A stretch of DNA of 64,000 nucleotides from an uncultured Erysipelotrichaceae bacterium (lineage in GTDB: Bacteria > Bacillota_I > Bacilli_A > RF39 > UBA660): the NCBI GenBank assembly GCA_902785135.1, contig CACZXL010000001.1, positions 66,109 to 130,108 on the forward strand, read 5' to 3'. Each line of letters begins with the position of its first letter. The stretch's first letter is position 1. Below, in pieces: positions 1 through 64,000 of the stretch. The notes beneath the pieces were generated by a model, which saw only the letters and a list, made by a program, of their open reading frames with translations, made no database searches and was not told the origin of the DNA. A program made the translations under genes and the position numbers.

Positions 1-14
1 GGAGAAATAAGAAT

Positions 15-383
15 ATGGCTAAATTAAATGCAAAAGATTTTATTGCTTCATTAAACGAAATGAGTTTATTAGAAATTAAAGAATTAGTAGACGCTATGAA
101 AGAAGAATATGGAATTGATCCAACTGCTGTTGCTGTTGCTGCTGCTCCAGCTGCAGGTGCTGCTGCTGAAGAAGCTACAGAAGTAACTGTTAACTTAGTT
201 TCAGCTGGTGGTCAAAAAATCCCAGTTATTAAAGCTATCAGAGATATTACTGGTTTAGGATTAAAAGAAGCTAAAGATATTGCTGATAACGGTGGAGCTG
301 TTAAAGAAAAAATTTCTAAAGACGAAGCAAATGATATTAAAGCACAATTAGAAGAATTAGGTGCTACTGTAGAAATCGCTTAA
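15..383 (+). CDS. rplL: 50S ribosomal protein L7/L12
   Basis: The 122-aa protein has the L7/L12 layout: an N-terminal dimerisation region, an Ala/Glu-rich hinge (about residues 37-56), and a C-terminal domain with the conserved GLGLKEAKD segment that recruits translation factors to the ribosome stalk. A GGAG ribosome-binding site lies at the very start of the window, so rplJ is probably just upstream. The next genes are an RsmC-like methyltransferase and rpoB, the usual Bacillota order. A strong terminator follows directly. Confidence 0.98.
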   Translation: MAKLNAKDFIASLNEMSLLEIKELVDAMKEEYGIDPTAVAVAAAPAAGAAAEEATEVTVNLVSAGGQKIPVIKAIRDITGLGLKEAKDIADNGGAVKEKISKDEANDIKAQLEELGATVEIA

Positions 384-384
384 T

Positions 385-414
385 AAAAAAGACTTTATTT
401 AAAGTCTTTTTTTT
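385..414 (+). terminator. intrinsic terminator after rplL
   Basis: A 12-bp perfect stem (385-396 with 401-412, loop ATTT) runs into a T-tract directly after the rplL stop. Confidence 0.9.
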
Positions 415-439
415 GTTATTATATGTTTGTGGTGATTTT

Positions 440-1027
440 ATGAATCAATATTTTGATAATAACGAAAATTTAGAAAGTAATATTGTGGAAAACAAAGTAA
501 AAGTATTAGATACAGATTTTTATATGTATACAGATAATGGAGTATTCAATAAAAAAGGATTAGATTTTGGAACAAGAGTATTACTTGAAAATATAGATAT
601 AGAAAACAAATACTCATTTTTAGATGTAGGATGTGGATGTGGTCCAATAGGTTTTTATATATTATTAAATAAACCAGACTCAGTTGTTGATATGATAGAT
701 GTTAATAATAGAGCAATTAAACTAACTAAGATGGGTCTAAAAAAGAATCATATTTCAGCAGAAGTATTCAATAGTGATGCATATTCTAATGTAGAAGGTA
801 AATATGATTGCATAATAACTAATCCACCAATACATGTTGGTAAGAATAAAGTATATGAAATAATAAGAGGAGCTAAAGATCATTTAAATGCTAATGGTGA
901 ACTTTGGATTGTTATAAGAAAAGATCAAGGTGCTAAATCTTTAATTAATGATAATAGTGATTTATATAACTTTGAAGTAGTTAATAAAGTTAAAGGATTT
1001 TGGATTATAAAAGGTTGTTTAAAATAA
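440..1027 (+). CDS. RsmC-like 16S rRNA (guanine-N2) methyltransferase
   Basis: This is a 195-aa class I SAM-dependent methyltransferase. It has the SAM-binding loop DVGCGCG (residues 62-68) and the catalytic NPPI motif (128-131) typical of N2-guanine rRNA methylases of the RsmC/YbxB type. B. subtilis ybxB sits in the same place between rplL and rpoB, which supports the assignment. I chose the ATG at 440 because it follows GGTGA with good spacing; an upstream in-frame TTG at 413 lies in the rplL terminator. The substrate, 16S G1207, is inferred from family and position. Confidence 0.85.
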   Translation: MNQYFDNNENLESNIVENKVKVLDTDFYMYTDNGVFNKKGLDFGTRVLLENIDIENKYSFLDVGCGCGPIGFYILLNKPDSVVDMIDVNNRAIKLTKMGLKKNHISAEVFNSDAYSNVEGKYDCIITNPPIHVGKNKVYEIIRGAKDHLNANGELWIVIRKDQGAKSLINDNSDLYNFEVVNKVKGFWIIKGCLK

Positions 1028-1084
1028 CAATCTTTTATTATTTGTAAAAAAATAAAAAAAATTTATTAAATTTTAAAAAACTTA

Positions 1085-1154
1085 TTGACGTATCTTTATT
1101 TATTTAGTACAATCTTAAATTGGTACTATGTCCCTTTTTGGGCTTTTGGGACAT
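1085..1154 (+). promoter_or_regulatory. rpoBC promoter and leader hairpin
   Basis: TTGACG (1085-1090), a 17-nt spacer and TACAAT (1108-1113) form a sigma-70-type promoter. The leader holds a GC-rich hairpin (ATGTCCC 1128-1134 with GGGACAT 1148-1154). Its CCC could instead pair with an internal GGG (1140-1142), so two folds are possible. No T-tract follows, so this does not look like a terminator. It may affect RNA stability or start-site access, which is inference. Confidence 0.7.
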
Positions 1155-1187
1155 GTTCTTTGAATATTATTGTTAGGGGTGAATCGA

Positions 1188-4100
1188 GTGGCTTATAAGA
1201 TTAAAAAAGTATGTAAAGACCGTGAAAGAAGAGATTTTTCTAGAATTCATAATTCCTTAGAATTAAAGGATTTATTAGAGATTCAAAAGAAATCTTATCA
1301 ATGGTTTATTGAAGAAGGAATCAAGGAAGTTTTAGATGAAATGTTCCCAGTAGATAACTTTGCTGGTACATTATCATTAGAAATTGATGATTATTCTTTA
1401 GATGAACCAAGATTTACTATTAAAGAATGTAAAGAAAGAAAGACTTCATATGTAGCTCCATTAAAAGTAAATGCAAGACTATTTAATAATGAAACAGGTG
1501 AAGTAAAAGAACAAGAACTATTCTTTGGAGATATGCCTATAATGACTGAAAGTGGTACTTTCGTTATTAATGGTGCTGAAAGAGTTATAGTTTCTCAATT
1601 AGTTCGTTCACCTAGTGTTTATTATGGTGTTGAGATGGATAAGAATGGTAGAAATATCTTCACATCTCAAATTATACCTAATAGAGGTACTTGGTTAGAA
1701 TTCAAATTAAATAGTAAAGATGCTGTTGATGTTAAGATTGATAGAAACAGAAAAGTAACTGTAACTACATTCTTAAGAGCATTTGGATTATCATCAAACG
1801 CTGATATAACTGATTTATATGGTGAAGATGAATATCTATTAAATACTATGGAAAAGGATTCTACATTAAATACTGATGAAGCTTTAATAGAAATCTATGA
1901 AAAGTTAAAACCAGGAGAACCAGCTACATTAGATAGTGCTAAGAACCATTTAATTACTAGATTCTTCGATGCATTTAGATATGATCTATCAAAAGTAGGT
2001 AGATATAAATATAATAAAAAACTAAATGTATTAGATAGATTATTTGGACAAACATTAGCAGAAGATATCAGAGTTGGTAAAGAAGTTAAGTTCAAAAAAG
2101 GAACTGTAATAACAAGAGAAGTATATAATGAATTAAAACCATTATTACAAGAAGGATTAAATGTTGTTGAAGTAAAAATAAATGACGAATTAGATACTTA
2201 TAATAAAGTACAAATCGTTAAAGTTTATGCTCCTAACGATAAAGAAAAAGTTGTAAGAATAATAGGTAATGATCCAACTATAGATGAAAAGAGATTAACT
2301 ATATCTGATATATATGCATCAGTTTCATATTACTTAAACTTATTACAAGGTATAGGACAAGTAGATGAAATTGACCATTTATCAAATAGACGTGTTAAAC
2401 AAGTTGGTGAATTAATTCAAAACCAATTCAGAATTGGTGTTACTAGAATGGAAAGAGTTATTCGTGAAAGAATGACTACTATAGAAGAAGCTGATGCTAC
2501 ACCAAAAGCATTAATTAATATCAGACCTATAACTGCTGTTATTAAAGAATTCTTCGGTAGTTCACAATTATCTCAATTCATGGATCAAATTAACCCAATT
2601 TCAGAATTAACTAACAAGAGAAGATTATCTAGTTTAGGACCAGGTGGATTATCTAGAGAAAGAGCTGCCATGGAAGTTCGTGACGTTAATGAATCACACT
2701 ATGGTAGAATCTGTCCTATCGAATCTCCAGAAGGACCTAACATCGGATTAATTACATCTTTAGCTAACTATGCTAAGGTAAATGAATACGGATTTATAAT
2801 GGCTCCATATAGAAAAGTTATAAATGGTGTTCTTCAAGATGAAATAGAATATTTAACTGCTGATGAAGAATTAGATTATGTTATTTCACAAGCAACAGTT
2901 GGTATGGATGAAAATGGTAAGATTACTGATAAAGAAGTTGCTGCTAGATTTAAAGGTGAAAATATAATTGCTAAAACTGAAGAAGTTAACTATATAGACG
3001 TATCAGCACAACAAATTATATCTGTTACTGCATCTTGTATCCCATTCCTAGATCACGATGATGCTCACCGTGCATTAATGGGTGCAAACATGCAACGTCA
3101 AGCATTACCATTATTAAAAGCAGAAGCTCCATTTGTAGGAACTGGTGTTGAATACATGATTGCAAGAGACTCAGGTGCTACAGTAGTTGCTAAAGCTGAT
3201 GGTGTTGTTGAATATGCTGATGGTAAAAAGATTGTTGTTCAAACTAAAGGTGGAAAAGATGTTTATACATTAATGAACTTTGAAGGATCAAACAACTATA
3301 CTTGTTATCATCAAAGACCAATTGTTAAAGCTGGCGACAAAGTAAAAAGAGATATGATTATTGCTGATGGACCAAGTACAGATAAAGGTGAATTAGCATT
3401 AGGTAAAAACATGACAGTAGCATTCACTACATTTGAAGGATATAACTACGAAGATGCTATTGTATTAAATGAAAAATTAGTTAAAGATGATGCATTCACA
3501 TCAGTATATATCGAAAGTTTCTCTATTCAATGTAGAGATACTAAACTTGGACCAGAAGAAATTACAAGAGATATTCCTAATGTATCTGAAGATGCTGTTA
3601 AGAATCTTGATTCAAACGGTATTATTAGAATAGGTACAGAAGTTAGAGAAAATGATATATTAGTAGGTAAAGTTACTCCAAAAGGAGTTGTTGAACTTAC
3701 TTCAGAAGAAAAATTATTACATGCTATCTTCGGTGAAAAGACTAGAGAAGTTAGAGATACTTCACTAAGAGTTCCACATGGAGTTGATGGTATCGTTCAT
3801 GATATAAAAGTTTATACTAAGAAAGATAATGATGAACTTCCATCAGGAGTTAGTAAAGAAATAAGAGTTTATATAATACAAAAGAGAAAGATACAAGTTG
3901 GAGATAAGATGGCTGGACGTCATGGTAACAAAGGTGTTATTTCATTAGTATTACCAGAACAAGATATGCCATTCTTACCAGATGGTACTCCAGTAGATAT
4001 CTTACTTAACCCACAAGGTGTTCCTTCTCGTATGAACCTAGGACAAGTATTAGAGTTCCACTTAGGTATGGCTGCTAAAAAACTTGGTGTTCATTGTTCT

Positions 4101-4793
4101 ACTCCAGTATTTGATGGAGCAACAATTGAAGATATTCAAGATATGATGAAGGAAGCTAAAATGGATCCAGATGGTAAAACTGTTCTATATGATGGACGTA
4201 CTGGTGAACCATTTGATTCAAGAGTAGCAGTTGGTGTTATGTACATGATTAAACTTGACCACATGGTTGATGATAAATTACATGCTAGATCAACTGGACC
4301 ATACTCATTAGTTACTCAACAACCTCTTGGAGGTAAAGCACAATTTGGTGGACAAAGATTTGGTGAGATGGAAGTTTGGGCATTATATGCATATGGTGCT
4401 GCAAATATCTTACAAGAAATCTTAACTGTTAAATCAGATGATGTTGTTGGAAGAGTAAAAGTATATGAAGATATAGTTAAAGGTAATAGAATACATCAAG
4501 CTGGTATTCCAGAAAGTTTCCGTGTATTAATTAAAGAATTCCAAGCATTAGGCTTAGATGTTGCAATGGTTGATGAAACTGGAAAGAATATAGGAATTAC
4601 TGAACTTGAAGCTGAAGAAAATAAAGAAAATAATTCAATGAGTTTTGACGATATTGAATTTGGACCAAAGAAAAATGATAAAATTGATGTTTCAGAAGTG
4701 ACTGAAGAAGAAACAGAAGAAGTTTCTGATGAACCAGTAGAAGTAGAAACTGAAAAAATAGAAATAGACGAAGAAGGGGAAGGTGAAGAATAA
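1188..4793 (+). CDS. rpoB: DNA-directed RNA polymerase subunit beta
   Basis: A full-length beta subunit of 1201 aa, with colinear domains from the N-terminal lobe through the rifampicin pocket to the conserved beta C-terminal block. A GTG at 1188 follows an AGGGGTG ribosome-binding site; an in-frame TTG at 1170 has none. The rifampicin region reads [19 protein letters not shown]. Asn476 stands where E. coli has His526, while the Asp516, Ser522, Ser531 and Leu533 equivalents are kept. Asn at 526 explains natural rifampicin resistance in Spiroplasma. The last roughly 60 residues are very acidic. The stop overlaps the rpoC start (TAATG). Confidence 0.98.
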
Positions 4794-7700
4794 TGGATGC
4801 AAATAGATTTGAAGGAATAAGAATTTCCATTGCTTCTCCTGAGAAGATTCGTGAATGGTCTTATGGTGAAGTATTAAAACCAGAAACAATTAACTATAGA
4901 ACATTAAAACCAGAAAGAGATGGATTATTCTGTGAAAAGATTTTTGGTCCATCTAAAGACTATGAATGTTCTTGTGGAAAGTATAAAAGATTAAGATATA
5001 AAGATATTATATGTGATAGATGTGGTGTTGAAGTAACTTCTGCTAAAGTTAGAAGAGAAAGAATGGGTCACATTGAACTTGCAACACCTGTTTCTCATAT
5101 ATGGTTCTTTAAAGGTGTACCTTCTAGAATGGGATTAGTTCTAGATATGTCACCAAGAGACTTAGAAGAAGTATTATACTTCGTAAGTTATGTTGTTATA
5201 AATCCAGGTAATGCACCACTTGAAAAGAAGCAAACTTTATCTGATAAAGAATATAGAGTTTACTATGAAAAATATGGTGATGGATTTGAAGTTGGTATGG
5301 GTGCTGAAGCTATTAAAAAATTATTAATGGAAGTTAATATTGAAGAAGAAATAGCTAAGATTCAAAAAGAATTAGATGGTGCTCAAGAACAAAAGAGAGT
5401 TAGATTATTAAAGAGACTTGAAATATTAGATGCATTTAAAGAATCAGGAAATAGACCTGAATGGATGATTATGGATGTTATTCCAGTTATTCCACCAGAA
5501 TTAAGACCTATGATTCAATTAGATGGTGGTAGATTTGCTACATCTGATTTAAATGATTTATATAGAAGAGTTATCAACAGAAATAATCGTTTAAAGAAAT
5601 TATTAGAGCTTGGAGCTCCTTCAATCATTGTTCAAAATGAAAAGAGAATGCTTCAAGAAGCAGTTGATGCCTTATTTGATAATGGTAGAAGAGGTAGAAA
5701 CGTAACAGGACCTAGTAACAGAGCCTTAAAATCATTAAGTTCTATGCTTAAAGGTAAACAAGGTAGATTTAGACAAAACTTATTAGGTAAACGTGTTGAC
5801 TATTCAGGACGTTCAGTTATTGTTGTTGGACCAAATCTTAAAATGTATCAATGCGGTATTCCAAAAGAAATGGCTCTTGAATTATTTAAACCACATGTTA
5901 TTAGAGGTTTAATTGAAAGAGAAATAGTTCATAATATTAAAGCTGCTAAAAGAATGATTGAAAATCAAGATGATAGAGTATGGGACGTAGTTGAAGATGT
6001 TATTAAAGGACATCCAGTATTATTAAACCGTGCTCCTACATTACATAGATTAGGTATTCAAGCATTTGAACCTAAATTAATTGATGGTAAAGCTATTAGA
6101 TTACATCCATTAGTATGTCCTGCGTTTAACGCTGACTTCGATGGTGACCAAATGGCTGTTCACGTACCATTAAGTTTAGAAGCACAAGCAGAAGCTAAGA
6201 TATTAATGTTAGGATCAGGAAATATCTTAAAACCTTCTTCAGGTGAACCAGTTGTTACTCCATCACAAGATATGGTTTTAGGTAACTATTATCTAACTAT
6301 GGAAAAAACTTCTGATAATGAAGGAAGAGTATTTAGAAATCCTAATGAAGCTTTAATGGCATATGAAAGAGGAGAGTTAGACTTACATACAAGAATAGCT
6401 ATTCCTGTTAAAGCATTTCATCATAAAGTATTCTTAGCAGAACAACAAGATAAATATTTAGTAACTACAGTTGGTAAGATTAAATTTAATGAAATCTTCC
6501 CAGATGCTTATCAATATATTAATGAAGGAAGTAAAGAAAACCTAGAAGTTGGTACTCCAGACAAGTATTTCATACCTATGGGTGAAAATATTCCTGAATA
6601 TATTCATAATTTAGCATTAGCTAATCCAATTAATAAAAAGAATATTCAAGCATTAATTGGTCAAGTATTCAAGAGATATAAAACTACTGAAACTTCAGTA
6701 ATGCTAGATAAGTTAAAAGATTTAGGATTTAAATATTCAACTAAATCTGGTATTACAATGTCAGTTTTCGATGTTATGACTACTGATAAGAAAGACGCTA
6801 TCATTGAAGATGGTAAGAAGAAAGTAGAAGCAGTTACTAAACAATATAAAAGAGGTCTTATTACAGACGATGAAAGATATGAAAAAGTTGTTGAAATTTG
6901 GAATAATGCTACAGACGCAGTTCAACAAGAACTAGCTGTTATAGCTAAAGAAAATAAAGACAACCCAGTATTCGTAATGATGGACTCAGGTGCCAGAGGT
7001 TCTATGGGACAATTTGGACAAATGGCTGGTATGCGTGGACTTATTGCTAAGCCTAATGGTAAAGCCGTTGAAATTCCTATCACATCTAACTTTAAAGAAG
7101 GAATGAGTGTGTCTGAATACTTCTTATCTGCACATGGTAACAGAAAAGGTATCGTTGATACTGCCTTAAAGACTGCAAACTCTGGTTACTTAACAAGAAG
7201 ATTAGTTGATGTTGTTCAAGATGTTGTTGTTAAAGAAGAAGATTGTGGTACTATTCAAGGTGTTGTAGTTAGACCATTTATAAATGATAAAGACGGAAGT
7301 GTTATCGAAAGTTTAAGAAACAGAATAGTTGGAAGATTCACTAACAAGAAAGTTATTGATCCAAAAACTAAAGATGTTATTATTGAAAAAAATGAATATA
7401 TTACTGAAAATATTGCAGACAAGATTATAGCTGCAGGTATTGAAGAAGTAGAAATAAGAACAACACTTACTTGTAAAACTCATGACGGTGTTTGTAAGAG
7501 ATGTTATGGTAGAAACTTAGCTACTAACAATATCGTTGAAATAGGTGAAGCTGTTGGTATCATGGCTGCTCAATCAATTGGTGAACCAGGTACTCAGTTA
7601 ACAATGAGAACATTCCACTCTGGTGGTGTTGCATCAGAAGAAGATATAACTCAAGGTCTTCCAAGAGTTGAAGAAGTGTTTGAAGCTAGAACTCCAAAGA

Positions 7701-8419
7701 TTAAAGCAACAGTTGCTGAAGTTGGTGGAGAAATTACAAATATTGAAAATCAAAGTGGTAAATTTAAGATTACTATTAAAAATGATAAAGAAACTCATGA
7801 ACAAACTACTAATTATGGTGTTAAGATCAGAGTTCAAGTTGGAGATAAAGTTAAACCAGGTGATATGTTAAATGATGGTTCAATTGCACCAAAAGAATTA
7901 CTTGCTGTAACTGATCCAATTACTGTTCAAAACTATGTAATTCAAGAAGTTCAAAAAGTTTATGCATCTCAAGGTGTTGATATCTCAGATAAGCACATTG
8001 AAATGATTGCTAGAAAAATGATTAATAGAATTAGAATAGTTGATAAAGGTGATACTGACATGCTTGTTGGTAAAGTAGTATCATTACATGAATTTAGAGA
8101 AGGAAATAACAAAGTATTACTTGAAGGTAAGAAACCAGCTACTGGTAGACCAATACTTCTTGGTATTACTAAAGCCTCTCTTGAAACTGATTCATTCTTA
8201 TCAGCTGCATCATTCCAAGAAACTACTAGAGTATTAACAGATGCTGCAATTAAGGGTAAATTAGACGAATTAAAAGGTCTAAAAGAAAATGTAGTATTAG
8301 GTAAATTAATACCTGCTGGTACAGGTTTAAAAGCATATTCAAAAATAGAATATGAAATGGAAAAAGAATACTACGATGAAGAACCACTTGACGTTTTAGA
8401 AGAAGAATTAGCTGAATAA
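4793..8419 (+). CDS. rpoC: DNA-directed RNA polymerase subunit beta prime
   Basis: The 1208-aa beta-prime subunit has the N-terminal zinc site (CSCG...CDRCG), the catalytic metal-binding NADFDGD motif (446-452), the bridge-helix and trigger-loop regions, and a second zinc cluster ([11 protein letters not shown]). It starts at the ATG that overlaps the rpoB stop by one base, so the two are translationally coupled. Length is close to B. subtilis RpoC, with no large insertion. The stop codon lies within the terminator stem that ends the operon. Confidence 0.98.
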
Positions 8420-8434
8420 TTCTTCTTTTTTTTA
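8401..8434 (+). terminator. rpoC terminator overlapping the coding end
   Basis: A 10-bp perfect stem (AGAAGAATTA 8401-8410 with TAATTCTTCT 8417-8426) and a T-tract. The last RpoC codons and the stop are part of the stem. Confidence 0.88.
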
Positions 8435-8468
8435 TTTTCATGTTATAATTGTTTCAAGGAGTGATAGT

Positions 8469-8819
8469 ATGAAGTGTACTAATTGTGATTTTGATTTAAA
8501 ACAAGACGCTATTTATTGTCCAAATTGTGGATTTAAAGTTGAAAAAGCAAAAAAGACTACTAAAAAAACAGAAAAAGTAGAGGAAAAAAATGAAGTAGTA
8601 GTTGTTAATGAACAAACTGATACAACTGGATCAAGTGTAGGTTGGGGATTTTTAGGATTCTTTCAACCAATTGCGGGATTAGTTTTATTTCTAGCTATGA
8701 AAGATAAACCACATATTGCTAAAGGTGCTGGAATAGGTGCATTAATTAGAGTTATAGTTACAGCAGTTTTATGGTTATTTTTGATTTGGGTTTCATTTTA
8801 TTCAGTTGCATTATATTAA
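8469..8819 (+). CDS. zinc-ribbon membrane protein, tandem paralogue 1
   Basis: This 116-aa protein has an N-terminal zinc ribbon (CTNC...CPNC, residues 3-20), a charged Lys/Glu linker, and a hydrophobic C-terminal half with two predicted membrane segments around a conserved FLGFFQPIAGLVLF stretch. It pairs with the following gene, which has the same plan. Its own extended -10 promoter (TG at 8441, TATAAT 8444-8449) sits right after the rpoC terminator. The function is unknown; the family is usually annotated as zinc-ribbon domain-containing protein. Confidence 0.75.
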   Translation: MKCTNCDFDLKQDAIYCPNCGFKVEKAKKTTKKTEKVEEKNEVVVVNEQTDTTGSSVGWGFLGFFQPIAGLVLFLAMKDKPHIAKGAGIGALIRVIVTAVLWLFLIWVSFYSVALY

Positions 8820-8828
8820 GGTGATTTT

Positions 8829-9167
8829 ATGAGATGTAATTATTGTGATTATAAAGTGAATGAAGATACTATAATTTGTCCAAATTGTGGAGAAGATGTT
8901 CATACTACTAAAAAGAACGTTATTAAAGAGAATAAGTTAAAAGAAGAAAAGGAAAACCCAAAAATTCATATAGATGGAGATTATTCTGTTTTATTTGGTT
9001 TACTAGGTTTCTTTATTCCTCTAGCAGGGTTAGTATTATTTTTAGTTTGGATTAATACTAAACCAAAAGATGCTAAAGCCGCTGGACTTGGAGCATTAAT
9101 AAGAGTAATCTTATATGTAGTATTAGCAATCGCTTTTGTATTTTTACAAGCTATAGTAAATGGATAA
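8829..9167 (+). CDS. zinc-ribbon membrane protein, tandem paralogue 2
   Basis: This 112-aa paralogue of the preceding gene shares the Cys4 ribbon (CNYC...CPNC), the charged linker, and a C-terminal hydrophobic region (GLLGFFIPLAGLVLFL, then a KDAKAAGLGALIRVIL segment closely matching its neighbour). It starts 9 nt after the previous stop behind AAGGTGA, so the two are co-transcribed and look like a local duplication. The product is probably anchored in the membrane with the zinc ribbon in the cytoplasm. No function can be assigned. Confidence 0.75.
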   Translation: MRCNYCDYKVNEDTIICPNCGEDVHTTKKNVIKENKLKEEKENPKIHIDGDYSVLFGLLGFFIPLAGLVLFLVWINTKPKDAKAAGLGALIRVILYVVLAIAFVFLQAIVNG

Positions 9168-9173
9168 TAAAAA

Positions 9174-9199
9174 AGTCGTATTTATATACGATTTTTTTT
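9174..9199 (+). terminator. terminator after the zinc-ribbon pair
   Basis: Stem TCGTAT (9176-9181) with ATACGA (9186-9191), flanked by A- and T-tracts. An extended -10 promoter for tilS (TG 9201-9202, TATAAT 9204-9209) begins 2 nt beyond it. Confidence 0.8.
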
Positions 9200-9225
9200 G
9201 TGTTATAATACACGTAGGTGATTTT

Positions 9226-10557
9226 ATGAACAAATCTATAGATTTTATTAAGAATAATATTGATGATGGAAGTACTGTTGTAGTAGCGGTTTCTTCAGGT
9301 CCAGATTCTATGACATTATTATCATTATTATTAGAATTAAGAAAAGAAAAAAAACTAAGAATAGTAGTTGCGCATATTAATCATAATTTAAGAGATGAAA
9401 GTGAAGAAGAATTTGATTTCACTAAAAAATATGCATTAGATCATGATTGTGACTTTGAATGGATTAAATTTGATGAATATGAAACTAATTCTATTGAAAA
9501 TGAAGCAAGAGAAAGAAGATATAAATTCTTTGAAGAAGTACTAAATAAATATAATTCTAAATATCTTTTAACTGCGCATCATGGAGATGATTTGATAGAA
9601 ACTATATTAATGAGATTAACTAGAGGTTCTTCATTAACTGGTTATTCTGGTTTTAAAAAGATAAGTAAAAGAAATGGATATTTTATTTTAAGACCACTAA
9701 TATTTTATACAAAAGAAGATATATTAAAATATTTAGAAAATAATAATATTCCATATAGAATAGATAAAACTAATTTTAGTAAAAAGTATACTAGAAATAG
9801 ATATAGATTAGATATATTACCTTTATTAAAGAAAGAAGATATAGATGTTCATAAAAAATATTTAAAATTTAGTGAAGAATTAGAGGAAATTAATTCATTT
9901 GTGGATAATTATATTAATGGGAGATATGAAAATATTGTAAGCAATAATATGATTAATCTTTCTTTATTAAAAAAAGAAGATAATTACATAATTAAACAAA
10001 TTTTGTATAAGTATTTATTTAATATATATAAAGACAATATTAAATTAATTGAGTCTAAACATGTTGATATAATTATTAATTCTATTTTTGATGAAAAATC
10101 TAATTTAGAAATATCTTTACCAAATGAAATAGTAATGCAAAAGAGTTATGATATGTTAATGGTAAAAAATGAAGTATTTATGGATAATTACAAAATAGAA
10201 TTAAAAAGAGAAACAATATTCCCATTCGGTAAAATTGTCGCATTAGATAATACTGATTTAACTGATAATTATGTATGCCATTTAGATAGTACAACAATTA
10301 AATTTCCTCTTTATGTAAGAAATAAAAGAGATGGAGATTATATTGAGGTATTAAATCTTAAAGGTAAAAAGAAAATTAAAGATATTTTTATTGATGAAAA
10401 AATAAATAAAGATATAAGAAATAGTTATCCAGTAGTAGTTGATAGTGATGACAATATTCTATGGATTCCTGGTATAAAAAAATCTAAATATGATGGTTTA
10501 AAAGCAGGAAAATATGATATAATATTATGGTATAACAAGGAGGAAAATGATGAGTAA
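9226..10557 (+). CDS. tilS: tRNA(Ile)-lysidine synthetase
   Basis: TilS uses ATP and lysine to convert C34 of the AUA-decoding tRNA-Ile to lysidine. The 443-aa protein has the N-type ATP pyrophosphatase loop as SSGPDS (23-28; usually SGGxDS), the HINHNLR motif, and TilS C-terminal domains. I start it at the ATG at 9226, which follows AGGTGA; the earlier in-frame ATG at 9160 lies inside the upstream gene and before the promoter. It overlaps ftsH by 8 nt. The B. subtilis tilS-hprT-ftsH order is kept here without hprT. Confidence 0.93.
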   Translation: MNKSIDFIKNNIDDGSTVVVAVSSGPDSMTLLSLLLELRKEKKLRIVVAHINHNLRDESEEEFDFTKKYALDHDCDFEWIKFDEYETNSIENEARERRYKFFEEVLNKYNSKYLLTAHHGDDLIETILMRLTRGSSLTGYSGFKKISKRNGYFILRPLIFYTKEDILKYLENNNIPYRIDKTNFSKKYTRNRYRLDILPLLKKEDIDVHKKYLKFSEELEEINSFVDNYINGRYENIVSNNMINLSLLKKEDNYIIKQILYKYLFNIYKDNIKLIESKHVDIIINSIFDEKSNLEISLPNEIVMQKSYDMLMVKNEVFMDNYKIELKRETIFPFGKIVALDNTDLTDNYVCHLDSTTIKFPLYVRNKRDGDYIEVLNLKGKKKIKDIFIDEKINKDIRNSYPVVVDSDDNILWIPGIKKSKYDGLKAGKYDIILWYNKEENDE

Positions 10558-12460
10558 AAATACAAAAAGGCTTATAAGTCCATATATAGCTATATTTATT
10601 ATAATAGCAGTTGTATTCTTTTTAAGCACAAATTATGCAGGTAAGACAAACACATTAACATATAGTGTTTTTAAACAAAAATTAGCAAAGAATAAAGTTG
10701 AAACTGTAGAAATATCACCTAGTAAAGAAAGTTCTGTTTATACTATAACTGGTAAATTAAAAGGTTATAGTAAAGGAGAAAAATATGTAGTTAAAGCTCC
10801 ATTAAGTGATGAAACATTATCAACTATTAATGGTTACCAAACAAAGAATAAGTTTGAAGTTGAATTTTCTTCAGATCCATCTTCAACATTATTTGTTAAG
10901 ATATTAAGTTGGGTTCCATATATTTTGATAGCTGGTTTTGCATTATTTTTATTAAATAAACAATTAAGTACAGCAAATAAATCTATGGATTTTGGTAAAA
11001 GTAGAGCAAAATTACAATCAGATAAAGATAAAGTAACATTTGATAATGTTGCAGGTTTAGTAGAAGAAAAAGAAGAACTAAAGGAATTAATAGATTTCTT
11101 AAAAGATCCTAAAAAGTTTACTAAAATGGGTGCAAGAATACCTAAAGGTGTACTACTTGTAGGTAATCCAGGTACAGGTAAAACTTTACTTGCTAAAGCA
11201 GTAGCAGGTGAAGCAAATGTTCCATTCTTCTTTATAAGTGGATCAGATTTCGTAGAATTATATGTAGGTATAGGTGCAAGTAGAGTTAGAGATATGTTTA
11301 GACAAGCTAAACAAAATGCACCATGTATTATATTTATAGATGAAATAGATGCTGTTGGTAGACAAAGAGGTACAGGACTTGGTGGAGGACATGATGAAAG
11401 AGAACAAACATTAAACCAATTACTTACTGAAATGGATGGCTTTGGTACAAATGAAGGTATTATTATAGTAGCTGCTACTAATAGACCAGATGTACTTGAT
11501 CCAGCATTATTAAGACCAGGAAGATTTGATAGACAAATAACTGTTTCTCTTCCAGATAAGAATGAAAGAGAAGATATATTAAAAGTTCATGCCAAAAATA
11601 AAACATTTAATGAAGCAGTTAAATTGAAACATATAGCAGAAAGAACAGTAGGCTTCTCTGGAGCTGATCTAGAAAACTTACTTAATGAAGCAGCATTATT
11701 AACTGTTAGAAGAAATAAAGATGCTATTGGTATGAGTGAACTTGATGAAGCATATGATAGAGTTATTATGGGTCCAGCTAAAAAGACTAGACAATATACT
11801 GAACATGAAAAGCAAGTTGTTGCTTATCATGAAGCAGGACATGCTGTTGTAGGAATTAAGCTTGATGGTGCAGATGATGTACAAAAAATTACTATTATTC
11901 CTAGAGGACAAGCTGGTGGATATAACTTAATGCTTCCTAAAGAAGAAAAATTCTTAGCTACTAAGAATGAATTACTAGATAAGATTAGTGGTTATCTAGG
12001 AGGAAGAGTAGCAGAAGAAATAATGTTTAAAGAAGTTACAACAGGTGCTTCTAATGACTTTGAAAAAGCTACTAAAATTGCTAGATCTATGGTTACTGAA
12101 TATGGTATGAGTGAACTTGGACCTATTCAATTAGAAGAAGAAACAGCAAGTGTATTCTTAGGTAGAGATTATAACAAGAATAAAAACTTCTCTTCGCAAG
12201 TTGCTTTCAAAATAGATGAAGAAGTAGCTAAAATAATAAATACTCAATATGATGTAGCTAAAAAGATTATTAAGGATAATAAAGATTTATTAGATTTAAT
12301 AGCTAAATCATTATTAGAAAAAGAAACTTTAACTAGAGAAGAAATAGAGTATTTAGTTGAACATAAAAAACTTCCTACTGAAGAAGACTTAATTAAAGAA
12401 AAAAAATCAAAAGAAAAGGAAGAAAAAACTAAAAAAACTAAAGAAAAAGAAGACAAATAA
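10550..12460 (+). CDS. ftsH: ATP-dependent zinc metalloprotease FtsH
   Basis: This 636-aa membrane-bound AAA+ protease has two N-terminal membrane segments around a small external domain, Walker A GNPGTGKT (205-212), a Walker B with FIDEIDA (near 264), the second region of homology, and the zinc-binding HEAGH (427-431). The C-terminal tail is very rich in Lys and Glu. Two ATGs lie in tandem; the one at 10550 is better spaced from AAGGAGG (10538-10543) than that at 10547. It degrades misfolded or tagged membrane and cytosolic proteins. Confidence 0.97.
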   Translation: MSKNTKRLISPYIAIFIIIAVVFFLSTNYAGKTNTLTYSVFKQKLAKNKVETVEISPSKESSVYTITGKLKGYSKGEKYVVKAPLSDETLSTINGYQTKNKFEVEFSSDPSSTLFVKILSWVPYILIAGFALFLLNKQLSTANKSMDFGKSRAKLQSDKDKVTFDNVAGLVEEKEELKELIDFLKDPKKFTKMGARIPKGVLLVGNPGTGKTLLAKAVAGEANVPFFFISGSDFVELYVGIGASRVRDMFRQAKQNAPCIIFIDEIDAVGRQRGTGLGGGHDEREQTLNQLLTEMDGFGTNEGIIIVAATNRPDVLDPALLRPGRFDRQITVSLPDKNEREDILKVHAKNKTFNEAVKLKHIAERTVGFSGADLENLLNEAALLTVRRNKDAIGMSELDEAYDRVIMGPAKKTRQYTEHEKQVVAYHEAGHAVVGIKLDGADDVQKITIIPRGQAGGYNLMLPKEEKFLATKNELLDKISGYLGGRVAEEIMFKEVTTGASNDFEKATKIARSMVTEYGMSELGPIQLEEETASVFLGRDYNKNKNFSSQVAFKIDEEVAKIINTQYDVAKKIIKDNKDLLDLIAKSLLEKETLTREEIEYLVEHKKLPTEEDLIKEKKSKEKEEKTKKTKEKEDK

Positions 12461-12475
12461 AATTGTCTTTTTTTC
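12450..12475 (+). terminator. ftsH terminator
   Basis: Stem AAGACAA (12450-12456) with TTGTCTT (12463-12469) then a T-tract. The ftsH stop codon lies in the loop. Confidence 0.82.
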
Positions 12476-12497
12476 TTTAAAAAATAACAAAAAATGA

Positions 12498-12526
12498 TTG
12501 ACTTTTAATAGTCAAAATGTTATATT
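12498..12526 (+). promoter_or_regulatory. promoter of the rpsL-rpsG-fusA operon
   Basis: TTGACT (12498-12503), a 17-nt spacer and TATATT (12521-12526) preceded by TG (12518-12519). The leader of about 90 nt holds an AGTTTTG/CAAAACT dyad at about 12545-12569; no terminator is seen in it. Confidence 0.75.
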
Positions 12527-12624
12527 ATTAGTGCTGATTAATTAGAGTTTTGTTTTTACGCAAAACTTTAATTTATGTCAAAAAAAGAAACACCAGGTTG
12601 TGTGTAAAGAAAGGAGTATATAAA

Positions 12625-13044
12625 ATGCCTACAATAAACCAAATAGTAAAACATGGAAGAAGTAAGAAAACAAAGAAGAGTAAATCACCAGTTTTAAATG
12701 TTAGATTAAATAGTTTAACAAAGAGAACTAGAGAATTACCATCTCCTCAAAAACGTGGAGTATGTACTCGTGTTGGTGTTACTACACCTAAGAAACCAAA
12801 CTCAGCATTAAGAAAATATGCCAGAGTTAAATTAAGCAATGGTAGAGAAATCAATGCTTATATTCCAGGTGAAGGACATAACTTACAAGAACACAGTGTT
12901 GTTCTAGTCCGTGGAGGAAGAGTTAAGGACCTTATCGGTGTTCGTTATCACATTGTTAGAGGTACATTAGATACTGCAGGAGTTAACGATAGAAAACAAG
13001 GTCGTTCAAAATATGGTGCTAAAAAACCAAAAGAAAAGAAATAA
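12625..13044 (+). CDS. rpsL: 30S ribosomal protein S12
   Basis: The 139-aa decoding-centre protein S12. The ATG at 12625 follows AAAGGAG; upstream in-frame codons back to 12550 do not look like S12. The streptomycin-site lysines are kept ([10 protein letters not shown], and RGGRVKD with Lys101). The residue that is Pro in E. coli (Pro90, in KDLPGV) is Ile104 here, encoded by ATC at 12934-12936. Changes at that proline are known to alter the streptomycin response in E. coli. The rest of the protein is standard. Confidence 0.97.
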
Positions 13045-13062
13045 TAAGAAAGGAGTAATTAT

Positions 13063-13537
<475 letters not shown>

Positions 13538-13548
<11 letters not shown>

Positions 13549-15610
13549 ATATTCGTTAGAAAAAACAAGAAACTTTGGAATAATGGCTCACATAGATGCT
13601 GGTAAAACAACTACTACTGAGCGTATTTTATTCCATACACATAAAATCCATAAAATAGGTGAAACACATGATGGTGAATCACAAATGGACTGGATGGCAC
13701 AAGAACAAGAAAGAGGTATAACTATTACTTCTGCAGCTACTACAGCTTTCTGGAAAGGATATAGATTAAATATTATCGATACTCCAGGACACGTAGACTT
13801 TACTGTTGAAGTTTCAAGATCTCTAAGAGTATTAGACGGTGCTGTTGCATTATTAGATGCACAAGCAGGTGTTGAACCTCAAACTGAAACAGTTTGGAGA
13901 CAAGCTAGTGAATTTAAAGTTCCAAGAATTATCTTTGGTAATAAGATGGATAAAGTTGGTGTTGATTTCAACTATACATTAAAAACTATTAAAGATAGAC
14001 TTGGTGTTAAATATGCTCCAATTGAATGGCCAATAGGTGCTGGAGATGAATTCGAAGGTATTATTGACTTAGTTACAATGAAAGCATATAAATATGATGG
14101 TAAACCAGAAGAAGAACCACAAGAAATCGAAATTCCAGCAGATTATAAAGATTTAGCTGAAGAAAAACATGCTGAATTAATTGATGCTGTTGCTGAATAC
14201 GATGACGAAATAATGGAAAAATATCTTGAAGGAACTGATTTAACAGTTGAAGAAATTAAAAAATGTATTAGAACTGGTGTTCTTGCTGCTGATTTCTTCC
14301 CAGTTATGTGTGGTACTGCATATGGTAATAAGGGTGTTAAGTTATTACTTGATGCTGTTATTGATTACTTACCAGCTCCAACAGATATTGAATCAGTTAA
14401 AGGTACAGATTTAAATGGTAATGAAATAGAAAGACATCCAAATGATAATGAACCATTCTCAGCATTAGCATTTAAAGTTATGACTGATCCATTCGTTGGT
14501 AAATTAACTTTCTTTAGAGTTTATTCTGGTCACTTATCAAGTGGTTCATATGTATTAAACTCAAGTAAAAATGAAAGAGAAAGAGTTGGAAGAATTCTTC
14601 AAATGCATGCTAACTCAAGAACAGAAATATCTGATGTTTATACAGGAGATATCGCTGCTGCAGTTGGTTTAAAGAATACAACTACTGGAAACACATTATG
14701 CGATGAAAAGAAAGCATGTATTCTTGAATCTATGGAATTCCCAGAACCAGTTATTGAATTAACTGTTGAACCTAAGTCTAAAGCAGACCAAGAAAAAATG
14801 GGTATTGCATTACAAAAACTTGCTGAAGAAGATCCAACATTTAGAGCAACTACTAACCAAGAAACTGGTCAAACTATTATCGCTGGTATGGGTGAATTAC
14901 ACTTAGATATCATCGTTGATAGAATGAAGAGAGAATTTAACGTTGAATGTAACGTTGGTGCTCCACAAGTTGCTTATAGAGAAACTATTACAAGTGCTGC
15001 TGATTGTGAAGGTAAATATATTAAACAATCTGGTGGTAGAGGACAATATGGACATGTTGTTATTAAATTCGAACCTAATAAAGATAAAGGTTATGAATTC
15101 GTTGATGCAGTTGTTGGTGGTGTAGTTCCAAGAGAATACATTCCAGTTACTGATAAAGGATTACAAGAAGCTATGGAAACTGGTATTTTAGCTGGTTATC
15201 CAATGATAGATGTTAAAGCTACATTACATGATGGATCATACCATGAGGTTGACTCATCTGAAATGGCATTTAAGATTGCTGCTTCAATGGCTTTAAAAGA
15301 AGCTAAAAATAAATGTAATCCAGTATTACTAGAACCAATCATGAACGTATCTATTACAGTTCCTGAAGAATATTTAGGAAACGTTATGGGTGACGTTACT
15401 GCTAGAAGAGGTAGACCAATGGGTCAAGAAGCTATAGGTAATGCATTAAGAATTACTGCTATGGTACCACTTTCAGAAATGTTTGGTTATGTTACTAACT
15501 TAAGAAGTAATACTCAAGGTAGAGGTACTTACCAAATGACATTTGATCATTATGAAGAAGTTCCTAAGAATATTACTGAAGAAATAATAAAGAAAAACGC
15601 TAAAAACTAG
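13538..15610 (+). CDS. fusA: elongation factor G
   Basis: The 690-aa translocation GTPase has the P-loop AHIDAGKT (17-24), DTPGH, the NKMDK specificity motif, and EF-G domains II-V through to the C-terminal YEEVPKNI region. The ATG at 13538 follows AAAGGAA. It is normally downstream of rpsG, with about 14 nt between the expected S7 stop (13523) and this start; the frameshifted S7 frame overlaps it by 11 nt. It is likely co-transcribed with rpsL and rpsG. Confidence 0.98.
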
Positions 15611-15630
15611 TGTAAATAACTGAATAATAC

Positions 15631-15659
15631 TTGAATTTTATTCAAGAATTAGATAAAAT
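15631..15659 (+). promoter_or_regulatory. tuf promoter
   Basis: TTGAAT (15631-15636), 17 nt, TAAAAT (15654-15659). The -35 also sits in a CTTGAAT/ATTCAAG hairpin that has no T-tract, so tuf may be expressed both from its own promoter and by read-through from fusA. Confidence 0.55.
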
Positions 15660-15691
15660 AATTTTGTACATTAAAAAAGGAGGAATTTTAA

Positions 15692-16876
15692 ATGGCAAAA
15701 GAAAAATTTGATCGTTCAAAACCACATGTTAACATTGGTACAATTGGACACGTTGACCATGGTAAAACTACTTTATCTGCAGCTATCTCAAAGAGACAAG
15801 CAGAAAAAGGATTGGGTCAATTTAAAGATTATGCTGAAATAGATGGAACACCTGAAGAACAACAAAGAGGTATTACTATCACAACAGCACATATCGAATA
15901 TGAAACTGAAAAGAGACACTATGCACACGTAGACTGCCCAGGACACGCTGACTATGTTAAAAACATGATCACTGGTGCTGCTCAAATGGATGGAGCTATT
16001 CTTGTTATAGCTGCTACTGATGGTGCTATGGCTCAAACAAGAGAACATATCTTACTTGCTCACCAAGTTGGTGTACCAAGAATCGTTGTATTCATCAACA
16101 AATGTGATATGGTAGACGATCCAGAAATGTTAGAATTAATTGAAATGGACGTTAGAGAATTATTAACTAAATATGGTTACGACGGAGATAATACTCCATT
16201 CGTATTTGGTTCTGCATTAAAGGCTCTTGAAGGAGATCCTAAATATGTAGAAAAGATTGATGAATTAATGGATATCGTTGATGAATATATTCCAACTCCA
16301 ACAAGAGACGTTGATAAGCCATTCTTAATGAGCATTGAAGACGTATTCACAATCACAGGTCGTGGTACAGTTGTTACTGGACGTGTTGAAAGAGGTAGAT
16401 TAAATCTTAACGAAGAAGTTGAAATCGTTGGTATTAAACCTACTCAAAAAACTGTTGCTACAGGAATTGAAATGTTCAGAAAACAATTAGACTATGCTGA
16501 AGCAGGAGATAACGCTGGTGTTCTTCTTAGAGGTATTAACAGAGAAGACGTTGAAAGAGGACAAGTTCTTGCTAAACCAGGATCAGTTACTCCACATACT
16601 GAATTTGAATGTCAAGTTTATGTATTAAATAAAGAAGAAGGTGGAAGACATACTCCATTCTTCAGTAACTATCGTCCACAATTCTATTTCAGAACTACTG
16701 ACGTTACTGGTGAAGTAACATTACCAGAAGGAACTGAAATGGTTATGCCTGGAGATAATGTATCAATGACAGTTAAATTAATTTGCCCAATTGCCTTAGA
16801 AGAAGGTACTGAATTCTCTATCAGAGAAGGCGGAAGAACTGTTGGTGCAGGTAAAGTTACTAAAATTATTAAGTAA
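15692..16876 (+). CDS. tuf: elongation factor Tu
   Basis: The 394-aa GTPase delivers aminoacyl-tRNA to the ribosome. The P-loop GHVDHGKT (19-26), DCPGHAD, NKCD and the three EF-Tu domains are intact and of normal length. The start follows a strong AAAAAGGAGG. It lies 81 nt after fusA with a probable promoter of its own, and a strong terminator follows. Confidence 0.99.
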
Positions 16877-16888
16877 TTATAAAAAATT

Positions 16889-16915
16889 AGAAGTGATTAT
16901 ATCACTTCTTTTTTT
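16889..16915 (+). terminator. tuf terminator
   Basis: A 9-bp stem AGAAGTGAT (16889-16897) with ATCACTTCT (16901-16909), followed by a T-tract. Confidence 0.9.
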
Positions 16916-16918
16916 ATG

Positions 16919-16949
16919 TAAAAAAAAGAAGCATATTAATGCTTCTTTT
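16919..16949 (-). terminator. terminator of the FemX-like gene
   Basis: An 11-bp perfect stem (16924-16934 with 16939-16949, loop ATTA). Read on the minus strand it ends in a T-tract. It faces the tuf terminator. Confidence 0.85.
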
Positions 16950-18210
16950 ATAATACTGGTGTATTTAACCATTCTATAATAGGATTAATCTTATTATAGA
17001 TTGCTGTTTTATTCTTATTAATAACTAGTGTGAATTCACCCATATATTCCTCTATATGAGCACCAAATCCTAGTTTAAATCTAGATAAACCACCTAGTGG
17101 TGCATCCTTGCTAAAATCACCTGAAATACCGTTTAAATTAAATTTATTATATCCTTCTTTGTGATATTTTTCCATTATTTGATAAATCATGTAATGAATT
17201 GGACAATAAGATCTAAAGTTTTGATCCATACCATATATTAAGAAGAATATTTCTTTATTATATTTAACAATTGCGCAAGATGCGATTAGTTTTCCAAAAG
17301 GATTTTCTTTAAACATATTTGTCGCACTTATTATATTTTGTTTATAATTATTTAAAAGCATATCAGAATGCATTTTTCTTTTAATTATATTATTTGTATT
17401 ATTACTATTTATATTATCTTCTAATTCTTGGTTAATTGCGTTATTTCTAATTTCTTCTTCTTCATATAACTTTTTACTCATTTCTACAAACTTAGAAGAA
17501 TTAATATTGGCAAAGTATATTTCAAACATATCTTCTTTACCAAATACTTCATACATATCTAGATAATAATTAAGTTTTCTAGAATGTTTCTTTTCAACAA
17601 AATCATAGAATTGTCTAATATTTTCAGGATTTCCCTTTAATATTTCTATACCTAATTTATCTGCTTTTCTAATTTTATTTCTTTTTTCTTTATTAAATTT
17701 ATAGAATATATTATCTGTATCTCTAAATATTGATACTGCATTCCATCTAGGTTTTAAATTTTCAAAATTAAGATTAAAACCAGTATGTTCATATCCTAAA
17801 TTTATAAGATTATTATATATATCTTCGTTATCTATATCAGGAGTAACTTCTCCTTTATTATTATGTGATTTATATATTAGAATAGGATCTATTTTAACAA
17901 ACATAAAGTTTCTTCTTTTTAAATATTCTTTTAATTCGTTTGTAAATGTTTCTACTAGACTCTGATTAGTAAAATCTATTAAATATCCTCTAGGACAATA
18001 ACCCCATTTATAACCAATAAATACTTTATTTACAAGTATAAGAGTAGCCGCAACAACAGTATCAGTTTCATCCATCAAACCTAAATAATAGTCATCAAAT
18101 TGATGTCTATCCATAAGAGTACCGTATTCCGCTGTTTGATAGAAGTTTTTATATTCATATTCTTTAGCGAATTTATTAAATTCATCAGATTGTAATTCAA
18201 CTATTCTCAT
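16948..18210 (-). CDS. FemAB/FemX-type peptidoglycan aminoacyltransferase
   Basis: This 420-aa protein matches the lipid II aminoacyltransferase family (FemX/MurM), which uses aminoacyl-tRNA to add the first residues of the peptidoglycan cross-bridge. Visible family features are the early FYQTAEYG segment, the GYCPRGYLID region, an RWN motif, a Lys/Glu-rich helical insertion in the middle, and the C-terminal HYMIYQIMEKYHKEG and FKLGFGAHIEEY segments. The ATG at 18210 is preferred over a GTG at 18219 that overlaps the GGAG site. An extended -10 (TGTTATAAT, 18241 down to 18233) lies upstream. The amino acid added is not known. Confidence 0.85.
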   Translation of the reverse strand: MRIVELQSDEFNKFAKEYEYKNFYQTAEYGTLMDRHQFDDYYLGLMDETDTVVAATLILVNKVFIGYKWGYCPRGYLIDFTNQSLVETFTNELKEYLKRRNFMFVKIDPILIYKSHNNKGEVTPDIDNEDIYNNLINLGYEHTGFNLNFENLKPRWNAVSIFRDTDNIFYKFNKEKRNKIRKADKLGIEILKGNPENIRQFYDFVEKKHSRKLNYYLDMYEVFGKEDMFEIYFANINSSKFVEMSKKLYEEEEIRNNAINQELEDNINSNNTNNIIKRKMHSDMLLNNYKQNIISATNMFKENPFGKLIASCAIVKYNKEIFFLIYGMDQNFRSYCPIHYMIYQIMEKYHKEGYNKFNLNGISGDFSKDAPLGGLSRFKLGFGAHIEEYMGEFTLVINKNKTAIYNKINPIIEWLNTPVL

Positions 18211-18325
18211 ACTATTCACTCCAATTATAATTATTATAACATATTAAGTTAAAAAATGTAAAAATTATTAATTATTTTATTTAAAGTGTAAAAAAAAGAG
18301 TATAATATTTATTGGAGGTTATATT

Positions 18326-19567
18326 ATGGGTAAAATAAAAGATATTAAAGCAAGAGAAATATTAGATTCTAGAGGTAATCCTACAGTTGAAGTAGATGTT
18401 GTTTTAGATAATGGAATAGTTGGTAGAGCAGCAGTTCCTTCAGGAGCATCTACAGGAGAAAGAGAAGCTTTAGAATTAAGAGATGGAGATAAGAATAGAT
18501 TTTTAGGTAAAGGAGTTTTAAAAGCTGTTAATAATGTTAATACTGATTTAAGAGATGCATTAATAGGTTTTGAAACAGGTAAACAAAAAGAATTAGATTA
18601 TAAAATGATTGAATTAGATGGAACAGAAACTAAGTCTAAATATGGTGCGAATGCTATTTTAGGTATATCTATGGCATATTTAAAGGCATCTGCATTAGAA
18701 GAAGGAAAAAAATTACATGAATATGTATGTGATACATTTGGTGATGGAAACATGTCTGAACCTAGACCAATGATGAATATTATTAATGGTGGAGCACATG
18801 CAGATAATAAGTTAGATTTCCAAGAATATATGATTATTCCTATTAGAGATACTATTAAAGAAAGAGTAAGAGTAGGAGCAGAAGTATTCCATAATCTTAA
18901 GTCAGTATTAAAAGAAAAAGGATTAGTTACATCAGTCGGTGATGAAGGTGGTTTCGCACCAGATCTTAATTCAAATGCTGAAGGATTTGAATTAATTATG
19001 GAAGCTATTAAAAAAGCTGGATATGAACCTGGTAAAGATGTATGTATGGCAATAGATGTTGCAGCTTCTGAATTCTATGAAGATGGTAAATATAATTTAG
19101 TAGGTGAAGGTAGAAGTTTAACTACAGAAGAATTAATTGAATATTATGAAGAATTAGTTAATAAATATCCAATTATATCTATTGAAGATCCAGTAGATGA
19201 AAATGACTGGGATGGATTTAGATTAGTTACTGAAAAACTAGGCGATAGAGTTCAATTAGTAGGTGATGATTTATTCGTTACTAATAAAAAATGTCTTCAA
19301 ATGGGTATAGATAATAAGGCAGGTAACGCTATATTATTAAAAGTAAACCAAATAGGAACAATTACTGAAACATTAGAAACAATAGAACTTGCTAGAGCAA
19401 ATAACTATAAAACAGTTATATCTCATAGAAGTGGTGAAACAGAAGATACAACTATTGCTTCTTTAGCAGTAGGTTTAAATTTAGGTCAAATAAAAACAGG
19501 TTCTATGTCTAGAACAGATAGAATTTGTAAATATAACGAATTAATAAGAATAGAAGAAGAATTATAA
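18326..19567 (+). CDS. eno: enolase
   Basis: The 413-aa glycolytic enolase converts 2-phosphoglycerate to phosphoenolpyruvate. It has the [15 protein letters not shown] start, the [13 protein letters not shown] loop, the metal-binding [13 protein letters not shown] and [10 protein letters not shown] regions, and [14 protein letters not shown] near the C-terminus. It is slightly shorter than the usual 430 aa or so. A TATAAT at 18301-18306 and TTGGAGG lie upstream, so it is probably transcribed alone, divergently from the FemX-like gene. Confidence 0.98.
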
Positions 19568-19612
19568 GAATAATATTCCATATCATAAATATACTTTAAT
19601 AAGGAGATATTT

Positions 19613-20542
19613 ATGGATGGAATATTTTTTTTATTGCTTGCGTTTTTAACTATGTTTTCAAGTATTAAACTATCTTATTATGGTGATGCATTAAGTAAAC
19701 AAACAAAACTAGGAACTGCATTAATTGGAGGTATTTTAATTGCGTCAATAACGTCTTTACCAGAATTTGTAACAAGTATATCATCAGTATTATTAAATAA
19801 TCCTTCTTTATCTTTTGGAGATATATTAGGAAGTAATATGTTTAATATTTTTGTACTTGCAATATATAATATATGGTTTTTTAATACTGATTTATTTAAG
19901 AATTCAAGTTCTAAATATAAGTATGAATGTTTTATATTATTACTTGAATATTTATTAATATATATAGGAACAAAAACTAATCTATTTGATATGACTACTA
20001 TATTACTTATTATTATGTATATTTTATATATGATAAAAGTAATAAAAGCAGAAAATGATGAAGTAAATTCTTATAAATATGTAAATAACCCATTAATAAA
20101 ATTTATTATATGCGCAATTATTCTTGTGTTCTTAAGTATTTTATTAACACTTCAAGCTGATAAAATAACTCATATGTATCCTAAAATATCATCTTCTACT
20201 ATAGGAGCGATACTTTTAGGTATAACAACATCTCTTCCTGAAGTAGTATCTACATATGCTTTAATTAAGTATGATAACACTGATATGGCAATATCTAATA
20301 TGTTAGGAAGTAATATATTTAACTTTTTAGTATTATCATTATCAGATATATTTGTAAAAAACAATCATATTTATAATTATTCAGATATATATTCTTATAC
20401 TTATTTGTTTGGAGGATTTTTAGTAACAAGTTTATTATTGATAACTATTATTAAAAAAAATAAAAATAAATATTTTTATATACTTATTTCTATTATAATG
20501 TCTTTAATTTATTTGCTTATTTGGTATTTTCAATTTAAATAA
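19613..20542 (+). CDS. CaCA-family sodium/calcium exchanger-like membrane protein
   Basis: The 309-aa protein has about ten membrane segments and two copies of the alpha-repeat of the CaCA superfamily: ITSLPEFVTS with GDILGSNMFN in the first half, and ITTSLPEVVSTYA with NMLGSNIFNFLVL in the second. These repeats form the cation-binding site in NCX-type exchangers. Calcium as the substrate is inferred from the family. It follows enolase by 45 nt behind AAGGAG. The secG promoter overlaps its end. Confidence 0.85.
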   Translation: MDGIFFLLLAFLTMFSSIKLSYYGDALSKQTKLGTALIGGILIASITSLPEFVTSISSVLLNNPSLSFGDILGSNMFNIFVLAIYNIWFFNTDLFKNSSSKYKYECFILLLEYLLIYIGTKTNLFDMTTILLIIMYILYMIKVIKAENDEVNSYKYVNNPLIKFIICAIILVFLSILLTLQADKITHMYPKISSSTIGAILLGITTSLPEVVSTYALIKYDNTDMAISNMLGSNIFNFLVLSLSDIFVKNNHIYNYSDIYSYTYLFGGFLVTSLLLITIIKKNKNKYFYILISIIMSLIYLLIWYFQFK

Positions 20543-20546
20543 AATG

Positions 20547-20555
20547 TGGTAAAAT
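20547..20555 (+). promoter_or_regulatory. secG extended -10 promoter
   Basis: TG (20547-20548) plus TAAAAT (20550-20555), 5 nt after the exchanger stop. No clear -35. Confidence 0.55.
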
Positions 20556-20580
20556 ACTAATATTGACTGGAGGAAAGAAC

Positions 20581-20799
20581 ATGGATGTAGTATTAATGGT
20601 AGTTTCAGTATTATTAATAACAGTAGTTTTATTACAAAGTGATAAATCAGAATCTGCAGGAAATATATTAATGGGCGCTAACTCAGAGTTATTTGCTGAA
20701 AGAAAAGAAAGAGGATTTGAATTATTTATAAGTCGTTTCACATTAGTTTTAGGTATTATATTTTTTGTAGTATGCTTAGTAATGTCATTAATTAAATAA
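20581..20799 (+). CDS. secG: preprotein translocase subunit SecG
   Basis: The 72-aa protein has the SecG plan: an N-terminal membrane helix (VVSVLLITVVLLQ), a short cytoplasmic loop with SAGNILMGA, and a second helix (LVLGIIFFVVCLVMSLI). It assists protein export through SecYE. The ATG at 20581 follows GGAGG. Its place ahead of rnr-smpB-ssrA is the standard Bacillota arrangement. Confidence 0.9.
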   Translation: MDVVLMVVSVLLITVVLLQSDKSESAGNILMGANSELFAERKERGFELFISRFTLVLGIIFFVVCLVMSLIK

Positions 20800-20827
20800 A
20801 AAATCTATAAAATATAGGTTTTTTTTA
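20797..20827 (+). terminator. secG terminator
   Basis: Stem of an AAAATCTATA-type arm and a TATAGGTTTT arm with one T-G pair, then a T-tract. It overlaps the secG stop. Confidence 0.75.
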
Positions 20828-20877
20828 TTTATTTTAAATAAAAGTTATACTATAATACAATTAAAGAGGGTTATATT

Positions 20878-21369
20878 ATGAGTAATAATAATGGTAAGGT
20901 TTTTAGAGAAGCAATTAAAATATTAGATTCTAGAGGTATACATAAAAATACAATTACAGCAGAGATGGAGATTGATAATCTTCAATTCAACAGATATTAT
21001 GTTGGTAGTAGAATTCCTAGCGCTGAACTAGTTAATAAAATTATAAAACGTTATGGTTTAGATTTAGAATTAATAGAAGAAGAAACTGTTAAAGAAGAAC
21101 CAATTATACTTCCAAAACAAGAAGAACCAGTTCCTCAAACAGAGCCAATTATATTAACAAAACAAGAGGAACCAGTACCTGAAAAAGAACCAGAATTTAC
21201 TTTTGATATGAATGATTTCTTAAGAAAATTTAATTCATTAAGTGATTATAATAAAAAGACTATTATAGATATGGTTGATTCACTAACAATAGTTCAAAGC
21301 TTTGATAAAGATAAAGAAGAATCTAAAGTAGTTAAACATGAACATTTAGGAATAAGATTGAAAAAATAA
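20878..21369 (+). CDS. unknown protein with Pro/Glu repeats
   Basis: I do not recognise this 163-aa protein. It has an N-terminal helical part (1-60) that could be a small DNA-binding fold, then an acidic Pro-rich tandem repeat in which EPIIL-x-KQEEPVP occurs twice at about residues 76-105, then a helical C-terminal part with a NDFLRKFNSLSDYNKKTI segment. No signal peptide or membrane helix. It has its own TATAAT (20851-20856) and terminator, and separates secG from rnr. Confidence 0.6.
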   Translation: MSNNNGKVFREAIKILDSRGIHKNTITAEMEIDNLQFNRYYVGSRIPSAELVNKIIKRYGLDLELIEEETVKEEPIILPKQEEPVPQTEPIILTKQEEPVPEKEPEFTFDMNDFLRKFNSLSDYNKKTIIDMVDSLTIVQSFDKDKEESKVVKHEHLGIRLKK

Positions 21370-21388
21370 CTTTATAGTTATTTTTTTT
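21361..21388 (+). terminator. terminator overlapping the end of the repeat protein gene
   Basis: AATAACT (21365-21371) pairs with AGTTATT (21376-21382), flanked by A- and T-tracts. The stop codon is inside the stem. Confidence 0.8.
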
Positions 21389-21423
21389 ATTTTATGATAA
21401 AATTATAGTAATGGAGGTTCAAT

Positions 21424-23559
21424 ATGAGAGACTCAATTTTAGAATTATTAGGAAAAGATGAAAAAGCATTAGATTCAATGGAAATAGCAAATAATTTGCA
21501 TTTAACTTCTGTTAGTGAAATTACTTCATTAATGGAAGTACTACAAGATTTGGAACAAGAAATGCTTATCTATAGAACAAGAAAAGATAAATATATGTTA
21601 TTCAATAATAGTCATTTATTAAAAGGAAAGATACACGTTAATAAAAGAGGTTATGCCTTTGTATCAGTAGAAGGTTTAGATGATGATTATTATATAGATG
21701 AAAAGAATATTAATGGTGCCTTAAATAACGATATTGTTGTTATTGAACCAGTAAAAGGAACTGGTAAAAAGACTGAAGCTAGAGTTATAAGGGTTCTTAA
21801 AGAAGAAAATAACTTAGTAGTAGGTGAATTTAATATAGTTAATGGTAAGCCTAAATTTACTCCAGATGATGAAAAATTAAAAATGGAGATAATTATTGAT
21901 AAAGAAGATTTACCTGATTTAGTAGATGGACATAAGTTACAAGTATCTATCGTTAAAGAATTGGGTAATTATAAATACTTAGGTAAAGTTAATAAAATAA
22001 TAGGTCATAAAAATGATCCAGGTGTAGATATTTTATCTATTATGTATAACTATGAAATAAACGATGTATTTAATGATTCAGTTATGGATGAAGTAGATAA
22101 ATTACCATCAGCAGTTTCTGAACAAGAAATGGTAGGTAGAAGAGATCTTAGAGATCAAATGATTTTTACTATAGATGGTGATGATACTAAAGATATAGAT
22201 GACGCAGTAAGTATTGAGAAAAAAGGAGATAATTACGTTTTAGGAGTACATATCGCAGATGTATCTTATTATGTTAAAGAAGGTACTGAGTTATATAAAG
22301 AAGCATTAGATAGAGGAACATCTGTATATCTTGCAGATAGAGTTGTACCAATGCTTCCACATAAATTAAGTAATGGTATTTGTTCATTAAATCCAGATGT
22401 AGATAGACTTGCAATATCTTGTGTTATGGAAATAGATCCACAAGGTAAAGTAATTGATCATGATATTTTTGAATCAGTTATTAGATCAAGAAAACAAATG
22501 ACATATAAAAATGTTAATAAGATTTTAAATAATGAAGAAATACCAGAAGGTTATGAAGAATACGCTGAAACATTAAAATTAATGGAAGAACTTGCAGAAA
22601 TTCTGAGAAAAGAAAAGCTATCTAGAGGTTATTTAGACTTTGATGCAAAAGAAGCTAAAATAATTGTTGATGATAAAGGTAAAGCAATAGATGTAGTATT
22701 AAGAGAACAAGATAAAGGGGAAAACTTAATAGAGGATTTTATGATCGCAGCTAACGAAACAGTTGCGTCTCATCTATTCTATTTAAATTACCCATCTATT
22801 TATCGTGTTCATGAGGTTCCAGATGATGATAAGATTAAAGACTTTATAAATCAAATATCTGCATTAGGAATAAATGTTACAGGTAAAAGAGAATTCTCTA
22901 ATCCTAGAAACTTAAAATCTATATTAGATCAATTAAGAGGAAGAGAAGAATATGATATTTTATCTAATATGCTTTTAAGATGCATGAGAAAAGCAGAATA
23001 TAAAGATCAAAACTTAGGTCACTATGGTCTAGGATCAAAATGTTATACACATTTTACTTCTCCTATAAGAAGATTCCCAGACACAACGGTTCATAATTTA
23101 CTTAGAAAATATATATTTAATGAACCAGAACCAAAAGAATTAAATAAATTAATAGACTATTATAAAGATATACTTCCATCTATCGCAGAACATTCATCAG
23201 AAAAAGAGAGAAATTCAATTGATTGTGAAAGAGACGTAGAAGATATGAAGATGGCTGAGTATATGGAAGATCATATTGGAGAAGAATTTGATGGTGTGAT
23301 TGATACAATTCTTAACTTCGGAATGTTTGTTTGTTTACCAAATATGATTGAAGGATTAGTAAAATATGATACAATAGTAGGCGATTACTTTGAATTTAAT
23401 GAAGAACTAAATATGCTTATTGGTAAAAAGACAGGCAAAAAGTTTAAATTAGGTCAAAAAGTAAGAGTAAAATGTATTGCAGCATCTAAAGAAAGTAGTA
23501 CAATAGATTTTGCACTTGTAGAAGGTGATAAGAATGGAAATAGTAAACAGAAAAGCTAG
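21424..23559 (+). CDS. rnr: ribonuclease R
   Basis: The 711-aa 3'-5' exoribonuclease has an N-terminal winged-helix part, cold-shock-type OB domains ([15 protein letters not shown]), the RNB catalytic core with its Asp cluster ([13 protein letters not shown]), and a C-terminal S1 domain ending in a short basic tail. RNase R degrades structured RNA and works with SmpB/tmRNA in rescue of stalled ribosomes, which fits its neighbours. It overlaps smpB by 26 nt. A TGATAAAAT-type -10 follows the preceding terminator. Confidence 0.96.
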
Positions 23560-23974
23560 ATTTGATTATGAAATATATGATACTTTTGAAGCAGGAATTG
23601 TTTTAACAGGTACAGAAATCAAATCAGTAAGAAATGGTTCTTGTAATTTAAAGGATAGTTATATCATGATAAAGAATAATGAAGCATTTATTCTTAATAT
23701 GCATATATCTCCTTATGATAAAGGATCTATATTTAATGAAGAAGAAACTAGAACTAGAAAACTATTACTTCATAAAAATGAAATATTAAAACTAAAAGAT
23801 AAAATATCTATAAAAGGTTTTACTATAGTTCCTTTAAAATTATATTTTAATAAGGGACTAGCTAAACTAGAAATAGGAGTAGCTAAAGGTAAACATACTT
23901 ATGATAAAAAAGAATCAATAAAAGAAAGAGACATCAAAAGAGAAACAGATAAGATGTTAAAGAATAGGTATTAG
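23534..23974 (+). CDS. smpB: SsrA-binding protein SmpB
   Basis: The 146-aa tmRNA-binding protein has the family start ([20 protein letters not shown], then [11 protein letters not shown]), the central beta-barrel, and the basic C-terminal tail ([16 protein letters not shown]) that enters the mRNA channel. I chose the ATG at 23534, after AAGGTGA, within the end of rnr. The tmRNA gene is 0.7 kb downstream. Confidence 0.96.
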
Positions 23975-23975
23975 T

Positions 23976-24656
23976 ATGAAAATAGGTATTATATTTGCGT
24001 TAAAAGAAGAGTTAGAAGCACTTCTAAAAGTACTAACTCTAAAAAAACAATATGAGATATTTGATTTAACTTTTTATGAATGTGAATTAGATAATAAAGA
24101 AATAGTTTTAGTAGAATCAGGAATAGGCAAGGTTAATTCAGCTAGAACTACCCAAATATTAATAGATAATATGAAAGTGGATTATATATTTAATATAGGA
24201 GTAGCTGGTGCAATTAATCCAGGTGTATCAGTGTGTGATGTAGTAATAGGAGAAAGATTAGTACAACATGATTTTGATGTAACACCATTTAATTATGAAA
24301 AAGGACAAATTCCTAATGTAGGAAAATTTATAGAATCAGATGATTACTTAGTTAATATCGCTAAAGATATAAAAACAGATTCAAATGTACATGTTGGAGT
24401 AATCGCTTCTGGTGATATATTTGTAAATGATCCTAAAATGAGTAATAAAATTGCAACTAAATTTAATGCATTATGTTGTGAAATGGAAGGTGCATCTATC
24501 GCACAAGTATGTTATTTATCACATATACCATTTTTAGTAATAAGATCTATATCAGATTCAGTAAATGGAACTAATGAACTTACATATGATGATTTCTTAT
24601 TATTAAGTTCAAAAATGGTTGCTAAATTCATGAAAGAATTATTAAGTAAAATATAA
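23976..24656 (+). CDS. mtnN: 5'-methylthioadenosine/S-adenosylhomocysteine nucleosidase
   Basis: The 226-aa enzyme hydrolyses MTA and SAH to adenine and the thio-ribose. It has the IGIIFALKEEL start, the VESGIGKVNSARTTQ and GVAGAINPG loops, the substrate-binding EMEGASIAQ segment, and the catalytic Asp194 in ISDSVNGT. It begins one nucleotide after the smpB stop, so it is cotranslated with smpB and inserted between smpB and ssrA. Confidence 0.94.
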   Translation: MKIGIIFALKEELEALLKVLTLKKQYEIFDLTFYECELDNKEIVLVESGIGKVNSARTTQILIDNMKVDYIFNIGVAGAINPGVSVCDVVIGERLVQHDFDVTPFNYEKGQIPNVGKFIESDDYLVNIAKDIKTDSNVHVGVIASGDIFVNDPKMSNKIATKFNALCCEMEGASIAQVCYLSHIPFLVIRSISDSVNGTNELTYDDFLLLSSKMVAKFMKELLSKI

Positions 24657-24688
24657 GTCAAATAATGTATGATTATTTGACTTTTTCT
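24655..24688 (+). terminator. terminator of the rnr-smpB-mtnN operon
   Basis: A 12-bp perfect stem (24655-24666 with 24672-24683) then a T-tract; the stem contains part of the mtnN stop. Confidence 0.9.
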
Positions 24689-24713
24689 TTATTTTGCATA
24701 TAATTTTATGCAT

Positions 24714-25094
24714 GGGGCTGTAATTGGCTTCGACAGGAATATAGGGTATTTAGCTGCAAGTCGGGTGTCCACGTGAGAGACAAAAAGCAATAAATGCTAA
24801 AAATATTAAAAACGTATTTGCAGGACTATTCAGAAGTACTAGTGCTGCTTTAGCCTAATTATAAAGGTAAATACACTTTCTATTTATTATTTTCTACGTA
24901 ATTTATAGAAGGTTCGATTTTAGTAGAATATATTATTACTAATGTCTATAGGTAATAATGAATTTTATAGACTTACTAAGTATTTAGGTTGTTAATTACT
25001 TTTGTACTTAGGACATATTCTTAATTAACTAAACTTGTAGATGTTACTTATTACGTATTTTTGGACAGGGGTTCAACTCCCCTCAGCTCCACCA
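24714..25094 (+). ncRNA. ssrA: tmRNA
   Basis: The 5' end GGGGCTG pairs with CAGCTCC near the 3' end; the T-arm-like GGGGTTCAACTCCCC, the discriminator A and an encoded CCA (25092-25094) complete the tRNA-like domain. The tag frame runs from a GCA at about 24787 to a TAA after GCC and ends S-A-A-L-A. If GCA is the resume codon the tag is 23 residues; if the later GCT is used it is 20. Both are longer than the 10-15 residues of E. coli and Bacillus. It lies downstream of smpB as in other Bacillota. Confidence 0.95.
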
Positions 25095-25104
25095 GATTGA
25101 TTAT

Positions 25105-25128
25105 AAAGTCGAAATATTCGGCTTTTTT
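25105..25128 (+). terminator. tmRNA terminator
   Basis: AAGTCGAA (25106-25113) pairs with TTCGGCTT (25117-25124), then a T-tract. It is followed by an extended -10 (TG 25137-25138, TATAAT 25140-25145) for the next gene. Confidence 0.8.
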
Positions 25129-25160
25129 ATTTTGTATGTTATAATGTAATAGGTGATTAT

Positions 25161-25709
25161 ATGAAAAAAATATTAACTACATTACTTTTATCCACAGGAA
25201 TACTTTTATTAACAGGTTGTTCTAAGTTATATACTTATGATAGGGTTGTTAGAGAAAGTAAGAATAAAATATCAAGAGATATTGTTATAGAGAATCCAGG
25301 GAGTATTAATAGAGATAATGGTTTAAAAGCTTATACTGCATATTTAGAAAGAGATAAATATAAAAAAATAACTATTATTAATGGTAAAGATACTTTATTA
25401 CCTTTTGGACAAAACTATTTATGCACTGATTTCGCAGAAGTATATTTAGTATCTAAATTTAATGAATATAAGAATAGAAATAGTTTTAATTATAATATTT
25501 TATCAAATATGAATGTTGAATCAGTAAGTAGCGCTCTTCATCCGAAGTGTAAAAATTTAAAAATAACTATAGATTGTAATGAAAGAGAACAATATATGAA
25601 AGTATTAAATGATTTTATATTAAGATTAAAAAGAGAAGGTATTTATCTAAATGAAACTGGTGTTAATAGATATGAGATAGCTTGTCAAAATGGTCAAAAA
25701 AATTACTAG
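25161..25709 (+). CDS. putative lipoprotein of unknown function
   Basis: This 182-aa protein begins with a lipoprotein signal peptide: a KK n-region, a hydrophobic core, and a lipobox ending LLTGC (Cys20). The mature part is hydrophilic and has Cys-containing segments (FGQNYLCTDFAEVY, HPKCKNLKITIDCNE). It should be lipidated by the Lgt encoded later in the window. Not recognised otherwise. Confidence 0.7.
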   Translation: MKKILTTLLLSTGILLLTGCSKLYTYDRVVRESKNKISRDIVIENPGSINRDNGLKAYTAYLERDKYKKITIINGKDTLLPFGQNYLCTDFAEVYLVSKFNEYKNRNSFNYNILSNMNVESVSSALHPKCKNLKITIDCNEREQYMKVLNDFILRLKREGIYLNETGVNRYEIACQNGQKNY

Positions 25710-25757
25710 AACTAGATACTCTTAATAATTTTTAAGAATTCTTAGTTCTTTTTTTAT
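25708..25757 (+). terminator. terminator after the lipoprotein gene
   Basis: Two-part stem: AGAACTA (25708-25714) with TAGTTCT (25743-25749), and inner CTTAA (25721-25725) with TTAAG (25732-25736), then a T-tract. A TGATATAAT promoter element (25757-25765) overlaps its end. Confidence 0.7.
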
Positions 25758-25780
25758 GATATAATTATAATGGTGGTAGT

Positions 25781-26326
25781 ATGAATATTAATTTAAATTT
25801 AAATAAAGATGGTATAAAAGAATTACAAAAACAATTTAATAATTTAACAGAAATATCTAAAAAATATGCAAAACTAGGATATGAAAAATCAGATCATATA
25901 AATTTTAGAAATCCAGAAAATGTAGATGAAGAAGATTTTGTTAAAAAAGCTAATATAAAAACATTTATATTTTTATTAGTAATAACACTAATCTTTATCA
26001 CAACATTTATATTTGCTTTTATTGTTGATACTAAGTTATTAGTTAAGATATTACTAGGTGTTATTTCATTATTATGTGGATTCTTTACTTATAAGAGTAT
26101 TTCTACTAAAGAATTAATGATTGGAAAAGCAATTTATAAAGAAAGAAAAAGAGATACAAGTGGAAAAAGAAGAACTTATTTATATTTTGTAACTGTTATA
26201 GATGAAGAAAGAAAACTTATTCATAATAGAATACAAATATCAAAAACAGAATTTGATATAGTAGAAGAAGGAACTCCTATATTAATATCTAAAGGAACTG
26301 GAAAAGGATATATTTATGAAAAATAA
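25781..26326 (+). CDS. unknown protein with two membrane segments
   Basis: The 181-aa protein has a polar N-terminal helix (residues 1-60), two adjacent membrane segments at about 66-110, and a cytoplasmic C-terminal domain of about 70 residues rich in beta strands (RRTYLYFVTVIDEERKLI, ending TGKGYIYEK). Monocistronic, with its own promoter and terminator. No family recognised. Confidence 0.6.
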   Translation: MNINLNLNKDGIKELQKQFNNLTEISKKYAKLGYEKSDHINFRNPENVDEEDFVKKANIKTFIFLLVITLIFITTFIFAFIVDTKLLVKILLGVISLLCGFFTYKSISTKELMIGKAIYKERKRDTSGKRRTYLYFVTVIDEERKLIHNRIQISKTEFDIVEEGTPILISKGTGKGYIYEK

Positions 26327-26341
26327 ATAGTCCTTTTTTTA
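26302..26341 (+). terminator. terminator overlapping the coding end
   Basis: AAAAGGA (26302-26308) pairs with TCCTTTT (26331-26337), with an inner ATTTAT/ATAAAT stem and a T-tract. The last codons and stop are inside. Confidence 0.75.
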
Positions 26342-26385
26342 TTATTTGTTTTATGTTAGAATATATTAGGTAGTATGGAGGATAT

Positions 26386-27582
26386 ATGAAGAAGCTTATA
26401 AGATTATTTATATTTCTTTTTTTATTAATTCCAATAAGTATAAAAGCAGATGTTGTTGATATAAATAGTAGAAATGCTGTTATGATAAATTTAAGAAATA
26501 ATGAGATTTTATATGAAAAAGGAAAAGATGAAGAAATAAAAGTAGCTAGTATGCAAAAAGTAATGACTAGTTTAATTGCTGTAGAAAAAATAGATGATTT
26601 AGATGAACAATTTGTTATTCCTTCAGGAATGTTTGATGGATTAGATCCGGAACTAGCTGTTGTAGGTTTTAAACCTGGAGATACTGTATCATATAAAGAT
26701 CTATTATATGCTACATTATTAAAATCAGGTGCTGATGCTGCATATGCATTAGGAATGGAAGTATCAGGTTCAGAAGAAGAATATGTTAAGTTAATGAATG
26801 CTAAAGTTGAAGAATTAGGATTAAAACATACTGTATTTAAGAATACCAGTGGTTTAGATGCAGAAGGACAATATTCATCCGCATATGATATGGCTATAAT
26901 AATGAAATATGCAATGAATAATAAAAAGTTTAGAGATATTATATCAACTCCAGAATACACTACTACAAATGGTGATTATAAGTTTGTAGGTCCTGTTCAT
27001 AAAGCAAAAGCACATGGTATGACATACTATATCGGTGGTAAAACAGGATTTACTGATGATGCAGGACTATGTTTAGTATCTTATGCATCATATAATGATG
27101 TGGATTATATTTTAGTAACCGCAGGTGCAGACCAATCTTTAAACGACCAAAACTTTGAAGATCAAAAAAACTTATTTGATTACTATATGCAAAATTATTC
27201 ATTTAAAAATATACTTAAAAAAGGTTCTAAAATTAAAACTATTAAAACTATGTATAATGAAGATATAGATTTAAAAGCAAAAAGAGAAGTAACTATGTAT
27301 CTAAATAATGATGTTACTAAAAAGAATCTTAAATATATATATGAAGGTAAAGAAAAACTTGATAGAAGTATTAAAAAAGGAGATAAAATAGGAAAATATA
27401 CTATTAAATATAATGATGTAGTATTATATGAAGAAGATGTTTTATCACCAATAACAGTAATATTTAAATTGAGTAAAACTATGAAAATTGCGCTATTAAT
27501 TATTGTAGGAAGTATGATTATTCATTTATTTTTAAGAAGTATTAGAAGAAAAAGAAGAAGAAAAAGAAGGAGACGTAGATAA
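26386..27582 (+). CDS. D-alanyl-D-alanine carboxypeptidase (DacA/PBP5 type)
   Basis: This 398-aa penicillin-binding protein trims the terminal D-Ala of peptidoglycan stem peptides. It has a signal peptide (1-22), the active-site SMQK (55-58), SGA (114-116, in place of the usual SxN), and KTG (219-221). A membrane helix near the C-terminus (about 366-384) anchors it on the outside, and it ends in an extremely basic tail (RRKRRRKRRRRR). The basic tail should face the cytoplasm. An extended -10-like TGTTAGAAT lies upstream. Confidence 0.88.
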   Translation: MKKLIRLFIFLFLLIPISIKADVVDINSRNAVMINLRNNEILYEKGKDEEIKVASMQKVMTSLIAVEKIDDLDEQFVIPSGMFDGLDPELAVVGFKPGDTVSYKDLLYATLLKSGADAAYALGMEVSGSEEEYVKLMNAKVEELGLKHTVFKNTSGLDAEGQYSSAYDMAIIMKYAMNNKKFRDIISTPEYTTTNGDYKFVGPVHKAKAHGMTYYIGGKTGFTDDAGLCLVSYASYNDVDYILVTAGADQSLNDQNFEDQKNLFDYYMQNYSFKNILKKGSKIKTIKTMYNEDIDLKAKREVTMYLNNDVTKKNLKYIYEGKEKLDRSIKKGDKIGKYTIKYNDVVLYEEDVLSPITVIFKLSKTMKIALLIIVGSMIIHLFLRSIRRKRRRKRRRRR

Positions 27583-27594
27583 CGTCTTTTTTTA
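27571..27594 (+). terminator. dacA terminator
   Basis: AGACGT (27571-27576) pairs with ACGTCT (27582-27587), then a T-tract. It overlaps the Arg-rich tail codons and the stop. Confidence 0.75.
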
Positions 27595-27600
27595 TTAAAT

Positions 27601-27629
27601 TTGACTTTTTTTGATATTTTATCTAAAAT
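27601..27629 (+). promoter_or_regulatory. nrdD promoter
   Basis: TTGACT (27601-27606), 17 nt, TAAAAT (27624-27629). I saw no convincing NrdR box nearby. Confidence 0.6.
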
Positions 27630-27661
27630 TTATATATAGACAATAGTGGTAGAGGTTTATT

Positions 27662-29797
27662 ATGGTTAAAGAAGTTATTAAAAAAGAAGGATTAAGAGAA
27701 GACTATGATACTAGTAAGATTGTTTTCGCAATTAGTAACGCAAATAGGGAAACAGAAGATAAAGTTACTATTGAGGAAATAGATAAAATTGTTGATACTA
27801 TTACTAAAAACAAAAATGAAGTTCTATCAACTAACGAGATAAATAGTATTATAGAAGAAGAATTAATTAAAATAAATAAATTAGATTTAGTTAAAAAATA
27901 TATTTTATTTAATGAAGATCATTTAATTAAAATTAATACAACAGATAATGATATATTATCTTTAGTTGCGTGTGAGAATAAAGATACTATGGAAGAAAAC
28001 TCTAATAAAAAAGCAACAACTATTCCAACTCAAAGAGATTTGATCGCTGGAGAATGTTCTAAAGATATAACAGATAGATTATTACTTCCAGAAAAGATAG
28101 TTAAAGCCCATAAAGATGGTATACTTCATTTTCATGATAAAGATTATTATGTTCAACCTATGTTTAATTGTTGTTTAGTTAATTTAGGAGATATGTTAGA
28201 TAATGGAACAGTTATAAATGGAAAAATGATTGAATCTCCTAAAAGTTTTAGAGTAGCATCTATTGTTACTACACAAATAATTGCGGCTATATCAGGCGCA
28301 CAATATGGAGGACAATCAATAGATATTAAACATCTAGCAAAATATCTAAGAGTAACTTATGATAAACATTATAAAAAGAGATTAGAAAAATACACTGAAA
28401 AGGGTTATACAAAAGACGAAGCAGAAACAAGAGCAAAAGAAGACGCAAATGATAGAATGTTAGATGAATTAAAATCGGGTATTCAAACTATTCAATATCA
28501 ATTAAATACATTTATGTCTACTGATGGACAAACACCATTTGTAACTATATTTATGCATATGGAAGAAGGATTTGAATACGAAGAAGAACTTGCGTTAATA
28601 ATAGAAGAAATATTAAATCAAAGAATAGATGGTATTAAAAATGAGAATGGAGTACCTATTACTCCAGCATTCCCTAAACTAGTATATGTTTTAGATGAAT
28701 GTAATAATTTAACTGGTGGAAAATATGATTATTTAACTAAATTAGCGGTTAAATGTTCTGCAAAAAGAATGTATCCAGATTATATTTCAGCTAAGATAAT
28801 GAGAGAAAACTATGAAGGCAATGTATTTAGTCCTATGGGTTGTAGAAGTTTCTTGTCTTGTTATAAGGATGATAATGGCAAATATAAATTTGAAGGTAGA
28901 TTTAATCAAGGAGTAGTAAGTATTAATCTACCACAAATAGGTATTATAGCGAATAAGGATGAAGAAAAATTCTGGAAGCTATTAGAAGAAAGATTAGAAT
29001 TATGTTATGAAGCTCTAATGATAAGACATAATCATTTAAAAGGAGTTATATCTGATGTTTCACCAATTCATTATCAATATGGCGCAATCGCTAGATTAAA
29101 GAAAGGTGAGAAAATTGATAGATTACTTGAAAATGGATATTCAACTATATCTCTAGGTTATATAGGATTATATGAATTAACTTATTTAATGACTAATAGA
29201 TCTCATACTACAAAAAGAGGAGAGGAATTCTCATTAAGAGTAATGAATCATTTAAGAGAAAAAACTGATGAATGGAAAAAGAAAACAGGAATAGGTTTTG
29301 GTTTATATGGCACACCTGCAGAAAGTTTATGTTATAGATTTGCTAAAATAGATAAAGAAAGATTTGGTAGTATTGAAAATGTAACTGATAAAGGATACTA
29401 TACTAATTCATATCATGTGGATGTTAGAGAAAAAATAGATGCGTTTAGAAAATTAAAATTTGAAAGTAAATATCAAGTTATTTCATCTGGTGGCGCAATT
29501 AGTTATGTAGAAATACCAAATATGAATAAGAATATAGTTGCGTTAGAACAATTAGTTAAGTATATATATGATAATATTCAATATGCTGAATTTAATTCAA
29601 AAAGTGATTATTGCCAAAATTGTGGTTTTGATGGTGAAATAATTATTAATGATGATAATGAATGGGAATGTCCTAATTGTCATAACAAAGATCAAAAAAC
29701 AATGAATGTTGTTAGAAGAACTTGTGGATATTTAGGAGAAAACTATTGGAATGTAGGAAAAACTAAAGAAATAAAAAATAGAGTTACTCATTTGTAA
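27662..29797 (+). CDS. nrdD: anaerobic ribonucleoside-triphosphate reductase
   Basis: The 711-aa class III reductase makes dNTPs under anoxia with a glycyl radical. It has an N-terminal ATP-cone (about 1-90), the catalytic barrel with the GCRSFLSCY cysteine loop, a zinc site of two CxxC pairs (CQNC, CPNC), and the glycyl-radical motif RTCGYLG with Gly689. It indicates an anaerobic lifestyle. The activating enzyme NrdG is not next to it and was not seen in the window. Confidence 0.96.
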   Translation: MVKEVIKKEGLREDYDTSKIVFAISNANRETEDKVTIEEIDKIVDTITKNKNEVLSTNEINSIIEEELIKINKLDLVKKYILFNEDHLIKINTTDNDILSLVACENKDTMEENSNKKATTIPTQRDLIAGECSKDITDRLLLPEKIVKAHKDGILHFHDKDYYVQPMFNCCLVNLGDMLDNGTVINGKMIESPKSFRVASIVTTQIIAAISGAQYGGQSIDIKHLAKYLRVTYDKHYKKRLEKYTEKGYTKDEAETRAKEDANDRMLDELKSGIQTIQYQLNTFMSTDGQTPFVTIFMHMEEGFEYEEELALIIEEILNQRIDGIKNENGVPITPAFPKLVYVLDECNNLTGGKYDYLTKLAVKCSAKRMYPDYISAKIMRENYEGNVFSPMGCRSFLSCYKDDNGKYKFEGRFNQGVVSINLPQIGIIANKDEEKFWKLLEERLELCYEALMIRHNHLKGVISDVSPIHYQYGAIARLKKGEKIDRLLENGYSTISLGYIGLYELTYLMTNRSHTTKRGEEFSLRVMNHLREKTDEWKKKTGIGFGLYGTPAESLCYRFAKIDKERFGSIENVTDKGYYTNSYHVDVREKIDAFRKLKFESKYQVISSGGAISYVEIPNMNKNIVALEQLVKYIYDNIQYAEFNSKSDYCQNCGFDGEIIINDDNEWECPNCHNKDQKTMNVVRRTCGYLGENYWNVGKTKEIKNRVTHL

Positions 29798-29809
29798 CTC
29801 TTTTTTTTA
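29780..29809 (+). terminator. nrdD terminator overlapping the stop
   Basis: AGAGTTAC (29780-29787) pairs with GTAACTCT (29794-29801), then a T-tract. The nrdD stop is in the 3' arm. Confidence 0.88.
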
Positions 29810-29876
29810 TTTTCTATTGAAAAAATAAAATAATAATGATAAAATGTTCTTAGAATAAAAAGCGAGGTTAGAGAAT

Positions 29877-30632
29877 ATGAATATGGATAAAATATTAGAA
29901 ATAGTAATGAATTTTATAAACGAAAATACAACTTTATTAATTATTATTTGTGTATTCTTAATATTTGTTTTAATTGGGTATTTAATTGATAATAGTATTA
30001 AAACAAGAAAACTAGAAAAGAGTATGTTACAAAATGAGAGTATTGGTAATATGAATCCAGTTGTTGAAGTTCCAAAAGAACCAGAAGTAACTGAAACACC
30101 TGTTGTTGAAGAAGTTAAACCAGCAATAGATCCAAATACAGAAATTAATTTAGACTTTAGAACAGAAGAAGAAAAAGAAGCTGATAAAAAACCAGCAATA
30201 GATCCAAATACAGAGATTAATCTTGATTTTAGAACAGAAGAAGAAAAAGAAGCTGAAGAAGTTAAAGAGGAACCAGTTGTTAATGAAATAACTGTTGAAC
30301 CAGCGATAAATGATTTATTACTAAGAGATTTTTCTACTGAAGGAGCTAAAACTGTTGATATAGAAGAACCAGTTAAAGAAGAAGAAAAACCAGTTGAATC
30401 TGTAATTAAAACAGATACAATTAATAATTCTGAATCATTATATAAAAATGATAAAAAGATTTCAGATATATTTAAAAAGAAAACTAATGTAGTAAAAGAA
30501 GAACCAGTTAATCTAGAAAAAACAGCAGATTTTAATAATGAATTAGATAGAATACTACAAAAATTAAATGAAGCTAATAAAACTAATGATAGTACATTAG
30601 ATGAAACACAAGATTTTACTAATATGTTTTAA
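29877..30632 (+). CDS. single-pass membrane protein with an acidic tandem repeat
   Basis: This 251-aa protein has one membrane segment near the N-terminus (about 18-38), then a long acidic Glu/Val/Pro-rich cytoplasmic tail. A 24-residue unit containing PAIDPNTEINLDFRTEEEKE is present twice; the DNA copies at 30120 and 30192 are nearly identical with a 72-nt period, so the duplication is recent or maintained. The C-terminal part has helical segments (NNELDRILQKLNEANK). It has a TGATAAAAT promoter and its own terminator. Role unknown; it could be a scaffold at the membrane. Confidence 0.6.
   Translation: MNMDKILEIVMNFINENTTLLIIICVFLIFVLIGYLIDNSIKTRKLEKSMLQNESIGNMNPVVEVPKEPEVTETPVVEEVKPAIDPNTEINLDFRTEEEKEADKKPAIDPNTEINLDFRTEEEKEAEEVKEEPVVNEITVEPAINDLLLRDFSTEGAKTVDIEEPVKEEEKPVESVIKTDTINNSESLYKNDKKISDIFKKKTNVVKEEPVNLEKTADFNNELDRILQKLNEANKTNDSTLDETQDFTNMF
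30120..30256 (+). repeat. two-copy tandem repeat in coding sequence, 72-nt period
   Basis: Copies start at 30120 and 30192 (both begin CCAGCAATAGATCC) and differ at only a few third positions. They encode the 24-aa acidic unit described for the surrounding gene. Confidence 0.85.
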
Positions 30633-30660
30633 AAAAAGAATGAAATCATTCTTTTTTTTT
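30633..30660 (+). terminator. terminator after the repeat membrane protein gene
   Basis: AAAAAGAATG pairs with CATTCTTTTT around loop AAAT (643-646 in the last three digits), then a T-tract. Confidence 0.85.
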
Positions 30661-30736
30661 GATATAATTATCAAGTGTTTAATAAAATGCTAGTGTGAGT
30701 TGACAAAAATCAACCATAGGTTGGTAGACAATCAAC
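30660..30736 (+). promoter_or_regulatory. ABC exporter promoter with twin palindromes in the leader
   Basis: An extended -10 (TGATATAAT, 30660-30668) starts at the end of the previous T-tract. Downstream are two related imperfect palindromes, GTTGAcaaaaaTCAAC (30699-30714) and GTTGGTAGACAATCAAC (30720-30736). They can also pair across each other (CAACC 30711-30715 with GGTTG 30719-30723). They could be operators for a regulator or alternative RNA hairpins. No regulator gene is adjacent. Confidence 0.5.
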
Positions 30737-30778
30737 TATAACATTTAATATAATTATTTTTGTTTGAAAGGAGTTTAT

Positions 30779-33112
30779 ATGTTAAGATTAAAAAATATAA
30801 AAAAGAGCTATAAAATGGGTAATAATTACCAACATGCTCTTAAAGGAATAAATGTAGATTTTAGAAAAAATGAATTTGTTGCGATATTAGGTCCATCAGG
30901 TTCAGGTAAAACTACATTGCTAAATGTAATTGGAGGATTAGACAGATATGATTCTGGAGATCTAATAATTAATAATACAAGTACTAGAAAGTTTAAAGAT
31001 AAGAATTGGGATGCTTATAGAAATAACTGTGTAGGTTTTATATTTCAATCATATAATTTAATAGGTCATATTTCAGTTCTTAAAAATGTTGAAATGAGTA
31101 CTACTTTAAGTGGATATTCTAGAAAGAAAAGAAAACAAATGGCTATTGATGCACTTGAAAAGGTAGGATTAAAAGATCATATAAATAAAAGACCAAACCA
31201 ATTATCTGGTGGTCAAATGCAAAGAGTCGCTATTGCAAGAGCACTTGTTAATGATCCAAATATTATTCTTGCGGATGAACCAACTGGTGCATTAGATACT
31301 AAAACAAGTAAACAAATAATGGATTTAATAAAAGAAGTATCTAAAGATAAGTTAGTTATAATGGTTACACATAATCCAGAACTTGCAAAAGAATACGCAA
31401 ACAGAATAATAGAATTCCAAGATGGAGAAGTAATTAATGATTCAAATCCATTTAACGGAGAAGAAGTAAATGAAGAAGTAGTTATTAAAAAAACTAAAAT
31501 GAGTTACTTAAATGCAATAGGTTTATCATTTAATAACTTAAGAACAAAAAAAGGAAGAACTATTTTAACTGCGTTCGCATCTTCAATAGGTATTATAGGT
31601 ATATCATTAATATTATCTTTATCAAATGGTTTTCAAAAACAAATAGATAAATTTGAAAAAGACACATCTGATGCTATGCCAATAGTAATTAATTCTACTA
31701 AGGTAAGTACTGAAACAATTACTAGTTCAATGGCAAATGCAGGAACAAGTAATAAATATGAAAAAAGCAATAAATTAACTATTAAAAAAGATGGTAATAA
31801 AATTGAATATAATAATTTTGATGATAATTTTATGAATTATTTAAAAGATATGAATCAAAACTATTTATCATCCGCAGTAGTTGAAACATCTACTAATTTA
31901 AATATATATCAAACTGATGGAGAAAAGTATTTCTCATTAGATAGTATAGGTTCAGATAATCCTATGGCATCTATGTTTGGTCAAGGTATTAATAAAATGA
32001 TTATTCCATATAAAAATTTAGAGGATAAGAGTCCTAGTTATGTATTAACTGAATACTATGATTTAGTCGCAGGTAAATTACCTAAAGAAAAAGATGAAAT
32101 AGTTCTTGAAGTAAAAACCGATAATAGTATTGATGAAGATTTTGCTAAAGCATTAAATATTAAGGGAGATAATATTAAATATGAAGATTTACTTAATTGT
32201 TCATTTAAACTAATATTTAATGATGATTACTATATGGATTATGGTGATTATTATTTACCAAAAATAGTAGATAAAGATTTATATGAAAATTCAAATAATC
32301 TAACTCTAAAAGTAGTTGGTGTAATTAAAGTAAAAGAATCTAAATCTAATATTATGAATCCTAGAAACGGAATATATTATACAATTGCGCTTCAAGATTA
32401 TGTAATTGAAAAAAATAGTAATTCTAGTATAGTAAATAAACAAAAAAATTCTGATTACAATGTCTTAAGTAGTGAAAAATTTGATTTAAATACTAAAGAA
32501 GGTAAAAAAACTAAGGAACAAGTATTATCTTATTTAGGTGGAAATAGTATTCCAGATCAAATACTATTATATCCAAAGAATTTTGATAAGAAAGATACTA
32601 TTATTAAATATATAGATAAATATAATAAAGGTAAATCAGAAGATGATAAGATTGTGTACTTAGATCAAGCTAGTTTAATTACAACTATGTCAGGTGGAAT
32701 AATGGATGGTATAACTGCTGTTTTAGTTGCGTTCTCATCTATATCATTAATAGTATCTTCTATAATGATTGGTATTATTACTTATATTTCAGTTCTAGAA
32801 AGAACAAAAGAAATAGGAATACTAAGAAGTTTAGGTGCTAGAAAGAAAGATATTAGAAGAGTATTTAATGCAGAAACATTTATAATAGGTTTAACATCAG
32901 GATTATTAGGTATAGGTATTTCAGGATTATTATTAATTCCAATTAATGTGTTATTAAAGAATATAACTGATTTAAATAATGTTGCTGTTATGGATGTAAA
33001 TGCATCCATTATATTAGTAATAGTAAGTATTACATTAACTTTAATAGGTGGCGCAATACCTTCTAGAATAGCTTCTAAGAAAGATCCAGCAGTTTCTCTA
33101 AGAACAGAATAG
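30779..33112 (+). CDS. MacB-type ABC transporter, fused ATPase and permease
   Basis: The 777-aa fusion has an N-terminal ATPase: Walker A GPSGSGKT (38-45), signature LSGGQMQRVA, and Walker B with DEPTGALD. An FtsX/MacB-type permease follows, with one membrane helix near 265-285, a large extracellular domain of roughly 350 residues, and three helices at the C-terminus (the ISVLERTKEIGILRSLGARKKD motif precedes the last two). Such proteins export peptides or drugs or act as mechanotransmission machines; the substrate is unknown. The ATG at 30779 follows AAAGGAG. Confidence 0.88.
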   Translation: MLRLKNIKKSYKMGNNYQHALKGINVDFRKNEFVAILGPSGSGKTTLLNVIGGLDRYDSGDLIINNTSTRKFKDKNWDAYRNNCVGFIFQSYNLIGHISVLKNVEMSTTLSGYSRKKRKQMAIDALEKVGLKDHINKRPNQLSGGQMQRVAIARALVNDPNIILADEPTGALDTKTSKQIMDLIKEVSKDKLVIMVTHNPELAKEYANRIIEFQDGEVINDSNPFNGEEVNEEVVIKKTKMSYLNAIGLSFNNLRTKKGRTILTAFASSIGIIGISLILSLSNGFQKQIDKFEKDTSDAMPIVINSTKVSTETITSSMANAGTSNKYEKSNKLTIKKDGNKIEYNNFDDNFMNYLKDMNQNYLSSAVVETSTNLNIYQTDGEKYFSLDSIGSDNPMASMFGQGINKMIIPYKNLEDKSPSYVLTEYYDLVAGKLPKEKDEIVLEVKTDNSIDEDFAKALNIKGDNIKYEDLLNCSFKLIFNDDYYMDYGDYYLPKIVDKDLYENSNNLTLKVVGVIKVKESKSNIMNPRNGIYYTIALQDYVIEKNSNSSIVNKQKNSDYNVLSSEKFDLNTKEGKKTKEQVLSYLGGNSIPDQILLYPKNFDKKDTIIKYIDKYNKGKSEDDKIVYLDQASLITTMSGGIMDGITAVLVAFSSISLIVSSIMIGIITYISVLERTKEIGILRSLGARKKDIRRVFNAETFIIGLTSGLLGIGISGLLLIPINVLLKNITDLNNVAVMDVNASIILVIVSITLTLIGGAIPSRIASKKDPAVSLRTE

Positions 33113-33163
33113 ACAAATAATAATATTATATGCTATAATTATTATTGTAAAGGAGAAGTAAAA

Positions 33164-33403
33164 ATGGAAAAGAAACCAACTTATACTGCTGGTTTAGTAG
33201 TAGGAATTTTATCTATTCCTTGTGGTTTATTAATAGCTATTTCTGGATGGATACTAGGTATCGTAGGAATTGTTATTAATACAAAAAATAAGGAAGATCA
33301 TTCTACAACAGCTGGTTTAGTACTTAGTATCATTGGATTAGTATTATCTATTATTAATTCTATATTAGGTGCTTATATAGCTGTTAATGGATTACCATTC
33401 TAA
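33164..33403 (+). CDS. small DUF4190-like membrane protein
   Basis: The 79-aa protein consists mainly of two hydrophobic helices around a short polar KNKEDHSTTAG loop, with the TAGLVVGILSI and AGLVLSIIGLVLSII segments typical of DUF4190 proteins. It is monocistronic, with an extended -10 (TGCTATAAT, 33131-33139) and a strong ribosome-binding site. Function unknown. Confidence 0.7.
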   Translation: MEKKPTYTAGLVVGILSIPCGLLIAISGWILGIVGIVINTKNKEDHSTTAGLVLSIIGLVLSIINSILGAYIAVNGLPF

Positions 33404-33407
33404 TAAT

Positions 33408-33440
33408 AAAAAAGTGTTATAACACTTTTTTATTTTTTTT
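33408..33440 (+). terminator. terminator after the DUF4190-like gene
   Basis: A 10-bp perfect stem AAAAAAGTGT (33408-33417) with ACACTTTTTT (33422-33431) and further T residues. Confidence 0.9.
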
Positions 33441-33476
33441 GATATATTAAAAAATCGATATTTAGAAAAAGAATAA

Positions 33477-33504
33477 TTGACAACTTATTTAATAGTGTTA
33501 TAAT
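33477..33504 (+). promoter_or_regulatory. dapA promoter
   Basis: TTGACA (33477-33482), 16 nt, TATAAT (33499-33504) with a TG at 33496-33497. This consensus promoter places the start of the leader near 33511. Confidence 0.85.
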
Positions 33505-33510
33505 TTTATT

Positions 33511-33745
33511 AACACATATTTGTGTAGAGGTCGCGGTTAAAAAGAGTATAATTCTGGATAACTTGAATTAGAAGAAGGAATTAAAAAGGGTTAACTGCCG
33601 AAGGGTGTATTAGTTCAAGATTATACCCCCTGGGTGTATAGATAATATCTATATAACTGTCATCGAAAGATGGGGAGCTACAAAATATATTTATAATGTA
33701 CGAAATAGCTCTCCCTTGAATAATATTTAGAAGGAGGGCTTTTAT
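33511..33745 (+). promoter_or_regulatory. lysine riboswitch (L-box) with a likely translational switch
   Basis: The leader has the L-box landmarks in order: AGAGGTCGCG (527-536), an AAGAGTATAA loop (541-550), AAAAAGGGTTAACTGCCGAAG (around 583-603), CCCCTGGG (627-634), then AACTGTCATCG and GGGGAGCTACAAAA (672-685). P1 can pair TGTAG (523-527) with CTACA (678-682). The same GGGGAGCTA segment can pair with TAGCTCTCCC (706-715). That second arm is itself complementary, with one mismatch, to the ribosome-binding site AAGGAGGG (731-738). No T-tract follows, so control is probably at translation. (Three-digit positions are within 33 kb.). Confidence 0.9.
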
Positions 33746-33746
33746 T

Positions 33747-34643
33747 ATGTCTAAATTATTTAAGGGATCTGGTGTAGCCTTAGTCACACCATTTTATAAA
33801 ACTAAGAAAGGTAATTTAAAAGTTGATTATGATGCTTTGAAAGATTTAGTTAAGTATCATAAAAAAAATAATACAGATGCGATTATTATATGTGGAACAA
33901 CTGGTGAAGCTTCTACATTAACAGATGAAGAACAAATAAAAACAATTAAAAAATGTGTAGAATACGCAAATGGTAAAATACCAGTAATCGCAGGAGCAGG
34001 TTCAAATGATACTAAACACGCAGTTAAACTATCTAAAGAAGCAGAATATGTAGGAGCAGATGGTCTATTATGTGTAACACCATATTATAATAAAACTAAC
34101 CAAGATGGATTAAAACTATATTATAAAAGAATTGCAGATGCAGTTGATATTCCTATTATTATGTATAATGTTCCATCAAGAACAGGAGTTAATATTAAAC
34201 CAGAAACAGCAATTGAAATAGGTAAAGAAAACAAAAATATAGTTGCGATAAAAGAAGCATCAGGTAATATAGAACAAGTTAAAGAAATATGTAATTCAGG
34301 TGTTATTGATGTATATTCAGGAAATGATGATCAAATATATGATGTAGTAGATGCAGGAGGTATTGGAGTAATATCAGTTCTTGCTAATATATTTCCAAAA
34401 GAAACTCATGATATAGTTAATGAATATTTAAAAGGTAATAAAGAAAAATCATTACAAATGCAAAAAGAAGCTTTAGGAGTAGTAAAAGCATTATTCTCTG
34501 ATGTTAATCCTATTCCTGTTAAAAAAGCAGTAGAACAAGAAGGATTATGTAATGGATATTTAAGAGAACCATTAATTGAATTAGATAAAGAAAAAGCTAA
34601 AAAACTAGCGCTTGAAATTAAATCATATAGAAATAGAGGATAA
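33747..34643 (+). CDS. dapA: 4-hydroxy-tetrahydrodipicolinate synthase
   Basis: The 298-aa enzyme condenses pyruvate with aspartate semialdehyde, the first committed step to diaminopimelate and lysine. It has the pyruvate-binding CGTTGEASTL, the YNVPSRTG tyrosine motif, and the Schiff-base Lys169 in AIKEASGN. The lysine riboswitch upstream fits feedback control by the pathway end product. No other lysine-pathway genes are adjacent. Confidence 0.97.
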   Translation: MSKLFKGSGVALVTPFYKTKKGNLKVDYDALKDLVKYHKKNNTDAIIICGTTGEASTLTDEEQIKTIKKCVEYANGKIPVIAGAGSNDTKHAVKLSKEAEYVGADGLLCVTPYYNKTNQDGLKLYYKRIADAVDIPIIMYNVPSRTGVNIKPETAIEIGKENKNIVAIKEASGNIEQVKEICNSGVIDVYSGNDDQIYDVVDAGGIGVISVLANIFPKETHDIVNEYLKGNKEKSLQMQKEALGVVKALFSDVNPIPVKKAVEQEGLCNGYLREPLIELDKEKAKKLALEIKSYRNRG

Positions 34644-34660
34644 TCTCTATTTCTTTTGTT
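34629..34660 (+). terminator. dapA terminator
   Basis: A 10-bp stem AGAAATAGAG (34629-34638) with CTCTATTTCT (34645-34654), partly inside the dapA end. The T-tract is interrupted, so it may be leaky; a TATAAT (34671-34676) follows. Confidence 0.7.
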
Positions 34661-34703
34661 CTTTTTAGTGTATAATATTTTAACGAAACGTGTGGTGAAT
34701 AGA

Positions 34704-35147
34704 ATGGTTAGAAATAAGAAAAGTGAAGAATTAAACAATCTAATTAATAAAGATATAAAAACAGGTAAACTTTTAAAAATATATTATTCTGATGGAAATA
34801 AAGAAGAAAGAAAAATAGAAATAGATATATATAATTCTATTATTATAGAAGAATATAATTTAAATAAAACAGAATATAAAATAAATAAATCAGATATTAA
34901 TAAACTAAAAAGATATATAAAAAAATATAATTTTCCTGCATGGTCTAATTTACCTATGGGAGATTTACTTGCGTTAGATGCACCATCTAAAGAATTAATA
35001 TTATATTATGATAATTCTAAATATGGTGGAAACTATTTAGATTTTTATAAAATTAATTTCTATTCTAGAATACCAAAAGACGGATATATTTATTTAAATA
35101 GATTTATAGAAAAAATATATGAAATAAAAGAAAAAAATAATAGATAA
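34704..35147 (+). CDS. unknown cytoplasmic protein
   Basis: This 147-aa Lys/Asn/Ile-rich protein has no signal peptide or membrane helix and no family that I recognise. The middle part (SKKLKRYIKKYNFPAW-like, then LPMGDLLALDAPSKELILYYD) looks like an alpha/beta domain. I chose the ATG at 34704 behind GGTGA; further upstream in-frame codons are in the promoter. Own terminator. Confidence 0.5.
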   Translation: MVRNKKSEELNNLINKDIKTGKLLKIYYSDGNKEERKIEIDIYNSIIIEEYNLNKTEYKINKSDINKLKRYIKKYNFPAWSNLPMGDLLALDAPSKELILYYDNSKYGGNYLDFYKINFYSRIPKDGYIYLNRFIEKIYEIKEKNNR

Positions 35148-35163
35148 TCTATTATTTTTTTTA
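35134..35163 (+). terminator. terminator
   Basis: AATAATAGA (35136-35144) pairs with TCTATTATT (35148-35156), with a T-tract. It overlaps the stop of the preceding gene. Confidence 0.78.
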
Positions 35164-35202
35164 TAATTATGTTATTATTTATATATAATAAGGAGGAATA
35201 AT

Positions 35203-35949
35203 ATGAAGGGTAAAAAAGTATTATTAATTTCTATAATAACTATAATAGCAATATTAATATTAAGTGGTATTAGTTTTCTAATATTTAAGGTATTAGGGCC
35301 AAATCCTAAAGAAGTAATATATTTAACTGAAAAGGAAGAAGTAGATTTATTTAAGAATCCTAATAAATATAGTTATAAATATTTAGAATCTTCTGCATTA
35401 GTATATAAAGTAGATGGAAATAAAGCATATGCATATACTGATTTTTCTAATCTAGATAAGATTGTTATTTTAATAATTAAAAAAGATAGCAATATAAAAA
35501 AGAATGATTATATAATCTTTGATGGATTTGTAAGTGGAAAAGAAGAAAAAACTAATTATCCTATAATTAATGGTAAGGTTAAAACAGTTTCTTATATGGA
35601 CGCAGTTAACGCTGTTAAAGAAACACATATTATTAATAAAGAATTAACTCAAAAAGATATTTCTATAAAAATTAATAAAGTAAAATATTCTAATTCAAAA
35701 TTAGAAGTATATTATGAAATAACAAATAAATCAAAAAAAACAATAAATTTATTAAATCAATCATTTAGTATAGTTCAATCAGTAAATGAATATAATATTA
35801 ATGATAAAGAAAAAAATAGAATAAAACTAAAATCTAAATCAAAAAAAGAAGATATATTAGAATTTAAAGATGTAAGTAAAGATAACTTTAAATTAATTAT
35901 AAAAGTTAGTGACGATAATATATTTAATTTTGATATTAATATAAAATAG
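35203..35949 (+). CDS. membrane-anchored extracellular protein, DUF4352-like tail
   Basis: The 248-aa protein has one N-terminal membrane helix (about 6-28) without a lipobox, and an exported body. The C-terminal half (ISIKINKVKYSNSKLEVYYE, then ITNKSKKTINLLNQSF) resembles the immunoglobulin-like DUF4352 domain. Single gene with a strong AAGGAGG and its own terminator. Function unknown. Confidence 0.6.
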   Translation: MKGKKVLLISIITIIAILILSGISFLIFKVLGPNPKEVIYLTEKEEVDLFKNPNKYSYKYLESSALVYKVDGNKAYAYTDFSNLDKIVILIIKKDSNIKKNDYIIFDGFVSGKEEKTNYPIINGKVKTVSYMDAVNAVKETHIINKELTQKDISIKINKVKYSNSKLEVYYEITNKSKKTINLLNQSFSIVQSVNEYNINDKEKNRIKLKSKSKKEDILEFKDVSKDNFKLIIKVSDDNIFNFDINIK

Positions 35950-35971
35950 AATGTATTAAACATTCTTTTTT
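35948..35971 (+). terminator. terminator
   Basis: AGAATGT (35948-35954) pairs with ACATTCT (35960-35966), then a T-tract. Confidence 0.85.
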
Positions 35972-36027
35972 TATTGTTTAATAATAGATATAATGATAAA
36001 ATAGTGACATATGGGGAGAGGATATTC

Positions 36028-36873
36028 TTGAAAAGAACAGAATTTGGAAAGAGTATAGATACTTGGGTTGTTTTATTATTTAATCTTTTAGATAAAATAG
36101 ATATGGATGATGAATTAAAAAAAGAAATAAAAAGAAGTATAATGTCTGAAGATAGTATAGATGAAATGCGTACTAGATATAGAGACTATTTAGTTGGAGA
36201 AAAAGAAATAAAACAAATACATTCTTTTTTTGAATATGTAAATAAATTAAGAAATAAATATAGTGATGAATATTTTACTGATGCATTGGTATATTCAACT
36301 AATTACAAAGAAGAAGGATCAGATTTTATAGATCAATTTGTTAGATTTATTACCGTTACTAATTTTGATGATTTAGTATTTAACTTTGATGAAAATCCTT
36401 ATGGCTTTGTTTCTTCTTTAACACTAGGAGGATTACGAGTAGCGCGTATACAAGAAATAAAGTATATAGAAGATGAAAACTATTGTTATATAGATTGGTT
36501 CTTCGCAAGAGAAGGATTAATAAGAACACGAGTAGGAAGTAAGCTACTTGTAGAAACTCTTAAACAAATACAATCTGAATATGGTAATATTGATATATAT
36601 TCTGACAACGTAGATAAAGAAAATAAATTAGGTCAAAATTTTTATAAGAAATTTGGATTTTTATGTGTAGACTTACCTACAGATACAATTATAGATTTTG
36701 ATAATATACCAAAAGATGATTATGATATAGTAGGAATACTACTACCATCAGATAAGTTAGATGAATGTATAGAAAGAAATGATAATCAATTTCCTAAAAT
36801 AGAATTTAATGGTAAAACAATAGATAAGAATACTTATAAAAAGAATAAAACAAATAAAATGATAAGAAGGTGA
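36028..36873 (+). CDS. GNAT-like acetyltransferase
   Basis: A 281-aa protein. The C-terminal half looks like a GNAT domain: a [18 protein letters not shown] segment in the place of the acetyl-CoA loop, followed by [11 protein letters not shown], a typical GNAT ending. The N-terminal 120 residues are helical and unrecognised. I prefer a TTG start at 36028 because it follows GGGGAGAGG with correct spacing. It ends in TGA within the uvrB ribosome-binding site, so it is coupled to uvrB. Substrate unknown. Confidence 0.65.
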
Positions 36874-36877
36874 TAAT

Positions 36878-38830
36878 ATGTTCAAATTAGTATCAAAGTA
36901 TAAACCATCTGGAGATCAACCAGAAGCTATTAACGAGTTAGTTAATGGTATTAATTCAGGAAAGAAAGAACAAGTACTTTTAGGAGCGACAGGTACAGGT
37001 AAAACTTTTACTATCGCAAATGTTATTGAAAAGGTTAATAAACCTACTTTAGTACTTGCACATAATAAGACTTTAGCAGGTCAATTATATTCAGAACTAA
37101 AAGAATTATTTCCTGAAAACAGAGTTGAATACTTTGTATCATATTATGACTATTATCAACCAGAAGCATATGTACCTTCATCTGATACATATATTGAAAA
37201 GGATGCATCAATTAATGATGAGATAGATGAATTAAGACATTCTGCTACTTCAGCACTTATCTCAAGAAGAGATGTTATAGTAGTCGCTTCAGTTTCATGT
37301 ATATACGGTTTAGGTGAAAAAGAAGAATATGAAAAGAATACACTTACTTTAAGAGTAGGTGAAACTAAAAGTAGAGATGAAATACTTCATAAACTAGTTG
37401 ATATGTTATATGAAAGAAATGATATGGACTTAGTAAGAGGTACTTTTAGAGCAAGAGGAGATTCTATAGAGGTAGTACCTGCTTATTCTAAGACAAAAGG
37501 ATATAGAATAGATCTATTTGGTGACGAAGTAGAAGGTCTAATAGAATTTGATACTTTAACAGGTCAAGTCATAGAAAGAAAACAAACTATAACTATATTT
37601 GCGGCATCTCACTTTGTAACATCTGAAGATAAATTAAAAATGGCATGTAAATCTATTAGAGAAGAATTAAATCAAAGATTAGAAGAATTAAAAAAAGAAA
37701 ATAAATTACTAGAATTTCAAAGATTAAATGAAAGAACTAATTATGATTTAGAATTACTCGAAGAAACAGGTTTTTGTAAAGGTATAGAAAACTATTCTAG
37801 ACACCTAACATTTAGAAAAGCAGGAGAAGCACCTCCTACATTAATAGATTTCTTTCCAAAAGATTTTCTATTAGTGGTAGATGAATCTCACGTAACACTT
37901 CCACAAGTTCGCGCAATGTATAATGGAGATAGAATGAGAAAATCAGTTCTTGTAGAATATGGATTTAGATTACCAAGCGCGCTAGATAATAGACCACTTA
38001 AATTTGATGAATTTAATGATAGATTAAATCAAGTTATTTATGTATCCGCAACACCAGGTGATTATGAATTAGAAGAAGTAAATAATGAAGTTGTTGAACA
38101 AATAATAAGACCAACTGGATTACTTGATCCAACTATAGAAGTAAGACCAAGTAATGGTCAAATAGATGATCTTATTTATGAAATAAAAGAAAGAATTAAG
38201 AAAAATGAAAGAACTCTTATTACTACACTTACTATTCGTATGAGTGAAGAATTAACTAACTATTTAAAGAACGCAGATATAAAAGTCGCTTATCTACATA
38301 ATGAAATTCATACTCTAGAAAGATTAGAAATAGTTCATGACTTGAGAGCGGGTAAATATGACTGTGTAGTTGGAGTAAACTTACTTAGAGAAGGTATAGA
38401 TATACCAGAAGTATCTTTAATTGCTATATTAGATGCAGATAAACAAGGATTCTTACGTAGTACTAGATCACTTATCCAAACAATAGGTAGAGCAGCTAGA
38501 AACGCAAATGGTGAGGTTATAATGTACGCAGATACTATATCTGATTCTATGGATGAAGCAATAAAAGAAACTAATAGAAGAAGAGAAATACAAGAAAAAT
38601 ACAATGAAGAACATGGCATAACTCCTAAAACTATTATTAAACCTATCCAAGATGTTATTAAAAATACTGATAAAGCAATTAATGATAGATCAAGTGTTTC
38701 TATGACTAAGAAAGAAAAAGAAAAATTAATGAAAGATTTAGAAGCAGAGATGATGAAAGCAGCTAGAGACTTAGACTTTGAACGTGCAACAGAATTAAGA
38801 GATGCACTATTTGAATTAAGGAGTCAATAA
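36878..38830 (+). CDS. uvrB: excinuclease ABC subunit B
   Basis: The 650-aa nucleotide-excision-repair helicase-like protein has Walker A GATGTGKT (36-43), the beta-hairpin region [12 protein letters not shown] that probes damaged strands, DEXH-type DESH, helicase motif VI (QTIGRAARN), and the C-terminal UVR domain that binds UvrC. It is followed 1 nt later by a Nudix hydrolase and then uvrA. Confidence 0.98.
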
Positions 38831-38831
38831 T

Positions 38832-39242
38832 ATGTTAGAAGTTAAATTATATGATTTAGGATATTGTGATGAAAAAGAATATACTAGAGTAGTATGTGTT
38901 TCTAAATATAAAGATAAATATGTATTTAGTTATAATAAAAAAAGACAAGGTTGGGAAATACCAGGTGGACATATAGAAGAAGGAGAAACATGGATTGATG
39001 CTGCAAAAAGAGAATTATATGAAGAAACAGGCGCAACTAAGATAAAAGTTACTCCAATTTCTGTATATAAAATTAGTACATATGCATTATTATGTTACTG
39101 TGAAATAGAAGAACTAAAAGAATTACCAAAATATGAAATGGAAAAGATAATGTTCTCTAAAGAATTACCAGATAATTTATCATTTCCAGATTCTCATAAA
39201 TTGTTTTTTGACACTGTTCTAAAAAGTATTAAAAAAATGTAG
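38832..39242 (+). CDS. Nudix hydrolase
   Basis: The 136-aa protein has an intact Nudix box, [20 protein letters not shown] followed by ETGA, with all the metal-binding glutamates. It starts one nucleotide after the uvrB stop and is followed by a terminator before uvrA, so it is translated with uvrB. A MutT-like nucleotide-pool role would suit a repair operon, but the substrate is not known. Confidence 0.85.
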
Positions 39243-39264
39243 TATGTTCGCTACATTTTTTTTA
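39231..39264 (+). terminator. terminator between the Nudix gene and uvrA
   Basis: A 12-bp perfect stem (39231-39242 with 39251-39262) ending in T residues. It is followed at once by TGGTATAAT (39272-39280), the uvrA promoter. Confidence 0.88.
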
Positions 39265-39304
39265 TTCTTTTTGGTATAATAACAAATGTTTGGAAGTGAG
39301 TACT

Positions 39305-42118
39305 ATGAACGATAAAATAGTTATAAGAGGAGCAAGAGAAAATAATCTTAAAAATATTAATATAGATTTACCTAAGAACAAGTTAATTGTTATGACTGGA
39401 GTTTCTGGATCAGGTAAGTCTTCTTTGGCATTTGATACTATATATGCTGAAGGTCAAAGAAGATATGTTGAAAGTTTAAGTAGTTATGCTAGACAGTTTT
39501 TAGGAGTATCTGAAAAACCAGATGTAGATTCAATTGAGGGACTTTCTCCAGCGATAAGTATAGATCAAAAGACTACTAATAATAATCCTAGATCTACAGT
39601 AGGTACAGTAACAGAAATATATGATTATTTAAGACTATTATTCGCAAGAATTGGTGTGCCTTATTGTCCTAATCATAATATACCTATTACTAGTCAAACT
39701 ATAGAAGAAATGACTAATAAAGTACAAGGTTTAGAAGAAGGATCTAAGATAATGATTCTGGCTCCTATTGTTCATGGAGAAAAAGGTACTCATAAAGACT
39801 TATTTGAAAATTTAAGAAAAGATGGATATGTTAGAGTAAGAGTAAATGGTGATATAAGAGATTTATCTGAAGATATAGTACTTGAAAAGAATAAGAAATC
39901 TAATATAGATGTTGTAGTAGATAGATTAATAATAAGAGATGATATTAGAAGTAGATTATTTGAGGCATTAGAAACAGCTTCTAAGTTATCTGGTGGAAAA
40001 GTTGTAATAGATGTAGTTGGTAAAGATGAAATAGTTTTAAGTGAGAATTTTGCGTGTCCTCACTGTGATTATTCACTTCCTGAACTTGAACCTAGACTAT
40101 TTAGTTTTAATGCGCCATATGGAGCGTGCCCATCATGTAAAGGTCTTGGTTTTAAAGAAAAAATAGATGGAGAATTAATTATTCCAGATGATAGTAAAAG
40201 TTTAAATCAAGGATGTATTCAACCATATAAGAATATGGATGATGATAATATTATTATTCAAAAGTTAGGTATTCTTTGTGATAAATATAATATCGATATG
40301 AATAAACCATGGTCTAAATTAACTAAGAAAGAAAAAGATTTAATACTTAATGGTAATGGTGAAATAATTCATTATAACTTCAAGACTAGAAGTGGAAATA
40401 TAATGAATAATTTTGAAGAGAATACAGGAGTTCTTAGTTATTTAGAAAGAAGATATAATGAAACAACTAGTGATTTTGTTAGAGAATGGCTTGGTAATTA
40501 CGCAATTGAATCTGAATGTGAAGTATGTCATGGTTCTAGATTACAAGAACATGTTCTTCATATATTTATAAAGAAAAAGAATATAGATGATTTATGTAAG
40601 ATGAGTATTAAAGACTTATATGAATTTATATGTAATTTAAAACTTAATAAAGAGGAAGAAGAAATAAGTAGATTACTTATTAAAGATATAAAAGATAGAT
40701 TAAGTTTCTTAATAAATGTTGGATTAGACTACTTATCACTTGCAAGATCAGCTTCATCACTTTCTGGTGGAGAAAGTCAAAGAATAAGACTTGCAACTCA
40801 AATAGGATCAAGACTATCTGGAATACTATATGTTCTAGATGAACCAAGTATTGGTCTTCATCAAAGAGATAATGAAAGATTAATTAATTCTCTTATTCAA
40901 ATGAGAGATTTAGGTAATACATTAATAGTAGTAGAACATGATACAGATACTATGCTTGCGGCAGATTATCTTGTTGATATCGGACCAAAAGCAGGTATTA
41001 ATGGTGGGTATGTTATCGCAGAAGGTACACCTAAAGAAGTAATGGATAATCCTAATTCATTAACTGGTAGATATTTAAAGGGTATTGAAAAGATAGAAAC
41101 ACCTAAGAAAAGAAGAAAAGGTAATAATCTAAATATAGAAGTAAAAGGTGCTTCTGAAAATAACTTAAAGAATATAGACGTTAAGTTCCCATTAGGTAAA
41201 TTTATATGTGTTACTGGAGTATCAGGTTCAGGAAAGAGTACACTTGTTAATGAAATATTATATAAAACTCTAAAAAATAATTTATATAAAGCTAAAGAAA
41301 AACCAGGTAAATGTAAAAAAGTAATTGGTATTGAAAATATAGATAAAGTAATAAATATATCACAAGACCCAATTGGAAAGAGTCCTAGAAGTAATCCTGC
41401 GACTTATGTTGGAGTATTTGATGATATAAGAGATGTATTTGCGTCTACCAAAGAAGCTAAAATAAGAGGATACTTAAAAGGAAGATTCTCATTTAATGTT
41501 AAAGGTGGAAGATGTGAAGCTTGCTGGGGAGATGGAGTAAAGAGAATAGAGATGCATTTCTTACCAGATGTATATGTTCCATGTGAAATATGTCATGGTA
41601 CTAGATATAATAGTGAAACACTTCAAATTAAGTTTAAAGGTAAAAATATCGCAGAAGTATTAGATATGACTGTTGATGAAGCATTAACATTCTTTGAAAA
41701 TATACCTAAAGTTAAAAACAAATTACAAACTATGCAAGATGTTGGACTAGGTTATATTAAATTAGGACAAAGTGCAACTACATTATCTGGTGGAGAAGCA
41801 GCTAGAGTTAAACTTGCTAAAGAGTTACAAAAAAGACCTACTGGAAAGAGTTTATTTATTCTTGATGAACCTACTACTGGTCTTCATACAGATGATATTA
41901 AAAAGCTACTTGTTATATTAAATAGAATAGTAGATAATGGAGATACTGTTATAGTTATAGAACACAATTTAGATGTTATAAAAATGGCTGATCATATTAT
42001 AGATTTAGGTCCAGAAGGTGGAGATGGCGGTGGAACAGTTGTATTTACTGGAACACCAGAAAGCATTATACAAGATAACGTTAGTTATACAGGTAAATTT
42101 TTAAAAGGAATTTTATAA
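39305..42118 (+). CDS. uvrA: excinuclease ABC subunit A
   Basis: The 937-aa damage sensor has two ABC ATPase modules: Walker [10 protein letters not shown] near the start and GVSGSGKST in the second half, with two signatures ([11 protein letters not shown] and [11 protein letters not shown]). Two zinc modules are visible (CPHC...CPSC and CEAC...CEIC). I chose the ATG at 39305. It loads UvrB onto lesions. Confidence 0.98.
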
Positions 42119-42132
42119 AATTCCTTTTTATT
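42103..42132 (+). terminator. uvrA terminator overlapping the stop
   Basis: An 11-bp stem AAAAGGAATTT (42103-42113) with AAATTCCTTTT (42118-42128). A TGATATAAT promoter (42145-42153) follows. Confidence 0.88.
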
Positions 42133-42172
42133 TTTATCTTTTTTTGATATAATTTACTGGAAGGATGATAAT

Positions 42173-42589
42173 ATGAAAGCAATCATTAGTGAAAAGAATG
42201 GTAAAAGATTAAATAGATTCTTAGATTGGGTTATTTATATGGCTGGTTATTCACTAGCGTTATTCTTAGTGGATATGTTTTTTGATGCTTTTGAAGTAGA
42301 TAATGTAGCGTATTATTTTATCGCATCAATTATTATATATATTTTAAACAAAACTATAAAACCAATTGTGTTTAAATTAACATTACCTATAACTGGTTTA
42401 ACATTTGGGTTATTTTATTTTGTTGTCGATTTCTTAATGCTAGAAATAGTAGATATAGTATTATTAAGACATTTTGATATATATGGAATATTCTGGGGAA
42501 TATTTATGGCCTTTGTTCTAGCGATTGTTCATTTTATTATAGATGAGATAATAGTAAAACCAATGATAAGGAGTTGTGATAAGAAATGA
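42173..42589 (+). CDS. YvlD-like (phage holin family 4 superfamily) membrane protein
   Basis: The 138-aa protein has four membrane segments, and NKTIKPIVFKLTLPITGLTF matches the conserved core of the YvlD/holin-like family. In Bacillus yvlD also lies near uvrA and lgt. It overlaps lgt by ATGA, so the two are translationally coupled. Its function in Bacillus is linked to envelope stress resistance; that is family knowledge, not shown here. Confidence 0.75.
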   Translation: MKAIISEKNGKRLNRFLDWVIYMAGYSLALFLVDMFFDAFEVDNVAYYFIASIIIYILNKTIKPIVFKLTLPITGLTFGLFYFVVDFLMLEIVDIVLLRHFDIYGIFWGIFMAFVLAIVHFIIDEIIVKPMIRSCDKK

Positions 42590-43362
42590 TTAACTCAGTA
42601 AATATTGGTAATTTTTCATTACATTTTTATTCTTTATGTATTTTATTAGGTGTTATATTTGCGTACTTAATAATAATGAAGGAAGCCAAAAAGCAAAAAA
42701 TTAATCCAGATGTAATGTTTAATATTATTTTCTGGGGTTTGTTATTAGGAATAATAGGTGCGAGATTATATTATGTTTTATTTAATTTTGAATACTATGT
42801 ATTTCATATGGATGAAATAATAAAAGTATGGAATGGTGGTCTTGCGATTCATGGTGGAATAATAGTAGGATTAATTGTAGTATACTTTTATTCAATTAAA
42901 AGAAATCTTTCATTCTTAAAACTAACAGATATAATAATTCCTGGAGTAATTCTTGCGCAAGCATTTGGTAGATGGGGTAATTTCTTTAATCAAGAAGCAT
43001 TTGGAATGATGGTTAGTAAAGAGTTACTTCAAAAATTACTTGTACCTAATTTTGTTATAAAAGGTATGTATATTGATGGTGCATATTTTTTACCAACATT
43101 TTATTTTGAAAGTATATTATGTTTAATAGGTTTTATAATAATGTTAATTATAAGAAATAAGACTAAGAAATCAGGTTATGTAACTGCCTTTTATCTTATT
43201 TGGTATGGATTAGTAAGATTTATTATTGAATACTATAGAACAGATAGTTTAATGTTATTTAACGCTAAAGTTGCAATGATAGTATCTGGTTTAATGTTTA
43301 TATTTGGAATACTATTAATTGTTTATATAAAAAGAATTAGAAATATAAGAAGTAAGGAGTGA
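42586..43362 (+). CDS. lgt: prolipoprotein diacylglyceryl transferase
   Basis: The 258-aa integral membrane enzyme attaches diacylglycerol to the lipobox Cys of prolipoproteins. Seven membrane segments, the conserved HGG (in LAIHGGIIVG), and the Lgt signature GRWGNFFNQEAFG are present. Its substrates probably include the lipoprotein encoded at 25161. It ends in TGA inside the ribosome-binding site of whiA. Confidence 0.95.
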   Translation: MINSVNIGNFSLHFYSLCILLGVIFAYLIIMKEAKKQKINPDVMFNIIFWGLLLGIIGARLYYVLFNFEYYVFHMDEIIKVWNGGLAIHGGIIVGLIVVYFYSIKRNLSFLKLTDIIIPGVILAQAFGRWGNFFNQEAFGMMVSKELLQKLLVPNFVIKGMYIDGAYFLPTFYFESILCLIGFIIMLIIRNKTKKSGYVTAFYLIWYGLVRFIIEYYRTDSLMLFNAKVAMIVSGLMFIFGILLIVYIKRIRNIRSKE

Positions 43363-43366
43363 TATT

Positions 43367-44302
43367 ATGACTTTTTCAGGAAAAATAAAAGAAGAAGTAT
43401 CTAAAATAGATATAGATAAAATAGAAGCAATATCAGAGTTATCTGGTATATTATGTACTAATGCAGATATAAAATTATATTCAATTAAAGTACAAACAGA
43501 AAATTTAAACGCCGCCAACAGAATATTTAAAATAGTGAAGGACGTATACAACGTAACAAGTAATATTACTGTTAGAAAGAATTACAATTTTAAGAAAAAT
43601 GAAATTTACATCATTGAAATTAAAAAGAATGTTCCTGAAATTATTAAAGATATTGGTTTAATAGGTGAGACAGGATTTGTCATTTCAGAAGTACCTAATG
43701 AAGAAATAGTAGCAGATGAGAATTTAAAGAGTGCATTTATCAGAGGTTGTTTCTTAATTAGTGGTTCTGTTAATGATCCTAAAACTAGTAGATATCACTT
43801 AGAAATTATTTCTAATAATGTTAAACATGCAGAATTATTAAAGAATTTAATTAATAGTTATAATCTTAATTCTAAAGTATTAAGAAGAAAAAAAGGTTAT
43901 ATGGTTTATATAAAAGAATCTGAAAAAATAAGTGATTTCTTAAAGATGATAAAAGCATATAATGGTGTTATGTATTTTGAAGATATAAGAATATATAGAG
44001 AAAAAGTAAATATGAATAATAGAATTAATAATTGTGAACAAGCTAATGTTGAAAAGTCACTTGCGTCATCTAATAAACAAATTGTGGATATTGAATATAT
44101 TAAATCAAGAGATGCATATGATTTACTTGATGATAAGATTAAACAAGTTGCGGAATATAGAATTAAATATCCAGATAGTTCATTAATTGAATTAAGTGAA
44201 ATAATATCTGTTGAAACTAATAATAGAATAACTAAATCTTGTGTTAATCATAGATTAAGAAAAATAAAAGATCTAGCTGATAAACTTAGAAATAAAGAAT
44301 AA
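43367..44302 (+). CDS. whiA: DNA-binding protein WhiA
   Basis: The 311-aa protein has the WhiA layout: an N-terminal domain starting SGKIKEEVSK, a LAGLIDADG-like core without nuclease residues (RGCFLISGSVNDP), and a C-terminal helix-turn-helix (LIELSEIIS, then SCVNHRLRKI). In Bacillus WhiA affects cell division and chromosome segregation. It is coupled to lgt (4 nt gap). Confidence 0.94.
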   Translation: MTFSGKIKEEVSKIDIDKIEAISELSGILCTNADIKLYSIKVQTENLNAANRIFKIVKDVYNVTSNITVRKNYNFKKNEIYIIEIKKNVPEIIKDIGLIGETGFVISEVPNEEIVADENLKSAFIRGCFLISGSVNDPKTSRYHLEIISNNVKHAELLKNLINSYNLNSKVLRRKKGYMVYIKESEKISDFLKMIKAYNGVMYFEDIRIYREKVNMNNRINNCEQANVEKSLASSNKQIVDIEYIKSRDAYDLLDDKIKQVAEYRIKYPDSSLIELSEIISVETNNRITKSCVNHRLRKIKDLADKLRNKE

Positions 44303-44323
44303 AAAGACTTTTAGTCTTTTTTT
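44301..44323 (+). terminator. whiA terminator
   Basis: AAAAAGACT (44301-44309) pairs with AGTCTTTTT (44313-44321). TG 44329-44330 and TATAAT 44332-44337 follow. Confidence 0.88.
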
Positions 44324-44354
44324 ATTTGTGTTATAATTTTATTAAGGTGAAAAT

Positions 44355-45281
44355 ATGAATAAAAAGGAATTTAGAACGTTAGATGAACAAATATCTATAC
44401 TTAAAAACAAGGGACTAATTATTCAAGATGAGAATAAAGTAAAAGATATTCTTTTAAGAGAAAATTATTTCTTTGTTAATGGTTATAGATCAATGTTTTA
44501 TAACGAAAATAGAAAATTTTTTAGAGGTACAACATTTGAAGAATTATATTCTGCTTTTTTGTTTGATAGAAATTTAAGAAATGTATTGTTTAAAAATTTA
44601 TTAGTGGTTGAGAATAATATTAAGAGTATAATTTCATATCAATTAAGTAAGAAGTATGGTTATAAAGAAGAAGATTATCTAAATCCTAAGAATTTCACCC
44701 GTGATATCAAAGAAGCTAGAAGAGTTGATGATGTTTTAAGTAAAATGAAAAGACAAATAAGAATAAATGGAGAAAAACATACTGCAACTTTTCACTATAT
44801 GACTAAATATAAGTTTGTTCCTTTATGGATATTAGTAAAAGTATTATCTTTTGGTTTAATAAATGAATTATTTGGAATACTAAAAGAAGAAGATAAACAA
44901 GAGATTGCAGATATATATGGTTTAGATAAAGATACATTAAAGATATATATTCAATTGTTATCTAATTATAGAAATTTATGTGCGCATGAAGATATAGTTT
45001 ATGATCATAGAACTCAAGTATATATAGATGATACCAAATATCATAGTCTTTTAGGTTTAAAAAGAAATGCTTTAGGTGAATTTATACAAGGTAAAACAGA
45101 TTTATATGCAGTTGTTATTATATTTAAACAAATGCTTCAAAAAGATAGATTTAGGGATTTTATGAAAGAGTTACAATTAACTTTTAATGTATTTGATAAT
45201 AATGTTGAAATTATTACTAATGATAAATTATATGAAAAAATGGGATTTCCAAAGAATTACATGGATATAATAGATTTATAG
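44355..45281 (+). CDS. Abi family protein (AbiD/AbiF, Abi_2) with a HEPN motif
   Basis: The 308-aa protein matches the Abi_2 family of abortive infection proteins: an FVNGYRSMFY segment near the start, TFEELYSAFLFDRNLRN, and VENNIKSIISYQLSKKYG. The sequence RNLCAH (206-211) gives the R-x4-H motif of HEPN ribonucleases. Such proteins are thought to stop growth of phage-infected cells by cleaving RNA. Own extended -10 promoter; the next gene starts 13 nt later and may be co-transcribed. Confidence 0.82.
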   Translation: MNKKEFRTLDEQISILKNKGLIIQDENKVKDILLRENYFFVNGYRSMFYNENRKFFRGTTFEELYSAFLFDRNLRNVLFKNLLVVENNIKSIISYQLSKKYGYKEEDYLNPKNFTRDIKEARRVDDVLSKMKRQIRINGEKHTATFHYMTKYKFVPLWILVKVLSFGLINELFGILKEEDKQEIADIYGLDKDTLKIYIQLLSNYRNLCAHEDIVYDHRTQVYIDDTKYHSLLGLKRNALGEFIQGKTDLYAVVIIFKQMLQKDRFRDFMKELQLTFNVFDNNVEIITNDKLYEKMGFPKNYMDIIDL

Positions 45282-45294
45282 GAGATGATTAAAA

Positions 45295-46359
45295 GTGAAT
45301 AAAAGAAAAATGTTAAAATACTTTTTATTCTATGTATTCACTATTATTAGTTCGATAGCGGCAGTTATTCTTTATTTAAAGTATTATCCAATAGAATCTA
45401 AGGTTATAACTGAAACTGTTAATAAAACAATGGTTAGTGAAGCTGGAATAGAAGATGCAATTGGTGGAGTATATGATGCGGTTGTTACTGTTCAAAGTTA
45501 TTATAATGATCAATTAGTAGGAACTGGATCAGGGTTTATATATAAAAAGGAAGATAAAGGTTATATATTAACAAATAATCATGTTATAGATAGTGCGAAT
45601 AGTTATAAAGTTTTACTTCAAACAGGTGAAGAAGTAGATGCTAAATTGTTAGGTGCAGATGAGTATTCTGATATAGCAGTTTTATCAATTAATAAAGATA
45701 AAGTAACTAAAGTAGCTAAATTAGGTGATAGTGATTTAATAACAGTTGGTAATACAGTATTTACTGTTGGATCACCTATGGGTAGTGAATATAATGGTTC
45801 TGTAACTAGAGGTATAGTATCAGCAAAAGATAGAACAGTAGAAAATGATGATGTAGTAACAAAAGTAATTCAAACAGATGCGGCGATAAATCCAGGAAAT
45901 TCTGGTGGTCCATTAGTTAATATGGCAGGTGAAGTAATAGGTATTACTTCTATGAAACTAGCGTCAGAAGAAATAGAGGGTATGGGATTTGCTATACCAA
46001 TAAATGATGTTAAAGTATATGTTCAATACTTAGAAAAAGGAGAGAAAGTAAGTAGACCTGTTCTAGGGGTATCATTAATTAACTTAAATGATAGATATAA
46101 ATTATATTATTATAGAATTAATGTAGATTCTAAAATAGATAAAGGTGTAGTAGTTGCGGAAGTTCAAAATGGAAGTTCTGCAGATAAAGCTGGTTTAAAA
46201 ACTGGAGATATTATTACTAAAATGGATAATAAAGATATAGATAGTATTTCTAAATTAAGATATAACTTATATCAATATAATATAGGTGATAAAATAAAAA
46301 TCACATATATAAGAGATGGAAAAACTAATACAACTGAAATAACATTAGAAGGGAATTAA
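45295..46359 (+). CDS. HtrA/DegP-like membrane-anchored serine protease
   Basis: This 354-aa protease has an N-terminal membrane anchor (about 7-25), a trypsin-like domain with the catalytic triad His96 (NNHV), Asp126 (YSDIAVL) and Ser203 (PGNSGGPL), and a C-terminal PDZ domain (about 250-345). It handles misfolded proteins outside the membrane. The start is a GTG at 45295 behind AGGAGATG. Confidence 0.93.
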   Translation: MNKRKMLKYFLFYVFTIISSIAAVILYLKYYPIESKVITETVNKTMVSEAGIEDAIGGVYDAVVTVQSYYNDQLVGTGSGFIYKKEDKGYILTNNHVIDSANSYKVLLQTGEEVDAKLLGADEYSDIAVLSINKDKVTKVAKLGDSDLITVGNTVFTVGSPMGSEYNGSVTRGIVSAKDRTVENDDVVTKVIQTDAAINPGNSGGPLVNMAGEVIGITSMKLASEEIEGMGFAIPINDVKVYVQYLEKGEKVSRPVLGVSLINLNDRYKLYYYRINVDSKIDKGVVVAEVQNGSSADKAGLKTGDIITKMDNKDIDSISKLRYNLYQYNIGDKIKITYIRDGKTNTTEITLEGN

Positions 46360-46362
46360 TAT

Positions 46363-46749
46363 ATGAAGAAAAAAAGAATAATGCCAATAATATTAATAGC
46401 TTTATTAGTAATAGTAATTGGAGTAATAGTTCTTATAAATATGGGTGGAGAAAAAAGAGCTCAAAGAAAATTAAATACAGTTGCGGATAAATTCTATAGT
46501 TATTATTATGATGATAATAGTGATAAAAAAGATAAAGAAGTTATAAAAGAATTCTTATCTAATTATGCTGATACTGGAATAACTATTAATTTAAAAAATT
46601 TAAAACTATATATGGATACAAAGAAAATAGAAAATTATGGTGCTTTAAATAAATGTGATGAAGAAAAAACTAAAGTAATAATTACACCTTTTTCACCATA
46701 TGGTAAAAAAGATAAAACAATAACTACAATATTAGATTGTGATTTTTAA
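46363..46749 (+). CDS. unknown membrane-anchored protein
   Basis: The 128-aa protein has a single N-terminal hydrophobic helix (about 5-26) and a polar extracytoplasmic part with two Cys (KCDEEKTKV and LDCDF at the end) that could form a disulfide. It begins 4 nt after the htrA-like stop and is probably in its operon. Not recognised. Confidence 0.6.
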   Translation: MKKKRIMPIILIALLVIVIGVIVLINMGGEKRAQRKLNTVADKFYSYYYDDNSDKKDKEVIKEFLSNYADTGITINLKNLKLYMDTKKIENYGALNKCDEEKTKVIITPFSPYGKKDKTITTILDCDF

Positions 46750-46775
46750 AAGAAAGTATTTACTTTCTTTTTTTG
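46748..46775 (+). terminator. terminator
   Basis: AAAGAAAGT (46749-46757) pairs with ACTTTCTTT (46762-46770), then a T-tract. Confidence 0.85.
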
Positions 46776-46805
46776 ATATATATAATAAAATTATGGAGTG
46801 ATCTT

Positions 46806-48182
46806 ATGATAGCGATGTCAAAACTAGATATGGTAAAGTATTTAAGAGATTGTGCATACTCTAGAAATGAATATTTTCTTAAAGGTAATATAGGTTTTTT
46901 AGAAGCGTTTTATAATTTTAAGTATGCGAATAATCAATTAGAAGATTATAATACTGATTATTTTGTAACAATGAATAGAGTTTTTTCTGCTTATACTTTT
47001 TTTAGAATGTTTTCTATTCATGAAGATTTTTTCTTAAATAAAGATGATTATATTAACAGTAAGGACTTAGAAGACTTTAAACATAACTGTACTTTTTACT
47101 TAGGTAAGAATGTTACTACAAAAAGAATAATACAAAGTGTAAGAAATTCTTTTAATCATGATGTAGATGAAAATACATTTAATATTTCAAAAAATGGAAA
47201 AAACTTTGAAATATATTTACCTAATACTAGGACACAATCAGAAATAAATAAAGGTAAAACTCCAAAACCATTACATATAAGGTTCAATATTGATTATATA
47301 AAAGATTTATGGAGCTTAATATATGATAGTGGAAGAAATCTTATGTCATTAAAATATAAAATACCAGAAGATTTTGATATTAAATCAAAAAAATTGTTTG
47401 ATGAATTAGATAAAGTTATTATATGTAGAAACTATTTTCCTAAAAAATTAACAGAAGAAGAAATGAATACTGCATATAAGAAATCAAATTTTAAAAAATT
47501 ATTTCATGAAGGAAATGAAAAAACTGATGAATTAATTAATAAAAAAGCAATTATTAAAGAATTAAAATTTGATACAGATCAAAAAGAAAAAATTATTAAG
47601 ACAGTTAATCAAATTAAAAAATATAATCCTAGTATATTAGATTATTATCCATATTATATAAATATTTTTAATTCTGTATTGGCAATTCCTTATATGAAAC
47701 AAATTGGTTTTGAAATAAATTATACTACTCAAAATATATTAGTGGATTATCCTATGGTCACTTTTGATAATTATGCAGAGGGATTATATCAACAAAGTCA
47801 GAAAGAAAAAAATGTTCATTTATATTACTATTATGATCACTTTATTGATGGAGATTATTCTGGTACATATCCATTTATGTTATATGTTGATTCAGTTATT
47901 AATCATTTGTGTGATGATGAAATAATAAATATAGATGGAGTAGATTATAAAAGAAATAAATTAAGAAATTCATTATCTCATGGAAGGTGGTATATTACCG
48001 CAAATGAAGAAATAGCGTTTTTTGATGCGGATACAAGAAATATAAATGATCAAAATCTAAGAAGTATAGGAAAAATAAAAAAAGAATCACTAGTTAGATG
48101 GGCAAATGAATATATAGAACAAAAAGAATTAAGTGAAAAAAATAAACAAAGATTAGTATATAAATCACAAGGTATGTTATAA
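46806..48182 (+). CDS. unknown protein with two HEPN-like motifs
   Basis: I do not recognise this 458-aa protein as a named family. It has two R-x4-H sequences in matching local context: VRNSFNH (Arg113-His118) and LRNSLSH (Arg387-His392), the pattern of HEPN ribonuclease sites and often seen in proteins with paired HEPN domains. No membrane segment. Helical throughout, with a Lys/Glu-rich linker at about 200-270. It has its own promoter region and lies close to an Abi/HEPN gene. An RNase or toxin role is inference. Confidence 0.6.
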   Translation: MIAMSKLDMVKYLRDCAYSRNEYFLKGNIGFLEAFYNFKYANNQLEDYNTDYFVTMNRVFSAYTFFRMFSIHEDFFLNKDDYINSKDLEDFKHNCTFYLGKNVTTKRIIQSVRNSFNHDVDENTFNISKNGKNFEIYLPNTRTQSEINKGKTPKPLHIRFNIDYIKDLWSLIYDSGRNLMSLKYKIPEDFDIKSKKLFDELDKVIICRNYFPKKLTEEEMNTAYKKSNFKKLFHEGNEKTDELINKKAIIKELKFDTDQKEKIIKTVNQIKKYNPSILDYYPYYINIFNSVLAIPYMKQIGFEINYTTQNILVDYPMVTFDNYAEGLYQQSQKEKNVHLYYYYDHFIDGDYSGTYPFMLYVDSVINHLCDDEIINIDGVDYKRNKLRNSLSHGRWYITANEEIAFFDADTRNINDQNLRSIGKIKKESLVRWANEYIEQKELSEKNKQRLVYKSQGML

Positions 48183-48183
48183 T
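48175..48183 (+). promoter_or_regulatory. extended -10 promoter of the S-box leader
   Basis: TG (48175-48176) and TATAAT (48178-48183) overlap the stop codon of the upstream gene. RNA would start near 48190, just before P1 of the riboswitch. Confidence 0.75.
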
Positions 48184-48192
48184 ACTTTTAAC

Positions 48193-48313
48193 ATCTTATA
48201 AAGAGAGGCGGAGTGACCGACACTATGAAACCTCACCAACCGATTAAATTCGGTGGTAAAGTCGGATCTATAAGATAACTAATAAACACAAAGGTTATCT
48301 TTGTGTTTTTTTT
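48193..48313 (+). promoter_or_regulatory. SAM-I (S-box) riboswitch, compact, with terminator
   Basis: P1 is a perfect 8-bp pairing (ATCTTATA 193-200 with TATAAGAT 269-276). AAGAGAGGCGGAG and TATGAAACC form P2 with a kink-turn, closed by GTG/CAC in place of the usual GGG/CCC. P3 pairs ACCAaCCGA with TCGGTGGT. Loop CCGAC (217-221) can form the pseudoknot with GTCGG (261-265). No P4 hairpin is present between the pseudoknot and P1. The platform is clear: terminator AACACAAAG (285-293) with CTTTGTGTT (299-307) plus T7, and antiterminator AGATAAC (273-279, overlapping P1) with GTTATCT (294-300). High SAM would stop transcription. (Three-digit positions are within 48 kb.). Confidence 0.83.
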
Positions 48314-48341
48314 GTTTATAAGGTGTTAGAAAGGAGGATAT

Positions 48342-48542
48342 ATGACTTTAACTAAATTACAAGAAGACACTATTAAAGAAAGAATGAAAATAATAAAAAA
48401 ATTTCAAAAATTATATAAAACAAGAGAAGAAAAAGAAGAAGCATTAAGAAGTATGTCTGATAACGATATTAATTTTTTAATATATTGTATGGATAATATA
48501 CATGGAAAAATATTCTATTCAAAATTTTTAAAAAAACACTAA
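48342..48542 (+). CDS. 66-aa unknown protein under the S-box
   Basis: A short, highly charged helical protein (KLQEDTIKERMKIIKKFQKL at the start, then an EEKEEALRSMSDNDIN segment). The ribosome-binding site AAAGGAGG is ideal. It is the only gene between the S-box terminator and the next promoter, so SAM starvation should induce it. It resembles no methionine-pathway protein I know. It might be a regulator or inhibitor; no function assigned. Confidence 0.65.
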   Translation: MTLTKLQEDTIKERMKIIKKFQKLYKTREEKEEALRSMSDNDINFLIYCMDNIHGKIFYSKFLKKH

Positions 48543-48543
48543 A

Positions 48544-48576
48544 TGTAGTAATATTGTAGTAAAATTGTAGAAAAGT
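48544..48576 (+). repeat. three direct repeats with 11-bp period (possible operator)
   Basis: TGTAGTAATAT (48544-48554), TGTAGTAAAAT (48555-48565) and TGTAGAAAAGT (48566-48576) are head-to-tail and end one base before the -35 of the next gene. The period equals one turn of DNA. They may bind the ribbon-helix-helix protein encoded next. Confidence 0.65.
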
Positions 48577-48577
48577 G

Positions 48578-48606
48578 TTGACTTTTGATTTTTTAAGTGA
48601 TATTTT
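48578..48606 (+). promoter_or_regulatory. promoter of the RHH-Nudix gene
   Basis: TTGACT (48578-48583), 17 nt, TATTTT (48601-48606) with TG at 48598-48599. Confidence 0.7.
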
Positions 48607-48626
48607 ATTATTCAAGGAGGCGTATT

Positions 48627-49211
48627 ATGGAAAGTAAAACAAGCGCAATCAATATACAAATAGATAGTAATGTTAAGAAAGATGCAACTTTAGTATTAAC
48701 TGAATTAGGTTTATCAATGAGTTCTGCAATTAATTTATTCTTAAAACAAGTAATAAAAAAGAATGGGATACCATTTGAAGTAACTAATGCACCTACTAAT
48801 AAAAAGATATTAGATGTAGTCTGTGCACTTATTATGAAAGATGGTAAATGTTTAATTGCGAGAAGAAATAAAGATGATCATTTAAAAGGTAGATGGGAAT
48901 TCCCAGGTGGAAGAAGACAAGGTCTTGAAGATGAAAAGAAAACTCTTGATAGAGCGTTTAATGAAGTTTTCCACATAAAAACTAATATAAAAGAATATGT
49001 AACACATAGTATATGTGAATATCCGGGACATATAGTAGATTTAAAACTATATGAATGTGATTATATAAGTGGTGAATTTGATTTATCTATTCATTCAGAA
49101 TATAAATGGGTTAATATTGAAGAATTATTAGATTATGATTTAGCGGACGCTGATATAATTTTATCTAAATTTTTAATAAAAAAATACATAGAAGAAACTA
49201 GAGGTGAATAA
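48627..49211 (+). CDS. RelB/DinJ-type RHH domain fused to a degenerate Nudix domain
   Basis: The 194-aa protein joins an N-terminal RelB/DinJ-like ribbon-helix-helix domain (about 1-50: INIQIDSNVKKDATLVLTEL, then GLSMSSAINLFLKQVI) to a MutT-like Nudix domain (about 55-190: ALIMKDGKCLIARRN, WEFPGG). The Nudix box reads GGRRQGLEDEKKTLDR then AFNEVFHI, so the Glu of RE is Ala and the second Glu of EE is Val. Hydrolysis is probably weak or lost. A ligand-sensing repressor, like NrtR but with an RHH DNA-binding part, is a reasonable inference. The ATG at 48627 follows AAGGAGG. No RelE-type toxin is adjacent. Confidence 0.75.
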   Translation: MESKTSAINIQIDSNVKKDATLVLTELGLSMSSAINLFLKQVIKKNGIPFEVTNAPTNKKILDVVCALIMKDGKCLIARRNKDDHLKGRWEFPGGRRQGLEDEKKTLDRAFNEVFHIKTNIKEYVTHSICEYPGHIVDLKLYECDYISGEFDLSIHSEYKWVNIEELLDYDLADADIILSKFLIKKYIEETRGE

Positions 49212-49212
49212 T

Positions 49213-49515
49213 ATGGTAGAATTAAAAAAAATACAAAAAGACATTTATGAGAATAAAGTTAAACATGGTTTTAATGTAACAGATTTAAAAGAAGAATTCT
49301 GTTATTTATATGGAGAAGTAAGTGAAGCATATATGGCTTGGCTTAAAGGAAAAGATGATTATGGAGAAGAACTTGCGGATGTCGCTATATTCTTATTAGG
49401 AATATCAGAAATATCTGGAATAGATTTAGAAAAAGAAATATTACATAAAATGGATAAAAATAAAAAAAGAAAATATGAATTAAAGAATGGAGTTCCAATA
49501 AGAATTGAAGGTTAG
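49213..49515 (+). CDS. MazG-like nucleotide pyrophosphohydrolase
   Basis: The 100-aa all-helical protein has the MazG-type metal-binding pattern: LYGEVSEAYMA (ExxE) and EELADVAIFLLG (ExxD). These enzymes hydrolyse NTPs or dNTPs to monophosphates. It starts one base after the RHH-Nudix stop with its ribosome-binding site GAGGTGA inside that gene, so the two are co-translated. This suggests a shared nucleotide-related role. Confidence 0.8.
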   Translation: MVELKKIQKDIYENKVKHGFNVTDLKEEFCYLYGEVSEAYMAWLKGKDDYGEELADVAIFLLGISEISGIDLEKEILHKMDKNKKRKYELKNGVPIRIEG

Positions 49516-49526
49516 GGGGTATCTTT

Positions 49527-49949
49527 ATGGAAAAGCCTATATTTAGTGATTATATAGAATTAAATGAAGACGAAACAAGAGAGTTTTTAAGAAAGTTTGA
49601 TAGAGAAGAATTAGAATATTTAAGTTTTGTATTCTATTATGCTACTAGTCATAATAGAAATATTTTAGAAAAAACAATTAAAGAATTAGAATCAGAAAAA
49701 GATTATAGTAATGATCCAGAATATGAATTAGATATATTAAGTAAAGCTAATTCTTTAAGTTTTAAAGAATTAAATTATTTATATAATTTATCTTTAGATG
49801 GATATATGTGTACAACTAGTGTATCTACACTAGATTATACTGGAGAAAGAATAGAGTTATCTAATTTAAGCGATTCATTATATAAAGAAATAGAAAAAAG
49901 AATAGATTCTCTTTCTGGTAAACCAAAAAAGAATATAATAAAATTATAA
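49527..49949 (+). CDS. unknown acidic protein
   Basis: This 140-aa acidic helical protein has no recognised family. It starts 11 nt after the MazG-like gene (site AGGGGG) and is probably the last gene of that unit. Residues 5-75 look like two or three helices (DETREFLRKFDREELEYLSF), followed by KELNYLYNLSLDGYMCTTS. Confidence 0.55.
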   Translation: MEKPIFSDYIELNEDETREFLRKFDREELEYLSFVFYYATSHNRNILEKTIKELESEKDYSNDPEYELDILSKANSLSFKELNYLYNLSLDGYMCTTSVSTLDYTGERIELSNLSDSLYKEIEKRIDSLSGKPKKNIIKL

Positions 49950-49954
49950 TAATG

Positions 49955-49963
49955 TGTTATAAT
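49955..49963 (+). promoter_or_regulatory. extended -10 promoter
   Basis: TG (49955-49956) and TATAAT (49958-49963), ahead of the zinc-ribbon pair. Confidence 0.65.
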
Positions 49964-49982
49964 ACCTTTAAAGGTGATTTGA

Positions 49983-50225
49983 GTGAAAAAATGTAGTGAA
50001 TGTAACGTCGAGATGATTGAAAACGCAAGAATCGAAGGACAACATCCATTTGAAGTTGGAGTAGATGGAAAAACAAGAATATCTATTCATATTCCTACTG
50101 GAGAACAAGGTTCTTTTTTAGGAATAAAATATAACAAAGAAAATAAAATAGAACCTTCAGTTAGAATATGTCCTTCATGTGGAAAAATAGAATTATACAT
50201 AGATAAGGATAAATTAGGTGATTAG
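49983..50225 (+). CDS. zinc-ribbon protein
   Basis: The 80-aa protein has CSEC near the start and CPSC near the end (RICPSCGKIELYID), forming one zinc ribbon split by an insert of about 55 residues. Start is GTG at 49983 behind AGGTGA. The next gene begins 1 nt after its stop. Function unknown. Confidence 0.6.
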   Translation: MKKCSECNVEMIENARIEGQHPFEVGVDGKTRISIHIPTGEQGSFLGIKYNKENKIEPSVRICPSCGKIELYIDKDKLGD

Positions 50226-50226
50226 T

Positions 50227-50466
50227 ATGATAGATCCAACTGAATTAATTAATTATTTATATTGTACAAATCAATTAGATGAAAATTTTAATTATAAACA
50301 GTATAATACATATAAATGCCCTAGATGTAATACAGAATTATTAATATATGAAGACAATCGCTTTTATTGTCCTAAATGTAAAACAATTACTGAATATGCA
50401 GTAAGAAGAAAAATAGAAAATAAGAAATTAACTTTAGAACAAAAAATGAGAATTAATAATAATTAG
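50227..50466 (+). CDS. small zinc-ribbon protein
   Basis: The 79-aa protein has CPRC...CPKC at about residues 34-55. The ATG at 50227 follows AGGTGA, with the site inside the previous gene's end, so it is co-translated with that gene. Function unknown. Confidence 0.55.
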   Translation: MIDPTELINYLYCTNQLDENFNYKQYNTYKCPRCNTELLIYEDNRFYCPKCKTITEYAVRRKIENKKLTLEQKMRINNN

Positions 50467-50479
50467 TTTTCATTTTTTT
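50453..50479 (+). terminator. weak terminator
   Basis: An imperfect AATGAgAATTA/TAATT..TTCATT hairpin over the coding end, then a T-tract. An extended -10 (50481-50489) follows. Confidence 0.5.
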
Positions 50480-50509
50480 ATGTTATAATTTTAATAAGGA
50501 GGTAAACTT

Positions 50510-50821
50510 ATGGAAAAAGAAAAATCATATTTTGATGGTGGTTTATTACAATTAATTGGATGGAAATTATTAGGAGGATTAGTAACAGCAGTTACATTAG
50601 GTATATGTTATCCTTGGGCAGTATGTATGGTATATAACTGGGAAGTTAAACATACTGTTGTAGATGGTAAAAGATTAGAATTTGATGGTAAAGCTATTCA
50701 ATTATTTGGTAACTGGATTAAATGGTTCTTTTTAACTATAATAACTATAGGTATATATGGTTTCTGGTTAAATATTAAACTAAAAAAATGGATTACAAAA
50801 CATACACATTTTGCAGAATAA
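50510..50821 (+). CDS. DUF898-like membrane protein
   Basis: The 103-aa protein has two amphipathic/hydrophobic segments of the kind repeated in DUF898 (YjgN) proteins: TLGICYPWAVCMVYNWEVKH and TIGIYGFWLNIKLKKWITKH. The matching halves each contain a G-I-x-x-x-W motif. Own extended -10 promoter and a strong AAGGAGG. Function unknown. Confidence 0.7.
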   Translation: MEKEKSYFDGGLLQLIGWKLLGGLVTAVTLGICYPWAVCMVYNWEVKHTVVDGKRLEFDGKAIQLFGNWIKWFFLTIITIGIYGFWLNIKLKKWITKHTHFAE

Positions 50822-50850
50822 AAAATGAATAAGATAACTTATTCATTTTT
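50821..50850. terminator. bidirectional terminator between convergent genes
   Basis: A 13-bp perfect stem AAAAATGAATAAG (50821-50833) with CTTATTCATTTTT (50838-50850), flanked by A- and T-tracts. It serves the DUF898-like gene and the minus-strand regulator. Confidence 0.9.
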
Positions 50851-51357
50851 TTATTCATTTAATAATCTACATCCATGATCATATAAAAACTCATTAACAG
50901 TACCTATATCATATATATGTTCTTTAAAACAGAATCTAACTATTAAATCAAAAGTAGTATTCATAGGAAGTGAATATGATGCACTTTCTAGTAAATCTTC
51001 TATTTCTTTTTCACTTAATTCTAATCCTAGACCAAGAAGTATTACTGTTTCTTTAGAAGGATGATAATCTTTATTACTTCTAATCTTGCTAAATAACCTT
51101 CTATCTATATCTACTTTATTATATAGATCTGAATCTTTTAATTCTCTTTCATCTATTAACTTAAATAATTTAGTTTGAAATGTATCTTCATCCTTATTCT
51201 CATTTATATAATTAATAATACTAGATTCAGCGCATTCCATATCAGCATAAGTTCCAGCGCTCGCACCCATCATCTTAGAACTTCTAAATAAAGTACCTCT
51301 TTCTACCGGCTTTAAATATAAATCTAAATACTCATTTAACTTTTTCTTTATATTCAT
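50851..51357 (-). CDS. regulator-like protein (domain also found at macro-protein C-termini)
   Basis: This 168-aa protein lacks a catalytic domain. Residues 60-165 (LKDSDLYNKVDIDRRLFSKI, KDYHPSKETVILLGLGLEL, then EDLLESASYSL and FCFKEHIYDI) match a helical, HTH-like domain that I know from the C-termini of macro-domain proteins in Bacillota. It is divergent from a VWA-domain gene across a 73-bp promoter region, so a regulatory or partner link is likely. Upstream TGATATAAT on the minus strand (51412 down to 51404). Confidence 0.65.
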   Translation of the reverse strand: MNIKKKLNEYLDLYLKPVERGTLFRSSKMMGASAGTYADMECAESSIINYINENKDEDTFQTKLFKLIDERELKDSDLYNKVDIDRRLFSKIRSNKDYHPSKETVILLGLGLELSEKEIEDLLESASYSLPMNTTFDLIVRFCFKEHIYDIGTVNEFLYDHGCRLLNE

Positions 51358-51430
51358 AAATGTCTCCTTTTAAGCGACCAATATCACTTTTATATACGAT
51401 ATTATTATATCAGAAAAGGAGAGGAAAGAT
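51358..51430. promoter_or_regulatory. divergent promoter region with inverted repeat
   Basis: The minus-strand extended -10 (51412-51404) and plus-strand TTATAT (51405-51410) overlap. AATATC (51380-51385) and GATATT (51398-51403) form an inverted repeat beside them that could bind the regulator. Confidence 0.5.
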
Positions 51431-52045
51431 ATGAAAAAAGAAAAAAAATTAGATGTTGTCTTTATACTAGACAAAAGTGGATCAATGGGAGGTCAAGAAG
51501 AAAATACTATTAGTAGTTTTAATGAATATTTAGAAAAAGAAAAAAAGAACACATATGAAACAAATATAACAACAGTTTTATTTAGTGACACATATTCTGT
51601 TCTACATGACAGAATACCTGTTAAAAAGGTAAAAAAACTAACTAATAAGGATTATTTTGTAGGAGGATGCACTGCATTATATGATGCATTAGGTAATACA
51701 ATTAATTCTATGAAACAAAAAGATACTGATAAAGTATTATTTATAATCATTACTGATGGATATGAAAATGCATCAAGAGAATACAAAAAAGATGATATAA
51801 AGAATCTTATTAATAAAAATAAGGACTTTGAATTCATCTATGTAGGCGCAGACATTGATTCATATGCCGCAGGATCACAAATAGGTATAAAAACTGACAA
51901 CATCGCAAACTTCAAGAAAGATAGAAAGGGCACTACTAAACTATTCAACGCAGTTGGGTGTTTTGAAAAATCTATGATGGAAGACTGTGAAATGTCTACT
52001 TCATGGAAACAAGAACTAGATGAATATCTAGAAGAAAATAAATAA
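51431..52045 (+). CDS. VWA-domain protein with intact MIDAS
   Basis: The 204-aa cytoplasmic VWA domain has a complete metal-ion-dependent adhesion site: D14-K-S16-G-S18, Thr81 (GGCTALYD) and Asp109 (ITDGYEN). No signal peptide or membrane helix, so it acts inside the cell. It is divergent from the regulator-like gene. Such pairs occur in many Bacillota, but their role is unknown to me; a stress or conflict function is inference. Confidence 0.75.
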   Translation: MKKEKKLDVVFILDKSGSMGGQEENTISSFNEYLEKEKKNTYETNITTVLFSDTYSVLHDRIPVKKVKKLTNKDYFVGGCTALYDALGNTINSMKQKDTDKVLFIIITDGYENASREYKKDDIKNLINKNKDFEFIYVGADIDSYAAGSQIGIKTDNIANFKKDRKGTTKLFNAVGCFEKSMMEDCEMSTSWKQELDEYLEENK

Positions 52046-52050
52046 CAGAA

Positions 52051-52076
52051 AAAGAGTGGATAAACCACTCTTTTAA
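52051..52076 (+). terminator. VWA gene terminator
   Basis: AAAGAGTGG (52051-52059) pairs with CCACTCTTT (52065-52073). The T-run is short. Confidence 0.75.
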
Positions 52077-52094
52077 GTTAATGAAAAAAAGTTG

Positions 52095-52206
52095 ATTAAA
52101 AAAATATTATTCATTATCAAATAAAGTTTTACTTCTTTACTTGATAAAGCATACAAATAAACAAACAAAAATATTTATATCAAAGAAAATACAATTTTTC
52201 TTTGAC
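52095..52206 (-). ncRNA. candidate small RNA on the minus strand
   Basis: On the minus strand an extended -10 (TGTTATAAT, 52221 down to 52213) would start RNA near 52206. It contains two hairpins: TCAAAGAAAA/TTTTCTTTGA (180-189 with 196-205) and a 13-bp stem with one mismatch (114-126 with 135-147). A run of T on that strand follows about 10 nt beyond the second. No convincing ORF is present. (Three-digit positions are within 52 kb.). Confidence 0.35.
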
Positions 52207-52285
52207 ACCTACATTATAACACCACTTTTTCAAAATGATAGAAAATTTTAGAAAAATATGTTCAAAAGAAAGACTAACTATAAAG

Positions 52286-52404
52286 AATTGCTCTCTTTCC
52301 CCCTGGGCCCTAGGTGGTGTCTTAAAAGTCCTTATTTTATAAGGATTTCTTTAATTTTAGGTACCATTCTACATACCAGCAAGATAGTATTTTTTGAAGA
52401 GAGC
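52286..52404. repeat. left boundary element of the restriction island
   Basis: Within the 520-nt gene-free gap (52046-52565) this unusually GC-rich stretch begins with AATTGCTCTCTT (286-297) and CCCCCTG (299-305), has the palindrome CCTTATTTTATAAGG (330-344), and ends with GAAGAGAGC (396-404). The 12-mer occurs inverted at 61021-61032. The palindrome and GAAGAGAGC recur in direct orientation at 60954 and 61020 with the same 66-nt offset. The 5' and 3' ends also pair with each other. Only the candidate small RNA and the hsdR promoter (TGATATAAT, 52523-52531) are otherwise visible in the gap. Confidence 0.7.
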
Positions 52405-52565
52405 ATACAAATCGTTCACGTCAGTTTACTTTTGCCTCTAAAATTACATTATCATATCAATTTGAAATAACAAAATCATTTTATTTTTTTTGTTTAATTT
52501 GCTAAGAAAATTATTAATGTTATGATATAATATTTATAGGAAATAACTAGGTAGGTGTTTAAGAT

Positions 52566-55500
52566 ATGTCTAAATTTGATGAAAATTCTAGAGTTAAAAT
52601 TCCAGGGATTGTTCATGCTACTAGATTGGGATATGACTATATTTCTTTAAAAGATAATAATCTAATAATTGATCATGAAACAAATATATTTAAAAACATA
52701 TTTTTTGAAAGTTTAAAAAATATTAATAAAGATGTCAATGATAATGATCTTGAAAAATTACTAAATGAGTTAAAAATTCAATTAGATAATGAAGATTTAG
52801 GTAAAAGATTTTATAATACATTGTTATATGGATACAATGGAATTAAATTAATAGATTTTAATGATGTTAATAATAACACATTTAATGTAGTTACAGAATT
52901 GCCATATGAGAATGGTGAAGATAATTTTAGACCGGATATTATTATGCTTATAAATGGTATGCCTTTAGGGTTTATAGAAGTTAAAAAACCAAATAATAGA
53001 GAAGGAATACTAGCTGAAAGAAATAGAATAAATACAAGATTTAAAAACAGAAAGTTTAGAAGATTTGTAAATATAACTCAAATATTAGTATTTTCAAATA
53101 ATCAAGAATATAATGATGACTCTGTTGTACCAATTGAAGGAGCTTTCTATGGAACTCCTAGTTATAATAGTGTTTTCTTTAATTGCTTTAGAGAAGAAGA
53201 CGGTAGTATTTTAGATAATATTTTAGAAAAAGATGAGGATAAAGAAAACTTTATTTTAAAAGATACAAACTATGTATCTATAAAAGGAACACCAGAGTAT
53301 TCTACTAATTTAAATTCTAAAACTCCAACAAATAGAATTTTAACTTCATTATTTCACAAAAGTAGAATATTAAATTTTATTAAATATGGAATTGCATATG
53401 TAGAAAAAACAAATAAAGATGGAATAGTTACTATTCAAAAACAAATAATGAGATATCAACAGTTTTTTGCTACAAAAAGTATTGAGTCGAATTTAGAAGA
53501 AGGACTTAAAAAAGGAATTATTTGGCATACACAAGGTTCAGGTAAAACAGCACTTGCATATTATAATGTAAAATATTTAACTGATTATTATCAAAAGAAA
53601 AATAAAATAGCTAAATTTTATTTTATTGTTGATAGATTAGATTTATTAAAACAAGCATGCAATGAATTTATGGCTAGAGGATTAACAGCAACAAAAGTTA
53701 ATTCTAGAGAAGAATTTGCTCAAAGTATTAAAGAAGTAGGTTCAGTAGGTAAAACTGGTGAGTATACAATTAACGTAGTTAATATTCAAAAGTTTAGTGA
53801 TGAATCCTTTACTAAAGAATCTGATTATAATGTTGATGTTCAAAGAATTTATTTCTTAGATGAAGCTCATAGATCATATAAACCAAGCGGTTCATTTCTT
53901 GCTAATATGATGAATTCAGATACTACCGCTATTAAGATTGCCTTAACCGGAACACCAATTGTTAGTGACGCATTTAACAGTAGAGATATATTTGGTAAAT
54001 ATATTCACACTTATTATTATAATAAATCCATTGAAGATGGATACACTTTAAAACTAATTAGGGAAGGTATTGAAACGTCTTATAGAACGAAATTAAATGA
54101 AACAATTGAAGATATTAAAGAAAAATATGGTGATATCAAAGATAGCGATATTTTTGATAGACCTGAATATTCAAAAGCACTTACAGAATACATTGTAAAT
54201 GATTTTAAAAAGTTTAGAGTTTTATTTAATGATGACTCTGTCGGAGCAATGATTGTTTGTGATTCATCAATTCAAGCAAGAAATATTTTTAAAGATTTAA
54301 AAGATTATGACTTATCAAATGCTTTAATTCTTTATGATGAAGATGATAAAGCAACAAGGGAAAAAGAAATTGATGACTTTAAAAAAGGTAAGATAGATAT
54401 ATTAGTTGTTTATAATATGTTGCTTACTGGATTTGATGCTCCAAGATTAAAAAAGCTTTATTTAGGCAGAGTTATTAGGGCGCATAATCTATTACAAACA
54501 CTAACTAGAGTAAATAGACCATACAAGGAATTTAGATATGGATATGTAGTAGATTTTGCTGATATTAAAGATGAATTTGATCATACAAATAAAGTATATT
54601 TTGAAGAATTACAAAAAGAATTAGGTTCTGAATTTGATAATTATAAAAGTGTGTTTTTATCACCAGAAGAAATTGAAAATGCTATTGATGATATACAAAA
54701 TAAATTATTTGTTTATGATACAGACAATTTAGAAAACTTTACTTCTCAAGTAAATGAATTAGAAAAAAGAGAATTATTTAGTTTAAAGAAAATAATGGAG
54801 AAGTATAAAGAATTGTTTAATGTAATAAGAACATTTAATTATGAAGGTCAATACAAGAAGATATCTGAAACGCTTCCAATAGATAGAATATCTAAAATGA
54901 TAAAAGAAGTAGATAGAAGAATAGATATTTTAAATTTAACTGATTCTGAAAATATGGAAAGTTCTAATATATTAAATATTGCTTTTCAAGATATAGAATT
55001 TAATTTTAAAAAGATATCTGAGGAAGAATTAACAGTAGCTGATTCGTACAAGAAAAAATTGGACGAAGCTAGAAATGAATTTATGCTAAACATTGATAAG
55101 GACGATTACAGATATATTCAACTTTATAATAAATTTAAAAGTTTATTTATAAGTAGAAACCTAGAAGATATAACTGCGGAAGAAATGAAAGACAATATGA
55201 ATGATTTAGATAAACTAATTAATGATGTTCACAAGTTGAATGTAATGAATAATGGATATTTAACTAAATACTTAGGCGATGAAAAATATGTTAAGATTCA
55301 TAAGAGAGTTTTAGATAAAATTCACGAGTTCAATGAAATAAAATTAAATAGAATTTTACTAGGAATTAAAGACAACATAGATAACATGTTATTAAAAAAT
55401 TATTCAGTTATCGAAAATGAAGAATTCTTTAAAAATTCTGTTACTCCAAAAGTAATTATAAGCTTTAAAGAAAATGAACAAACAGTTATTGTTGACGAAA

Positions 55501-55568
55501 TAACATTTTTTACTGACATAATAGTTGAACAATATTTGATAGAGAGGAGTATGGGATTAGATGACTAA
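52566..55568 (+). CDS. hsdR: type I restriction enzyme, R (motor/endonuclease) subunit
   Basis: The 1000-aa HsdR has a PD-(D/E)xK nuclease site (Asp124, Glu138-V-Lys140), then superfamily 2 helicase motifs: Walker A GSGKT (324-328), DEAH (432-435), and TGTP, with motif VI-like QTLTRVNRPY. It translocates DNA and cleaves at a distance when sites are unmethylated. First gene of hsdRMS, overlapping hsdM by 8 nt. The promoter is an extended -10 at 52523-52531. Confidence 0.95.
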   Translation: MSKFDENSRVKIPGIVHATRLGYDYISLKDNNLIIDHETNIFKNIFFESLKNINKDVNDNDLEKLLNELKIQLDNEDLGKRFYNTLLYGYNGIKLIDFNDVNNNTFNVVTELPYENGEDNFRPDIIMLINGMPLGFIEVKKPNNREGILAERNRINTRFKNRKFRRFVNITQILVFSNNQEYNDDSVVPIEGAFYGTPSYNSVFFNCFREEDGSILDNILEKDEDKENFILKDTNYVSIKGTPEYSTNLNSKTPTNRILTSLFHKSRILNFIKYGIAYVEKTNKDGIVTIQKQIMRYQQFFATKSIESNLEEGLKKGIIWHTQGSGKTALAYYNVKYLTDYYQKKNKIAKFYFIVDRLDLLKQACNEFMARGLTATKVNSREEFAQSIKEVGSVGKTGEYTINVVNIQKFSDESFTKESDYNVDVQRIYFLDEAHRSYKPSGSFLANMMNSDTTAIKIALTGTPIVSDAFNSRDIFGKYIHTYYYNKSIEDGYTLKLIREGIETSYRTKLNETIEDIKEKYGDIKDSDIFDRPEYSKALTEYIVNDFKKFRVLFNDDSVGAMIVCDSSIQARNIFKDLKDYDLSNALILYDEDDKATREKEIDDFKKGKIDILVVYNMLLTGFDAPRLKKLYLGRVIRAHNLLQTLTRVNRPYKEFRYGYVVDFADIKDEFDHTNKVYFEELQKELGSEFDNYKSVFLSPEEIENAIDDIQNKLFVYDTDNLENFTSQVNELEKRELFSLKKIMEKYKELFNVIRTFNYEGQYKKISETLPIDRISKMIKEVDRRIDILNLTDSENMESSNILNIAFQDIEFNFKKISEEELTVADSYKKKLDEARNEFMLNIDKDDYRYIQLYNKFKSLFISRNLEDITAEEMKDNMNDLDKLINDVHKLNVMNNGYLTKYLGDEKYVKIHKRVLDKIHEFNEIKLNRILLGIKDNIDNMLLKNYSVIENEEFFKNSVTPKVIISFKENEQTVIVDEITFFTDIIVEQYLIERSMGLDD

Positions 55569-57159
55569 CGAAGTACAATTAATTAATAAAACAGAAAAGA
55601 TGATCGATGAAATAAAAAGTGTTTGTGCTAATTATGGATTAAGTGGTGCGAGTAGTGAATATAAAATCATCACAGAAATCTTTCTTTATAAGTATTTAAA
55701 TGACAAATTTTTATGTGAAATAAAAAGAATATCAGACGATATAAAAGAAAATGCAACTATGAAAGAAGTAGAACAATATTTAAATAATATTTCTGCTGAA
55801 GAATATTCATTGCTAGTAATGCAAAAAAATCCAAATGTTGCAAAGATTAGAAAAGATTATTTAATAAGTTATTTATTTAATAATCAAAACAGTACGACAC
55901 CAGAATTTTATGAATTATTTGATAATGCCCTTGAAGGTATATCTAATGACAATGTTGGAATTTTTTCTGTTAAAACACGAAGTAAAGATACAATTAAATT
56001 GTTTGAACCATTATCACAGTATATTCCTGAATCAAATAGAAAAAATGCTTTTTTTAGAGCCATTATTTCAAAACTTGTAGAGTTTAGTTTTGAAGAAGCT
56101 TTTGATGAAAAATATGATTTTTTTTCAACCATATTTGAATATCTAATAAAAGATTATAATAAAGATTTTGGTAAATATGCAGAATATTATACACCAAATT
56201 CGATTGCTAGAATAATAGCAAAAATAATGGTTCCAGATAAAGCACAAAATGTAACAATATATGATCCGGCTGCAGGTTCTGGTACTTTAATTCTTGCGCT
56301 TGCACACCAATTAAGATTAAATTTAATTCTAAATAATTTAGTACATTCATTAGGCAATGTAATTTATGGGGATACATTATTAAATCCATCACATTTAAAT
56401 GAACAAAAAAATGAATTAAAAAAATTTGATTATATAGTTTCAAATCCGCCATTTAAAATGGATTTTAGTGAAACAAGAGATCAACTTGCAGATGATAAAT
56501 TTAGAGATAGATTTTTTGCTGGAGTTCCGAATATACCTAAAAAAGATAAAGATAGTATGGCAATTTATTTGTTATTTATCCAGCATATTTTATTTTCTTT
56601 AAAAGAAAATGGAAAAACAGCAATAGTTGTTCCAACAGGTTTTTTAACAGCTAAAGCAGGAATAGAATATGATATAAGAAAACACATTATAGATAATGGA
56701 TGGTTAAGAGGAATCGTTTCGATGCCTTCAAATATTTTTGCTAATACCAACACTAGTGTATCTGTAATGTTTATTGATAAATCTGTAAAAAATAATTGTG
56801 CAATGTTAATAGATGCTTCTTCGCTAGGCGAAAAAATAAAGGATGAAAAAGGAAATCAAAGAACAATTTTACCTAAAAAATGTTCTGATAAAATAGTTGA
56901 TTATTTTAATAATAATATAGAAGAAGATGGTTTTTCAGTAATAGTTGACTACAATAAAATTGAGAGTAGAACTTATAAATTTTCCGCTGGTCAATATTTT
57001 AATATTAATATAGAATATGATGAATTATCTACAGAAGATTTTAATAATATGCTAGATAATGATATAATGAAAATTAATGAAATTATGCAAGAAAATGACA
57101 AATTAAATAAGCAATTATTATCTTGTTTAAAGGAATTACAAAATGAAAACAAAAATTAA
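55561..57159 (+). CDS. hsdM: type I restriction enzyme, M (methyltransferase) subunit
   Basis: The 532-aa N6-adenine methyltransferase has the SAM motif DPAAGSG (235-241) and catalytic NPPF (295-298), with an N-terminal helical HsdM domain. It modifies host sites in complex with HsdS. Overlaps hsdR by 8 nt and hsdS by 17 nt, so the three are tightly coupled. Confidence 0.95.
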   Translation: MTNEVQLINKTEKMIDEIKSVCANYGLSGASSEYKIITEIFLYKYLNDKFLCEIKRISDDIKENATMKEVEQYLNNISAEEYSLLVMQKNPNVAKIRKDYLISYLFNNQNSTTPEFYELFDNALEGISNDNVGIFSVKTRSKDTIKLFEPLSQYIPESNRKNAFFRAIISKLVEFSFEEAFDEKYDFFSTIFEYLIKDYNKDFGKYAEYYTPNSIARIIAKIMVPDKAQNVTIYDPAAGSGTLILALAHQLRLNLILNNLVHSLGNVIYGDTLLNPSHLNEQKNELKKFDYIVSNPPFKMDFSETRDQLADDKFRDRFFAGVPNIPKKDKDSMAIYLLFIQHILFSLKENGKTAIVVPTGFLTAKAGIEYDIRKHIIDNGWLRGIVSMPSNIFANTNTSVSVMFIDKSVKNNCAMLIDASSLGEKIKDEKGNQRTILPKKCSDKIVDYFNNNIEEDGFSVIVDYNKIESRTYKFSAGQYFNINIEYDELSTEDFNNMLDNDIMKINEIMQENDKLNKQLLSCLKELQNENKN

Positions 57160-58390
57160 AGTTAATCAAGTAGCTTTTTTAAATAATGATTCATATTCTA
57201 AAAGTAATTTACCAAATGAGATAGAGTACATAGATATTAAAAGCATGACTGAAAATATTTTAACTAATATACAATATTTAAAAAAAGATGTTGATAATAT
57301 ACCGTCACGAGCTAGAAGAAAAATAAAAGATAAAACAATAATATATTCCTCTGTAAGACCAAGAAACAACCATTACGGCTTTTTTGAAAATCCTCACAGT
57401 AATATGGTGGTGTCAACAGGATATATTACAATAGATGCAAATGAAGATATTGTTGATCCGTATTACTTATACTGTATTTTAACTCTTCCAAAAAACTTAG
57501 AATATGTATATAAGCTTGCAGATTCTGCAGTATCATCATATCCATCAATAACTCCTGAAGATTTAGGTAATATGGAAATTGAGATAGAAACAGATTTAAA
57601 TGAACAAAAAAGAATATCAAATTTATTTTATACAATTGATAAAATAATATTTAATAATAATAAAATTAATAAAAAAAATTATAATATTTGCTCAAATTTA
57701 TATAATTATTTATTTAATAATTTCAGTAATAAAAATTTAAACTTAGAGTATAATGAGAATTTAAAAAAATATATCCCAAAAGGTTGGAAATCAGTATTAA
57801 TAAATGAGTTGATACTTGAATTGAAACTTGGTGATTGGGGAAGTGATGAAATTAAAGATGATTTGATAGAAACATCTTGCATTAGAGGCGCAGATTTTGA
57901 GAATATTATACAAAAAAACAATGAATTACCTTTAAGATTTTTAAAAGAACAAAGTTTTAATGAAAAAAGACTATTAAGTGGTGATTTATTAATAGAAATT
58001 AGTGGTGGTAGTCCAACACAATCTACAGGAAGAATTTGCTATATTAATTCATATACATTAAAAAGATTTAATAATAATTTGGTTTCATCAAATTTTTGTA
58101 AGGCAATATCATTAAACAATAAAGAAAGATATATATGGTTTTATTACTTGTGGAAATCAATGTATGATTCTGGAGTATTCTTTAATTTTGAAGGAAAAAC
58201 AAGTGGATTAAAAAATTTATTATTTGATGATGTTATTAATAATATTTATGTAGCTTTACCACCAAAAGAACTTATGGATTATTTTTTTAGAAAAACTAAT
58301 AAGATTTTTGATAATATACAAAATAATATAAATATGAATTTATATTTAAAAAAAATAAAAGAAAAATACTATCATATTTTTCTAAATTAA
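57143..58390 (+). CDS. hsdS: type I restriction enzyme, S (specificity) subunit
   Basis: The 415-aa HsdS has two target-recognition domains, each followed by a conserved helix: the first ends with TPEDLGNMEIEIETDLNEQK plus a long helix, the second with LPPKELMDYFFRK. Each domain recognises half of a bipartite DNA site. It is single copy here, with no inverted partial copies or recombinase, so no sign of phase variation. Confidence 0.9.
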   Translation: MKTKIKVNQVAFLNNDSYSKSNLPNEIEYIDIKSMTENILTNIQYLKKDVDNIPSRARRKIKDKTIIYSSVRPRNNHYGFFENPHSNMVVSTGYITIDANEDIVDPYYLYCILTLPKNLEYVYKLADSAVSSYPSITPEDLGNMEIEIETDLNEQKRISNLFYTIDKIIFNNNKINKKNYNICSNLYNYLFNNFSNKNLNLEYNENLKKYIPKGWKSVLINELILELKLGDWGSDEIKDDLIETSCIRGADFENIIQKNNELPLRFLKEQSFNEKRLLSGDLLIEISGGSPTQSTGRICYINSYTLKRFNNNLVSSNFCKAISLNNKERYIWFYYLWKSMYDSGVFFNFEGKTSGLKNLLFDDVINNIYVALPPKELMDYFFRKTNKIFDNIQNNINMNLYLKKIKEKYYHIFLN

Positions 58391-58406
58391 GTAAGAGGTA
58401 AATTTA

Positions 58407-59084
58407 ATGAATAATATAGGTGCAATTTATATATTAAAAAATCCTTCTTTTCCGGATTATATAAAGATAGGATATGCTGATAATGTTTATTCAAGATTAA
58501 AAACTTTAAATGATAAATCAGCAGTACCATTTGCTTTTAGATTATATGCTTATTATAAAGTTAATCATCGTTTAGAAGATAAAACAGTACATGAAATTAT
58601 AGATAAGTTAAATCCTTCTTTAAGAGCTAAAGATAATATAGATGGTAAAGAAAGAAAAAGAGAATTCTTTGAAATGTCTGCTGAAGATGCATATGATATA
58701 TTACGTTGTATAGCTAAAATAAATGGATTAGAAGATAATTTAGTATTAGTAGAGCCAACAGCTAAAGAAATGGAAGATGAAGATGAAGCTACAACTAAAA
58801 GAAAATCTACTCAATTACCTAAAATGGATTGGTTAATAAATCAAGGTATTATTAATATAGGTGATGAAGTATATTTAATTAATCATCCAGAAGAAGTAGC
58901 TACAGTAGTAGATGCTAAAAATGTTGAATATAAAGGTGAGAAGATGTCTTTTAATCAATACGGATGTGAAATAACTGGATGGAAAGCTATACAAATATAT
59001 GCTTTTATGAAAAAAGTTGGTGGAAATAAAACACTAGCTAAATTAAGAGAAGAAAAGATGGAAGAATTAGGAATGTTGCAGTAA
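58407..59084 (+). CDS. GIY-YIG (T5orf172-type) nuclease with RAMA-like domain
   Basis: The 225-aa protein starts with a GIY-YIG nuclease fold of the T5orf172 type (AIYILKN, then YIKIGYADNVYSRLKTLN, residues 6-34). An acidic linker (about 115-135) leads to a C-terminal segment (about 137-220: LINQGIINIGDEVYLI, ATVVDAKNVEYKGEKMSF, KTLAKLREEK) that resembles the RAMA domain, thought to bind modified DNA or occur in restriction proteins. It lies 16 nt after hsdS and is probably in the operon. It could be a modification-linked nuclease. Confidence 0.75.
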   Translation: MNNIGAIYILKNPSFPDYIKIGYADNVYSRLKTLNDKSAVPFAFRLYAYYKVNHRLEDKTVHEIIDKLNPSLRAKDNIDGKERKREFFEMSAEDAYDILRCIAKINGLEDNLVLVEPTAKEMEDEDEATTKRKSTQLPKMDWLINQGIINIGDEVYLINHPEEVATVVDAKNVEYKGEKMSFNQYGCEITGWKAIQIYAFMKKVGGNKTLAKLREEKMEELGMLQ

Positions 59085-59254
59085 TATAACACACATGCAG
59101 ATTATTTGCGATTGAATATATGAAGTAAAAAATATAATGGAGTATATTAAAACTAAAATAAATATGATATAATTTTTGTAGTAAGAAGAGGCGCTAGTAC
59201 AGGCTTTGATAAGAAGTTTTTGTAGTGGCGTTTTTTTAGTAAGGAAGTGTTTAT
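59085..59254 (+). promoter_or_regulatory. promoter and possible attenuator for the DUF6119 gene
   Basis: Extended -10 TGATATAAT (59165-59173). The transcript of about 75 nt before the gene contains an imperfect hairpin GCGCTA (191-196)/TAGTGGC (223-229) followed by seven T, which looks like a terminator inside the leader. The next gene may thus be expressed only when this is bypassed. (Three-digit positions are within 59 kb.). Confidence 0.5.
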
Positions 59255-60808
59255 ATGTCAGAAAAAAGAAAAAAATCCAATAAAATCTCTATATATTTGA
59301 TTAAAGAAGATATTGATTATAATCAAATATTGAAAGAATTTGCATATAATAATATATTAAGAGAAGACGAAAATTCAGTAACATATTTCTCCCCTACAAG
59401 AAGTAATAAACCCGATTGGTTGAAATCATATTTTAACTATTTGGAAGATATTAATATTAGTAATTCTCATGCACAAGTAATATCTATTCATAAAATAGTA
59501 ATAGATGGTAAAGAACGAATTTTTGCAATTCCGTTTGGAAGTGGTAAGTATCTGCTAAATGATGATGTTATAGAAGAACAATTTGGTATTAAAGTATTGC
59601 TTAATAGTGTTCCAATTGACGGATTTAGACAATTAGTTGTTGCTAATTATGGTGGAGATCATAGAATAAAAAATGAGCAAACACCTAAAAAAACTAATAT
59701 TAGTGAGTTTGGTTTTGATATTTTTAATGACTTTGTTAGGAGAGCTACAGCTAAAAGCGAAGAAGAGCTATTTAATAATAATACAATTACAGGTGGAGAT
59801 TTATTAAGTGTTTCAGTTCCAGTTACAATAGAAAATGTGGATAATTTTTTGGTTTCTTGCTATGATAGATATAAAAGTGATAAATATAAAGAAAATTTTA
59901 GTTGGCTTGATAATATAAGAGAAGTTAAAGAAAAAAATATAAAACAAAAATTAAATGAACAATTAGTGAAAACTATAAATAATAAAGAATTTGATAAGGT
60001 ATGGGCTGCAGTTCCTGAAATTGTTGAATGGGAAAAGATACTTGATTTCAGATTCAATACATCAAAAGAGGGGTTTGATGATATTGAAATCCAAAATATT
60101 ATAGAAATATATAAAGATCAAACTGTACCTAGTGTAGATTCGTTAAAAGGCAGGAAAATATATGCAATGTCTGTAAATGATAATGATATTCTAAATGAAT
60201 GGAGTATTTTTAATTGCTTAATTGCTGAAATAGAATATGATAACAGTGCTTATTGTTTGAATTTTGGAAAATGGTATAAAGTTGATAGATCTTTTGTTGA
60301 TACAACTAACAAATATTATGAATCTATTAGATTGTCTGATGTACAATTTCCAGATAGCAATAATGAAAGAGAAGATGAATATAATCAAAAATTATGCAAT
60401 TTTCTTCAAAATTCTGTATTAATGGACAAAAAAACTGTTAGAACAATAGGAATGGGAAAAAGTTCAATTGAAGTTTGTGATGTTTTAACTAAAGAAAAAC
60501 AATTAATTCATGTCAAAAAAAATGGAGGTTCAAGTTATTTAAGCCATCTATTTAGTCAAGCAGCTGTATCTGGTGAAATGTTACTAGATAGAGAATTTAG
60601 AGAAGAAACTAATAAGAAATTGCAAGCTCAAATTTTTGATGACGGCTTTATGGCTAATAAATATACAGTTATACTAGCTATTATTACAAATACTGATTGT
60701 GCTAGACCAAAAATTCCGTTCTTTAGTAAGGTTTCAATTCAATATGCAATCGATGGTTTAAAGAGAAAAGGATATAATGTTGAAATAAGAAATATTTATA
60801 ATAAGTAA
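59255..60808 (+). CDS. DUF6119/TIGR04141-type sporadically distributed protein
   Basis: The 517-aa protein matches my memory of the TIGR04141 (DUF6119) family, which is scattered among bacteria and often in defence islands. Supporting segments are HVKKNGG, SSYLSHLFSQAAVSGEMLLD and a C-terminal TVILAIITN. A possible PD-(D/E)xK-like core is Glu406, Asp409, then HVK with Lys421. Nuclease activity is not shown. It has its own promoter after the GIY-YIG gene and lies inside the repeat-bounded island. Confidence 0.7.
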   Translation: MSEKRKKSNKISIYLIKEDIDYNQILKEFAYNNILREDENSVTYFSPTRSNKPDWLKSYFNYLEDINISNSHAQVISIHKIVIDGKERIFAIPFGSGKYLLNDDVIEEQFGIKVLLNSVPIDGFRQLVVANYGGDHRIKNEQTPKKTNISEFGFDIFNDFVRRATAKSEEELFNNNTITGGDLLSVSVPVTIENVDNFLVSCYDRYKSDKYKENFSWLDNIREVKEKNIKQKLNEQLVKTINNKEFDKVWAAVPEIVEWEKILDFRFNTSKEGFDDIEIQNIIEIYKDQTVPSVDSLKGRKIYAMSVNDNDILNEWSIFNCLIAEIEYDNSAYCLNFGKWYKVDRSFVDTTNKYYESIRLSDVQFPDSNNEREDEYNQKLCNFLQNSVLMDKKTVRTIGMGKSSIEVCDVLTKEKQLIHVKKNGGSSYLSHLFSQAAVSGEMLLDREFREETNKKLQAQIFDDGFMANKYTVILAIITNTDCARPKIPFFSKVSIQYAIDGLKRKGYNVEIRNIYNK

Positions 60809-60813
60809 ATTAT

Positions 60814-60853
60814 AAAAAACATATATAGCCACGAATCTATATATGTTTTTTGT
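60814..60853 (+). terminator. terminator of the DUF6119 gene
   Basis: A perfect 15-bp stem AAAAAACATATATAG (60814-60828) with CTATATATGTTTTTT (60837-60851). Symmetric, so it may work in both directions. Confidence 0.92.
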
Positions 60854-60861
60854 TGTATTTT

Positions 60862-60930
60862 TACATGCATTTTTAGATGACGTCTACATGCATTTTTAGA
60901 TACTTTTTGTGGTATCTAAAAAATAATGCA
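60862..60930. repeat. direct and inverted repeats next to the island end
   Basis: TACATGCATTTTTAGAT occurs at 60862-60878 and 60885-60901 (23-nt period). The second copy also forms an inverted repeat with GTATCTAAAAAATAATGCA (60912-60930). Confidence 0.75.
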
Positions 60931-60934
60931 AAAA

Positions 60935-60991
60935 TGTACTACAGTGTACAAACCCTTATTTTATAAGGAAAAATGTGTACTGTAGTGTACA
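60935..60991. repeat. nested palindromes around CCTTATTTTATAAGG
   Basis: TGTACTACAGTGTACA (60935-60950) and TGTACTGTAGTGTACA (60976-60991) flank the palindrome at 60954-60968. The whole can fold as one long hairpin. There is no gene here. Confidence 0.75.
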
Positions 60992-61013
60992 AAAGATTGG
61001 CTAAAATATTCTG

Positions 61014-61032
61014 CCCCCTGAAGAGAGCAATT
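61014..61032. repeat. right boundary repeat of the restriction island
   Basis: CCCCCTG (61014-61020) then AAGAGAGCAATT (61021-61032), the inverted counterpart of the 12-mer at 52286-52297. The two ends enclose 8.7 kb that contain only hsdRMS, the GIY-YIG and the DUF6119 genes plus repeats. Confidence 0.7.
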
Positions 61033-61044
61033 AAATCTATTTTG

Positions 61045-61086
61045 AAAAAAAGCATATACATTATAATTGTTGTATATGCTTTTTTT
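61045..61086. terminator. terminator of the TetR gene, symmetric
   Basis: A perfect 16-bp stem AAAAAAAGCATATACA (61045-61060) with TGTATATGCTTTTTTT (61071-61086). It serves the minus-strand TetR gene and could also stop plus-strand transcripts. Confidence 0.9.
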
Positions 61087-61623
61087 TTATACCATTAATC
61101 TATCTAGGTATTCTATCATTTGGTCTTTTGAATACTTTTTATCGTTTTTAAACCATTCTATACCAGTATTAACAATTGCGCCTAAGTAGTATGCAGTAAA
61201 TATTTCATTTGGGACATCTTTATCATTTTTAGTAACTTTTTGATTTATATCTTCAGTTATTGTGTCATATATCATATCCATAATAATACTTGATCTATTA
61301 TTAATAAGTATAGATTTATATATTTGTTCTTTACCTTCTATATGATTTAGAAATACTTCTATCATTTTTAAGTAGTAGTCTTTTAGATTAGTTTCTTCTA
61401 TTGATTTTAGCTCTGTTTGAAGGGATTCTTTTAGACTGTTTATTAAAGACATAAATAGTTCATATTTATCATTAAAATGAGCATAGAAAGTAGATCTATT
61501 TACTAATGCTTTTTGACATATATCTGATACTTTTATTTCTTCAAAAGTTTTTTCTTTTAATAGATTTATAAGTGCGTCATATAGAGTGTTATTTGTTTTT
61601 ATTATTCTTAAATCAGTTTTCAT
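61087..61623 (-). CDS. TetR/AcrR-family regulator
   Basis: The 178-aa protein has an N-terminal TetR helix-turn-helix (EEIKVSDICQKALVNRSTFY followed by AHFNDKYEL) and a C-terminal helical domain (TetR_C_8 type) for ligand binding. It is divergent from an MMPL/RND transporter, so it probably represses that gene. ATG at 61623 follows GGTGAG on the minus strand, with TATAAT at 61647-61642. Confidence 0.9.
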   Translation of the reverse strand: MKTDLRIIKTNNTLYDALINLLKEKTFEEIKVSDICQKALVNRSTFYAHFNDKYELFMSLINSLKESLQTELKSIEETNLKDYYLKMIEVFLNHIEGKEQIYKSILINNRSSIIMDMIYDTITEDINQKVTKNDKDVPNEIFTAYYLGAIVNTGIEWFKNDKKYSKDQMIEYLDRLMV

Positions 61624-61668
61624 TTTTTCTCACCAGTTTTAATTATATTCAAAAATAGACAAATGTAA

Positions 61669-61728
61669 AGATAAACAACAAAATGTTGGATATTTATTAA
61701 TACAATTTTTAAAAAGTGTTGGTTATCT
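61669..61728. promoter_or_regulatory. candidate TetR operator with three half-sites
   Basis: AGATAAACAACA (61669-61680) faces TGTTGGATATTT (61684-61695) as a palindrome around AAA. TGTTGGTTATCT (61717-61728) matches the reverse complement of the first site at 11 of 12 positions and lies 33 bp, about three turns, from the second. They sit between the TetR and transporter genes. Confidence 0.6.
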
Positions 61729-61798
61729 ATACATATTAGTATTCTTGTATGTTAACTTTTAAAATGTCCTGAATAGAATTAATTGTGGAGGGAGAAAA

Positions 61799-63859
61799 AT
61801 GAAAAAGATATCTAAGATTATTACTAATAATAGTAAACTTATTGTTATTATATCTATTCTTTTAATGATTCCAGCGTTGATTGGGTATGTTCATACTAAG
61901 ATTAATTATGATATATTAGTGTACTTACCTAAAGATATAGATACTATTAAAGGACAAAATATATTAACAGATGATTTTAAGACAGGGGCTTTTTCTTTTG
62001 TGTTTGTAGATAATAATAAAGCTGTAGACACATTAAAGTTGGAGTCCAAGATTAAGAGTATTAAGGGTGTTAATAAAGTATTTAGTATATATGATATTAC
62101 TGATACTACAATACCAGTTGAATTTATTCCAGATGAATTAAAGGATAAATTAGTTAAGAAAGATTCAACTCTAATGCTTGTGACTTTTGATAAAGGAACA
62201 TCAGATGAAGAGACTATTGAAGCGGTTAGAGAACTTAGAATAGTTTCTAAAGATTCTGCGAAAGTTAGTGGTATGACTGCGATGGTTGTAGATACTATGG
62301 AACTATCTGATCAAGAGATAACTGCGTATGTTCTTATTGCGGTAGTGTTATGTTTAATAGTATTAATATTCGCTACTGACTCATATATGGTTCCTATATT
62401 CTTATTAGGTAATATAGGTATGGCTATTTTATATAATTTAGGATCAAATATATTCTTAGGTCAAATATCATATATTACTAAAGCTATAACAGCAGTATTA
62501 CAACTAGGTGTTACTACTGACTTCTCTATATTCTTATATCATAAGTATGAAGATGAAAAAAAGAAGAATGATGATAAGAAAAAAGCTATGGAGAACGCTA
62601 TTAATGAAACATTTAAATCTGTTATAGGTTCATCCCTAACAACAATCGCAGGTTTCTTAGCACTATGCTCTATGGATTTAACACTAGGTAAAGATATAGG
62701 TATAGTAATGGCTAAAGGAGTATTATTTGGTTTACTATGTGTTCTAATAATATTCCCATCTTTATTACTATTATTTGATAAACCTATAGAAAAAACTAAA
62801 CATAAAAACTTTATGCCTAAATTTGATAAATTAATAAACGTAATTATAAAAAGAAGAAATATAGTTCTAATAATATTTGTATTATTAATAATCCCTGCAA
62901 TATATGGAAACAAGAATGTAGGAGTATATTATAAACTAGATAAATCTTTACCAAATTATTTAGGTAGTTCAATTGCAAATTCTAGATTAAAAGATGAATA
63001 TAATATAGTTTCACCTGAAGTAGTATTACTAGATAAAAATATAAAGAAAGAAAAAGTAGAAGAATTAGTTAACGAATTAAAAGAAGTAAAAGGTATTGAT
63101 TTAGTTTTATCTCCTAAAACTTTAACTAATATACCAACTGAAATAATGCCAGATGATGTAGAAAGTATTATGGATAGTGATAAATATCAATTAATAATAA
63201 TTAATTCAACTTATGAAATAGCGTCAGATGAATTAAATGAACAAGTTGGAGTAGTTAATGACATAGTTAAAAAATATGATAAAAAGGCTATTGTCGCAGG
63301 TGAAGGACCATTAATGAAAGACTTAACTGTAATCGCAGATCATGACTTTAAAATGGTTAATTATGCATCTATATTAGTTATTTTTATATTAATGCTTATA
63401 GTACTTAAATCTATTGGATTACCAATTATATTAATAGTAACAATAGAATTTGCGATATTTGTAAATATGGCAATCGCATATTATACAGGTACAACCTTGC
63501 CATTCATTTCAAGTATAGTTGTTGGTACTATTCAACTAGGTGCTACCATAGATTATGCCATACTTATGTCTACTACCTACTTGAAGGAGAGAACTAAAGA
63601 AAAGAATAAAGAACTTGCGATGAAGAATACATTATATTCTTCAGTACCATCTATATTTATTTCAGCATTATGTTTCTTTGGTGCGACATTTGGAGTATCA
63701 GTTTATTCAAAGATAGATATGATTGGTTCTATATGTACACTACTTTCTAGAGGTGCGATTATATCTATGTTAGTAGTAATATTTATTCTTCCAGCTTTAT
63801 TACTTTTATTTGATAAATTAATTATGAAAACTACTAAAAATATGAAGGAGGTTTTATAA
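61799..63859 (+). CDS. MMPL/RND-family transporter
   Basis: The 686-aa protein has two related halves of six membrane helices, each with a large external loop after the first helix. TM4-type motifs with acidic residues (GVTTDFSIFLYHKYEDE and GATIDYAILMSTTYLKE) match proton-coupled MMPL/RND pumps. In Gram-positives such pumps export lipids or drugs. GGAGGGAG precedes the ATG. Its TetR neighbour suggests ligand-induced expression. Confidence 0.88.
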   Translation: MKKISKIITNNSKLIVIISILLMIPALIGYVHTKINYDILVYLPKDIDTIKGQNILTDDFKTGAFSFVFVDNNKAVDTLKLESKIKSIKGVNKVFSIYDITDTTIPVEFIPDELKDKLVKKDSTLMLVTFDKGTSDEETIEAVRELRIVSKDSAKVSGMTAMVVDTMELSDQEITAYVLIAVVLCLIVLIFATDSYMVPIFLLGNIGMAILYNLGSNIFLGQISYITKAITAVLQLGVTTDFSIFLYHKYEDEKKKNDDKKKAMENAINETFKSVIGSSLTTIAGFLALCSMDLTLGKDIGIVMAKGVLFGLLCVLIIFPSLLLLFDKPIEKTKHKNFMPKFDKLINVIIKRRNIVLIIFVLLIIPAIYGNKNVGVYYKLDKSLPNYLGSSIANSRLKDEYNIVSPEVVLLDKNIKKEKVEELVNELKEVKGIDLVLSPKTLTNIPTEIMPDDVESIMDSDKYQLIIINSTYEIASDELNEQVGVVNDIVKKYDKKAIVAGEGPLMKDLTVIADHDFKMVNYASILVIFILMLIVLKSIGLPIILIVTIEFAIFVNMAIAYYTGTTLPFISSIVVGTIQLGATIDYAILMSTTYLKERTKEKNKELAMKNTLYSSVPSIFISALCFFGATFGVSVYSKIDMIGSICTLLSRGAIISMLVVIFILPALLLLFDKLIMKTTKNMKEVL

Positions 63860-64000
63860 ATGAATAATATATTAAAAAAAGGATTTATATCGTTATTAAG
63901 TATATCAGTTATGTGTCCAGTAAGTACTCTTGCTTATACTAAAACTGAGTCTATATTTTCAAATTTAAATACTGATGGAGTAGTTAATAAGACTACTGTT
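63860..64000 (+). CDS. exported protein, N-terminus only (cut by window end)
   Basis: Only the first 47 codons are present. They start with KK and a hydrophobic stretch with a probable signal-peptide cleavage site after STLAY-like residues (about 21-26). The ATG shares one base of spacing with the transporter stop and follows AAGGAGG, so it is co-translated with the transporter and is probably its secreted or membrane partner. Confidence 0.6.
   Translation, partial: MNNILKKGFISLLSISVMCPVSTLAYTKTESIFSNLNTDGVVNKTTV

Follow-up and report, generated by a model that had tools for sequence, protein, structure and literature searches.

CIMEs are bounded by attL and attR sites, lack integration and transfer genes, and have been described as decay products of ICEs and IMEs (PMC5704250). 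In Dehalococcoides, many islands without a recombinase occupy a single target, ssrA, where they have kept their boundary repeats and are arranged in tandem (PMC3146451). CALIN and integron cassettes are cargo units situated between recombination sites, on which the integrase acts in trans (PMC11389934). The island described here, at positions 52286–61032 of the window (the whole 64-kb stretch of DNA analyzed), comprises 8.7 kb of restriction genes in the genome of a gut member of the Bacilli, with recombination sites at both edges. It resembles a CIME in possessing attL and attR with a common core and no integrase or transfer genes, and CIMEs can also adjoin IMEs or share sites with them; it differs in belonging to a family that spans several genera and whose members carry the same long ends and defense cargo, all without an integrase. 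With the Dehalococcoides islands it shares the retained boundary repeats and the missing integration module, whereas those islands are characterized by a serine (CcrB-like) recombinase, an ssrA target, and dehalogenase cargo. The likeness to CALIN and integron cassettes lies in recombination-site-bounded cargo units served by an integrase in trans, but the present family consists of multigene islands of 8–12 kb whose ends resemble attL/attR and not attC sites. In its workings the island thus resembles CIMEs and the Dehalococcoides islands, the difference being that homologous long ends, defense cargo, and the absence of an integrase recur together in several genera. With a probability of roughly three in four, we interpret the locus as a non-autonomous, CIME-like integrative defense island that is mobile by means of an integrase supplied in trans.

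The targets of tyrosine recombinases usually consist of two inverted binding arms around an overlap of 6–8 bp. The original prediction placed the 12-mer AATTGCTCTCTT at 52286 with an inverted copy at 61021, and exactly these two matches occur in the window (52286 on the plus strand, 61021 on the minus strand); they are also the only two copies in the whole 1.09-Mb assembly, against zero control matches. CCCCCTG does lie beside each 12-mer, at 52299 and 61014, with one correction: its two copies run in the same direction, unlike those of AATTGCTCTCTT, which are inverted. Runs of CCCCC on the plus strand are found at only three places in the 64 kb, two of which are the island ends. When joined, the flanks read AATTGCTCTCTT-T-CCCCCTG-AAGAGAGCAATT, a palindrome around an asymmetric 7-bp core that is now split by the island. 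Because inverted arms surround a 7-bp core, as in tyrosine recombinase targets, the 12-mers are the two halves of one target; CCCCCTG is the duplicated 7-bp core, and the island boundaries have the attL/attR geometry of a tyrosine recombinase. On the plus strand, the left half of the split palindrome (B arm, AATTGCTCTCTT) occupies 52286–52297 and the attL core 52299–52305, a direct repeat of the attR core at 61014–61020, which is followed by the right half (B' arm, AAGAGAGCAATT) at 61021–61032. Intact palindromes, GCTCTCTTCCCCCTGAAGAGAGC, occur in relatives.

Directly inside the core lie a left end of ~137 bp and a right end of ~165 bp, both conserved across genera. The left end (LE, annotated at 52306–52426, plus strand) contains the palindrome CCTTATTTTATAAGG (52330–52344, plus strand), the putative integrase arm-type site TTTTAGGTACC (52355–52365, plus strand), and an internal GAAGAGAGC (52396–52404, plus strand). 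The left ends of G008, G225, G324, G212, and G188 have doubled repeats resembling TTTAGGTAC at a similar place. The right end (RE, 60849–61013, plus strand; model R2) carries two direct TACATGCATTTTTAGAT repeats recognized by alignment (60862–60901, plus strand), which are likewise candidate arm-type sites, an inverted GTATCTAAAAA beside them (60912–60922), and a second palindrome CCTTATTTTATAAGG (60954–60968, plus strand). By eye, the candidate arm-type sites in both ends of the island resemble the TTTAGGTAC repeats. The equal offset claimed for the two ends is exact: CCTTATTTTATAAGG and GAAGAGAGC start at 52330 and 52396 in the left end and at 60954 and 61020 in the right, 66 nt apart in each case. 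Of the GC enrichment proposed for both ends, only that of the left end held (0.37, in the top ~5% of 120-nt windows; 0.53 over the first 40 nt), while the right end, over its final 120 nt, ranks near the 79th percentile. An RNA role for the left end was considered and rejected: it folds better than shuffled sequences (z −3.15), yet in an alignment of four left ends the 6-bp stem of the palindrome is the sole structure supported, and it shows no covariation, so a role as a DNA att site is preferred. An Rfam search of the island ends matched no family.

The five genes between the ends, all on the plus strand, correspond to the cargo originally proposed, and none encodes a recombinase, as had also been claimed, or a relaxase; the island thus has neither of the two genes that an IME possesses. 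They are hsdR (52566–55568; type I restriction subunit of 1000 aa; HSDR_N 1e-23, SWI2_SNF2 2e-40; PADLOC REase_I), hsdM (55561–57159; type I methyltransferase of 532 aa; N6_Mtase 1e-52; PADLOC MTase_I 5e-194), hsdS (57143–58390; specificity subunit of 415 aa; PADLOC Specificity_I 6e-25), a gene for a T5orf172 GIY-YIG protein (58407–59084; 225 aa; PADLOC defense candidate PDC-S57), and a gene for a DUF6119/TIGR04141 protein (59255–60808; 517 aa). As judged from sequence, the open, full-length frames of hsdR, hsdM, and hsdS assign the first three to a type I restriction-modification (RM) system. Elsewhere, the window contains a SAM riboswitch (48193–48276), a lysine riboswitch (33517–33688), and tmRNA (24714–25094), all of them ordinary.

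Homologous ends enclose other cargo in relatives. With the left-end model R1, matches were obtained in G300, the window genome (G000), G361, G002, and G377, with E-values of 1e-35 to 1e-23. In the congener G002, both ends surround Mrr, a D12 methyltransferase, a DUF6996/6997/7226 protein, ParB-like proteins, and an SNF2 helicase; in G300, which belongs to another genus, they surround a D12 methyltransferase, an AlwI-type endonuclease, GmrSD, and DUF6119, whose gene adjoins the right end. G361 combines a homologous left end with the same core at the right and a diverged right end, around a type I RM system, T5orf172, ThsB-TIR, and other genes. Only the left end is present in G377, before a C5 methyltransferase, where a contig end cuts the element, and only the right end in G238, 89% identical to that of the island in one comparison and 91% over 146 bp in another. 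The island's left end is 85% identical in G300 and 67–68% in G002 and G361, and the right end 79% in G002 and 76% in G300. Between genomes, identity inside the core amounts to 67–90% for left ends and 68–89% for right ends (65–90%, ungapped, for the final 60 nt of right ends); beyond the core, flank identity is 21–39% (ungapped), the similarity stopping at the target arms. The distance between core and palindrome is 33 nt in all but one of the five left ends; in the four right ends it is always 58 nt. Since the spacing from the palindrome to AGAGAGC, 65–66 nt, is kept in every end examined (five left, four right), the 66-nt offset is not due to chance and represents a conserved family feature. 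None of the members with homologous ends yielded a recombinase.

Homologous ends around unrelated defense cargo in other genera indicate that the ends persist and spread while the cargo is exchanged. Such exchange also fits the proteins shared with G361: the T5orf172 proteins of the two islands are 89% identical, whereas HsdR and HsdM are only ~23–24% identical. The varied cargo in G002 and G300 (both ends), G361, and G377 supports the proposal that the island moved as a unit, and such movement in the past is well supported. It is barely credible, by comparison, that unrelated intergenic repeats, such as terminators, flank a resident RM locus by chance. The motif CCTTATTTTATAAGG is widespread and often lies 3' of tRNA genes in a terminator-like context; being family-wide (43 of 98 genomes), it is by itself no marker of the island. 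However, the genome has one copy of the boundary pair, which is therefore no common repeat, paired ends hold different cargo in other genomes, and their identity breaks off at the target arms. Nor is the island fixed in relatives: among the 11 congeners searched, a true left-end homolog occurs only in G002, with other cargo. No clean empty site was seen at the orthologous locus in these congeners, of which only one has the flanking tetR, in a different gene context.

Several observations concern CCTTATTTTATAAGG in its own right. It lies directly 3' of tRNA genes and near the ends of SEC-C motif genes (L029, L037, L058, L075, L084, L088, L092–L094, L098, and others), sometimes followed by doubled arm-like repeats, and is likely a common attachment core or terminator in the bacterial family. 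At L032, L033, L049, L052, L074, L082, L089, L090, and L097, several of them near contig ends, it is enclosed in a structured element with GGCACC/GGTGCC-type stems, a second small hairpin (TTTGCACTTGCAAA-type), and an outer AGGAT/ATCCT stem, the stems apparently covarying.

The core pattern CCCCCTGAAGAGAG has 94 matches, spread over 73 of the 386 genomes of the bacterial family (0 for the reversed control pattern), and GCTCTCTT(0-2 nt)CCCCCTG in 9 of the 386; targets were found at several loci, and enrichment of the palindrome near CCCCCTG sites is weak. In genome contigs, the matches listed for GCTCTCTTN{0,2}CCCCCTG are mostly chance occurrences across all phyla, and among them only L172, L262 (G002), L267, and L272 (G007) are informative. 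Of 11 matches to CCCCCTGAAGAGAGC in the viral contigs scanned, none has the same context, giving no sign of phage carriage. Many copies of the CCCCCTG core lie at the 3' end of a small RNA without annotation, in several genomes just after recG. This ~105-nt RNA (L105, L111, L112, L116, L119–L121, L123, L124, L126, L132, L134, and L309 at 8750–8860) displays promoter-like boxes, two hairpins, a nearly invariant AACCRAAACCCCCTGAAGAGAG, and a terminator, with compensatory changes in 8 of 21 predicted pairs; it had no Rfam match in the loci scanned. The RNA, which bears the core at its 3' end, is a common integration target.

Intact arm-core-arm palindromes are present in G008, G324, G225, and G212. 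As each is followed by element-like sequence, with an AAGGGT block and with doubled TAGGTAC as arm repeats, they were rejected as empty sites, and left ends in which the palindrome is restored are the better interpretation; at L267, an intact palindrome stands without element-like ends. The existence of intact palindromes identifies the arms as target sequence. This bears on a highly improbable alternative, in which the island is a transposon that ends in short inverted repeats (GCTCTCTTC/GAAGAGAGC) and depends for its movement on a DDE transposase provided in trans. Inverted repeats of 9–12 bases at the block edges, and flanks that differ between genomes, are compatible with such a transposon, but the adjoining CCCCCTG is direct rather than inverted, neither internal end is an inverted copy of the other, as terminal inverted repeats would be, and elements with the same core carry a tyrosine integrase.

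Autonomous elements of this kind in the same bacterial family combine the core with a tyrosine integrase, a MobV-type relaxase, and defense cargo. The 13.2-kb element of G186 encodes a 384-aa tyrosine integrase ~90 bp from the core, together with an AAA protein, a type III RM system, Thoeris ThsA/ThsB, and a MobV-type relaxase, the latter scoring under the NCBIfam cut-off and over the Pfam cut-off for Mob_Pre. In G163 and G019, an integrase 140–190 bp from the core accompanies a Mob_Pre relaxase; in G312, integrase and relaxase both lie inside an element with defense cargo. Several same-core integrases contain an Arm-DNA-bind_4 domain. These four IMEs resemble the island in their CCCCCTG core and GAAGAGAG arm and, in G186 and G312, in their defense cargo, but they differ in possessing their own integrase and relaxase and in their ends: models R1 and R2 revealed no homologous ends in the integrase elements examined, with only the core and target arms in common. 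Same-core tyrosine-integrase elements of the same genus and family are a plausible integrase supplier for the island. An integrase is likewise missing from other units between consecutive cores, in G374, G092, G090, and G244, which carry genes for an EcoRI-type methyltransferase, GmrSD/HNH, AbiE, and DUF1016. Very small units of one or two genes lie between consecutive copies of CCCCCTGAAGAGAG at L160 3547–4875 (G244) and L159 1082–3002 (G090), one gene being a DUF1016/YhcG nuclease. A separate, tRNA-linked element with a tyrosine integrase, at L060 5489–11100 (G007) and L059 (G006), encodes small excisionase-like, SSB-like, and HTH proteins (by eye) and has a structured hairpin, followed by a Sau3AI/MutH-like endonuclease and a C5 methyltransferase.

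The Phage_integrase proteins of the window genome are limited to XerD and one XerC-like protein, which scores just below its cut-off; no phage-type integrase was found, and one serine recombinase is present. As this assembly is 93.6% complete, a helper integrase could be missing from it, and the island may now be stranded. That XerD and the XerC-like protein are the sole tyrosine recombinases found in the genome would suit an element that exploits the host Xer recombinases for integration (IMEX). Such an origin is nonetheless improbable: the target GCTCTCTT-CCCCCTG-AAGAGAGC, which we take by eye to be unlike dif-type arms, occurs at several loci, and same-core elements encode a dedicated integrase next to the core, several with an arm-binding domain. 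Unlikely, though to be weighed more seriously, is a dead remnant, that is, a former integrase element whose integrase and transfer genes were deleted, which is now immobile and whose conserved ends reflect descent. CIMEs are usually described as decayed ICEs or IMEs (PMC5704250), the window genome lacks a phage-type integrase, and short or split integrase frames occur at other sites, in G009, G092, and G324. In terms of origin by deletion, the island shares its core with IMEs, and no IME with homologous ends was found. Against a remnant, both ends have been conserved across genera over 130–165 bp and at a fixed spacing, always with clean flanks and around differing cargo, and no integrase remnant, such as independent decay would sometimes leave, was seen in the members with homologous ends.

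Under the preferred reading of a trans-mobilized defense island, 52299–61020 would be an integrated non-autonomous mobile element without its own integrase or relaxase. Its circular form would carry an attP composed of the right end, CCCCCTG, and the left end, and a tyrosine integrase would recombine the circle with a palindromic chromosomal target, GCTCTCTT[T/C]CCCCCTGAAGAGAGC, which would leave a copy of CCCCCTG at either edge and half of the palindrome on each side. The most likely source of this integrase in trans would be the integrase/MobV elements with the same core in the bacterial family, and transfer would probably depend on mobilization by these or by another element. The predicted junctions are AATTGCTCTCTTTCCCCCTG|AAGAGAGCAATT for the empty site and ATTCTGCCCCCTG|GGCCCTAGG for the circular attP. 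For the island itself, we infer present mobility, excision, a circular form, transfer, and the identity of the acting integrase. More tentatively, and at somewhat less than even odds, the members may constitute a dedicated family of defense-only "hitcher" islands, whose long ends are kept by selection for recognition by same-core IME integrases and through which defense systems are swapped between gut Bacilli genera without mobility genes.

These observations bear on how chromosomal defense islands without a recombinase move. Base-exact boundaries, the same ends with different systems across genera, and named candidate helpers make trans-mobilization directly testable. Furthermore, the conserved ends provide a sequence handle for finding defense systems in reduced, uncultured Bacilli.
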